A stretch of 41,981 nt of DNA from Candidatus Poribacteria bacterium (GTDB taxonomy: Bacteria > Poribacteria > WGA-4E > WGA-3G). Positions 1-41,981 of the stretch are shown one piece after another (position 1 is the stretch's first letter; the number at the start of each line of letters is the position of its first letter). The stretch covers positions 1-41,981 of the forward strand of contig JAPPII010000034.1 of the NCBI GenBank assembly GCA_028820845.1, written 5' to 3'. A program made the translations under genes and the position numbers. The notes beneath the pieces were generated by a model that worked only from the letters and a program-made list of their open reading frames with translations, was not told the origin of the DNA and did no database searches.

Positions 1-34
1 CAAAGGAACCCTGATAAGCACTGCTTTACAATCA

Positions 35-50
35 CTTTTGAGAAATATCA
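35..50. repeat. dispersed 16-bp repeat, copy 1
   Basis: The 16-base string CTTTTGAGAAATATCA is found here and, perfectly inverted, at 41929-41944 near the other end of the window. The surrounding bases differ. It is most likely part of a dispersed non-coding repeat. Positions 1-119 otherwise show no gene or clear signal. Confidence 0.55.
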
Positions 51-119
51 GGCCATTTATTTTTAGGATTCCCCATAAATATACTACAATGCCTTGAATT
101 TGTCAAATCTGAGCCGGAA

Positions 120-241
120 CAGGACTTACGCAATTTTGGCAGTCATGCATTCTGTGAGATGGAAATTCCTATACACACATAAACGTTTGGAAGGCACAAC
201 CTAACAGGTTATGCTACAAAAGAGCATCCTGCGTAAGTTCT
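120..241. repeat. MITE-like element, copy 1 (AGGACTTACGCA ends)
   Basis: A 122-bp non-coding stretch begins with AGGACTTACGCA and ends with its near reverse complement TGCGTAAGTTCT (one mismatch). Three other intervals (14371-14560, 32713-32812, 34385-34474) have the same ends with different interiors. This copy contains the smaller palindrome at 194-218. No open reading frame or transposase is inside. It resembles a non-autonomous terminal-inverted-repeat element; a target-site duplication is not obvious. Confidence 0.6.
194..218. repeat. small palindromic repeat, GCRCAAMCT-type, copy 1
   Basis: A short hairpin (CACAACCT, loop AAC, AGGTTATG) is followed by CTACA. The same plan recurs at 9477-9501 and 26192-26215. 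It looks like a REP-type palindromic repeat and here lies within the larger element at 120-241. Confidence 0.5.
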
Positions 242-266
242 ACGGAATTCGGTTACACATCGGCTC

Positions 267-295
267 TTGTAAACTTATGCAAAACGCAGTATAAT
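267..295 (+). promoter_or_regulatory. sigma-70 promoter of the pantothenate synthetase gene
   Basis: A -35 box TTGTAA (267-272) is separated by exactly 17 bases from a perfect -10 box TATAAT (290-295). Transcription should start near 302, leaving a leader of about 25 bases before the TTG start at 327. It would drive both 327-1070 and the overlapping 1054-2982. Confidence 0.7.
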
Positions 296-326
296 AGGCG
301 AAAACTTGTACTGAGGTGTTACGCAA

Positions 327-1070
327 TTGAGCGACGTTCCGAAAACACATCCTCGATACTTTTCATTGACGCTCCGAGACACCATCGTTGCAGGTGTAGA
401 GCAAGGGATAACCTCTATTCACGGACTCATCGCGCACGGGCGCGGGGAGGCTTTTGACTACCTCATTGGAGAAGCGACACAGCCGTTCGCGCTTGAGGCG
501 CTCGGTGCTGCTGCTGCGATGCTCCGTTTGGCAGCACACCCCGTCATCTCCGTCAACGGGAACGTGGCAGCATTGGTACCCGACGCACTCGTTGCGTTAG
601 GGCAGATCCTGAACGCACCGCTCGAAGTCAACATCTTTCACACGGAAAAGGGACGCGAAGAGAAAATCCGAAAGCATCTTCTAAAACATGGAGCATCGCA
701 CGTACTGATGCCTACAACCGAGGCACAACTCTCCTATATCGACTCCAATCGCAAGTTCGTGCATCCAGACGGCATCTTTAAAGCAGATGTCGTTTTCGTG
801 CCGCTTGAGGACGGCGACCGATGTGAAGCACTCCGAAAGATGGGTAAAGCAGTTGTAACCGTCGATTTGAACCCGATGTCCCGGACGGCACAGCAGGCGA
901 ATATCACAATCGTAGATAACGTTGTGCGGGCACTACCGTTGTTATGCGAAGAGATTCAGGAATTCAACGATTCTGCCGCAAAAGACACTGTGACACAATA
1001 CAGTAACAAAGCAGTATTGAAAAAAGCGTTACAGCACATCAGTAGGTGCGGGAATGGAAACCAACAGTAA
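327..1070 (+). CDS. 4-phosphopantoate--beta-alanine ligase (archaeal-type phosphopantothenate synthetase)
   Basis: This 247-residue protein matches the archaeal phosphopantothenate synthetase family (DUF137), which joins 4-phosphopantoate to beta-alanine with ATP on the route to coenzyme A. Together with pantoate kinase it replaces bacterial PanC and PanK. Visible family blocks are SHP-type N-terminus, HGRGEAFDYL (37-46), SVNGN (75-79), NIFHTE (102-107), VPLEDGDRCEAL (158-169), DLNPMSRTA (180-188) and ITIVDNVVRA (193-202), all in the expected order. Start is TTG 327: GAGGTG at 313-318 lies 8 bases upstream and a TATAAT promoter ends at 295. The 3' end overlaps the next gene by 17 bases, suggesting translational coupling. 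No pantoate kinase is in the window. Family call is strong; the actual route used by this organism is inference. Confidence 0.88.
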   Translation: MSDVPKTHPRYFSLTLRDTIVAGVEQGITSIHGLIAHGRGEAFDYLIGEATQPFALEALGAAAAMLRLAAHPVISVNGNVAALVPDALVALGQILNAPLEVNIFHTEKGREEKIRKHLLKHGASHVLMPTTEAQLSYIDSNRKFVHPDGIFKADVVFVPLEDGDRCEALRKMGKAVVTVDLNPMSRTAQQANITIVDNVVRALPLLCEEIQEFNDSAAKDTVTQYSNKAVLKKALQHISRCGNGNQQ

Positions 1071-2982
1071 TAGTAAGCAGAACCTCGTCAAACCGCATAT
1101 TCTGCTGATTGGATTGGTACTTGTCGCTTTCAATAGTTACTGGTGTCTGATGGGAACGGAGGTGTGGCATTCTACGCAGCTCACAATCGCTTCTCTATTT
1201 TTCAACGCCGTTTTCACCCTTCTCGTCTTTGTCCTTATCAATCTATTGTTTCAAAGATTTGTGCCGCGTCTGGCGATGTCGCAAGCGGATTTGCAAACCA
1301 TCTATGTGATGGTTGTGATGCTCACGACAATCAGCGGACACACGATGATGGGCTACCTTATCCCTGTCCTTGCACACGCCTTCCAGTTTGCAACGCCAGA
1401 AAATGAGTGGATTCCGCTTTTTGGACACCACATCCCGACGTGGATCGCCGTCAAAAGTCCGCGCGTCTTGGACGGCTTCTATAACGGCGATTCTACCCTC
1501 TACACCCCTTCTCATTTAGATGCCTGGATACCACCCGTGCTGGCGTGGTCGAGTTTTGTCATCGCGCTCTGGTTGACCTTGCTGGCGTTAACCGTTTTTC
1601 TCCGAAAGCAGTGGACCGAAAACGAACGTCTGAACTATCCGATCGTTCAACTCCCTTTGGCACTGACAAGCAATCCGAAACGTTTTTTTACTTCGCCGTG
1701 GATGTGGCTCGGTTTCGCGCTTGCAGGGAGCGCGGAGCTACTGAACGGACTGAACTATCTGTTTCCTGACATACCTTCACTCCCCATCAAAGGCAAAACG
1801 ATTGGACAATTCAGCTCAAAGCCGTGGAGCGCGATGGGACCGATTCGCATCTCCTTTTATCCGTTTAGCATTGGTTTGATGTTCTTTACTCCCTTGGATC
1901 TCTCGTTTTCGTGTTGGTTTTTCTGGCTTTTCAGTCGTATCCAACTGATTGTAACGGACGCGTTTGGGGCGCGGAATATCTACCACCTCGAACAGCAGAC
2001 AGGGGCGTGGATTGCGTTTGGCTGCATTCCGTTGTGGATGGGTCGGCGACACTACGGACGTATCCTTCGGAAGGTTTTCGGGATTGCCCAACGCCGTGGT
2101 GAAGCTGCACCTGACGACTCCGGTGAACCGATGCGTTATCGGACTGCGGCGGGTCTGTTCACCGTCGGGATGCTGTTTCTTTTCTTTTTCTGTCACCAGA
2201 TGGGAATGACATTCTGGGCGATTGGACTGTTCTTTCTGTTCTACTTTCCACTGGTCATCGGTATCACGCGTATCCGTGCCGAGATTGGACCGCCGCTGCA
2301 TCAACTGATTTTTGTCGATCCCGGACGGACGATGGTTTTGGCATTAGGGACGCGGCGCCTCGGTGCCGCGAATCTCACAGGACTCACGTTTCTCTATCCG
2401 TTTGTCCGCTGCTTCCGCGCGCATCCGACACCGAGTGAGTTGGAGGCTTTCAGGCTGGCAGAGCGGAGTCGTATCGGGTATCGGCAACTCCTCATCGGGA
2501 TGATCTTGGCGATTGTGTTCGGTATCCTGATAACGTTTTGGGCGTATCTACATGTCCTTTACGATATGGGGGCAGGGAGCAAAGCACGCGGATGGATTGT
2601 TTATATGGGATGGGAGACGTTCAATCGCCTGCAAACGTGGCTGGTCAGCCCGCGGGAGACGAGCGTTCCCGAACTGAGTGTTATCGGCAGCAGTTTTCTG
2701 TTTACGATATTCCTGATGATGATGAAGATTCGGTTTCTCTGGTGGCCCTTGCATCCAGGGGGTTACGTGCTGGTGAGTGGCACAGGGATGAGCGGTCTAT
2801 GGTTTCCGATCTTCCTCAGTTGGTTGGCAAAAGCAATTGTGTTGAAGATTGGGGGCGTGAAACTCTATCGGCAGGCGGTACCGTTCTTTTTAGGACTTAT
2901 CTTGGGAGACTATACCCTTGGATGTGTCTGGAGCCTGATTGGGTTGGTATTGGAGATGCCGACGTATATTGTGTGGCATTGA
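1054..2982 (+). CDS. DUF6785/DUF6784-type multi-pass membrane protein
   Basis: A 642-residue integral membrane protein with a dozen or more hydrophobic segments, no signal peptide and no catalytic motif that I recognise. A paralogue of identical length lies at 20534-22462. Shared blocks include AHAFQFAT-ENEW (about 109-119), a YPI-QLPL stretch after a charged loop (about 195), NGLNYLFP/NGVNYLFP, DLSFSCWFF, and a C-terminal PFFLGLILGDY-type segment. I associate the architecture with DUF6785 plus DUF6784 proteins of Planctomycetes, Lentisphaerae and Poribacteria. The charged-loop/YP pattern vaguely recalls oligopeptide transporters, so transport is a guess only. It overlaps the phosphopantothenate synthetase gene by 17 bases, so expression is probably coupled. 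Its stop lies 15 bases from the convergent ABC gene. Confidence 0.75.
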   Translation: METNSNSKQNLVKPHILLIGLVLVAFNSYWCLMGTEVWHSTQLTIASLFFNAVFTLLVFVLINLLFQRFVPRLAMSQADLQTIYVMVVMLTTISGHTMMGYLIPVLAHAFQFATPENEWIPLFGHHIPTWIAVKSPRVLDGFYNGDSTLYTPSHLDAWIPPVLAWSSFVIALWLTLLALTVFLRKQWTENERLNYPIVQLPLALTSNPKRFFTSPWMWLGFALAGSAELLNGLNYLFPDIPSLPIKGKTIGQFSSKPWSAMGPIRISFYPFSIGLMFFTPLDLSFSCWFFWLFSRIQLIVTDAFGARNIYHLEQQTGAWIAFGCIPLWMGRRHYGRILRKVFGIAQRRGEAAPDDSGEPMRYRTAAGLFTVGMLFLFFFCHQMGMTFWAIGLFFLFYFPLVIGITRIRAEIGPPLHQLIFVDPGRTMVLALGTRRLGAANLTGLTFLYPFVRCFRAHPTPSELEAFRLAERSRIGYRQLLIGMILAIVFGILITFWAYLHVLYDMGAGSKARGWIVYMGWETFNRLQTWLVSPRETSVPELSVIGSSFLFTIFLMMMKIRFLWWPLHPGGYVLVSGTGMSGLWFPIFLSWLAKAIVLKIGGVKLYRQAVPFFLGLILGDYTLGCVWSLIGLVLEMPTYIVWH

Positions 2983-2997
2983 TTCCGATAACGCACC

Positions 2998-4806
2998 TTA
3001 CCGCCCATTCTTTTCTTGCCCCTTATACTGCAACCGATACAACCGATGATAGATGCCTTTCTGTTGTAACAATTCGTTGTGTGTACCGGTCTCCCGAATT
3101 TCTCCGCGGTGCATCACAATAATCCTATCCGCATTCTGAATCGTCGAGAGTCGGTGGGCGATAACAACAGAGGTTCGGTCCTCCATCAAACGTCTGAGGG
3201 CATCTTCTATCAAGATCTCGGTTTCTGTATCAACACTGGAGGTCGCTTCGTCAAGGATAAGGATACTCGGATCAGAAGCCAAAGCACGCGCAAACGCAAC
3301 GAGCTGCTTCTGTCCAACGGATAATCCACCACCGTCTTCTTTAATCTCAGTCCCATAGATCTGCGGCATCTTCTGAATGAATCGATCTAAGTGTACATCT
3401 TGCGATGCACGCTTTACCTGCTCCGATGAGATTGACGGATTGCCTAAACTGATATTCCGCTCAATTGAGTCAGAAAAGAGGAAGATGTTCTGTTGCACAA
3501 TGCTGATAGCTTCCCGAAGTTCCTCCACGTTCATCTCTCGGATGTCCACGCCGTCAATCAGGATTTGACCTTTGTTAATCTCATAGAACCTACAGAGCAG
3601 ATTGATAATAGAGGTCTTCCCGGCACCCGTATGCCCAACAAGCGCGACCTTTTCACCCGGTTTCACTTTGAATGAGACATCTTGCAGAACGTAGTCATCA
3701 TCGTTATAGGCGAACCAGACGTTCCGAAATTCAATCTCACCTTTCAGCGTCTTGGTACCATTTTTAGGGACGGCAGAAGCGATAGTCGGTTGCGTATCGA
3801 GCAATTGGAAGATGCGTTCGGAGGAAGCCATAGCGTTTTGGAAGATGGTATATTTTTCGCTGAGTTCTCGGATGGGCCAGAAGAAGCGTTCAGCATAACG
3901 GATAAATGCTAACAGTACGCCGAAGCTTAGCGCGTCTTGTACAACCTGTCCACCGCCGTACCAGATAATCACGGCTATCGCAAGAGAAGCTGTCACTTCA
4001 ATCAGTGGGTGAAAAATTGAAAAATAGAAGATGCTCTTCAGATTGGCAGCGAGGTATCTCCGGTTGCGCTCGTTAAAACGGAGGTGGCTCCGTCGTTCTT
4101 GTGCGAAAAGCTTCATCGTCGTCATACCGACGATGTTTTCTTGCAGGAAGGCATTGATTCGTGCGAGCTGCTTCCGCTGTTCCCGAAACGCACGGCGCGA
4201 ATAGATTTGGTAAACGAGCGTTGCACCGAAGATAATCGGTATTACTGTGAACGTCACGAGAGCAAGTTTCCAGTTATAAAGGAGCATTGCCACCATGATC
4301 CCCAAAATCTGGAGCAGGTTCGCGAAAACGGTAATCACGCCAGAGGCAAAGAGTTCGTTGAGGACCTGAACATCCCCCATAACACGGGTCATCAACCTAC
4401 CCACTGGATTTTTATCAAAAAATTGAACGTCCAAGCGTTGCAAATGTGAAAAGAGGGTCTGTCGCAGATCGTGCATCACATGTTGCCCAATCATTTGCAT
4501 CCGGTATTCCTCAAAGTAGCTAAATACGAACTCGCCAATCAACGCCACTACGAAAAAGATCGCGATCGTGCTTAATCCGTCTAAGATGCCCGGGGTAATG
4601 TGCTCGTCAATACCGCGCTGCAGTAGGTAGGGCCCAGCCAAGCGTGAAAGCGTATTCCCGACCATGAGAAATCCGATGATGAGCAGCTGGAATTTGTAGG
4701 GTTTGAGGTACGCCAAGAGCCGTCTCATCAGTACTCGGTCATAGACTTTCCCGAGGTCCTGCTCCTCATCGCTATATTCGTATAGGTCGCCTCCCATGCC
4801 AAACAC
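2998..4806 (-). CDS. ABC exporter half-transporter, catalytic-site subunit
   Basis: A 602-residue half-transporter: six-helix type I exporter domain (about 25-330), then a nucleotide-binding domain (about 355-595). Walker A is GHTGAGKT (391-398), signature is LSVGQ (495-499) instead of LSGGQ, Walker B is ILILD (515-519) followed by the catalytic E520, and the H-loop His is H551. It is the second gene of a pair. Start is GTG 4806 with AGGAGG eight bases upstream, in the 21-base gap after its partner. The divergent signature here and the Asp in the partner's Walker B are what is known for heterodimeric exporters such as TM287/288 and BmrCD, with one degenerate and one hydrolytic site. Substrate is unknown; multidrug or lipid export is typical. 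Confidence 0.9.
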   Translation of the reverse strand: MFGMGGDLYEYSDEEQDLGKVYDRVLMRRLLAYLKPYKFQLLIIGFLMVGNTLSRLAGPYLLQRGIDEHITPGILDGLSTIAIFFVVALIGEFVFSYFEEYRMQMIGQHVMHDLRQTLFSHLQRLDVQFFDKNPVGRLMTRVMGDVQVLNELFASGVITVFANLLQILGIMVAMLLYNWKLALVTFTVIPIIFGATLVYQIYSRRAFREQRKQLARINAFLQENIVGMTTMKLFAQERRSHLRFNERNRRYLAANLKSIFYFSIFHPLIEVTASLAIAVIIWYGGGQVVQDALSFGVLLAFIRYAERFFWPIRELSEKYTIFQNAMASSERIFQLLDTQPTIASAVPKNGTKTLKGEIEFRNVWFAYNDDDYVLQDVSFKVKPGEKVALVGHTGAGKTSIINLLCRFYEINKGQILIDGVDIREMNVEELREAISIVQQNIFLFSDSIERNISLGNPSISSEQVKRASQDVHLDRFIQKMPQIYGTEIKEDGGGLSVGQKQLVAFARALASDPSILILDEATSSVDTETEILIEDALRRLMEDRTSVVIAHRLSTIQNADRIIVMHRGEIRETGTHNELLQQKGIYHRLYRLQYKGQEKNGR

Positions 4807-4827
4807 AGGTGGTTCCTCCTTTAAATT

Positions 4828-6660
4828 TTAAAGTTCCTCAAGTTCCTCTTGCAAGAGTTGTGTTTCGTAGATACCCGCATAAATCCCATTTTGTTCAATG
4901 AGTTGTTCGTGTGTGCCTGTCTCAGTAATGCTTCCGTCATTGAGGACGATAATATGGTCGGCATTTTTGACAGTGGAGATCCGATGCGAAATGAGGATCG
5001 TCGTGCGGTTCTTCATAATTTCGTCGAGCCGACTGAGAATGGTATCTTCGGTCTGGGTATCCACATTCGCGAATGCGTCGTCAAGGATGAGGATTTTGGG
5101 TCTGATGATAATTGCGCGTGCGAGTGCGCTCCGTTGGCGTTGTCCACCTGAGATAGTTATCCCGCGTTCACCGAGGAAAGTCTCCAAACCGTCAGGAAAC
5201 TCCTCAATTTGATCAAGGAGGTCGGCGGTGTGCGCTGCCTCTCTTATCTGTTCCTCATCTGGTGTTTCAAGGCCGTAGGCGATATTGTTTCGCAAATAGT
5301 CAGAAAAAAGAAAGGGTTCTTGCTCGACGAACCCGATATTGGAACGGAGGACGCTTAGGGGTATATCCTGAATGTCCACACCGTCGATAAAGATGGTTCC
5401 GCGTTCAGCTTGACGGATGCGTGGAATTAGGTTGACCAATGTAGATTTCCCAGATCCAGTTCCACCGACAATCGCGAGGGTCATACCACGCTTAATTTTA
5501 AGGTTGATGTCTCTGAGTACAGGCGTTCCGTCTGGATAATCAAAATTCAGGTTTCTAAACTCAATCTCACCTTCAATGGCTTTCAACTCCCATTTTACAT
5601 CTTTAGCATCAAAGATTTCCGGCTTTTCATCAAGAATTGCTTGAATCCTGTCCATAGACGCTGCCCCGCGCTCAAAGGTGTTGACGATGAAACCGAGCGT
5701 AATCATGGGGCGAACAAGCATCATCAGGTAAGCACTAAAGGCAACAAATTCGCCGAGGGTAATTGTCCCTTCGATGACATGAAGTCCACCCATCCAAAGA
5801 AGGACGACACCGCCAATGCCGGGTAGAAATCGGAAGAGCGGAAAAAAGAAGGTCATTAGTCGGATCTGGCGATGGTTACGATCGACAAATTCTTGGTTTA
5901 ATTCCTGGAAATGCCCAACTTCACTCTCCTCAAGTGTATAGGCTTTGACAACGCGGACACCTGACAAGTTCTCTTGTACCTTGGTATTCAGCGTTGAAAA
6001 CGCCTCTTGGATACCCTCGTAGTGGACATGTAACCGTTTTCCCAGGGAACGAATTAAGACGGCAAGGATTGGGTATGGGAGCAAGGCAACAACAGTTAGA
6101 CTTACATCAATCCGCAACATGATAACAAGTGCGAACCCGAAAAACACTATTGCATCCGCCGTATACATCACAGCACTGCTCAGCACCATTCTGATGGCGT
6201 TTAAGTCGCTGGTTGCGCGCGTCATCAGATCACCCGTGCGAACGTTATCGTAATACGCAGCGGAGAGTTTTTGGAGATGGAGAAAGAAGTCAGCGCGAAG
6301 ATGAAACTCCATCTGCCTTGCGACCCCTTGTATGATACGCCGTTGCGCGAAACGTAGGATACCGGCAAAGAAGGCGACACCAAAAACGAGGGCACCAAAA
6401 AAGAGTACCCGCCCGGAAGATACCGTAAAGTTGGGATCTTCAAAAGTGCGCTGCAACTCATCAAAAACCATCTCAAGGATCTTTGGGCTAATCAGGAGAA
6501 GCACATTTGTCACAATAACAAGAATGAAACTGATTACGATGGCGTATCTATACCGAATGATGTACTTCTTGAGACCGAGTAGACTACGAATGGTGGGACT
6601 CCTTTCCGGCGAGTATGTCTTGCCGTGCGATGTGTCTTTTATCTTTATATTTTGACGCAA
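4828..6660 (-). CDS. ABC exporter half-transporter, degenerate-site subunit
   Basis: A 610-residue half-transporter with exporter domain (about 35-335) and nucleotide-binding domain (about 362-605). Walker A is GGTGSGKST (399-407), signature is a canonical ISGGQ (503-507), but the Walker B glutamate is replaced by Asp (LILD-D, 524-528). The H-loop His (H559) is kept. In heterodimeric exporters this Asp subunit contributes Walker A/B to the degenerate site together with the odd signature of the partner, exactly as seen in 2998-4806. The longest frame opens with TTG at 6660 without a clear Shine-Dalgarno, so the first 20-25 residues are uncertain. It is the first gene of the two-gene unit. Confidence 0.9.
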   Translation of the reverse strand: MRQNIKIKDTSHGKTYSPERSPTIRSLLGLKKYIIRYRYAIVISFILVIVTNVLLLISPKILEMVFDELQRTFEDPNFTVSSGRVLFFGALVFGVAFFAGILRFAQRRIIQGVARQMEFHLRADFFLHLQKLSAAYYDNVRTGDLMTRATSDLNAIRMVLSSAVMYTADAIVFFGFALVIMLRIDVSLTVVALLPYPILAVLIRSLGKRLHVHYEGIQEAFSTLNTKVQENLSGVRVVKAYTLEESEVGHFQELNQEFVDRNHRQIRLMTFFFPLFRFLPGIGGVVLLWMGGLHVIEGTITLGEFVAFSAYLMMLVRPMITLGFIVNTFERGAASMDRIQAILDEKPEIFDAKDVKWELKAIEGEIEFRNLNFDYPDGTPVLRDINLKIKRGMTLAIVGGTGSGKSTLVNLIPRIRQAERGTIFIDGVDIQDIPLSVLRSNIGFVEQEPFLFSDYLRNNIAYGLETPDEEQIREAAHTADLLDQIEEFPDGLETFLGERGITISGGQRQRSALARAIIIRPKILILDDAFANVDTQTEDTILSRLDEIMKNRTTILISHRISTVKNADHIIVLNDGSITETGTHEQLIEQNGIYAGIYETQLLQEELEEL

Positions 6661-6715
6661 ATCTTGGATATGTGTTTAATCAAGTTTTAAGGGTTGTGGG
6701 TTGTCTAAAAATATA

Positions 6716-6744
6716 TTGACACTATTTCGTCAGCGTTTTATGAT
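6716..6744 (+). promoter_or_regulatory. sigma-70 promoter of gnd
   Basis: A perfect TTGACA (6716-6721), a 17-base spacer, then TATGAT (6739-6744). Transcription should begin near 6751. This is downstream of the in-frame ATG at 6745, which rules that ATG out as the start of gnd and supports TTG 6781. Confidence 0.75.
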
Positions 6745-6780
6745 ATGCAAAACCAACTTTATCACAGGAGGAACATAAAT

Positions 6781-8244
6781 TTGGAGGCAGATATTGGACT
6801 CATCGGATTAGCAGTGATGGGCGAAAACCTTGCCCTGAATATGGAAAGCAAAGGCTTTGAAGTGGCGGTTTTCAACCGGACTCTCTCACGCGTTGACGCT
6901 TTCATAGCAGGTGCTGCAAATGGTAAAAATATCACAGGGGCACATTCAATTCCAGAACTGATTGAGAAACTGGAAAGCCCCCGAAAAATTATCCTAATGG
7001 TGAAAGCGGGGGAACCCGTTGACGCGTTTATTGCGCAATTAGTCCCACACCTCTCAAAAGGCGACCTCATTATTGACGGTGGAAACTCAAACTTCAACGA
7101 CACCGTCCGTCGGCACGCCGAGTTAGCGGAAAAAGATATTCTGTTTATTGGGACAGGCATTTCCGGTGGCGAAGAAGGCGCGCTCAAGGGACCGGCGATG
7201 ATGCCGGGCGGTTCAGCGGCGGCTTACGCACTCGTAGAGCCGATCTTCACAAGGATCGCAGCGCAGGTAGACGGCACACCGTGTTGTTCTTACATCGGAC
7301 CAGACGGTGCGGGGCATTATGTCAAGATGGTGCATAACGGCATCGAATACGGGGACATGCAGCTGATATGTGAAGCTTACTCGCTGATGAAAGGTGTCCT
7401 CGGCATGAACGCCAAAGAGATGCACGAGGTCTTCAGTGAGTGGAACAGCGGCGAACTAAACTCTTATCTCATTGAGATTACGGCTGATATTTTCACACAA
7501 CTCGACAGCAGCGGTACGCCTTTTGTTGATGTCGTGCTGGATCAAGCCGGGCAAAAAGGGACCGGCAAATGGACGAGTATTTCGGCCCTGGATCTGGGTA
7601 TATCCGCACCGACGATCGCGGAGGCGGTTTTTGCGCGTTGTATCTCGGCGATAAAAAGTGAACGCGTTGATGCGGAACAGGTTATCCAAGGACCTTCCGG
7701 GGCATACCAAGGCGATCGTGAGGAAATGCTACAGGCGATTCACGACGCACTTTACGCCGCGAAAATCTGCTCCTACGCGCAAGGCTTCGCTTTAATGCGG
7801 GAAGCAAGCGCAGAGTTGGGATGGGATTTAGACCTCGGCAAGATTAGTCTCGGTTGGCGGGGTGGGTGTATCATTCGGGCAAAATTCCTACACCGGATTG
7901 CGGAGGCGTTTGCGCGGAATCCTGAGTTGCCGAACCTCCTACTCGACTCGTACTTCCGAGGTGTCATTGAAGCAGCACAACCCAACTGGCGAAGTGTTAT
8001 TAGCACAGCCACGCAGCTCGGTGTCCCTATTCCGGCGTTCAGCTCGGCTTTAGCATATTTTGATAGCTACCGTAACGGTAGACTCTCTGCGAATTTGATT
8101 CAAGCGATGCGCGACTACTTCGGCGCACACACCTATCATAAATTAGACGCAGAAGGTAACACGATCCTCGGAAAAGATGGGGAGCCGACGGTATTCCATA
8201 CCGAATGGATGCTGGAAGGTCGCCCAGAAGTTATTGTTGAATAG
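6781..8244 (+). CDS. gnd: 6-phosphogluconate dehydrogenase, decarboxylating
   Basis: Oxidises 6-phosphogluconate to ribulose 5-phosphate and CO2 with NADP in the pentose phosphate pathway. The 487-residue product is the long, homodimeric form. It shows the dinucleotide motif GLIGLAVMG near the N-terminus, NRT after the second strand (typical of NADP use), GISGGEEGALKGPAMMPGG and the substrate-lysine region YVKMVHNGIEYGDMQ. I chose TTG 6781: AGGAGG at 6766-6771 lies nine bases upstream, the protein then begins MEADIGLIGLAVMG as in relatives, and the promoter at 6716-6744 would start the transcript after the upstream ATG at 6745. The 162-base gap that follows holds low-complexity TTAGTTG repeats and a perfect palindrome TGGAGGCCTCCA (8307-8318). 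Confidence 0.95.
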   Translation: MEADIGLIGLAVMGENLALNMESKGFEVAVFNRTLSRVDAFIAGAANGKNITGAHSIPELIEKLESPRKIILMVKAGEPVDAFIAQLVPHLSKGDLIIDGGNSNFNDTVRRHAELAEKDILFIGTGISGGEEGALKGPAMMPGGSAAAYALVEPIFTRIAAQVDGTPCCSYIGPDGAGHYVKMVHNGIEYGDMQLICEAYSLMKGVLGMNAKEMHEVFSEWNSGELNSYLIEITADIFTQLDSSGTPFVDVVLDQAGQKGTGKWTSISALDLGISAPTIAEAVFARCISAIKSERVDAEQVIQGPSGAYQGDREEMLQAIHDALYAAKICSYAQGFALMREASAELGWDLDLGKISLGWRGGCIIRAKFLHRIAEAFARNPELPNLLLDSYFRGVIEAAQPNWRSVISTATQLGVPIPAFSSALAYFDSYRNGRLSANLIQAMRDYFGAHTYHKLDAEGNTILGKDGEPTVFHTEWMLEGRPEVIVE

Positions 8245-8406
8245 GTATTAGTTGTTGGTTATTAGTTGTTAGTTAAGAGGTTTCTCTGTAAAAAATCGCC
8301 ACCACTTGGAGGCCTCCAGAGAGACATGATTAGTGAAAGACGCTTTTAACCGATAGCCACTGATAACTGACAACCGATGACTGACAGCCACGTTCAAGGA
8401 GGGTTT

Positions 8407-9300
8407 ATGGATTACGGAGCACAACAGGCATTATACGATTTTCAACCACAACACGAGTTCTTTGTCGGAATTGATTCCGACGGCTGTGTGTTCAATAGTA
8501 TGGAGGTTAAACACAACGACTGCTTCAGTGTGAACCTCGTCAAACATTTCGGCTTGGCATCAATTTCACGGCAGGTGCATCAGGCATGGGATTTCGTGAA
8601 TCTCTACTCAACAACGCGCGGCACGAACCGATTTAAAGCGATACTGCTGGTGTGTGATTTCCTACGCGAGATGCCACTGGTGCAAAATATGGGTGTTACG
8701 GTGCCGGAACTCCCTTACTTAAGAGAATGGTCTGAAACTGAAACCAAACTCGGAAATCCAGCACTACAGGCAGCAATCGATAACGCAACCGGCGAGCGGC
8801 ACGCGGAACTGCGTCAAGTTATGGAATGGAGTCTCGGCGTGAACGAAAGCGTCGAAGAGATCGTTTATAACCTTCCTCCATTTCCTGGGGTTCGCGAGAC
8901 ATTACAACGACTTCAGGGCAAAGCGGATGTTATCGTCGTGTCTGCTACACCCGATGAAGCACTCCAACGGGAATGGGCGGAACACGAGATTGATGCTTAT
9001 GTCGCCGTGATTGCTGGACAAGAGATGGGAACGAAAACGGAACATCTCACGATAACCACGAAAGACAGATATGCCGAAAACCGGGTTCTCATGCTCGGCG
9101 ACTCTCCGGGTGACCTGAAAGCGGCACGAGATGTGGGTGCCCTGTTTTTTCCTGTTAATCCGGGTTCTGAGGACGCATCGTGGCAATTGTTCCTTGACGA
9201 GGCAATGGAAAAGTTTTTCAATGGACAATATGCGGGTGCTTATGAATCTGCGTTGATTGACAAATTTCAGGAATTGTTGCCGGAAACCCCACCGTGGTAA
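8407..9300 (+). CDS. HAD-superfamily hydrolase
   Basis: A 297-residue cytosolic HAD-type phosphatase-like protein. Motif I is GIDSDGCVFNSM (the first D is the expected nucleophile), motif II is VVSATPDEA, a conserved Lys follows in GTKTEH, and motif IV is MLGDSPGDLKAA with both metal-binding Asp residues. A large helical insertion between motifs I and II forms the cap, where the substrate is chosen; I do not recognise its specificity. Start is ATG 8407, because AAGGAGG at 8396-8402 sits just upstream; the earlier ATG at 8377 has none. It lies between gnd and a 2-hydroxyacid dehydrogenase, suggesting sugar-phosphate or sugar-acid metabolism, but this is inference. Confidence 0.82.
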   Translation: MDYGAQQALYDFQPQHEFFVGIDSDGCVFNSMEVKHNDCFSVNLVKHFGLASISRQVHQAWDFVNLYSTTRGTNRFKAILLVCDFLREMPLVQNMGVTVPELPYLREWSETETKLGNPALQAAIDNATGERHAELRQVMEWSLGVNESVEEIVYNLPPFPGVRETLQRLQGKADVIVVSATPDEALQREWAEHEIDAYVAVIAGQEMGTKTEHLTITTKDRYAENRVLMLGDSPGDLKAARDVGALFFPVNPGSEDASWQLFLDEAMEKFFNGQYAGAYESALIDKFQELLPETPPW

Positions 9301-9313
9301 TAAAAAAAATAAA

Positions 9314-9497
9314 TGTAGCACAAACTGTATGAAGATTAATTTATTAATTCGGCAATTTTCAAACGTGCGATAAATCGCACTACTACGAACCAGCCCGTTT
9401 GTAGTAGGGAAACCATTCATTGCCCGTCAATTACCGATTTATTTTCCTAAACTTCATTTAGTTTGTGTCGTATGCCGCGCAAACTAACAGTTTGCGC
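9314..9497. repeat. intergenic inverted-repeat block
   Basis: The 222-base gap between the HAD and dehydrogenase genes is made of nested palindromes. The outer arms 9314-9334 and 9452-9472 are imperfect inverted copies (14 of the inner 16 bases match, around CTTCAT..AGTTTGTG). Between them lie hairpins at 9365-9380 (GTGCGA/TCGCAC) and 9380-9407 (CTACTAC.../GTAGTAG). A perfect 9-bp hairpin GCGCAAACT/AGTTTGCGC with loop AAC is at 9477-9497. No reading frame is present. Probably a degraded MITE-like insertion next to a REP unit. Confidence 0.5.
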
Positions 9498-9522
9498 TAC
9501 AGGAGATTAGGAAAGGGAATCT

Positions 9523-10473
9523 ATGAAAATTCTACTTCAAGGACGTGTTGAAGGTGAACTACTCCAGAGATTGGAAAGCATCGTTGGTGACGAACACACT
9601 TATGTTATTCCGGGTTCACGCGAGGAGCTTATCGAAGAAGGCAAAGACGCTGAAGTCTTTTACGGCTACTGCAGCGAAGACATTTTCCCGCATCTGCCGA
9701 ATATCAAATGGATCCAATCCTCCAGTGCGGGTATGGATCGGCACATGTATCCTGCGCTCCGCGAGAGTGATGTTATTTTGACAAACGCTGCGGGATTGTA
9801 CGCGACACACGTCGCTGACCAAGCATTCGCACTCCTGCTCGGTTTGGCGCGCGGTATCCACGAATCCGTGCGGAATCAGGACAAACACCAATGGGGCGGT
9901 GCAAGGACAATGCCGATGATCGAGATTGATGGGTTCAAGATTGGCATCGTTGGGATGGGTGGTATCGGGACGCAGATGGCGAAACGCGCAAAAGGCTTTG
10001 ATATGTACGTTATGGCTGTTGATGCCTACCGCACAGATAAGCCTGACAACGTGGATGAACTGCTGCCGATGGACCAGTTGTCAAATATGATGAGTCAGGT
10101 GGACGTTGTCATGATTGCGTGTCCGTTGACAGAGGAGACACGAGGTCTCATCAACAAGGATAACCTCTCTGTGATGCAGCCAACAGCGTTTTTTATTAAC
10201 GTCGCTCGCGGTCCTATTGTCAATGAACCTGATTTGATTGAGATTCTGCAAGCCGGGACAATCGCTGCAGCAGGTTTGGATGTTACTGAGATTGAACCGC
10301 TCTCTGCGGACAGTCCATTGTGGGATTTTGACAACGTTATCATTTCGCCGCATTCTGCCGGTGGTTCGCAGCGCCGTATGCACCGTATTACCGGGTTCTT
10401 CTTAGATAACTTGGAACGGTATCTGAAGGGTGAAGAGTTGCGGAATATTGTGAATAAGGAACTTGGATTTTAG
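9523..10473 (+). CDS. D-isomer-specific 2-hydroxyacid dehydrogenase
   Basis: A 316-residue NAD(P)-dependent oxidoreductase interconverting 2-hydroxy and 2-keto acids. The Rossmann motif is GIVGMGGIGTQMA. Catalytic residues typical of the family are in view: Arg in NVARGPIVNE, Glu in DVTEIEPL and His in ISPHSAGG. The N-terminal substrate half is poorly conserved, so the acid cannot be named. Start is ATG 9523, preceded by purine-rich AGGAGATTAGGAAAGG. A strong terminator follows at 10508-10540. Together with gnd and the HAD gene it may handle sugar acids, but the long repeat-filled gap upstream argues for separate transcription. Confidence 0.9.
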   Translation: MKILLQGRVEGELLQRLESIVGDEHTYVIPGSREELIEEGKDAEVFYGYCSEDIFPHLPNIKWIQSSSAGMDRHMYPALRESDVILTNAAGLYATHVADQAFALLLGLARGIHESVRNQDKHQWGGARTMPMIEIDGFKIGIVGMGGIGTQMAKRAKGFDMYVMAVDAYRTDKPDNVDELLPMDQLSNMMSQVDVVMIACPLTEETRGLINKDNLSVMQPTAFFINVARGPIVNEPDLIEILQAGTIAAAGLDVTEIEPLSADSPLWDFDNVIISPHSAGGSQRRMHRITGFFLDNLERYLKGEELRNIVNKELGF

Positions 10474-10507
10474 GCATCTGCATTTAGCACGAGGTTTACA
10501 AGCTTAT

Positions 10508-10540
10508 GCGGGCGGATGTCATTTAGATCCGCCCGTTTCC
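10508..10540 (+). terminator. Rho-independent terminator after the 2-hydroxyacid dehydrogenase
   Basis: A perfect 9-bp stem CGGGCGGAT (10509-10517) / ATCCGCCCG (10527-10535) with a nine-base loop is followed by TTTCCTTATACTTTTT. It separates the dehydrogenase from the ATPase gene at 10576. Confidence 0.75.
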
Positions 10541-10575
10541 TTATACTTTTTCTTATGTGATGAGAAAAAATATAT

Positions 10576-12192
10576 ATGAGAAGATTCGGTACACAGGGTC
10601 CCGTGAACCCTGAACAGCATTACGTTGTTCCTCGCACTGCAGAACTCACCGAGTTCATCAAGCGCGTTAAAGAGGGCCGCTATATCGTCATTTTCGCACC
10701 GCGCCAGACGGGCAAGACGACTTTCTTTCAGCGCGCCGTTGCAGCACTCACCGCTGAAGACCTAATCTATTTCCCTATTCAACTGAATTTTGAAATATAT
10801 GTAGATTGTGACCGTTCCGAATTTTACGAGTCTCTCACCAAACGGATTTGCAAGGAAATTGAACGCGTTTTCCACGAACGCGGAGAGGCACTCAACGAAA
10901 CACTCAAGCATTTTCTCGACAATGCCCAGATAACCAACCATTTGTCAATGATGGAATTCTTTGAACAGGTTCAGCGTTTCCTGAAGGACGGGGAAAACTA
11001 TCAGAAAGTTGTCCTCATTATTGACGAGTTCGATGGCATCCCTACATCTGCCCTGAAAGGTTTTCTGCACGCGTTCCGACATACTTACATCACTCACGCC
11101 ACGCTTCAATGTCCGCATAGTCTTGGCATTGTGGGTGTCAAAAGTATTGCACAACTTGACTATGATCGCTCTGTTTCTCCGTTCAATATCCATGACGATT
11201 TTGCTCTGCCCAATTTTACACTCACACAGGTGCAAGAGCTGTTTGGACAATATACCGCTGAGGTCGGACAGGCTTTTGCTCCGGAAGTAATTGAATCCAT
11301 TCACAAACAGACCGGGGGGCAACCCTTCCTCGTCAACCGATTCGCGCAGATACTCACAGAGGAGATGGACATTCCGAAAACTGAAACACTTACAATGACA
11401 CATTTTTCAGAAGGATACGAATTATTTTTAGACGAACGGAACACCAACATTGAACATCTCCTGACCAATATCCGCAAAGACCCGCGCTTTCAAACCCTAC
11501 TTATGCGAATCGTCTCTTATGAGGACAGCGTGTCATTTAACCCTGATAATGACATTATCAATGAACTTGCAACGTATGGAGTCATCACGAAAGGGGCTGA
11601 CAGAAAGTGTGAAATTGTCAATCCTATTTACCTGTACCGCATTGTCCAAGCATTCAAACCGATAGTCAACGGGTTGGAGCGCGACTACTTCCCCGAAGAC
11701 ACCGATGGATTTCAGTACCTCACGTCCGATGGACACATTCAGATGGAACGGCTCATGGATAACTTCCGAGACTTTATTGCCCGCGCAGGATTTAGGATTC
11801 TACAGGTACCCGAAACGCCCCAAGAATTCATTGGGCAGCATCTTCTCTTTGCCTACCTTGACCAGTTCGTTGCGAGTGTGAACGGAGCGATGTATATGGA
11901 AGTCCCAACCGGACGGGGTCGGATGGATCTGATCATTCTTCACAACCAGAGAAAATATATCGTTGAGACGAAGATATGGAGAAGCGATCGGCTCTATACT
12001 GAAGGCAAACAGCAACTGGCGGCGTATCTATCAACGGAAGGTGTAACAGAGGGTTACTACGTTGTGTTTGATCACCGCGAGGTGCCGTCACCGCGTACAG
12101 AGACTGAAAAGATAGATGGGTTGACGATTCGGAGTTATGTGATTCCTGTGGTGCCAGAACGTCCTTCGCGTGCCGTAGAACAGAAGGTTTAG
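10576..12192 (+). CDS. AAA ATPase fused to PD-(D/E)XK nuclease-like domain
   Basis: A 538-residue cytosolic protein. The N-terminal AAA-like domain (about 1-280) has Walker A APRQTGKTT (41-49) and Walker B KVVLIIDEFD (144-153), similar to the AAA_35/AAA-ATPase-like families. The C-terminus carries a PD-(D/E)XK signature: GRMD with D451, then VETK with E464 and K466, followed by a helix with KQQLAAYL, as in PDDEXK_9 proteins. Families with this layout occur in many copies in some Bacteroidetes, Planctomycetes and Poribacteria-like genomes; their role is unknown, with mobile-element or defence functions proposed. The gene stands alone, after a terminator and convergent with nasA (47-base gap). 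Start ATG 10576 has only a weak upstream GATGAG. Confidence 0.82.
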   Translation: MRRFGTQGPVNPEQHYVVPRTAELTEFIKRVKEGRYIVIFAPRQTGKTTFFQRAVAALTAEDLIYFPIQLNFEIYVDCDRSEFYESLTKRICKEIERVFHERGEALNETLKHFLDNAQITNHLSMMEFFEQVQRFLKDGENYQKVVLIIDEFDGIPTSALKGFLHAFRHTYITHATLQCPHSLGIVGVKSIAQLDYDRSVSPFNIHDDFALPNFTLTQVQELFGQYTAEVGQAFAPEVIESIHKQTGGQPFLVNRFAQILTEEMDIPKTETLTMTHFSEGYELFLDERNTNIEHLLTNIRKDPRFQTLLMRIVSYEDSVSFNPDNDIINELATYGVITKGADRKCEIVNPIYLYRIVQAFKPIVNGLERDYFPEDTDGFQYLTSDGHIQMERLMDNFRDFIARAGFRILQVPETPQEFIGQHLLFAYLDQFVASVNGAMYMEVPTGRGRMDLIILHNQRKYIVETKIWRSDRLYTEGKQQLAAYLSTEGVTEGYYVVFDHREVPSPRTETEKIDGLTIRSYVIPVVPERPSRAVEQKV

Positions 12193-12239
12193 ATTTACTC
12201 AGTGAAACTGCATCCGAGTGAGATGTGGGTGCGGCACGC

Positions 12240-14360
12240 CTAAGAATTGTCAACCTCAATCCGTACAGCACAGAATTTCAACTCCGGTTGCTTGGAGACC
12301 GGATCAAACGCTGGATTCGTCACGTAGTTTGAATTGGTCTCGGCGTGGAAAAGGTCTCCCCAATGAAACGGCGTAAAAAGCAATCCTCGCCGAATTGCTT
12401 CTGTGACCCGCGCCTTTGCATAACATCTCCCGCGGCGTCCAACAAGATAGACCCACTCGCCATCTTGAACATCGTTCTCTGCAGCATCGTCGGGATGGAT
12501 TTCGACAAAGGGTTCCGGCTCTTTACGCACCAGCTGCGGCACTTTGCCGGTTCGGGTGCGGGTGTGCCACTGACTCTCAACACGTCCCGTCGTCAATCCA
12601 AGTGGGAAGTCCTCAGTTACTTCCTCATCGGGAGGCCGATAGACAGGCGTTTTGAATTGTGCTCTTCCAGACTCGGTGAAAAACTTTGTACGTGTGTATC
12701 GGCGAGCCGTGCCGGGATGCCGTGGATGCGGACAGGGCCAGCGTAGCGAGGTCTTTGCGAGGCGTTCATTCGTCATTCCGAACTGATCGCACGGTGTGCC
12801 TGCTGTCAAGAGGCGATATTCATCCCATACCTCTTCAGCGTTATAGAAGTCGAAATTTGCTTTGAATCCCATCGCTTTTGCGACTTGTGCGAATATCCAC
12901 CAATCCGGCATCGCTTCACCCGGGGGCGTGAGGAACTGTTCGCTTCGGACGACGAGCCGTTCGCTGTTTGTCATTGTGCCTTGCTTTTCACCCCATTGGG
13001 CTGCGGGGAGCAGGACATCGGCGTATTCCGCTGTTTCCGTTGGGTAGTAGCAGTCCTGGACGATGACCAGATCGGCGCGTCGGAGTCCTGCCTGTGATAC
13101 CTTTGTATCAGGCATACTAACTGCGGGATTCGTGCAGGCGATCCAGAGTGCGCGGACTTTTCCTGCGGCTGCTGCTTCAAACATCGGCACGGCTGTTAAC
13201 CCTGGATTCGGATCAATGCTTCCGGGTGGGACTCTCCATGCGCCTTCCAGATAGGCGCGGTGCATATCGTTGGTGACGACCCGGTAGCCGGGCAACTGGT
13301 GCGACAGATAGCCGACCTCTCTTCCGCCCATCGCATTCGGTTGTCCTGTCAGTGAAAAAGGACCCGCACCCCTTACGCCAACTTCACCTAACTGGAGATG
13401 CAAGTTGATGAGCGCGACGTTTTTGTCAACGCCGCTTGTGCTTTGGTTGGTGCCTTGACAGTAAAAACTGAGCAGACGACTCGGTTTAGAAAGGTATTCA
13501 ACGATCTCGTCAATACGCGCAGGATGAATATCGCAGGCGGCAAGAAGTGCGTCTTCGTCAAGGCTCTTTAAATGATTCTCATAAGCACTGTAGTTTTCAG
13601 TCCGCCGACGGATAAAGCGTCGATTGATCCGTCCCATCGCAAGAAGCCGTTTGGCAATGAGTTGCAGGAAAGCGACATCGCTTCCAGGGGCAAGTGGGAC
13701 GTGGATATCTGAAAAATCTGCTGTCTTGGTGCGGCGTGGATCTACGGTGATAATCCGTGCGCTTGGCTCAAGTGCCCGCCGTTTGCGAATCATCTGGAAA
13801 AGCACGGGATGATTGACCACCATATTCGCGCCGATAATCAGGAAGACATCCGCATGCTGAATATCGTCATAGCAGGTAGGCGGTCCGTCGGAACCGAACG
13901 CTTGCATGTAACCCACGACTGCTGAAGACATGCAAAGCCGGCTGTTTGTATCTACGTTGTTCGTCCGGAGGAAGCCTTTGAACAATTTGTTGAAAACGTA
14001 GGAGGCTTCCGTGTCTAACTGCCCAGAGCCGTAAAGCGCGATGGAATCCTTGCCGTGCTCCAGTTGGACTTCGTGAAGCCGGTTTGCCGTGAAAGTAATC
14101 GCTTCATCCCATGAGACCTGGCGCGGTGGTTCGCCTCGCCGTTTGCGAATCATTGGATACGCGAGCCTTCCATCATGATTCTGAAAAACCTGTTTAAGAT
14201 GTGCACCTTTTGGACAGAGCATACCGTAATTTGGGGCGACATCGCCGTCCGCTGAAATTTTTGTAATCTTGTTATCAGAAACGGTTGCGCGGATGACGCA
14301 ACCGACACCACAATAAGGACAGACCGCTTTTCCTGTTGAGTTCTCCACTGGTTTCTCCAT
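12240..14360 (-). CDS. nasA: assimilatory nitrate reductase catalytic subunit
   Basis: Reduces nitrate to nitrite in the cytoplasm using a Mo-bis-MGD cofactor and one 4Fe-4S cluster. Cluster ligands are C14, C17, C21 and C49 (CPYCGVGC ... CPKG). The family block SRLCMSSAVVGY followed by GSDGPPTCYDDI is diagnostic for NasA/NarB rather than formate dehydrogenase. The C-terminal molybdopterin-binding domain is present (TTGRVESQWHTRTRTG, then PFHWGDLF); the 706-residue length fits NarB-type enzymes that lack the extra C-terminal cluster domain, so ferredoxin or a small partner probably supplies electrons. ATG 14360 is preferred to the TTG at 14366; neither has a Shine-Dalgarno, because the inverted-repeat element at 14371-14560 ends just upstream. 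It is the last gene of the nasT-nirA-narK-nasA unit. Confidence 0.93.
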   Translation of the reverse strand: MEKPVENSTGKAVCPYCGVGCVIRATVSDNKITKISADGDVAPNYGMLCPKGAHLKQVFQNHDGRLAYPMIRKRRGEPPRQVSWDEAITFTANRLHEVQLEHGKDSIALYGSGQLDTEASYVFNKLFKGFLRTNNVDTNSRLCMSSAVVGYMQAFGSDGPPTCYDDIQHADVFLIIGANMVVNHPVLFQMIRKRRALEPSARIITVDPRRTKTADFSDIHVPLAPGSDVAFLQLIAKRLLAMGRINRRFIRRRTENYSAYENHLKSLDEDALLAACDIHPARIDEIVEYLSKPSRLLSFYCQGTNQSTSGVDKNVALINLHLQLGEVGVRGAGPFSLTGQPNAMGGREVGYLSHQLPGYRVVTNDMHRAYLEGAWRVPPGSIDPNPGLTAVPMFEAAAAGKVRALWIACTNPAVSMPDTKVSQAGLRRADLVIVQDCYYPTETAEYADVLLPAAQWGEKQGTMTNSERLVVRSEQFLTPPGEAMPDWWIFAQVAKAMGFKANFDFYNAEEVWDEYRLLTAGTPCDQFGMTNERLAKTSLRWPCPHPRHPGTARRYTRTKFFTESGRAQFKTPVYRPPDEEVTEDFPLGLTTGRVESQWHTRTRTGKVPQLVRKEPEPFVEIHPDDAAENDVQDGEWVYLVGRRGRCYAKARVTEAIRRGLLFTPFHWGDLFHAETNSNYVTNPAFDPVSKQPELKFCAVRIEVDNS

Positions 14361-14370
14361 TATCAAATTA

Positions 14371-14560
14371 GATAGGACTTACGCAGAATTTCGTCTTTTG
14401 TTGATGCGATTGGAAGATTGGAAGCGCGAAAAATGCGGTGAGAAAGCTTCAATACTTTCCCTATCTTCCTTCCATCTGACTGTGGATAGAAGGGAAGATT
14501 GGAAGTAGACCCCTTCCAGCCTTCCAGCCTTGAGTATCCATGTTGTGCGTAAGGCCTATC
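14371..14560. repeat. MITE-like element, copy 2, inside the nitrate operon
   Basis: Ends are GATAGGACTTACGCA (14371-14385) and TGCGTAAGGCCTATC (14546-14560), inverted with one mismatch over 15 bases. The interior contains direct repeats of GGAAGATTGGAAG and the inverted CTTCCAGCC repeats. It fills almost the whole narK-nasA gap, beginning four bases after the narK stop and ending ten bases before the nasA ATG. Same family as 120-241, 32713-32812 and 34385-34474. Confidence 0.68.
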
Positions 14561-14564
14561 AGAG

Positions 14565-15917
14565 TTAGGACAAAGCCCCTACTTCCACTTTCAGACGCTG
14601 CCTTTCTGCGAGTGCGGCATCGAATGCTCGCTTCTCTGCGGCTTGGACTGCGGGTGAGAATCTCACTAACACTGTAGCAAACGAGGCGATTGTAACCATT
14701 GCACCAAGATACAACAAGCCTTGCGGCATCGTGATACTCTCAGCACGGAATAGGAAACCCGCAGCAACGGCACCAGCATTTCCACCCGCGCCAACGATAC
14801 CCGCAACAGCCCCTAATGCCTTTCTATTAATAAAAGGGACGATTCCATAGGTCGCGCCTTCGGACATTTGTACAAAGAGACTAAAGACTATCATCGCGCC
14901 AACAGCAAGCACAAGCACCGCCATCTGTGAGAAAACTATCAGCATGACCCCTTCACCTAAGAGAACAAAGAAGAGAAACATAACACGTCCGCGAAGTCCC
15001 CTCCTCTTCGCGAAGAAGTCGGAGAAAACGCCGCCAACCGTCCGTGCGAAAATATTCATCAAACCGAACAGTCCAGCGATGAGTCCAGCGGTCTTGACAT
15101 CTAACTGGAACTGGTCGTGATAGTAGAGCGCGGCGATATTGTTAATAGTGAGTTCCACACCGAAACAGACAGCATAGATAACAAAGAGTGCCCAGACGCG
15201 ATAGTCTTTAATCGCCGACATGAAGGACTCCATGCCTTTGCCTTTCGCGGGTTCAAGTTCGCCGCGTTCACGGAGATCTTTATAGTTGCCGTCTGGTGCA
15301 TCTTTGGTAAAGAAGTAATAGGCGAATCCAGTGATAAATAGCGCGACACCGGGAATAATCATTGCCAACCGCCAGCCGAGAAATTTGTCTACACCGAAAC
15401 TGAGAATAGCCGTAAAGATGAGCGGCATGACCATCTGCGTGACACCGCCACCGAGATTCCCCCATCCGGCTGTTGTCGCATTCGCTGTGCCGACACAATT
15501 CGGGGCAAACATCACCGAGGTGTGATACTGTGTGATAACGAACGAGGCACCGATAGCACCGATTGCGAGTCGAAAGAGCAGAAACGTCTCGTAATTCTGA
15601 GCGAGTCCGATACCCATTACTGGGAGTGAACCGAGAATCAGGAGCCACGTATACGCCTTTCGAGGCCCGATCTTGTCGCAAAGCGGTCCGATTAAGACCC
15701 GTACCAACACTGTGATTGCGACGGAAGCGATAATGGTATTACCCACCTCTGCTTTTGTTAGCATCAGGTCTTCACGGATAATCGCCATAAGCGGGGCAAT
15801 ACCGAACCATCCGAAGAAAGCTAAGAAAAAGGCGAACCACGTGGTATGGAAGGTACGCATCTGGATCGTTTTTAAGCTAAAGAGATTTATGTGTGTTGCT
15901 TTATTTTTTATATCCAT
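14565..15917 (-). CDS. narK: nitrate/nitrite transporter, major facilitator superfamily
   Basis: A 450-residue, roughly 12-helix inner-membrane transporter of the NarK/NrtP/NasA nitrate-nitrite porter family. Family features are the N-terminal HTTWFAFFLAFFGWFGIAPL, the loop motif GPLCDKIGPRKAY, and the Gly-rich nitrate-signature helix ANATTAGWGNLGGGVTQ. A second Gly-rich helix AGIVGAGGNAGAVAAGF completes the pair. Start ATG 15917 is chosen because GGAG lies about seven bases upstream and the protein then begins MDIKNK; the longer frame to 15977 would run into the inverted repeat at 15958-16015. Its neighbours nirA and nasA show that it imports nitrate for assimilation. Confidence 0.93.
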   Translation of the reverse strand: MDIKNKATHINLFSLKTIQMRTFHTTWFAFFLAFFGWFGIAPLMAIIREDLMLTKAEVGNTIIASVAITVLVRVLIGPLCDKIGPRKAYTWLLILGSLPVMGIGLAQNYETFLLFRLAIGAIGASFVITQYHTSVMFAPNCVGTANATTAGWGNLGGGVTQMVMPLIFTAILSFGVDKFLGWRLAMIIPGVALFITGFAYYFFTKDAPDGNYKDLRERGELEPAKGKGMESFMSAIKDYRVWALFVIYAVCFGVELTINNIAALYYHDQFQLDVKTAGLIAGLFGLMNIFARTVGGVFSDFFAKRRGLRGRVMFLFFVLLGEGVMLIVFSQMAVLVLAVGAMIVFSLFVQMSEGATYGIVPFINRKALGAVAGIVGAGGNAGAVAAGFLFRAESITMPQGLLYLGAMVTIASFATVLVRFSPAVQAAEKRAFDAALAERQRLKVEVGALS

Positions 15918-15957
15918 AAATTTCTCCAAATTTTTTAAATTATTAAGGATTTCGGCG

Positions 15958-16015
15958 GGAAGGATGGAAGACTGCAAGATTCGGAGAGACGCTTCTCCGA
16001 ACCTTCCATGCTTCC
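15958..16015. repeat. large imperfect inverted repeat between nirA and narK
   Basis: Three stem blocks pair around a six-base loop: GGAAG/CTTCC (15958-15962, 16011-16015), ATGGAAG/CTTCCAT (15964-15970, 16003-16009) and TTCGGAGA/TCTCCGAA (15980-15987, 15994-16001). An eight-base bulge interrupts one side. No T-run follows in the direction of transcription, so it is more likely an inserted palindromic repeat or an mRNA-processing/stabilising hairpin than a terminator. The GGAAG-ATGGAAG wording resembles the interior of 14371-14560 and the stretch near 18684-18708. Confidence 0.6.
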
Positions 16016-16018
16016 GCT

Positions 16019-17608
16019 CTATCTCCGTGAAAGATAAGGAACGAGACCTTCAAGGACTTGCGGTAGATCATCGCAAGGCACATTTTCTAACAACTTCGGT
16101 GCAACTTTAGGGTTAGCACTGGCATCCCCCTTGACAAATACATCCACGGCATCGGTAACGACTCCGTCAATTTTAACCCTCTTTCCAAGAAGTCCGATGT
16201 CTGCGGCGGCGTGATTGCCACACCCGTTTGGACATCCCGACCAGTGGATTGTAAGTGGTCTGGTATTGCCAAGTTTTGCTTCCAAATGTCGGATCGCTTC
16301 CATGGCGCGTTCCTTGGTCTCAATAAGCGAGAAGTGGCAGTAGTCGATACCCGTGCAACTGACCATACCGCGCACGATTTCGGAGGGATCATAACGGAGT
16401 TCTTGCAGGAGTGGCTCTGCAGTTAAGGCACCAACTTTATCGTTAGGAACATTAGTGATAATCAGATTCTGTGCCTGCGTGAGACGGATATCGCCGTTCC
16501 CGTATTCATCTGCGAGACGCGCCACCTCGAAAAGCTGTGTTGCCGTAATCCGTCCGACAGGAACAACAAGTCCGACATAGTTGAGATGTGGCTTTTTCTG
16601 AGAGAAGATACCGGTATGGTCGGTTTTCTTCTTGCCGCGCATATCTTTTCCAGCAGTCAGGAGCGGTTGTCTTCTGTGCCGCCGCTTTTCTACTTCTTCT
16701 CGGAATTTTTCTACACCCCACTCCTGAATCAGAAAAGCGAGCCGCGATTTATTCCGAGCTGTCCTGGCTCCGTGGTCTCGGAAAATCAGAGCAATGTCAG
16801 CACACAAAACAGTGGCTTCCTCAGGCACAACAAACGCATCAAGGGGTTGCGCGACGGTGTAGCCCCCAGACCCCATTTTTCCACCAACAGCGACGTTAAA
16901 GCCGTGTATCTCTTGACCCTCAATTTCCTTTACCGCTGGCGTAAGGGCAATATCCTGCGAAGCCGTATGGGTGCAGTTATCAAGGCATCCTGTAATACCG
17001 ACATTAAATTTGCGTGGAATATCGGTAAATTCCGTGTTCCCAACGAAGAGTTTCGTGAATTCTCTGGCGACATGGGACGCATCAAACAGTTCATTGGGGG
17101 TCAACCCAGCAACGGGACATCCTATGACACCGCGGATGTTGTCAAAACCGGTTTGGAGTGAATCCAAGCCTACCTCTTCAAGTCGATTCCAGATGTGCTG
17201 GACGTTTTCAATAGCGAAACCACGGAGCTGAATCTGTTGCCGCGTTGTAAGATCTATAAATCCGGGCCCGTATGCTTCACTGATTTCAGCAATTGCGCGA
17301 AACTGTTCGGCATTAGAAAAACCGCTGGACATGCGGAGACGCATCATAAATGCTCCCGGTGTCTGTTTTCGGTAAAAGATACCTACCCACTTGAGGCGGT
17401 CGCGTTCGTTCGTTGGAATCGATTCCCATCCGTCCCGGATGTAATTGGGAATGTCATTGATAACTTCAAGTCCATTCTTCTCCCGCTTCAGTGCTTCGGC
17501 AGCATTTACCTTAGACTTTCTCTTTTTCGCAGCTGCAGATGCCTTTAAACTGGGAGCTGAACGCACCTTTCGGTTTGCGCGGATAACCCTCTTTTTCGAT
17601 TGATTCAC
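16019..17608 (-). CDS. nirA: ferredoxin--nitrite reductase (siroheme)
   Basis: Six-electron reduction of nitrite to ammonium in the cytoplasm, with siroheme and a 4Fe-4S cluster. The cluster/siroheme cysteines are visible as C-x5-C (C418, C424, in SCTGIDYC) and C-x3-C (C459, C463, in SGCPNGCG). Two ferredoxin-like halves (the first around DLTTRQQIQLRG, the second around LTQAQNLIITN) are present; length 529 fits ferredoxin-dependent NirA. The start is GTG 17608: AAGGAGGG lies seven bases upstream, whereas the longer frame to 17740 would translate the regulatory leader and its terminator hairpin. A basic Lys/Arg-rich N-terminus of about 35 residues is unusual. Sulfite reductase is the main alternative, but operon context favours nitrite. 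Confidence 0.93.
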   Translation of the reverse strand: MNQSKKRVIRANRKVRSAPSLKASAAAKKRKSKVNAAEALKREKNGLEVINDIPNYIRDGWESIPTNERDRLKWVGIFYRKQTPGAFMMRLRMSSGFSNAEQFRAIAEISEAYGPGFIDLTTRQQIQLRGFAIENVQHIWNRLEEVGLDSLQTGFDNIRGVIGCPVAGLTPNELFDASHVAREFTKLFVGNTEFTDIPRKFNVGITGCLDNCTHTASQDIALTPAVKEIEGQEIHGFNVAVGGKMGSGGYTVAQPLDAFVVPEEATVLCADIALIFRDHGARTARNKSRLAFLIQEWGVEKFREEVEKRRHRRQPLLTAGKDMRGKKKTDHTGIFSQKKPHLNYVGLVVPVGRITATQLFEVARLADEYGNGDIRLTQAQNLIITNVPNDKVGALTAEPLLQELRYDPSEIVRGMVSCTGIDYCHFSLIETKERAMEAIRHLEAKLGNTRPLTIHWSGCPNGCGNHAAADIGLLGKRVKIDGVVTDAVDVFVKGDASANPKVAPKLLENVPCDDLPQVLEGLVPYLSRR

Positions 17609-17645
17609 TTTTAAACCCTCCTTCAGAAACTGACAATTGAAGAAT

Positions 17646-17726
17646 AAAAAACAAAAAAGGCATCTACTGGTGAGCATATAGTTTCGGTTTACAAGTTGCA
17701 CCGAAAGCTCAACCCAATAGACACCT
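17646..17726 (-). terminator. leader terminator upstream of nirA, alternative to ANTAR hairpin P2
   Basis: Reading the minus strand, AGGTGTCTATTGG (17726-17714) pairs over 13 bases, with three G-U pairs, with CCAGTAGATGCCT (17670-17658). Inside it, TGAGC/GCTCA and TTTCGGT/ACCGAAA continue the stem. The 3' arm runs into T6-G-T6 (17658-17646). The 5' arm includes the loop and 3' side of P2 (17719-17732), so P2 and terminator cannot form together. Ribosome site and GTG start of nirA lie about 38 bases beyond the T-run. Confidence 0.78.
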
Positions 17727-17757
17727 ATGTCTGGTCCCAAACCCCCTTTGGTTCGGG
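17719..17757 (-). ncRNA. ANTAR-target antitermination RNA (P1 and P2 hexaloop hairpins)
   Basis: On the minus strand, hairpin P1 (17757-17736) has stem CCCGAACC / GGTTTGGG, eight pairs with one G-U, around the six-base loop AAAGGG. After a three-base linker, hairpin P2 (17732-17719) has stem AGAC / GTCT around the loop ATAGGT, extendable by CC/GG across a bulge. Both loops have A at position 1 and G at position 4, the invariant bases of known ANTAR-binding RNAs. The RNA lies directly between an ANTAR-domain gene and nirA. Protein binding to P1/P2 should free the downstream polymerase from the terminator at 17646-17726. Confidence 0.82.
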
Positions 17758-17838
17758 CTATTTTTGTTTTAAGCTATAAGTTAAGAGGCGGATTGTTACG
17801 GAAGTCTCTTAATTTATTAACTCTTAACTATGATTTTT

Positions 17839-18441
17839 TTACAATTTATTCGTCAACACTTCCGCCATAGATAACAACTCCTGTGAGACTTCCGCAAGGC
17901 GTTTTCTGCGATTCATCGCCATCTTTCGTAAAATTTGGTACGCTTGTGCCTCGTCACAACCGCGATGTTGAGCAAGGAGCTCCTTTGCGCGCTCAATGAT
18001 TTTACGTTCGGCGAGGCTTGTCTTAGTTTTCTCAAGTTCCTCCTGTAATGCCCGGAATTCATAAAACCGAGCAACTGCCGCCTCAATGATCGTTTTAACT
18101 CTGGCACCGGTGAGTTCTCCAACAGCATAAGCAGAAACACCTGCACGCGTTGCTGCCTGAATCGTCTCCGATCGCTCATCACGCGAAAACATGACCATCG
18201 GACACGGATAGCTTGCGTGAAGAGAGTCAACCCAACCGAGTATTGTCTGTCCGGGAAAGTCAACGCCTATCAATATAATGTCGGGTTTTAAGTGTGAGAC
18301 CTGGCTTATTAAGTCTCTCTGCAGACGCAGCGGCGCAGCGACCTCGTACCGCCCTGCTTTTAGGATTCGGATTAATGTAGCGGCTCGCTCTCGATTGTTA
18401 TCAATGATTAAAACCTTTGGCGTTGAAGTGTCTGTTTCCAT
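17839..18441 (-). CDS. nasT: NasT-like ANTAR antitermination regulator
   Basis: A 200-residue cytosolic RNA-binding regulator. The N-terminal receiver-like domain (about 8-125) has D14-N15 in the acidic pocket and the phospho-acceptor position D61 (LIGVDFPG). The stretch AGVSAYAVGELTGARVKTIIEAA is characteristic of NasT. A coiled linker (about 126-145) leads to the C-terminal ANTAR domain (about 146-195), with ERAKELLAQHRGCDEAQAYQILRK. ATG 18441 is preferred over the in-frame GTG 18468; AAGGG lies six bases upstream. A sigma-54 promoter precedes it and its presumed RNA target follows it. In Proteobacteria and Azotobacter NasT is held by the nitrate sensor NasS; no nasS gene is adjacent here. 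Confidence 0.88.
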   Translation of the reverse strand: METDTSTPKVLIIDNNRERAATLIRILKAGRYEVAAPLRLQRDLISQVSHLKPDIILIGVDFPGQTILGWVDSLHASYPCPMVMFSRDERSETIQAATRAGVSAYAVGELTGARVKTIIEAAVARFYEFRALQEELEKTKTSLAERKIIERAKELLAQHRGCDEAQAYQILRKMAMNRRKRLAEVSQELLSMAEVLTNKL

Positions 18442-18514
18442 CCTCCACCCTTCCCAAGTCAATTTCACGTAAATCTGCTGAATTAACGAGGAGCGTCGAC
18501 TTTAATATGCTATT

Positions 18515-18531
18515 AGCAAAAACCTTGCCAA
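18515..18531 (-). promoter_or_regulatory. sigma-54 (-24/-12) promoter of the nasT-nirA-narK-nasA unit
   Basis: The minus strand reads TTGGCAAGGTTTTTGCT. It matches the YTGGCACGrNNNTTGCW consensus except for one base, with the required 10 bases between GG and GC. Transcription would start near 18504, about 60 bases before the nasT ATG. Sigma-54 control of nitrate assimilation by an NtrC-type activator is well known in enteric bacteria and Azotobacter. Confidence 0.72.
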
Positions 18532-18562
18532 AAGTACGAATTGCGCGCTGCAGCTATATCCA

Positions 18563-18589
18563 CAAGGGTTTTGTCAAACAACAACCTTG
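18563..18589. promoter_or_regulatory. inverted repeat, candidate activator site upstream of the sigma-54 promoter
   Basis: CAAGGGTTTTGT (18563-18574) and ACAACAACCTTG (18578-18589) are inverted copies matching at 10 of 12 positions around a 3-base centre. The centre is about 60 bases upstream of the -12 element, a usual distance for an enhancer-binding protein. It does not match the enteric NtrC consensus closely. The rest of the gap to 18730 holds A/T-rich sequence and a GGAAGATTGGA-type repeat. Confidence 0.4.
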
Positions 18590-18730
18590 CAAGATATTCA
18601 GCATGTGCAAATTTTTGCCTGTTTTTTTAGCAAGAGACACGCATTTTTTCCTATTTTTTGGGCAATATGGAAAAAGAGGATTGGAGGGGTGGAAGAATGG
18701 AAGATTGGAAACAGGACCGCAACTCACCCT

Positions 18731-19399
18731 TCACGCGTTCACGCGTCGGACGGTATAGATAGAAACTTGGGAAGTCTGTCTCTCTAATGTAACAGGAACG
18801 GTAGATTTTTGATAGAGGAAGCCGTTGTCGGCGATATGTTTGAAAAATCCGAGAGCGTTGTTTCGATTTGGTTCGGAAAAGAAGGCGGTCCCATCAAGAG
18901 AAAGATGGTTCTGAAGAAACGATAAAATCGGGGTCCAGTGGTGTTCTTCGTAAATGACATCGGCGGCGAGGATATACGGAAATTTGCAGTTGAAACAGGG
19001 CGTGTTCCAATCCATCTGAACGAAATCTGCATTTTCTTCAACACCATTTTGATCTGCGTTGTGTTGCGCGAAACGGACGGCTTCCTGCTCTACGTCTGTG
19101 AAGACCACACGCGCACCCATCTGACAGGCAACAATTCCTGTCAATCCAAACCCACATCCAATCTCCAAGATATGTGCGCCCTTTAGCCGTGCCCCTATTT
19201 TCTCCACATGGCGAGCAAGACCAATCGAGGATTCCCAGAGGTAGGTCCAGTAGGGGAGATAGAGTTTGCCTTCCTTGTCTTCCCGACTGAGTTGTTCGAG
19301 AAACCAATCGGGTTCTTCTATAAGCGTGAGTTGGACCCTGCGGGTTTTCAACTTAACAATGGTACTTGTTAGCGGATAGTCTTGTAGTCGGGTTTTCAT
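18731..19399 (-). CDS. class I SAM-dependent methyltransferase (Methyltransf_16-like)
   Basis: A 222-residue cytosolic methyltransferase. The SAM-binding motif LEIGCGFGLTGIVACQMGARVVFTD is clear, preceded by YLPYWTYLWESSIGLARHV, a block typical of the lysine/N-methyltransferase-like family (Methyltransf_16, relatives of METTL-type protein methyltransferases). A downstream ILAADVIYEE block fits motif IV. The substrate, perhaps a protein lysine, cannot be read from sequence. ATG 19399 is preferred to the TTG at 19405. It lies 85 bases after the HypE-like gene; the gap has a GCGAGG/CCTCGC hairpin (19444-19466). The nasT promoter region follows. Confidence 0.8.
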   Translation of the reverse strand: MKTRLQDYPLTSTIVKLKTRRVQLTLIEEPDWFLEQLSREDKEGKLYLPYWTYLWESSIGLARHVEKIGARLKGAHILEIGCGFGLTGIVACQMGARVVFTDVEQEAVRFAQHNADQNGVEENADFVQMDWNTPCFNCKFPYILAADVIYEEHHWTPILSFLQNHLSLDGTAFFSEPNRNNALGFFKHIADNGFLYQKSTVPVTLERQTSQVSIYTVRRVNA

Positions 19400-19484
19400 T
19401 TTCAACCCACATCGGCGAGATTAGGAATGCACGTCGCATTTGAGCGAGGACGCTGCAAAACCTCGCCTACCCAGTGAGGGGTGT

Positions 19485-20525
19485 TTATTTATCTTTAGAA
19501 TCGCCCATAAAGAGTTTAGCGATTTCATCCGTCTCAAACACAGGTAGCGGTTGTCGTGTACCAGCAGCACCTTCCAACCACAACCCACCTTCAGATGGCA
19601 AAAACGTTCCGATGATGTCGGCATTGATACCCTCCTTACCGAGGGCTTGGCAAATCGCTTCGCCTTTTTTGGGGTCCGACGCAATTAACATGGCACCCGA
19701 TGAAATAACACCAAGTGGGTTGAGCCGAAACATATCACATAATGTTTGTGTTATATTTCCATACAGTCTTGATGAACCTAAAAGTTTATCCAAATAGACA
19801 ACAACTCCCAACTCGGCTGCGGTTGCCAATTCATAGACCGCAGTTGCGATACCCCCTTCTGTGACATCGTGCATAGCATGGACCCCACCCGTGGCAATTG
19901 CGATTTGTGCGTCCTTGAGTACAGAAATCCCGGGATGTGTGAGATAATTCTTTGCCTGCTCCAAGAATAGATCGTCGTACTTTTCACGCAACTGCGCTTC
20001 ACACTTACGGGCAATAATTGCAGTTGCCTCAATACCGATTCCCTTTGTAAGGATTAATGCGTCTCCTACGCGGGCATCTGCTGAAGTGAACAAGCCATTT
20101 TTATAGGTAATCCCCATCATTTGTCCTACGACCACAGGTTGCGTTACGGCTGGTGTAACCTCAGTATGTCCCCCACAGAGTAGGATGTCAAATTCTGCAC
20201 ATGCCTGCGTGAGTTGCGTCATGATGTTGCGAACCATCGTGGGTGTCGTCGCGGCTTCGGGTAGCAGCAGCGTTACCAACAACCATTTCGGCACGGCACC
20301 CATTGCTGCAATGTCATTGCTATTGACGCATACGACATACCATCCAATATCTTCAGTCGCAAAGGTGATCGGATCACTGGTAGCAACGAGGTAGTTGTCG
20401 CCTAACGCAATGACAGCGGCATCTTCCCCGAGTTGTGGACCGACAACCAGACTTGTACTTCCATCGTGTGTGGGCAGAAGCTCCTTTAAAAAATCGTGTT
20501 TGAGTTTCCCAACAGGTAGGTTCAT
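19485..20525 (-). CDS. AIR synthase-related (PurM/HypE-like) protein
   Basis: A 346-residue two-domain protein of the PurM/HypE/SelD/ThiL ATP-binding superfamily. The N-terminal half has GEDAAV and a DPITFATEDIGWYVVCVNSNDIAAMGAVP block that aligns with HypE. The Gly-rich CGGHTEVTPAV and MHDVTEGGIATAVYELA blocks are also HypE-like. True HypE ends in a conserved PRIC cysteine that carries the thiocarboxamide group; this protein ends FMGDSKDK, without cysteine, and no hydrogenase genes are nearby. It is therefore probably a HypE-like enzyme of unknown substrate. Start ATG 20525 lies eight bases after the stop of the DUF6785 gene and is likely coupled to it, with no clear Shine-Dalgarno. Confidence 0.8.
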   Translation of the reverse strand: MNLPVGKLKHDFLKELLPTHDGSTSLVVGPQLGEDAAVIALGDNYLVATSDPITFATEDIGWYVVCVNSNDIAAMGAVPKWLLVTLLLPEAATTPTMVRNIMTQLTQACAEFDILLCGGHTEVTPAVTQPVVVGQMMGITYKNGLFTSADARVGDALILTKGIGIEATAIIARKCEAQLREKYDDLFLEQAKNYLTHPGISVLKDAQIAIATGGVHAMHDVTEGGIATAVYELATAAELGVVVYLDKLLGSSRLYGNITQTLCDMFRLNPLGVISSGAMLIASDPKKGEAICQALGKEGINADIIGTFLPSEGGLWLEGAAGTRQPLPVFETDEIAKLFMGDSKDK

Positions 20526-20533
20526 GTTTTTTA

Positions 20534-22462
20534 TTAAATAAAAATTTTGTAGGTTCGTAAGCCGGATGCCGGTCCGATGATTGCCCAAGTGCTGCCGATG
20601 ACGTAATCGCCTAATATTAACCCCAAAAAGAGCGGTGCGACCTGACGATGGAGCCGCAAGCCACCGTGCCGTAGAATCATTAACTTCAGAAACCACGCCA
20701 CGAAGAAAGCGAACCAGAAATAATCCATCGCAAAACTGATGGCAAGTGCGTAACCTGCCGGATGGAAGGGCCACCACAAGAAATGCATCCGCATATACAT
20801 CATCACAAACGTCAGGAGCGCGCCGATACCCATAAAGCCTATACCAACCATGTTCGGTTCCGTTGGGTTATGTAGCCACCGCTGCAGCCGACTAAACGAT
20901 TCTCTGCCAACCCAGTCTTTGAATCCACCCGCTTTCGCATCTGCACCGTTACGGAAGGTGATGTCCAGATTTGCCCAAAAGGTCACCAAAATCCCGACGA
21001 TAATTGCTATCAACATCGCCACCCACAAACGTCTATTGCCCATCCCCGTTGATTCGGCAAGTTTGAACGCCTCAATCTGATTCGGCATCGGGTGATTACG
21101 GTAACCACGATTGAACCAGTAGAAAAGCGACATAATAGTGAGACTACTCGTGTCAAACTGCCGCGTTCCACCGACTGTCGCGAGCATGTCGTGCGGATTG
21201 ACGTAGTAAATTTCATGAGGCGTGCCGAGTTCTGCCCGAACACGAGTGATCGCAAACGATAGGAGAAAATAAACCCCAAAGAAAAGACCGGCGACCCACA
21301 ACGCCATTCCTGCAATAGAGGAAAAGACCCCAAGGGCAACAAGCGATCCGAGGATTCCCAAAAAGGCGGCACGATACGGCATCGGTTCGTTGGAATCATC
21401 GAGACGCGATTCAAACCCAAACACTTTTTTCATCACTTCCACCAGATGTCGTCGCGTGACCCAAACGGCAAGCAGGAAAAGAGCAATCCAAGCACCGTAC
21501 GCTTGTTCGTTGAGGGCAGGAAAATAGCGCGTACCGAGTGCTGCGCCAATGACGAATTCCGCTAAGCGCACAACAAAGAAAAACCAACACGAGAACGAGA
21601 GGTCCAACGGCAAGAAAAACGCCAAACCCACTGCGAAAGGATAAACGGAAATTCGGGTCCCACGAATGACGTTCCATGGACGGTCAGTGAAAATATTTTG
21701 GAAAACAGCCGTCCGCTTGATATAAGGGATCTCTGGAAACTGCGGAAAAAGATAGTTGACCCCATTAATGACACCGATGGCGAACGCGATGCTGAAGCCT
21801 ATCCACATCATCCGGTTCTTCAGGAGGCTGATACCGCCATCTTCGGAGAGCCGTAGCGGTAGTTGTATGATTGGATACGCGAGTTTTTCTTGCTCTGCCC
21901 ATCGCTTTCGGACGATTGTGTTGATGCAAAGCATCATGAACATCATAATCAGGAAAAAGAGTCCCCAAAACGCCAACGGTTTTAGCCAAATCGAGAAGTT
22001 ATGTTTTGTGTAGAAAGTGGCTTCACCCTCGTAAAACCCTTGGAGGCTTTGGGTATCCGAGATGGTAAGCCAAGCGGGTAGATACCGAAAAAAGAGCGTC
22101 TGCCACTCATTCTCGTCGGTTGCGAATTGGAATGCATGCCCAATACTCCCGAACATATTTTGCATCGTGTCGTGTCCAGCAAACGTACACGAGATCGCCA
22201 CCATGATGTAGACAGTGAGCAACTCTCCCTGTTGTAGCATCTGCCGCGGCGCGAAACGTTTCAAGAGTGTGTTCGCGACAACACAGATGAACATAATGAA
22301 GACTGGTTGGATAAAAAGTGGGAGGCATGAACCGTCAAGGGAGTAATACTTCACCTCAACAAGCGTCATCCAATAAACATTGACAGGGATGAATAGAATC
22401 CCTAAGAGAAGCGACCTTGCTGTAACGCGTGCTGATGAGATGGAAGTTTCACGAGTTTGCAT
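20534..22462 (-). CDS. DUF6785/DUF6784-type multi-pass membrane protein, paralogue 2
   Basis: A 642-residue polytopic membrane protein, same length and plan as 1054-2982. Shared elements are AHAFQFATDENEW, a YPIIQLPL segment, NGVNYLFP, RISVYPFAVGLAFFLPLDLSFSCWFF, ITRVRAELGTP (the other copy has ITRIRAEIGPP) and FLWWPFHPAGY near the C-terminus. No enzymatic motif is visible. It lies 30 bases downstream of the methyltransferase/MTHFR fusion and 8 bases upstream of the HypE-like gene, so it is part of one transcription unit. A transport role for a metabolite linked to these enzymes is a reasonable but untested guess. Confidence 0.75.
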   Translation of the reverse strand: MQTRETSISSARVTARSLLLGILFIPVNVYWMTLVEVKYYSLDGSCLPLFIQPVFIMFICVVANTLLKRFAPRQMLQQGELLTVYIMVAISCTFAGHDTMQNMFGSIGHAFQFATDENEWQTLFFRYLPAWLTISDTQSLQGFYEGEATFYTKHNFSIWLKPLAFWGLFFLIMMFMMLCINTIVRKRWAEQEKLAYPIIQLPLRLSEDGGISLLKNRMMWIGFSIAFAIGVINGVNYLFPQFPEIPYIKRTAVFQNIFTDRPWNVIRGTRISVYPFAVGLAFFLPLDLSFSCWFFFVVRLAEFVIGAALGTRYFPALNEQAYGAWIALFLLAVWVTRRHLVEVMKKVFGFESRLDDSNEPMPYRAAFLGILGSLVALGVFSSIAGMALWVAGLFFGVYFLLSFAITRVRAELGTPHEIYYVNPHDMLATVGGTRQFDTSSLTIMSLFYWFNRGYRNHPMPNQIEAFKLAESTGMGNRRLWVAMLIAIIVGILVTFWANLDITFRNGADAKAGGFKDWVGRESFSRLQRWLHNPTEPNMVGIGFMGIGALLTFVMMYMRMHFLWWPFHPAGYALAISFAMDYFWFAFFVAWFLKLMILRHGGLRLHRQVAPLFLGLILGDYVIGSTWAIIGPASGLRTYKIFI

Positions 22463-22492
22463 AGTTTACGAGCCGCGGGAATCGGAAAAATG

Positions 22493-24358
22493 TTAACGGT
22501 AGGTTTTAACAATTTCTGAGATGACGCTGGCTCTGTTTTTCCAATTCATGCGAGCAGGTGGGATGAGATAGATGCCGTCAATTTTACATTCATCTTGATT
22601 ACGGATGTCGCGAATTAACTCCAAACACAACCGGATACCGAGTTCGTGTGCGGCGGTATCCTCAAGGTTTCGGAATTTGTCAACAATAAATTGAGGGATG
22701 TAGAGTCCCAAATTGTCGCGTAGATAGGAGGCACTGCGGAAACTGGTGAGCGGTAGGATGCCGTAAAGCATCTTTATACCGAGATGTTCCGTCGCTTGCT
22801 GGGTCCGAACGATATCCTCATAAGTCCAGACCGGTTGTGTATAAGCGAACTTTGCCCCTTGCTTCACCTTATTTGTGAGATGTTTGACGTGGGGTTGAAG
22901 GTTCTCAGCAACCGTGAAACCACCACCGTAATAGAATCCACACGGATCGCCAATAGACGAACCGTCAGCGAGTTCACCGTGATTCAGACGTGCAATGAGT
23001 TTCATCAATTGAACCGCGCCACGGACATCTGGGACGAGGCTCGCCGCTTCATAGGGACCCACTTTTGGATGGTCACCAGAGAGAGCAACAATGCCACGAA
23101 TGCCCAACGCCTCCGCCTCAAGTAGGTGCGATTGCATACTGATGAGATTCCGCGAGCGGGTTGTCCAATGGATGAGCGTCGGAATTTGTGTTGTCTGCTG
23201 AAGGCGGTATGCCGTACCGACGGATCCAATATTCACGGCAGCACCGGAATTGTCGGTCACATCAAACAGATCAACACCGATGGCAGCGAGATTTTTCGCC
23301 TCACGCAACATCGCTCGCAACTGTGGAAATGTATTGGCGCGCATTTCAACACTTATGATTTGCTCTCGCGTTTCAAATACTTGTTGCACAGGATTATCAG
23401 TCAGGACTTTCGAGGTTGACCGAATCTTTGGAAGGACGAAGATCCGTTGTTTCCGTTGGACAGGCTTACGCCCTGTAACAGCCTGACGGATTTTCGCCAC
23501 ATAAGCCGGGGTCGTGCCGCAGCAACCCCCAATCATGTTCGCGCCAAGTTCAATCAATTTTCCGACGTAATCGCTGAAAACTTCTGCCTCAACTGTATAA
23601 GAGAGCGCAACCTCGCCTTGTTCTACCCTCGGATTACCAGCGTTGGGTTGTACAGCAATAGGAACCTTGATGACAGGTGCGAGGAGCTCCATCGCCTCAA
23701 CGAGATCGTGTGGACCTCGGCAATTGACACCAACTGCGTGTGCACCGAGTTGTTCGAGCTCTTGTGCAAAGACACGGACATCCACCCCGGCACCTACTGT
23801 GCCGCCCGAAACGCCACTAATCTCAACGACGACAGGAACATCGTAAGTGAGTGCTTGCTTCGCAGCGATTTCTGCTTGTTTGGGAGAAACGAAAGTCTCA
23901 AGAACGAGAAGATCCACCCCCTCATCAACAAGCGCATCCATTTGCTGTTTAAAGATGCGTCGGATTGCCTTCGTTGAGGGCAGTGTAGTATCTAAGGTTT
24001 GGAAAGAGATCGGTCCAACGGAACCGGCTACATAGCAGGTCTCTGGCACAGCAGCACGTGCGAGTCTCACACCGTTTCTGTTAATTTCTCCAGCCTGCTC
24101 AGCCAAGCCGTGAACAGCTAACGCTTCACTGTTTGCCTGATAGGTATTGGTCTGAATAATATCGGCACCGGCATTCGCATAGGCGCGATGAATCATTGAG
24201 ACTTTCTCGGCGTGTTCTGTAGAGATGTTGCAGGCATCAACACATTGTAGATGTGCTGGTACCTGTTTGCGGAGTTCGGTTCCGATAGCACCATCACACA
24301 CCAAAATCTGACCTGTGAGGGCATCTATGAAGTTATTTTTTCTTGAGGTTATAGCCAT
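22493..24358 (-). CDS. bifunctional homocysteine S-methyltransferase / methylenetetrahydrofolate reductase
   Basis: A 621-residue fusion of the YitJ type. The N-terminal domain (about 1-295) is a Zn-dependent homocysteine methyltransferase with ligands C213 (VNCRGP), C279 and C280 (GGCCGTT). The C-terminal domain (about 330-615) is a TIM-barrel methylenetetrahydrofolate reductase with FDVTDNS and LSGDHPK blocks and AKFAYTQPVW. It links one-carbon transfer from folate to methionine formation without the cobalamin domain of MetH. No SAM or cobalamin riboswitch is visible in the 54-base gap upstream, which contains only the preceding gene's terminator. It heads the run towards the DUF6785, HypE-like and methyltransferase genes. 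Confidence 0.92.
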   Translation of the reverse strand: MAITSRKNNFIDALTGQILVCDGAIGTELRKQVPAHLQCVDACNISTEHAEKVSMIHRAYANAGADIIQTNTYQANSEALAVHGLAEQAGEINRNGVRLARAAVPETCYVAGSVGPISFQTLDTTLPSTKAIRRIFKQQMDALVDEGVDLLVLETFVSPKQAEIAAKQALTYDVPVVVEISGVSGGTVGAGVDVRVFAQELEQLGAHAVGVNCRGPHDLVEAMELLAPVIKVPIAVQPNAGNPRVEQGEVALSYTVEAEVFSDYVGKLIELGANMIGGCCGTTPAYVAKIRQAVTGRKPVQRKQRIFVLPKIRSTSKVLTDNPVQQVFETREQIISVEMRANTFPQLRAMLREAKNLAAIGVDLFDVTDNSGAAVNIGSVGTAYRLQQTTQIPTLIHWTTRSRNLISMQSHLLEAEALGIRGIVALSGDHPKVGPYEAASLVPDVRGAVQLMKLIARLNHGELADGSSIGDPCGFYYGGGFTVAENLQPHVKHLTNKVKQGAKFAYTQPVWTYEDIVRTQQATEHLGIKMLYGILPLTSFRSASYLRDNLGLYIPQFIVDKFRNLEDTAAHELGIRLCLELIRDIRNQDECKIDGIYLIPPARMNWKNRASVISEIVKTYR

Positions 24359-24367
24359 CTAAGAGAA

Positions 24368-24390
24368 AAGCGCGCCTGTGAAGCGCGCTT
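24368..24390 (-). terminator. terminator hairpin after the copper monooxygenase gene
   Basis: A perfect 8-bp stem AAGCGCGC / GCGCGCTT with a seven-base loop. In the minus direction it continues as TTCTC, a short U-rich tail. It lies 22 bases past the stop of 24413-26029 and ten bases before the methyltransferase/MTHFR ATG. Confidence 0.6.
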
Positions 24391-24412
24391 CCCGATATTC
24401 ATGAGACAGGTT

Positions 24413-26029
24413 CTATTTGATTATAGCTCCCGCACTTTCAGTCGGGATATAATAATAACCGTAGATAATGCACATCTCATCTTCAGATGTGAGTCCGAAT
24501 ATGAGGGGTTCATTCGTGTCGTAGTTGTTGTGGGTACACTGGAAACTGAGTCCATCGTCTGATCCTAAGCGGAGAACAGGATCAAAGAGATTAATGGGAG
24601 CATTGTCGTAAGCGATGCTTCGGTGCAATAAATCCCCGGTTGATCTCTGATTGATTTCAAACAACTCACCGTGTCTGTGCATGTGCGATGTCAGTAAGAA
24701 AACACTTAATTCCGTTTCGGGATTGTGCCCTCGGCGTTCGAGTTCATCTTCAACATACCACGTCATTTTGGAAACGCGCGTTGTGCCGGGAGGCACGTTA
24801 ATCGACCGGTTAGAGACGAAGATTTCAATCGCCTCGTACTGGACCTCTTCTTCGGGGATCGTGTAGATATTGACGTAAGTTTCGCCAATCAATGTTTCGT
24901 CCCCCAGCAAATTGATGTAGTGGGAATTGAGGTCATACATAGTGTCTCCAGGCATTCGCAACCCTACACCTTCAGGAAACTCAAAGAGCGTATCATCCGT
25001 CTGCGTGCCGACGACGAAAAGTCTATCAACACCGAAATTGCCAAGTACCTGTGGATCGTCTGGGTCGAGTTCACGGAATCTATCCGTCGCTGGATCGACT
25101 GCGATTCCGGGTGTAATACCTCTCTCTGGTACACCGTTTGCCAAACCTTCCTCGGTAAATCGATATAGGATGAAATGATGACTACCAGAAGGATAGAAGA
25201 TTTCAACCCTATTGATAAAGATGTCGCCCTCTATCGGATTCCCATTTTCATCAGTGATTTGGGTAGCGTAGTAGATTTCGCGTTCCGTACCGGGTTCAAT
25301 CTTGAAGGGTGGCAGACGGAGTTGATAGCCTTCACCAGGGGCTGGTGGCGCGGGCGGTTCAAACACTTCATCGGGATCACGTAAGACACCAAGGTCCCCA
25401 ATACCTGCGATTTTACCGGTCTGCGGTGCGCCCGCCGCAATCCATGTGCGGACTGCCTCTATTTTCCCAGTATGGAGTACGCCGCCGCCAAACGGCATCC
25501 GTGCACCCAGTTCTGGTGCGGCGGGGCCCATTAGCTTCGCCAAAAGGAAACTATTTTCTGGGTTGCCCGGATCTACGAGTTTCATACCCGCAGCCGCGGC
25601 GGCTGGGTTCTGCGGAACCTGTCCAACCAAATCTTCATAGGAGAGCTCATAGGTGAGATTCAAACTACCCGCATTCGCGGGCGCCGCATGACAAACACTG
25701 TTCGCACAACTCCTATCAAAGACATATTCCTGAATATCGTGATATGCTGAATTTTCATTCGGCACGGTTTGTCCAAAACTGTTACTGACCCGAACGAGAT
25801 CAAGCACATTAACAATCCCGTCGCGATTGACATCAGGGTCCTGCGTTGCATTGCGGTCTCTGAGTTGTCCAAAGGCAGCAGCAACAAGTACTAAGTCTTG
25901 GATGTTTACCACCCCGTCTTTATTGACATCCTCTAACAGCGTCGGGAGATCACTGTGTCCGAGTGCCAAAAAAGAGAAGCTGCCCATCAGCAAGGTGATG
26001 AGTGTGAGATAGACTATTTTTCTTACCAT
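24413..26029 (-). CDS. secreted dockerin - cytochrome c-like - copper monooxygenase protein, copy 1
   Basis: A 538-residue exported protein. Order: signal peptide (about 1-24), type I dockerin repeats DVNKDGVVNIQDL and DVNRDGIVNVLDL (about 34-86), a cytochrome c-like domain (about 92-205) and a copper type II monooxygenase module of PHM/dopamine-beta-monooxygenase kind (about 235-535). The cytochrome part has an unusual C-x4-CH haem motif (C108, C113-H114) and a possible Met ligand in ARMPFGG. All six copper ligands expected from PHM can be assigned: HH 284-285, H370, H449 and H451 (in SHMHRHG), M519. Start ATG 26029 is aligned with the paralogue; GGAGG lies unusually far (about 15 bases) upstream in both. 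Substrate unknown. Immediately downstream of paralogue 26219-27817. Confidence 0.85.
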   Translation of the reverse strand: MVRKIVYLTLITLLMGSFSFLALGHSDLPTLLEDVNKDGVVNIQDLVLVAAAFGQLRDRNATQDPDVNRDGIVNVLDLVRVSNSFGQTVPNENSAYHDIQEYVFDRSCANSVCHAAPANAGSLNLTYELSYEDLVGQVPQNPAAAAAGMKLVDPGNPENSFLLAKLMGPAAPELGARMPFGGGVLHTGKIEAVRTWIAAGAPQTGKIAGIGDLGVLRDPDEVFEPPAPPAPGEGYQLRLPPFKIEPGTEREIYYATQITDENGNPIEGDIFINRVEIFYPSGSHHFILYRFTEEGLANGVPERGITPGIAVDPATDRFRELDPDDPQVLGNFGVDRLFVVGTQTDDTLFEFPEGVGLRMPGDTMYDLNSHYINLLGDETLIGETYVNIYTIPEEEVQYEAIEIFVSNRSINVPPGTTRVSKMTWYVEDELERRGHNPETELSVFLLTSHMHRHGELFEINQRSTGDLLHRSIAYDNAPINLFDPVLRLGSDDGLSFQCTHNNYDTNEPLIFGLTSEDEMCIIYGYYYIPTESAGAIIK

Positions 26030-26191
26030 AATTAACAATTCAACCTCCAAATGTGTTGGTTAATACGATTGATTGTGTGCTTGGCATGCTTTATTTACTT
26101 ATTGTTCACAATAGTGTTATACCACTTCTAAAAGTTTATATCGCATTAACTGCCCTTTAATGCAAAGGTTAAAGCATAATGCTACAAGCCT

Positions 26192-26215
26192 GCACAAACT
26201 AAAGTTTATGCTACA
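26192..26215. repeat. small palindromic repeat, GCRCAAMCT-type, copy 3
   Basis: CACAAACT / AGTTTATG hairpin followed by CTACA, matching the plan of 194-218 and 9477-9501. It lies just past the stop of 26219-27817. A partial further copy (GCATAATGCTACA) precedes it at about 26174-26186. Confidence 0.5.
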
Positions 26216-26218
26216 ATT

Positions 26219-27817
26219 TCAATCAGAAATGGTATTAGTTGGCACATAATAATAGCCGACAATAATGCACATCTCGTCTTCGGATGTAAAACCGAATTCA
26301 ATAGGTACGTCCCGATCATAATTGTTGTGCGTACACTGAAAGCTGAGCCCATCGGTTGCATCGAGTACCAGGGGCTGTGTATAAAAGGTTATCGGTGCGT
26401 CATCATAAGCAACACTTCGGTGCAACAAATCACCAGTTGACTGTTGAAAGATTTCAAACAATTCGCCGTGTCTGTGCATGTGAGATGTAAGCATCATGAC
26501 GTTCAATGTCGTCCCAGGATCTATGCCTTTTAGTTCCATTTCATCTGCAATATGCCAATCCATTTTGGTAACCCGTGTTAGCCCGGGGGGGACGTTAATC
26601 TCTGTATTGGAGACGAAAATCTCAATTGCCTCATGCGTGACATCTTCAGGTGGAAGTGTGTAAATATTGATGTAGACCTCACCAATTAGGGTTTCGGTCC
26701 CTAATAAATTAATGAAGTGAGAATTCAGGTCAAAGAGGGTATCACCTGCAAGACGGAGTGCAACGCCCTCTGGAAAGGCAAACGAGAAATCTTCGTTTTG
26801 TGTGCCGGCAACGAAGAAACGATGCGTTCCAAGGTTTCCAAGTGCCTGTGGGTCAGCTGGGTCTAACTCTCGGAAAGTATCTGCCGGATCAACACCGATT
26901 CCGGGATCTAAGCCTGCTTCAAGGATTCCTTCTGAGATTGCAGCATCGGTCATCCGATATAAGATAAAGTGATGGCTGCCGACAGGATAGAAAATCTCAT
27001 ACTTATTTATGAAGATGTCACCCTGTACTGGATTTCCATTTTCATCTTTGATTTGCGTTGTATAAAATACTTCGCGTTCAGTGCCGGGTTCGATTTTGAA
27101 GGGAGGCAAATGAAGTTGATACCCTTCACCGGGTGGAGGTGGCGCTGGTGCTTCAAAGATTTCTTCAGGGTCGCGTAAAACTGCAAGGTCCCCCATCCCT
27201 GCTACTCTACCAGTCTGTGGTGCACCAGCCGCAATCCAAGCACGAATTGCTTCTATTTTTCCATCGTGGAGCACGCCACCCCCAAAGGGCATCCGTGTTC
27301 CTTGTTCTGGTGCTGTGGGGCCCATCAGTTTCGTCAAAAGGAAACTGTTCTCTGGATTGCTGGGATCCACGAGTTTCATGCCAGCCGCAGCAGGATTTTG
27401 TGGCACCCCGACAACCAAATCTTCATAAGAGAGACCATAGGTCAGATTTAAATTACCAGCGTTGGCAGGTACTGCATGACATGCACCGCTTGCACAACTT
27501 TTATCAAAGATATACTCTTGGATATTGTGATATGCTGAATTTTCATCCGGTGCAGTCTGTCCAAAACTGTTACTGACCCGAACAAGATCTAAGATATTAA
27601 CGATTCCATCGCGATTGACATCAGGGTCGTGTTCCGCATTGCGATCTCTGGGTTGTCCGAAAGCAGTCGCGACGAGCACCAGGTCTTGGACGTTCACGAC
27701 ACTATCTTTATTGACATCCTCCAAAAGCGTGGGGAGATCGCTGTGTCCAAACACAACCGTAGAGATCGTACCGACGAATAAGAGGATCAGCGCGGCATAA
27801 ACCATCTTTTTAAGCAT
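26219..27817 (-). CDS. secreted dockerin - cytochrome c-like - copper monooxygenase protein, copy 2
   Basis: A 532-residue tandem paralogue of 24413-26029 with the same order of parts: signal peptide (1-24), two dockerin calcium loops (about 34-81; the first has DVNKDSVVN), the cytochrome c-like domain with C-x4-CH (C108, C113-H114), and the copper monooxygenase module. Ligands are HH 282-283, H367, H446 and H448, M516. The two proteins are so alike along their length, including the promoter-proximal leader wording, that duplication looks recent. It begins 29 bases after the glycosyltransferase stop, so it may be transcribed with it. The dockerin suggests calcium-dependent docking to a cohesin partner, though none is encoded here. 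Confidence 0.85.
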   Translation of the reverse strand: MLKKMVYAALILLFVGTISTVVFGHSDLPTLLEDVNKDSVVNVQDLVLVATAFGQPRDRNAEHDPDVNRDGIVNILDLVRVSNSFGQTAPDENSAYHNIQEYIFDKSCASGACHAVPANAGNLNLTYGLSYEDLVVGVPQNPAAAGMKLVDPSNPENSFLLTKLMGPTAPEQGTRMPFGGGVLHDGKIEAIRAWIAAGAPQTGRVAGMGDLAVLRDPEEIFEAPAPPPPGEGYQLHLPPFKIEPGTEREVFYTTQIKDENGNPVQGDIFINKYEIFYPVGSHHFILYRMTDAAISEGILEAGLDPGIGVDPADTFRELDPADPQALGNLGTHRFFVAGTQNEDFSFAFPEGVALRLAGDTLFDLNSHFINLLGTETLIGEVYINIYTLPPEDVTHEAIEIFVSNTEINVPPGLTRVTKMDWHIADEMELKGIDPGTTLNVMMLTSHMHRHGELFEIFQQSTGDLLHRSVAYDDAPITFYTQPLVLDATDGLSFQCTHNNYDRDVPIEFGFTSEDEMCIIVGYYYVPTNTISD

Positions 27818-27846
27818 AATTAACGAATTTAACCCCCAAGTATTGA

Positions 27847-28572
27847 TTAACGCAATTCATCGTGCGCAGTATTTTTGAAAAGTTCGGTTTTTGAAATAAA
27901 TCGGTATTTTAAGAGGGTCCAGGCAGCAAAGATGCCGTCTGACCAGAATCGGAGTTTTTTGCCTTCCTTTTTCGTTCGCGGGAAATAGGAGACCGGTACC
28001 TCGTGGATGCCATAGCCTGCGCGCAAAATTTTCGCTGTAACCTCTGGACAGAATTCAAAGCCCTCACATGTTAAATTCAAACGTGTTATCAACTCCGCTG
28101 AAAAGGCTTTATAACCGGTGGATTCATCGGTAATCCGACATCCGTAAAGAAGATTTGTATAAGTCGCAAGCACACGGTTAGCGATAAAATTATGAAGACT
28201 GGCGTTCCCGCGTCCGTTGAGAAACCTCGACCCATAAACGACTTGAACGTCCTCCTGCTCCAGTGGTTTCAAGAGTTCAGAGAGATCCGACGGGGATAAC
28301 TCCATGTCTGCATCCTGAATAACCACGGCTTCACCTTGGACATGGGGAAGCCCGTTACGGATAGCGCATCCTTTACCGCCGTTCTCTTCGCAGTGTACGA
28401 CGGTTAACTGATGAACCTCACGGAACCGTTCGAGTGCGTCGTATGTGCCATCGGTGGAACCATCGTTGACGACGATAATCTGTTTTTCCAGGGGTAGTGC
28501 GCGTAGTGCCTCCAAGACCTGCCCAATTGTTTGCTCTTCGTTATACGCAGGAATGATTACAGACACTAACAT
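27847..28572 (-). CDS. family 2 glycosyltransferase (dolichyl-phosphate mannose synthase-like)
   Basis: A 241-residue GT-A fold glycosyltransferase. The N-terminus VSVIIPAYNEEQTIGQVL, VVNDGSTDGT and the metal-binding DAD (VIQDADMELS) are diagnostic of family GT2. The block GSRFLNGRGN, and RITDESTGYKAF with its acidic acceptor motif, resemble DPM1/polyprenyl-phosphate sugar transferases. The C-terminus lacks the extra membrane helices of some relatives. Likely transfers a sugar from a nucleotide donor to a polyprenyl phosphate, at the inner membrane face. It lies 27 bases after the SDR gene and appears to be in one unit with it. Confidence 0.88.
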   Translation of the reverse strand: MLVSVIIPAYNEEQTIGQVLEALRALPLEKQIIVVNDGSTDGTYDALERFREVHQLTVVHCEENGGKGCAIRNGLPHVQGEAVVIQDADMELSPSDLSELLKPLEQEDVQVVYGSRFLNGRGNASLHNFIANRVLATYTNLLYGCRITDESTGYKAFSAELITRLNLTCEGFEFCPEVTAKILRAGYGIHEVPVSYFPRTKKEGKKLRFWSDGIFAAWTLLKYRFISKTELFKNTAHDELR

Positions 28573-28599
28573 CGTTTATCATGCCTCCGTCAAAGCACG

Positions 28600-29391
28600 T
28601 TAGAGCAGAGACTTCACCATGCCGCCATCTACCTGAATCGTTGTCCCCGTTATGTAACTTGCGCGTTCAGATGCGAGAAAAACAACCAACGCTGCGAATT
28701 CCGCAGGGTCTCCAATTCTACCGAGTGGGATGTCCGCTGTCATCCTTTCGAGTGCCTCATCAAATGTGATTCCGGCTTCTTCTGCCCGGACAGTCGCAAG
28801 CTGCTGGATACGATCGGTGAAGATAATACCCGGACAGACATTGTTGACGAGGATATTGTCTGGTGCTAACTCTGTTGCGAGCGTCTTCGCAAAGCCGATG
28901 ACCCCTGTGCGTGCCATGTTCGACAACATAAGGTTATCCACAGGTTGCTTGACGGAAACGGAGGTGAGATTGATAATCCGTCCGCCGCCGCGTGCCTGCA
29001 TTGTCGGGACGACAGCGCGACAGAGGTTGATTGTGCTCATTAGGTTTAGATTAACAGCGTCTTGGTAATCCTGTGCACTGAGGTCGTCAAACCGTCCCGC
29101 TCTGGGACCGCCTGCGTTGTTGACTAAAATATCAATACCACCGAAGTGCTGAATCGCCGTGTTAATGAGGGTTTCAACCTGCTCCGGTTGACTAACATCC
29201 GTCGGAATTGCCAACACTTCAGAACCTGTCTGGCTACGAATGTCGTCCGCTGTTGTTTCCAGTTCATCTGTATTTCTTGCACAGATCGTGACCTTCGCGC
29301 CTTCCTGTGCCAAGCCGAGTGCGATCGCGCGTCCAAGTCCTTTGCTTGACGCGCCTACGACTGCTATTTTATCTGTGAGTCCGAGATTCAT
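28600..29391 (-). CDS. short-chain dehydrogenase/reductase with altered active site
   Basis: A 263-residue SDR. The cofactor loop is GASSKGLG, NNAGG and the C-terminal YITGTTIQVDGG are normal. Where the family has Y-x3-K, the sequence is SNMARTGVIGFAKTLA, so the catalytic Tyr aligns with Ser and the Lys with Arg. This corresponds to the 3-oxoacyl-ACP-reductase-like SDR subgroup known to lack a perfect catalytic tetrad. Function is unknown and redox activity is doubtful or altered. A sigma-70 promoter lies at 29486-29515; ATG 29391 follows AAGGT only a few bases away. It leads the unit with the glycosyltransferase. Confidence 0.85.
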   Translation of the reverse strand: MNLGLTDKIAVVGASSKGLGRAIALGLAQEGAKVTICARNTDELETTADDIRSQTGSEVLAIPTDVSQPEQVETLINTAIQHFGGIDILVNNAGGPRAGRFDDLSAQDYQDAVNLNLMSTINLCRAVVPTMQARGGGRIINLTSVSVKQPVDNLMLSNMARTGVIGFAKTLATELAPDNILVNNVCPGIIFTDRIQQLATVRAEEAGITFDEALERMTADIPLGRIGDPAEFAALVVFLASERASYITGTTIQVDGGMVKSLL

Positions 29392-29413
29392 TACCTTATC
29401 AATATGGGTTTGT

Positions 29414-29428
29414 AAGTTGTACCCTACA
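29414..29428. repeat. small perfect palindrome
   Basis: GTTGTA / TACAAC with a CCC loop, in the leader of the SDR gene. It could be an operator or a small REP unit; nothing else indicates which. Confidence 0.4.
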
Positions 29429-29485
29429 ACACCCTATATCCTTTCAAAATGGAGTTGATGTTTATTAACGTCAAATACATCGTTA

Positions 29486-29515
29486 AGTATAACACCTTTA
29501 CATGGGTAATGTCAA
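29486..29515 (-). promoter_or_regulatory. sigma-70 promoter of the SDR-glycosyltransferase unit
   Basis: On the minus strand, TTGACA (29515-29510), an 18-base spacer, and TATACT (29491-29486). Transcription would start near 29479, about 90 bases before the SDR ATG. Confidence 0.65.
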
Positions 29516-29553
29516 GGTCAATCTCGGACTGTTTAGGAGCATTCGATTCTCTA

Positions 29554-30591
29554 TCACTGGGCTTCAGGCATAGGGACACCCCACTCTTCGGCACAGTCGC
29601 GGAGTTGCTGATAGATGGTATCGGGCACATCAATCCCGTTTTCGAGGCGACGTGTGCGGGTGTTGACCTCAAAATCACCAGGGACTAATACCTCGTCAAA
29701 ACCCGGAGCGGGTGGAACTGATTTGATACTGTCTAAAAAGGCACGGACCCCCTTTTGGTACTCTTCAAGTGGCATGAAGGCGTTAACATCAATCACCTGC
29801 ATATAGAGACCACCTATCTGTCCAGCGTCAACGTTAAACGTTCCTGCTAATCCACCAAGGAGACAGACGAAGAGGGAGAGCGCATAGCCTTTGTGTCTAC
29901 CGAAAGCAAGCAGGTGTCCACCATCGCGGTATTCTGATGTTTTGACGGTGGGATTGCCGTGCTTGTCAACAACACATCCTTCAGGCAAATCTCGATTTTC
30001 GCTGTCAGCGACGTAGGTTTTGCCGTTTGCAATCATACTGGTTGCGAAATCAATGAGGAAAGGTCTATCATCACCTGTCGGTACGCCGATAGCGATAGGG
30101 TTTGTGCCGAGTGCGCCGACTGCACCACCGAACGGAAGGATACGTCCGCCGCCTTTTGAGCCACCACCGACCGAGATCATTCCGATACAACCCGATTCAG
30201 CGGCTTCTTGTGCGTATTCACCGACTCTGCCGATATGGTTGGTATGCGTAAGCGTCGCGAAGCAGGTACGTGTGCTTTTCGCCTTCTCGATGGCACGACG
30301 GATTGCATAACGTGCTGCATAATGCCCAAAACCGCGTCTGCTATCAATATGAAGTGTGTTGTCGGTTTCTCGGATGACTTCTGGTTCAGCAGCTGGACGG
30401 ATACCTCCGCTTTCAATCGCATCGAGGTAGGACGGGATACGCAGCACACCGTGTGAATCATGCCCAGCAAGATTGGCTTTTATCAAAATTTCGGCGACAT
30501 CATTAGCGATACGCCGTGGGGTGTCCGCTGCGACAAACAGGTTTCTTGTGAACGCTTGAAGCACTGCGGCTTCAAACATAAATCTTTTCAT
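29554..30591 (-). CDS. Ldh_2-family malate/L-lactate-type dehydrogenase, copy 1
   Basis: A 345-residue NAD(P)-dependent oxidoreductase of the Ldh_2 family (malate, ureidoglycolate, sulfolactate and 2,3-diketogulonate dehydrogenases). Family blocks are GHDSHGVLRIPSYL with the catalytic His, RRGFGHYAARYAIRRAIEKA, THTNHIGRVGEYAQEAA and GTNPIAIGVPTGDDRPFLIDFATSMIANGK. The substrate is undefined. ATG 30591 has AGGAGG nine bases upstream. It lies 21 bases after a paralogue (30613-31683) and was evidently duplicated from it. Both probably read from the promoter at 31751-31778. Confidence 0.9.
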   Translation of the reverse strand: MKRFMFEAAVLQAFTRNLFVAADTPRRIANDVAEILIKANLAGHDSHGVLRIPSYLDAIESGGIRPAAEPEVIRETDNTLHIDSRRGFGHYAARYAIRRAIEKAKSTRTCFATLTHTNHIGRVGEYAQEAAESGCIGMISVGGGSKGGGRILPFGGAVGALGTNPIAIGVPTGDDRPFLIDFATSMIANGKTYVADSENRDLPEGCVVDKHGNPTVKTSEYRDGGHLLAFGRHKGYALSLFVCLLGGLAGTFNVDAGQIGGLYMQVIDVNAFMPLEEYQKGVRAFLDSIKSVPPAPGFDEVLVPGDFEVNTRTRRLENGIDVPDTIYQQLRDCAEEWGVPMPEAQ

Positions 30592-30612
30592 GATGAATTG
30601 CCTCCTGCAAAG

Positions 30613-31683
30613 CTACTCATAGCGAGCCCTATCTTCCGCCTCAGTTATCCCTTCGCCGATAGAAATGTCGAGTTTGTCTGCACACTCTTGGAGTTGACTG
30701 TAAATGGTATCCGGTATTTCAATACCATCGACTAACCTTTGGGTTCGGTACCGGTATTCAAAATCACCTGGAACTAATACCTCGTCAAAGCCGGGGGCGG
30801 GTGGTGTGGATTTAATGCCATCTAAGAAGGCACGTACACCTTTCTGGTATTCATCAATGGGTGTGAAGGCGTTGACATCAACGGCTTGCATGAAAATGCC
30901 GTTCATTGAACCTTGCTCCACATCGAATGTTCCTGCCAATCCACCAAGGAGGCATGTAAACATAGCGAGTGCGTAGCCTTTGTGTTTTCCGAATGCGAGA
31001 AGCGAGCCACCATCGTAAAAGTCAGCGGGTTTGACGCTCGGATTTCCGTCTTTGTCAAGGATACACCCTTCCGGCAAGTCGATGCCTTTGCTTCGGGCGA
31101 CCTGAATTTTTCCTTCGGCGACCATACTCGTGGCGTAATCAACGATAAACGGACTGTCATCTCCGGTGGGTATACCGATAGCAATCGGGTTTGTTCCGAA
31201 AGCACCTTCCGCGCCACCAAAAGGCACCGTTGGGCCTCTGCCTCTACCGCCACCACCGACGGTGATAAGTGAAATACATCCGGCTCTTGCTGCTTCTTCA
31301 GCATATTCGCCGAGACGTCCGATATGCCCGGTATTGCGGATACTGACAGAGCAAGAGGTAGCCGTTTTTGCCTTCTCAATGGCTCTCTTGATAGACCAAC
31401 GTGAGGTGTAATGTCCGAAACTGCCTTGCCCATCGACGCTCAGGGTATTCGCGGTCTCTGCAAGGAGTTTGGGTTCGGCTGTCGGTTTTAAGGATCCGCC
31501 ATCAATACCGCGCAAATAGGCGGGAATGCGGAGTACGCCGTGGGAATCGTGTCCAGCGAGATTGGCGTTGAGGAGGATTTCAGAGACATCCTCTGCGATG
31601 TGTCGTGTAACACCGGCAGCGACGAATATGTTGCGCGAAATTGCGTGGAGATGTGGGGCATGAAGTAGATGTGTCTTTTCCAT
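30613..31683 (-). CDS. Ldh_2-family malate/L-lactate-type dehydrogenase, copy 2
   Basis: A 356-residue paralogue of 29554-30591, alike along the whole length (GHDSHGVLRIPAYL, GSFGHYTSRWSIKRAIEKAK, IRNTGHIGRLGEYAEEAA, GTNPIAIGIPTGDDSPFIVDYATSMVAEGK). A conserved C-terminal block PPAPGFDEVLVPGDFE is shared. ATG 31683 is preferred to the longer frame from 31737: AAAGGA lies about nine bases upstream, and the promoter at 31751-31778 would start transcripts near 31744. Some residues around the substrate pocket differ between the copies, so substrates may differ. Confidence 0.9.
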   Translation of the reverse strand: MEKTHLLHAPHLHAISRNIFVAAGVTRHIAEDVSEILLNANLAGHDSHGVLRIPAYLRGIDGGSLKPTAEPKLLAETANTLSVDGQGSFGHYTSRWSIKRAIEKAKTATSCSVSIRNTGHIGRLGEYAEEAARAGCISLITVGGGGRGRGPTVPFGGAEGAFGTNPIAIGIPTGDDSPFIVDYATSMVAEGKIQVARSKGIDLPEGCILDKDGNPSVKPADFYDGGSLLAFGKHKGYALAMFTCLLGGLAGTFDVEQGSMNGIFMQAVDVNAFTPIDEYQKGVRAFLDGIKSTPPAPGFDEVLVPGDFEYRYRTQRLVDGIEIPDTIYSQLQECADKLDISIGEGITEAEDRARYE

Positions 31684-31750
31684 ATGTTTGGGTCCTTTAT
31701 CTTTATAAAGTGAGTTGGGAGTATGGAAGACTCTCAAAAACTATGCCCTT

Positions 31751-31778
31751 ATTTTATGCGATATGCTTTTTTTGTCAA
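31751..31778 (-). promoter_or_regulatory. sigma-70 promoter of the Ldh_2 pair
   Basis: On the minus strand, a perfect TTGACA (31778-31773), a 16-base spacer and TAAAAT (31756-31751), start near 31744. The rest of the 274-base gap to 31957 shows only the repeated wording TTTCGGTTATCG / GTTATCGAAACCG and no reading frame. Confidence 0.62.
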
Positions 31779-31957
31779 TAGAAAAAGCGGATAGTAGTAG
31801 GCACTTTGTTTTCGGTTATCGGTAAAAGAGAAATGGAAAGTCTCACAAGTTGAATAACACGGGCAGTCAGACGAAAACCTGTAGTTATCGAAACCGAGAA
31901 AAACTGGAAACTCCTCCAACGGCGAGAGGCGGTTGTAAGCGCAATTGTTAAGATTGG

Positions 31958-32293
31958 TTAGGCAGCCGTCGAAACAGAGATACTTATGGTAGACGCGTCA
32001 GCGGATTTTCGGTGAAGAACAACCTCAACATCGTGATCCAACCTTCTCAGGAGCAAAAGTAAGTAATCAACAGAAAAGTCATCGAATAACCCATCCAAAA
32101 GATCTGAAAGTTCAGACTTACTGATGCCCAAAATTTTAGCAGCCTTGCCTCGCCTGAGGCAACGCTCGGTTATGAGGTCATCAATTATGAAGACCAAGCG
32201 AGCTTTTGCGAGTCTCTCCTCTGGTTCGGGCAGTCCTAAATCTTTGAAAACGTTGCCGCTGCCGACTTCATATTTAATTTTTTCTTTATTCAT
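31958..32293 (-). CDS. higA: HigA-type antitoxin, XRE-family helix-turn-helix
   Basis: A 111-residue DNA-binding antitoxin. The helix-turn-helix is RRGKAAKILGISKSELSDLLDGLFDDFSVDYLL, followed by LLRRLDHDVEVVLHRK, a strand typical of the HTH_37/HigA-like group. It starts at 32293 with ATG overlapping the upstream toxin stop by four bases (ATGA), so translation is coupled. Expected to bind HigB and repress the pair's own promoter at 32659-32687. Toxin-first gene order fits the higBA family. Confidence 0.86.
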   Translation of the reverse strand: MNKEKIKYEVGSGNVFKDLGLPEPEERLAKARLVFIIDDLITERCLRRGKAAKILGISKSELSDLLDGLFDDFSVDYLLLLLRRLDHDVEVVLHRKSADASTISISVSTAA

Positions 32294-32652
32294 CTTTCAT
32301 CCTCCCTTCGTGCGAGTTCTTTCGCCATACTTAAACGCCTACGGATCAAATCAATTTCTTTTTTCGGGGTCTTTATGCCGAATGTAGATTTCTTTTGAAA
32401 ACAGTGTAGGACATAAATTCGATTATTAAGGTTTACAGCATAAACGGCACGATAGGTATTCCGGGCGTAAGTGCTCACGATTTCATACACACCCGGAAAA
32501 CCACGCAAACGTTTAATTTTGTTAGAAGTTTTACCTTCTTGCACCAGTTGGAGGAGGTATCCTACTTTGCTCTGTACATCGTTGGGAAACTCTAACAACC
32601 GTTCCTTAGCGTCCCCAACCCAAGAAACGGATCTCATTCGCTCCATTTGCAT
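32290..32652 (-). CDS. higB: HigB-type toxin, RelE/ParE superfamily
   Basis: A 120-residue Gp49/HigB-like mRNA interferase that would cleave mRNA on the ribosome. Its N-terminal SVSWVGDAKERLLEFP and the C-terminal IYVLHCFQKKSTFGIKTPKKEIDLIRRRL are classic for the family; KTPKKEID is diagnostic. Start ATG 32652 has no Shine-Dalgarno; ATGs at 32646 and 32637 are alternatives. The promoter at 32659-32687 places the transcript start at or near the first ATG, so the message may be leaderless. Confidence 0.88.
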   Translation of the reverse strand: MQMERMRSVSWVGDAKERLLEFPNDVQSKVGYLLQLVQEGKTSNKIKRLRGFPGVYEIVSTYARNTYRAVYAVNLNNRIYVLHCFQKKSTFGIKTPKKEIDLIRRRLSMAKELARREDER

Positions 32653-32658
32653 AAAAAG

Positions 32659-32687
32659 ATTTTACCATACCTGGGGGAATTTACCAA
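32659..32687 (-). promoter_or_regulatory. promoter of the higBA pair
   Basis: On the minus strand, TTGGTA (32687-32682), a 17-base spacer and TAAAAT (32664-32659). Only six bases separate the -10 box from the higB ATG, so a start at position +1 or a downstream ATG would be used. The CCCCCAGG spacer may include an operator. Confidence 0.5.
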
Positions 32688-32712
32688 TTTTTTAGCTTTT
32701 TAAAATTTGTTC

Positions 32713-32812
32713 AGGATTTACGCAAATTTAGCAGATAAGGCGAGAATTTACTGTTTTTAACCCCCTAAATCCCCCTTATCAGGGGGACTTTAAGAGAAAA
32801 TGCGTAAGTCCT
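32713..32812. repeat. MITE-like element, copy 3
   Basis: 100-bp element with ends AGGATTTACGCA (32713-32724) and TGCGTAAGTCCT (32801-32812), inverted with one mismatch. The interior carries a CCCCC(TTATCA)GGGGG hairpin, a widespread intergenic form that could end transcripts of the antitoxin gene just upstream (32818-33153). Lies between the higBA pair and the orphan antitoxin. Confidence 0.68.
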
Positions 32813-32817
32813 ATTTG

Positions 32818-33153
32818 TTAAAAGGATGTAGAGATACGAAGTCCTTTAGGAGGCTCGCCAGGTGGTATCTCATGGACAACAAACTCAACGTAAATATCCA
32901 ACCTATCAAGGAGTGAAAGTAAACAACCAAGCGAAAAATCAGAAAATTTGCCTTTTAGCAGCGCATCCGCTTCAGACTTATTAATATCCAAAGTCTCAGC
33001 TGCCTTGCCTCCTTCAAGCCCACGTTCAATCATAACGTCCCGTATTATCACAGCAAAACGAGTTTTTATGAACGCTTCATCTGAATTAGAGTCTGCTGAG
33101 TCATTGAAAGCGTCAATACTACTTTTTTTAATTTTCTTTTTTTCTTTTTTCAT
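32818..33153 (-). CDS. orphan HigA-like antitoxin
   Basis: A 111-residue XRE-type protein, same length as the higA at 31958-32293 and clearly related: GGKAAETLDINKSEADALLKGKFSDFSLGCLLSLLDRLDIYVEFVVHE. The N-terminus is a lysine-rich tail (KKEKKKIKK) not found in the other copy. The toxin that should precede it is absent: 33154-33186 is too short and the cysteine desulfurase stops at 33187. ATG 33153 has AAGGGA upstream. It may act as an autonomous regulator or an antidote for a toxin elsewhere, and is possibly the remnant of a second module. Confidence 0.75.
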   Translation of the reverse strand: MKKEKKKIKKSSIDAFNDSADSNSDEAFIKTRFAVIIRDVMIERGLEGGKAAETLDINKSEADALLKGKFSDFSLGCLLSLLDRLDIYVEFVVHEIPPGEPPKGLRISTSF

Positions 33154-33186
33154 ATCTATCCCTTCAAACTCCTACAAACCAATAGT

Positions 33187-34347
33187 TTATCCCCTATACA
33201 ACGTCCGCATCTGTTGGATGACCTTCGGTAACTTGGCAATAACGGCATCAATTTCGGCTTCGGTTGTGTCTCTGCCGAGCGAAAAACGGACGGTACCTTG
33301 TGCTAATCTCGGTGGTAAGCCGAGTGCGGCAAGGACATGCGAGGGTTCCATAGAACCAGAGGTACACGCAGAACCCGTCGAGACACAGATACCTTCCATG
33401 TCCAAGCGTAAGATAAGACTTTCCCCTTCGACAGATTCAAATGAAACGTTAAGCGTGCCGGGAGCGCAGTAGTCAGGGTGTCCGTTGTAATGGAGCCGAT
33501 TAATGTGGGCATCTAAGCCTTCACGCAAACGATGTGTTAATCGACTTAGGTGTTTGGCATAAGAAGCCTGCTCCTGTTTGGCAAAGTCGGCGGCAGCCCC
33601 AAGCCCGACGATAGCGGGGACGTTCTCGGATCCAGCACGTCGATTGCGTTCATGTGAACCGCCATGGACGAGGTTGGCGAGTCGGGTACCGCGGCGGATA
33701 TAGAGAACACCGATCCCCTTCGGGGCGTAAATCTTATGTCCAGAAAACGCAAGGAGATTGACACCGAGTTCTTGAACGTTCATATCCAATTTGCCGACAG
33801 ATTGCACTGCATCCGTGTGGAATGGAATATCGTGTTCCTGTGCAACTTCGCATATCTCTTCAAGCGGTTGGATGGTGCCGTTCTCGTTGTTGACGTGCAT
33901 GATGGAGATGAGGATTGTGGTGTCGCGGATCGCCTCGCGGAGTTGTTCAACACTTATCCGTCCGTACCTATCCACGGGAAGGTAGGTTACCTCGAAACCG
34001 CGTTGCTCCAAGTACTGACAAGTATGCAAAACGGCGTGGTGTTCTACAGACGAGGTGATGATGTGGTTACCTTTACCACGACTCTTTTGCAATTCGGTTA
34101 AGCCTTTGATGGCATGGTTATCCGACTCGGTGCCGCTGCCTGTGAAGACAATCTCACTCGGACTCTTGGCACCGATGAGTTCGGCGACCTGTTCGCGTGC
34201 GGTGTCAATGGCAGTTCTCGCTTCGCGTCCGTAAGCGTGTATACTGGAGCCGTTACCGAATGCCTCGGTGAGATAGGGCATCATGGCATCCCGGACTTCG
34301 GGACGAAGCGGCGTTGTTGCGTTGTAGTCTAAGTAGATGCGTTGCAT
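33187..34347 (-). CDS. cysteine desulfurase (NifS/IscS-like)
   Basis: A 386-residue PLP enzyme that removes sulfur from cysteine for Fe-S clusters and thio-cofactors. The PLP lysine is K205 in FSGHKIYAPKG, the pocket aspartate is D179, the HH pair lies at 103-104 and the persulfide cysteine is C328 in STGSACTSGSMEPS, in a short class I loop. No iscR or iscU lies beside it, so it is probably not a dedicated Fe-S operon; a role in tRNA thiolation is equally possible. Start ATG 34347 lacks a clear Shine-Dalgarno; a 15-base palindrome (34366-34380) and a MITE-like element lie just upstream. Confidence 0.92.
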   Translation of the reverse strand: MQRIYLDYNATTPLRPEVRDAMMPYLTEAFGNGSSIHAYGREARTAIDTAREQVAELIGAKSPSEIVFTGSGTESDNHAIKGLTELQKSRGKGNHIITSSVEHHAVLHTCQYLEQRGFEVTYLPVDRYGRISVEQLREAIRDTTILISIMHVNNENGTIQPLEEICEVAQEHDIPFHTDAVQSVGKLDMNVQELGVNLLAFSGHKIYAPKGIGVLYIRRGTRLANLVHGGSHERNRRAGSENVPAIVGLGAAADFAKQEQASYAKHLSRLTHRLREGLDAHINRLHYNGHPDYCAPGTLNVSFESVEGESLILRLDMEGICVSTGSACTSGSMEPSHVLAALGLPPRLAQGTVRFSLGRDTTEAEIDAVIAKLPKVIQQMRTLYRG

Positions 34348-34365
34348 GTTTTTTGTCTATATTGC

Positions 34366-34380
34366 GATCTGGAACAGATC
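34366..34380. promoter_or_regulatory. perfect palindrome upstream of the cysteine desulfurase
   Basis: GATCTGGAACAGATC: GATCTG and CAGATC around GAA, about 19 bases before the ATG. It could be an operator for a dimeric regulator; it may also be chance or the edge of a repeat. Confidence 0.3.
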
Positions 34381-34384
34381 ATTC

Positions 34385-34474
34385 AGGACTTACGCAAAAT
34401 TACGGAATTCCATTATTTATCACACGCTCAGTGCGGTTGGGAAACCGCACCTACCAGAGAATTGGGTAAGTCCT
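34385..34474. repeat. MITE-like element, copy 4
   Basis: 90-bp element with ends AGGACTTACGCA (34385-34396) and GGGTAAGTCCT (34464-34474). Inside is a perfect hairpin GTGCGGTT / AACCGCAC with a GGGA loop (34431-34450), of the same form as the GCGAGGTT hairpin at 41857-41876. It sits between the lipoprotein and cysteine desulfurase genes and starts one base before the lipoprotein stop. Confidence 0.65.
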
Positions 34475-34475
34475 A

Positions 34476-35807
34476 TCATTCATAAGTTCGGTAGTTCAGA
34501 AAGGTGATCCGATTCGGATTAATTTTAACATCTGGCACGGATTCTCGTCGACTGACCCGTCTGTTCGCATTTAAAAAAGAAAGGTTGAGCGTATGCGTCC
34601 CTGCCGGAAGCGACATCCGCACGACAAAAATTTGATTTGGTAGCGTTTTCCACGAGCGGGTGTCCGCCTGCTCCGTCGCAGCCCCTGCAAGGTTCACAAG
34701 CAGCCCTAATACTTCATTTTCCTTGTTTGCCTTTCGATAGGCCAAATATTTCGCTACAGATCGGACTAAGGTTCGCAAGAGAATGATGGGACGCTCCGCA
34801 TTAAAGGTCTCTACAGCAATGGTTTCTACGTCTGCTACAAGCACGCCTCTCTTTTGATTTTGCCCTACTGTCACCTCAATTCCTGAGAAGGACGGACGAT
34901 TGGAGCGAATTGCGGGTATCGCAACGCGTAGAAGATATTCCAATTCGACATCCTTATAGACCCTCCCTTCGCGTCCTACAAGTGTCGGAACAAACTTTTC
35001 GTCCTCCACATCGTCCACTTTCAGGATCGGAAAGGTTAAAGCCTCTTCAGTTTTGGGAGGAACGTAGCCAGTCTCATAAAAGAGAATCAACTCACCGGTA
35101 TTTTCAGGACGCGGTGGCGGTTCCCCGTATTGATTTCGGTAACGTTCAACTTCATCGGTAAATCCGAGTTTGCGTGCCAATCGCACGAGTGAATTTCCGA
35201 TGTTGTCTGGCATCTCTACACCGGTTTTCTCAGCGGCGTTCTGATAGTATTCTGCGGCTTGCCTGTAAGAGATGTAGGCATCATTCCATTCGCCTGCGGC
35301 TTCAAAAACCATGCCCGAAAGATTCGCAAGAAACCCGGCACCCAAGAAATCATACTTATCATCGCTCTTGAAGTAGTCGATGAGCGCCGTAGCGCGGCGG
35401 CATTCTACCAAGGCACCGTCTAACTGACCTTGATAGACATAGTTGAGTGCGCGATAGTAGTGGCTTAAAAGCCGTTCATATCGGGTTCCAGCATACGGAC
35501 GCAATTTGTCGGAAGTAACTAATGAGGTTACTTCTTTTGAAACACTCTTGGTATAGCGATCCTCTGCGATATCTCCGGCTTGATCCAACGCTGCGCTGCT
35601 TTCAGGGAAATGGTCGGCATAATGCGCAACAAGTCCAAGCTCAAACAGAAAAGGAATATCAGAATTTTTCGGTGCGTGTTTCTGAAGATAGGTATAGGCA
35701 GCTTCTGGCTGTCCTGTCTCCAAAGGTGCTATAGCTTCTGAAAACTTATAACCACCACACCCTATCAGTAGAGAGATAATAAGCAGAAACGGGAAAGCTT
35801 TAATCAT
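34476..35807 (-). CDS. TPR-type lipoprotein (COG3014-like)
   Basis: A 443-residue exported lipoprotein. Start ATG 35807 gives MIKAFPFLLIISLLIGCGG, with lipobox LIGC. The first half is TPR-like (helical pairs such as ALDQAGDIAEDRY and GALVECRRATALIDYF); the second half is beta-rich, with PENTGELILFYETGYVPPK and TLRTLVRSVAKYL-type blocks as in COG3014. In gammaproteobacteria COG3014 proteins sit beside LpoB-like proteins, as here, just downstream of lpoB. Role at the envelope is not defined. Expected to be anchored to the outer or inner membrane, with an assembly or peptidoglycan-linked function as a guess. Confidence 0.78.
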   Translation of the reverse strand: MIKAFPFLLIISLLIGCGGYKFSEAIAPLETGQPEAAYTYLQKHAPKNSDIPFLFELGLVAHYADHFPESSAALDQAGDIAEDRYTKSVSKEVTSLVTSDKLRPYAGTRYERLLSHYYRALNYVYQGQLDGALVECRRATALIDYFKSDDKYDFLGAGFLANLSGMVFEAAGEWNDAYISYRQAAEYYQNAAEKTGVEMPDNIGNSLVRLARKLGFTDEVERYRNQYGEPPPRPENTGELILFYETGYVPPKTEEALTFPILKVDDVEDEKFVPTLVGREGRVYKDVELEYLLRVAIPAIRSNRPSFSGIEVTVGQNQKRGVLVADVETIAVETFNAERPIILLRTLVRSVAKYLAYRKANKENEVLGLLVNLAGAATEQADTRSWKTLPNQIFVVRMSLPAGTHTLNLSFLNANRRVSRRESVPDVKINPNRITFLNYRTYE

Positions 35808-35830
35808 ATATTTTGTAATCTTCAAACAAG

Positions 35831-35950
35831 TAGCAGTGAGCAGGCACGGGGACCCGCTCAAACAGGGGCGTTACGGACATTCTACAGTCAAATAGCAGTG
35901 AGCAGGCACGGGGACCCGCTCAAACAGAGACATTACGGACATCCTACAGT
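35831..35950. repeat. tandem 62-bp repeat at the end of lpoB
   Basis: Two near-identical units start at 35831 and 35893 (about 58 matched bases with a few substitutions). Each contains TGAGCAGG-CACGGGGA-CCCGCTCA, an imperfect hairpin, and CTACAGT. The second unit includes the lpoB stop codon (35944-35946), so the 3' end of that gene was copied with its hairpin. The hairpins could slow transcription or stabilise the lpoB message. Confidence 0.72.
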
Positions 35951-36579
35951 TTAAACTTGTCGCGTCCGATAAATTTCTTAATCTTTTTGTTCCCGATCCA
36001 GATCTTTTCGTTTGTTTCAATGTTCGTCAAGGTAAGATCGGTCTGATAGAAGATGACCTGATCTCCCCCTTCGCGGTCTTCGATGGTGTTAATTTCGCCA
36101 GTCATCATGTAATCTGCGCCGAGTTCGCGTCCCATCCGTTTGACGGTCTCAAGCGCAGCGAATTCTCCTTGGTCAGCCCGTTCCTCGCGAATTTCGCCGC
36201 GTTCACTCGAACTGGATACAGTGCGGACTTTCCCGGAATTGATAAAAGCGCGCTCAATATCAGTTACAAATGTTGCGACAGGGATATGTTCCATACTCTT
36301 ATTACGGATCCCGCCAACAATGACGACGGGTTTTCCGCCTGTATTTATACCGTGATCGTTAATCCAAGGGTGGCTCAGACAATCCCCAATAATCTCGTCG
36401 GCGACCATACGCGAATCTGTATCGTTCCAACGTCCAGAGAGATCGATTGTCGTGTCGGCATCAACACGGGTAACCTGTTTAGAACCACTGCAACCGCTAA
36501 AAATGATTATACTCATGAAGACGGTGTAAATTGCCAATTTATATGAGACAAACTTGGGCACCGTCAAAATTTTACACAT
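35944..36579 (-). CDS. lpoB: LpoB-like lipoprotein, penicillin-binding protein activator
   Basis: A 211-residue outer-membrane-type lipoprotein. Signal peptide with lipobox FSGC (about 27-30), a short linker, then the LpoB domain: DLSGRWNDTDSRMVADEIIGDCL, VIVGGIRNKSMEHI, FVTDIERAFINSGKVRTVSS, GRELGADYMMTGEINTIED and ETNEKIWIGNKKIKKFI. In enterobacteria LpoB crosses the periplasm to activate PBP1b; here the linker is short. ATG 36579 has AAGGAG eight bases upstream. It lies 37 bases after thrS and upstream of the COG3014-like gene, so both envelope proteins probably share a transcript. No PBP1-type gene is in the window. Confidence 0.85.
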   Translation of the reverse strand: MCKILTVPKFVSYKLAIYTVFMSIIIFSGCSGSKQVTRVDADTTIDLSGRWNDTDSRMVADEIIGDCLSHPWINDHGINTGGKPVVIVGGIRNKSMEHIPVATFVTDIERAFINSGKVRTVSSSSERGEIREERADQGEFAALETVKRMGRELGADYMMTGEINTIEDREGGDQVIFYQTDLTLTNIETNEKIWIGNKKIKKFIGRDKFKL

Positions 36580-36616
36580 CAGATATACTCCTTGCTATAA
36601 GGGTCAATTTTTGTCA

Positions 36617-38404
36617 TCAGAAATCTAAGTCGGCTTCTTGAACAATTTTTTCAACGAAGGTATCAAGTGTCATTGCGCCGATGTCGCCTTCATCTCGACT
36701 TCGGACACTGACGGTGCGGTTTTCCTGTTCACGTCCACCGATAATTAGCATATAGGGGACACGTTGTAAACGGGCAAGTCGAATTTTTGCCCCAATCTTA
36801 TCGTCGCTGTTATCCAATTCAACGCGACACCCCTTTTGCGATAGCAACCGGTGGACTTCTGTGGCGTAATCAACGAAGCGTTGACTGATCGTCATGACAA
36901 CACACTGGACAGGAGAGAGCCACGTCGGAAAAGCACCGGCATAATGCTCAATGAGCATGGCGATGAAACGTTCAAAACTCCCACAGATCGCACGATGGAT
37001 AACGACAGGTCGTTTTTCCGAGCCATCGGGTGCGACATAGATGAGTTCAAACCGTTCAGGGAGTTGGAAATCGAGCTGGACGGTAGCACATTGTACATCT
37101 CGGTTGAGTGAATCGCGCACCTGAAAGTCAAGTTTGGGTCCGTAGAACGCAGCCTCGCCGGGATCGATACTATACTCAACCTGATTGTTTTTCAACACAC
37201 TCTCAAGCATGCTTTCCGCACGATTCCAGACTTCAATATCGCCCATAAACTTGTCAGGATTGCGTGTGCTAAAATCACAACGGAACGGCAAATCAAACGT
37301 ACCGTAGATACGGTCAAAAAGTCCAAGAATGCGTTCATACTCATCGGCAATCTGGTCTTCTGTAACGAAGTTGTGCGCATCGTCTTGACACATCTGACGG
37401 ACGCGCGACAAACCGGTTAACGTGCCAGTGGCTTCATTGCGATGTAACACGCCTTGGTCGTGTAGACGGTAGGGCAGGTCCCGATAACTGTGGCGCGCAC
37501 TTTTATAGATAAGCATGTGCGCCGGGCAGTTCATCGGTTTAAGTGCACTCACCGATCTCCCGTCCTCGCTTTCGATGAGGAACATGTCATCCCTGAAGTG
37601 TTCCCAATGCCCGGAGGTCTCCCAAAGACTGCTGTCATAGATAAGTGGTGTCCGTACCTCTTGATACCCTTCACTGAGATAAAGTTTTCGCACCTTTTCA
37701 GACAAATGATTATAGACGAATGCCCCTTTGGGAAGCCAAAAAGGACTACCGGGGGATTCAGGGTGCATCTGAAAGAGTTCTAATTCGCGTCCGAGTCTGC
37801 GATGGTCGCGCTTGGCGGCTTCTTCGCGTTGTGTTAAGTATGCCTGAAGGTCGGCTTTGGTCTCCCATGCGGTACCATAAATGCGTTGTAACTGCTCGCG
37901 ATTGCCATCACCACGCCAATAGGCTCCAGAAACGCGGAGCAGTTTGAAATATCGGCACTCGCCTGTTTTTTCGACGTGCGGTCCTTTACAGAGGTCAGTG
38001 AAATCACCGTTGTGATAGATAGAAACACCTTCGTCAGCGACCCCTTCATCACTGGCGTTGACCTCCTGATCGGAGATCCCGTCGATTAATTCGAGTTTGA
38101 ATTTTTGGTTTCGTTCGCCAAACCATTCGCGAGCCTCATCGTAGGTCCACGTCTCCTGTTGGAAAGGCACATTGGCTTTAATCATCGCCTTCATGTGCTT
38201 TTCGATCTCCGGGAAATCGTCGGGTGTAATGGGACGTGGCACCTCCATATCGTAATAGAACTCGTTCTCAATCGGGGGTCCGATTGCGAGTTTGACGGTA
38301 CGTTCGCCATCTGGGAATAATTGTTGGACGGCATACGCCATGATGTGCGCGGTTGAATGGCGTAGGCGTTGTCCGTAGTCTTCAGGTTGATTGGGTTCAG
38401 GCAT
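36617..38404 (-). CDS. thrS: threonyl-tRNA synthetase lacking the TGS domain
   Basis: A 595-residue class II synthetase that charges tRNA-Thr. It opens almost directly at the N2 editing domain (H16 and H20 in RHSTAHIMAYAV), so the usual 60-residue TGS domain is missing. The zinc ligand region MNCPAHMLIYKS and the motif HRNEATGTLTGLSRVRQMCQDDAH, then motif 3 HRAICGSFERFIAMLIEH are intact, as is the C-terminal anticodon-binding domain (SPVQCVVMTISQRF). ATG 38404 is preceded by GAGAG. No T-box is visible in the 205-base gap upstream. Loss of TGS is known from various bacteria and archaea. Confidence 0.94.
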   Translation of the reverse strand: MPEPNQPEDYGQRLRHSTAHIMAYAVQQLFPDGERTVKLAIGPPIENEFYYDMEVPRPITPDDFPEIEKHMKAMIKANVPFQQETWTYDEAREWFGERNQKFKLELIDGISDQEVNASDEGVADEGVSIYHNGDFTDLCKGPHVEKTGECRYFKLLRVSGAYWRGDGNREQLQRIYGTAWETKADLQAYLTQREEAAKRDHRRLGRELELFQMHPESPGSPFWLPKGAFVYNHLSEKVRKLYLSEGYQEVRTPLIYDSSLWETSGHWEHFRDDMFLIESEDGRSVSALKPMNCPAHMLIYKSARHSYRDLPYRLHDQGVLHRNEATGTLTGLSRVRQMCQDDAHNFVTEDQIADEYERILGLFDRIYGTFDLPFRCDFSTRNPDKFMGDIEVWNRAESMLESVLKNNQVEYSIDPGEAAFYGPKLDFQVRDSLNRDVQCATVQLDFQLPERFELIYVAPDGSEKRPVVIHRAICGSFERFIAMLIEHYAGAFPTWLSPVQCVVMTISQRFVDYATEVHRLLSQKGCRVELDNSDDKIGAKIRLARLQRVPYMLIIGGREQENRTVSVRSRDEGDIGAMTLDTFVEKIVQEADLDF

Positions 38405-38572
38405 TGTGATCTACTCTCATTATGTCGATTCGTAGTAGTTAGAAAATTGTTCTCAATAGACTTAACGTCTTCTTTCAAATTTCGGTTTACGCAATTATTT
38501 TACATCATTTCATAGAGAAATGCCAATCAAAAATATCCCAATCAAGGCAAATCCTTTCAGCGGCCAGAATCG

Positions 38573-38599
38573 AGGCGGACTTCACAGCGAAGATCGCCT
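38573..38599. repeat. imperfect hairpin after the SUMF1-type gene
   Basis: AGGCG / CGCCT and CTTC / GAAG pair around an ACAGC loop with an interrupted middle. It lies just past the stop of 38610-41747. No T-run follows on the minus strand, so termination is uncertain; the rest of the gap to 38405 shows nothing distinct. Confidence 0.4.
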
Positions 38600-38609
38600 A
38601 CGATAAAAT

Positions 38610-41600
38610 CTAATTTTCCTTTGCAGGTGAAACTGCCTGCACACACCGAAAGCCGAGGCCAACACCCGTAAGTGTTGGTGCAACCCTATTGCGATAGGCA
38701 ACCCGGACGTTTTGAACCTCAGTATGGTACCAGGCACCACCACGCACCACGCGGGAAGTCGTAACATTCGTAAAGTCAGATATAACTAAATTCGCGTTCT
38801 CTATTGTATTCACGCCCGCCAATGGGTTACGATGCGGGGAAGAAAAATAGAAATCGCCATAATACGCATCAAGGCACCACTCCAGCACGTTCCCTGTCAG
38901 GTCATATAAACCATATCCATTTGCTGGATACCTACCAACAACCGTGGTGTCTCCAACGTGGTTACCGTAGTTAGCCTGTCCATTTGAAATCGTGTTCCCC
39001 CATGGATACTGCAGACCGGACTTACCACCACGCGCCGCTTTTTCCCATTCCGCTTCGGTGGGTAAACGCTTACCTGTCCATTTTGCGTAAGCCATTGCCC
39101 CATACCAACTCACGTAAGTTACCGGATGGTCTCCTTTTCCCTTAGGATAGTTGTTTCTATTCCAGTGCTTTAAGTAGCTCCCATTGTGATATGGAGATGG
39201 TATTTGGTCTTTCCTCCATTGTGAATTCGCATCAACAAACGCTTTGTATTGTGCGTTCGTCACCTCGTGCTTGTCTATATAGAATGCGTCTATGTAGACA
39301 GTATGCACTGGTTTTTCGTCGGTGTTGTCGTTACTGCCCATCTGAAACTCGCCCGCGGGGATTAAGATCATATCCGAAGGCACTGAAGGGGTTATGGGTT
39401 TCGGGGATGGGGTGGGTGTTATCAGTGTGTCCTGCTTTGGTATAGCGAGTGTTGGTTTGCTTGGCGTGGTTGGTGGCGGGGGAACAGTCTCGTCTTGTTT
39501 GGTAATAGGGACAGGTTCCTGGGATGGAATGAATTTTTTCTCGGGTTCCATCGCGGTCTGTTTTATGGGAGCAGGCTCCGAGGGGGCTATAGGGGTTGTA
39601 GGTTCGGGATCCAGAGTTGGTATTGCTGTTGTCTCCTGCTTTGGGGCGACAGTCTGGAATTCGCTCGGCGTAGTTGACGGCAGCGGTGCAGGCTCCTCCT
39701 GTCCAGCTGTAGAGACAGGTTCCTCGGCTAGCATAGGACCCGCATCCGATTCCGTTGTGCTCTGTTCTGTGGAAACAGGATCGGGCTCCTCGCGTGTGAT
39801 GGTTTCCGTTTCTAATCCGGATGCGCTTTGTGCAGCTGCAGGTGTCGTTTTGTCAATACTCGGAGGTATTAGGGCACTGACATATCTAATTGTGCCGATA
39901 ACACATAATAAAAGGACGGGGGCCACGGCTACCCAGATCTTCATCCGTTTTTGATCGTAAATTTTCATGGTTCGGTAACCTTGAATTACCAGACCCATCA
40001 CCAGTCCCCAGAACGCCCAACCGGCAACAAGCGGGATATTGAATCCAAGATCAAATAGGAAATCCAGCCCGTTAAAAATGGCTGTTCCAATGAATGCTAA
40101 AGCGACAAATGGGAAAGCCACCACAATAAAAATCAAGGACAAAATACCAACAGCAACTGACCCAATAAAATATACGATAGAGCCCAGCAAACCCAGCACA
40201 ATAACAGCAACAATAACAAAGCGCCATAGACCCTGCAGCTCGGTACCACTGCCTGTATATCGTCCGTCCTGGTCATAGTAGTCGACATTGACCGTCTTAG
40301 GGGTAAGATTGCGGAGTATCTCAAAGCAGAATTTAGCAAACTTGGCATAGTAGTGTGCCAGCCACTTGATAGCTTTCCAAGCAGAATTACCTATGGGATT
40401 TAGCGTTTCTGCTAGCTTGCGGTGGTCTTGTGCCTGAAAGAAATTTTTAATGAGCAGAATTGGCAGCAAAAATCGTTGCCAACTAAACGATCTACTAACC
40501 ACGAGGAGCCAATGCGCGTATATACCTATTCCAAAGATCAAGGAGCCCGCCCATGCCAGATATAGGGGAGATGGAATTACAATGAGACGGCTAAAGAGAG
40601 CGATCGCCGCCATTAAGACACCACTGATAAGCACCCAGCGGAGCAATGGCTGAAGCCCATGATTAATATAGATCGGAACCTCCAAACTCCGACCGTTGGT
40701 GTCAATGACAAGGAATGTCTGATGGGCTTGGTTGGATGTTAAGACGTTTTCATCGAGATGAATGCTGACCATGCCCTTGCCATGGATATTTGTATCAGAA
40801 AGCTGCAGTCCCGGTATATCGTTTTTCAGATGGACATCGCCGTGGAGAAAACCGCGCCCGACGTTCTTAATTTCGGAACGGATCGTTCTTGCGGTGCCCG
40901 TCTCGGCGGTTTTCGCGATCCTGTTAGTTTCGGAAGGGGACGTTTCGGTGCTGCCCATCTCCACGCCGTTGAAGTGTATTTCGGGATGGCTTATCGCTGG
41001 CACCGGGTTTCCGATTCGTGGGTTAAGTCCTTGAACAAAGGCTTCTAAACCGATGTCTTGTTGGTCAGTATAGCGATTTGTGAGTTCATTTGCGGTATCT
41101 GCAAGTTGCGGGTGCTTGATGTACTCAAGCCAAAACGCAAAAAACCCGTTATACAGCAGCGTTTTTGCCTGATCCCAATTCTTATCTATCAAGCGAGCGA
41201 GGTGTTGCGGCGTGTTCGCGCCTTTTCCCTTCTCCATTCTCACTTCATCGTGAAGCACTGCAAGCATCGTCATGAGTCCTGTGTCGCGATCATCGGAAAA
41301 TCGGCCTACAATTGTTTGGGCAGCATCAGCGAACAGGTTCTGGTCAGCACTCCGGAGGTTTTGCTCCAAGGTTCCGTCATAAAGGGCATCAGTGGCATGA
41401 GTGGGGTGCTGCTCTATTAAGGCCCCCAAAGCTGCGATGCTACGTGCTTCTTCGCCGCCAGGGAAGGTCAAAACAGACTGCTCTAACTCTTCCGGTTCCT
41501 TCGTGAGGGCTGCAATGTGTTTCCGGCGTTTTCGTGGGTCCAGCAGCGTCTCCTTGGCATCATTGAGAACTTTCTGCCACTGTGCTTGCGTTAACCCATC

Positions 41601-41747
41601 TGAACGCGGCACATTCGCATACGCCCCAATTGTGAGAGCATACTGCTTCGTGTGCGCAGCGTTGACGAGGTTTTTTATCGTTGTATCATCTTTGCCCTGG
41701 ATATCGTCGATTGAGAGTTCAAGCACTTCAAAGTAATTGTAATCCAT
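38610..41747 (-). CDS. J-like / Ig-like / membrane / SUMF1-domain fusion protein
   Basis: A 1045-residue membrane protein. Residues 1-82 resemble a J-domain (DYNYFEVLEL...LLDPRKRRKHIAAL) but lack HPD. Residues 100-260 are helical; 290-362 form an Ig-like, NVGRGFLHGDV-type beta domain. Membrane segments lie at about 368-392, 395-420, 508-560, 565-592 and 604-625. A Pro/Thr/Glu-rich linker spans 630-790, and 792-1036 is a formylglycine-generating-enzyme/SUMF1-type domain (ILIPAGEFQMGS, GKRLPTEAEWEKAARGG, GNVLEWCLD, VRGGAW, GFRC). The catalytic cysteines of true FGE (human C336, C341) align with V1011 and V1016, so formylglycine synthesis is not expected. SUMF1 folds often act as ligand-binding or regulatory modules. 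It stands upstream of thrS. Confidence 0.82.
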   Translation of the reverse strand: MDYNYFEVLELSIDDIQGKDDTTIKNLVNAAHTKQYALTIGAYANVPRSDGLTQAQWQKVLNDAKETLLDPRKRRKHIAALTKEPEELEQSVLTFPGGEEARSIAALGALIEQHPTHATDALYDGTLEQNLRSADQNLFADAAQTIVGRFSDDRDTGLMTMLAVLHDEVRMEKGKGANTPQHLARLIDKNWDQAKTLLYNGFFAFWLEYIKHPQLADTANELTNRYTDQQDIGLEAFVQGLNPRIGNPVPAISHPEIHFNGVEMGSTETSPSETNRIAKTAETGTARTIRSEIKNVGRGFLHGDVHLKNDIPGLQLSDTNIHGKGMVSIHLDENVLTSNQAHQTFLVIDTNGRSLEVPIYINHGLQPLLRWVLISGVLMAAIALFSRLIVIPSPLYLAWAGSLIFGIGIYAHWLLVVSRSFSWQRFLLPILLIKNFFQAQDHRKLAETLNPIGNSAWKAIKWLAHYYAKFAKFCFEILRNLTPKTVNVDYYDQDGRYTGSGTELQGLWRFVIVAVIVLGLLGSIVYFIGSVAVGILSLIFIVVAFPFVALAFIGTAIFNGLDFLFDLGFNIPLVAGWAFWGLVMGLVIQGYRTMKIYDQKRMKIWVAVAPVLLLCVIGTIRYVSALIPPSIDKTTPAAAQSASGLETETITREEPDPVSTEQSTTESDAGPMLAEEPVSTAGQEEPAPLPSTTPSEFQTVAPKQETTAIPTLDPEPTTPIAPSEPAPIKQTAMEPEKKFIPSQEPVPITKQDETVPPPPTTPSKPTLAIPKQDTLITPTPSPKPITPSVPSDMILIPAGEFQMGSNDNTDEKPVHTVYIDAFYIDKHEVTNAQYKAFVDANSQWRKDQIPSPYHNGSYLKHWNRNNYPKGKGDHPVTYVSWYGAMAYAKWTGKRLPTEAEWEKAARGGKSGLQYPWGNTISNGQANYGNHVGDTTVVGRYPANGYGLYDLTGNVLEWCLDAYYGDFYFSSPHRNPLAGVNTIENANLVISDFTNVTTSRVVRGGAWYHTEVQNVRVAYRNRVAPTLTGVGLGFRCVQAVSPAKEN

Positions 41748-41981
41748 AATATAACCCCTTATCTTTTGCTATGTAAGCCCTATTATCGTAAATCCCAAAG
41801 AACATGTCGACAGTCATTTATAGTAAAACTTACAATTAACGATACATCGTACACAGGCGAGGTTGGGAAACCTTGCTAGCGGAGGTGAAGGGTTTTCGCT
41901 TCTATTGAGATGTCTTTTTAATTCTGACTGATATTTCTCAAAAGAGTGTTTGATTCAATAGTTATGGGTGTTCCTATGGGT
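41748..41981. other. non-coding window end with hairpin and dispersed repeat
   Basis: No reading frame is supported in these 234 bases. A hairpin GCGAGGTT / AACCTTGC with GGGA loop lies at 41857-41876, of the same kind as 34431-34450. The 16-base repeat TGATATTTCTCAAAAG (41929-41944) is the inverse of 35-50. The wording TGTAAGCCCT near 41773 may be a decayed end of the AGGACTTACGCA element. No clear promoter for the SUMF1-type gene was found. Confidence 0.5.

Follow-up and report, generated by a model that had tools for sequence, protein, structure and literature searches.

What regulates the assimilation genes that follow nasT in this Candidatus Poribacteria genome, and is the RNA between nasT and nirA a switch? 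The stretch of DNA that we analysed, a contig of 41,981 bases (the window), carries on its minus strand, in this order, nasT, a leader, nirA, a gene for a NarK-family transporter and a gene for a NasA-like nitrate reductase (Table 1). The name nasA was given partly from operon context, since the protein reaches no NCBIfam equivalog cut-off. The placement of nirA, narK and nasA downstream of nasT is kept throughout the genus. Judged from its sequence and those of its relatives, the leader is very probably an ANTAR antitermination switch through which NasT controls nirA-narK-nasA. The RNA is of the known ANTAR type, and comparable nasST-nirA switches are already known in Proteobacteria. We found no nasS gene near the nasT-nirA locus, and no promoter could be placed with confidence. 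A dyad such as GCACGCGTTCAAGGGTGAACAAGGCGTGC, absent from the window, is conserved between nasT and P1, the first leader hairpin, in L042, L043, L045, L048 and L054, and may serve as operator to a promoter upstream of P1. In another relative (L057, 6169-8558) an intact-looking leader is followed by mere fragments of nirA and nasA, so that part of the operon seems to have been deleted or disrupted. Elsewhere in the window, at 24413-26050 and 26219-27817 on the minus strand, lie two tandem paralogues, whose products of 545 and 532 residues look secreted.

Table 1. Features of the nasT-nirA locus (window coordinates) and of variant or additional elements in related genomes (coordinates of the named sequences).
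Feature	Position	Strand	Basis or remark
nasT	17839..18441	minus	REC-like domain, coiled coil and ANTAR domain; ORF open to 18468, probable ATG 18441
Whole element, P1 to U-tract	17653-17757	minus	between nasT and nirA
P1 hairpin CCCGAACC[AAAGGG]GGTTTGGG, 8 bp	17736..17757, loop 17749-17744	minus	sequence, folding, 32-leader alignment
P2 (antiterminator) hairpin AGAC[ATAGGT]GTCT, 4 bp	17719..17732, loop 17728-17723	minus	sequence and 32-leader alignment
Terminator 5' arm AGGTGTCTATTGGGTTGAGC	17707..17726	minus	overlaps P2 loop and P2 3' stem
Terminator 3' arm GCTCACCAGTAGATGCCT	17658..17675	minus	17 pairs tested, 97.9% of cells paired
U-tract of intrinsic terminator	17653..17658	minus	sequence; GCCTTTTTT at 17658-17653
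Shine-Dalgarno-like AAGGAGG of nirA	17617..17623	minus	sequence
nirA, ferredoxin-nitrite reductase	16019..17608	minus	GTG start at 17608; Pfam and NCBIfam
NarK-family nitrate/nitrite MFS transporter	14565..15977	minus	TIGR00886 above its cut-off
nasA-like assimilatory nitrate reductase (molybdopterin oxidoreductase)	12240..14366	minus	profile matches and operon context
P1-disrupted leaders	L035, L041, L046, L050, L052, L053, L055, L071, L072, L074		
P2-like hexaloop and terminator before nasT	L068 5295-5384 (-), L069 5325-5414 (-), L070 1775-1864 (+)		after amt in L068
Second, unlinked element of G022 and G035	L095 2954-2998 (minus strand), L096 2991-3035		before porin gene
Element of G047	L097 2742-2786		after amt; no ANTAR protein in genome

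The element is composed of two hairpins, P1 and P2, and an intrinsic terminator. Both hairpins have six-base loops that begin with A and have G as their fourth base (A1/G4), and 3 nt separate them in the window; published dual-hexaloop ANTAR RNAs have P1-P2 linkers of 2-25 nt (PMC8164766). An earlier note on this DNA had placed two such hairpins, with loops AAAGGG and ATAGGT, between an ANTAR gene and nirA, and its sequences and coordinates are right; it left the strand unstated, which is minus. It had also described the terminator 5' arm as including the loop and 3' side of P2, and the arm indeed begins within the P2 loop, at 17726 (AGGTGTCTATTGG...). A search of Rfam returned no match above the gathering score for any family, and only chance matches at high E-values.

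Folding calculations, proposed beforehand as a check, agree with this layout. None of 200 dinucleotide shuffles matches the 221-nt leader in fold energy (z -4.5), and the leader's lowest-energy computed fold combines P1 with the terminator and excludes P2. The plus-strand reading of the region was ruled out, its fold being ordinary (z -1.46). In computed folds of successive prefixes P1 appears earliest and P2 by about nt 49, and P2 is displaced near nt 103 as the terminator 3' arm emerges. Forcing P2 into the predicted structure costs about 11 kcal/mol, which is the layout expected where a protein must hold P2.

We propose that in the absence of active NasT the nascent RNA would form P1 and then, transiently, P2, until the longer terminator hairpin displaces P2 and transcription ends before nirA. 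Active NasT, probably as a dimer, would bind the A1/G4 hexaloops and hold P2; with P2 held the terminator could not form, and RNA polymerase would read through. We infer both the binding and the readthrough, and likewise that the switch is governed by nitrate, by nitrite or by nitrogen status. The scheme matches the published model of ANTAR antitermination (PMC3369931, PMC3369936, PMC8934654), the known logic to which the earlier note had appealed.

The distribution of the element among relatives follows that of its putative regulator. Of 60 related genomes 40 encode NasT, and in every one of the 40 our model of the P1/P2 element has a match beside nasT, an association that ignores shared descent. 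Thirty of these matches score strongly and ten weakly, the latter because P1 carries an insertion. In the 20 genomes without NasT, the same search found no intact element. No exception to A1 or G4 occurs in either loop across 32 aligned leaders, and the P2 pairs are paired in 100% of cells. The earlier note was prepared to give up its reading if homologous leaders showed no covariation, and covariation was found above all shuffles and slid controls. For P1 and P2 together, two-sided changes occupy 19 cells vs 10.4 in shuffles, and the covariation score of 0.189 (vs 0.141) exceeds all 500 shuffles, which ignore relatedness, while the slid controls all score <=0.10. The terminator score of 0.289 (vs 0.217) exceeds all slides and all 500 shuffles, to which the same caveat on relatedness applies. 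The evidence from P1 and P2 is only moderate, since pairs with changes on both sides number 5 vs 4.1 in the shuffles, which is no excess; three of the four P2 pairs are invariable across the leaders, and column pair 13/28 is mostly unpaired.

That the two forms exclude each other, as had been claimed, is supported by the alternative folds, by the covariation of both forms and by a single alignment column. Column 48 has two partners, column 35 in the P2 stem and column 116 in the terminator stem, and it covaries with both, which directly supports mutual exclusion. In the 32 leaders columns 35/48/116 take four states exclusively (A-U-A in 12, G-C-G in 8, and the wobble intermediates A-U-G in 7 and G-U-A in 5, counts that are not independent events because related sequences share changes); thus both pairings are preserved in every leader.

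The NasT of the window is the sole ANTAR protein of its genome. It matches the Pfam ANTAR family with 64.7 bits, and Response_reg falls below its cut-off. The best full-length fold match to its predicted structure (pLDDT 88) is RNA-bound EutV (6ww6). NasT also aligns with EutV over its full length, and R142, K143, E160, Y164 and M172, the RNA-contact residues of EutV (PMC8934654), are all conserved. The VIA-align list consists mostly of receiver domains; it is Pfam, the EutV alignment and the 6ww6 match that support the ANTAR half. The architecture of REC-like domain, coiled coil and ANTAR domain with conserved RNA contacts is that of NasT, and so is the linkage to nitrate/nitrite assimilation genes. 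At the site of the receiver's phospho-aspartate each of the 40 aligned poribacterial NasT sequences has glycine, but six of six NasS-linked NasT sequences examined have aspartate; a phospho-accepting aspartate of the EutV type is absent from the poribacterial protein.

NasS is the nitrate sensor that normally controls NasT. A NasS protein query, run without a positive control, found nothing in any of the 60 genomes. The profile of the NasS family, PF13379 (CmpA/NrtA-like), matched in 12 of 14 control genomes, and its matches in the NasT genomes were all weak or partial, the best with 35.8 bits vs 238 for a true NasS. One candidate in the genome of the window was rejected as belonging to thiamine-precursor transport, being a ThiY-like gene beside thiO. 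The partner that a NasS-NasT system encodes in the genome, usually adjacent to nasT, was therefore not found, and for this reason we file the poribacterial protein as NasT-like and not as a proven member of that system. It is unlikely that incomplete assemblies explain the failure to find NasS in 40 genomes; a sensor that has diverged strongly is possible. With no NasS found and a receiver that has no phospho-acceptor, some other route must carry the signal to NasT.

The same two findings would also fit a NasT that is constitutive or acts through its abundance, with the leader, still an ANTAR RNA, attenuating transcription rather than sensing nitrate. So would the sequence just upstream of nasT in one family, where a P2-like hexaloop and terminator occur with no clear P1, suggesting autoregulation, possibly by a single hexaloop. 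However, a constitutive factor would not need the REC-like domain, which is conserved. The AmiC-AmiR system of the Pseudomonas aeruginosa amidase operon, like the one described here, has an ANTAR protein with a non-phosphorylated pseudo-receiver (PMC3369936). AmiR is held by a partner, the ligand-binding AmiC, and an unrecognised partner of poribacterial NasT is thus equally possible, although no AmiC counterpart was found in Poribacteria and AmiR resembles NasT less closely in sequence and fold than EutV does. On balance we consider a NasT that is constitutive or set by its abundance rather unlikely. Within the preferred reading, that of a regulated switch, we suggest, with somewhat more reserve than conviction, that poribacterial NasT has lost both NasS and the phosphorylation site and takes its signal from a partner or ligand, so far unrecognised, that acts on the pseudo-receiver, and that about a quarter of the NasT genomes may switch by P2 alone, as natural single-hexaloop antiterminators, after a palindromic repeat destroyed P1.

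In ten NasT genomes this repeat, about 30-45 nt long, interrupts the 3' arm of P1, and further copies occur in all three of the P1-disrupted genomes that were checked. L035 carries it and its close relative L036 does not. Four of the ten leaders no longer have A1 in the original P1 loop. Across the ten, the pairs that used to close P1 have near-zero computed probability, and in several leaders the P1 stub refolds into an ACCT/AGGT hairpin whose loop has no G4. P2 and the terminator are still conserved in these leaders.

Two genomes, G022 and G035, have a second element that is unlinked to nasT. In G035 its P1 is GTGGAACC[AACGTT]GGTTCCAC; in both, the P2 loop is AGAGGT, the terminator overlaps P2, and the element precedes a gene for an Alginate_exp outer-membrane porin of about 420 residues. 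All four outer pairs of P1 have bases other than those in the window and are nonetheless intact, and the hexaloops and terminator are kept. This suggests a wider NasT regulon in G022 and G035. No convincing element accompanies the relatives of this porin in G036, G039 and G059, and the genome of the window has no clear second one, its sole other model match (19 bits) lying in a coding region. Further model matches were rejected: those in G041, G044, G045 and G047:C46 all fall inside one conserved coding sequence, those in G000:C113 and G028 lie within coding sequence, and that in G037 is a simple hairpin.

Could the leader be a mere intrinsic terminator of nasT, its hexaloop hairpins incidental? 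The terminator is strong, it is placed after nasT, and it is retained in the roughly ten genomes where the repeat breaks P1. Against this stand the invariance of A1 and G4 in both loops of the 32 leaders, including the loop of P1, which lies outside the terminator, the three-way covariation of columns 35/48/116, and the second copy before the unlinked porin gene. A strict scan for two A1/G4 hexaloop hairpins, a short linker, a terminator starting in the P2 loop and a T run also argues against it: the nasT-nirA leader is the sole match on both strands of the window, and 100 Markov-randomised windows gave 1 match, or about 0.01 expected per window. We regard a terminator with incidental hairpins as highly improbable.

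G047, which encodes no ANTAR protein, retains a recognisable element in which the P1 loop A1, the terminator run and one P2 pair are missing. It is most simply read as having decayed once NasT was lost, a reading based on one genome of 88% completeness. That the RNA itself senses a ligand in the manner of a riboswitch, with NasT incidental, would agree with a conserved structured leader that has alternative folds, but the unpaired positions that are conserved coincide with the ones that ANTAR proteins are known to recognise, co-occurrence with NasT is strict and the element appears to have decayed in G047, and we give this explanation hardly any credence.

As a probable ANTAR switch the poribacterial element has several known counterparts. 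In Bradyrhizobium diazoefficiens nirA lies downstream of nasST and its leader contains a NasT hairpin (PMC6759348), and Paracoccus denitrificans has a NasT-controlled nasA leader (PMC3795266). The NasS-NasT leaders of nas, nos and nirA genes in Alphaproteobacteria resemble the poribacterial one in having leader hairpins and a terminator, and a NasT-type regulator beside nitrate/nitrite assimilation genes; the leader of a Methylocystis plasmid nasT-nasS locus (L126) has the same P1/P2/terminator layout and passes the strict architecture scan. However, NasS is encoded next to NasT in all five proteobacterial loci examined, whereas it was not detected in Poribacteria, and proteobacterial NasT keeps the receiver Asp where poribacterial NasT has Gly. 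The covariance model built from Poribacteria found no match in proteobacterial leaders because the sequences are too divergent; a sequence-independent architecture scan, used in its place, recovers the window element and one proteobacterial leader. The EutV-responsive eut leaders of Enterococcus faecalis (PMC3369931, PMC8934654) have in common with the poribacterial system the dual A1/G4 hexaloops with a short linker, the overlap of P2 and terminator, and the RNA-contact residues of the protein. EutV is switched by phosphorylation of Asp54, where poribacterial NasT has glycine, and it targets ethanolamine genes, whereas the poribacterial element precedes nitrate genes. The NasR-controlled nasF leader of Klebsiella also serves a nitrate-assimilation operon through antitermination and the A1/G4 loop rule (PMC3369936), but NasR has its own NIT sensor domain, which poribacterial NasT does not have. 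In the open-licence literature, which is part of the whole, we found no paper on ANTAR RNAs or nitrate-assimilation regulation in Poribacteria, in keeping with the earlier suggestion that the lineage is probably uncharacterised in this respect.

The comparative evidence that Poribacteria, uncultured sponge symbionts, join the organisms with ANTAR RNA systems is good. For poribacterial NasT the input cannot be the textbook route through NasS or phosphorylation. The leaders with a broken P1 and the decayed-looking element of G047 bear on whether the ANTAR model needs both hexaloops.
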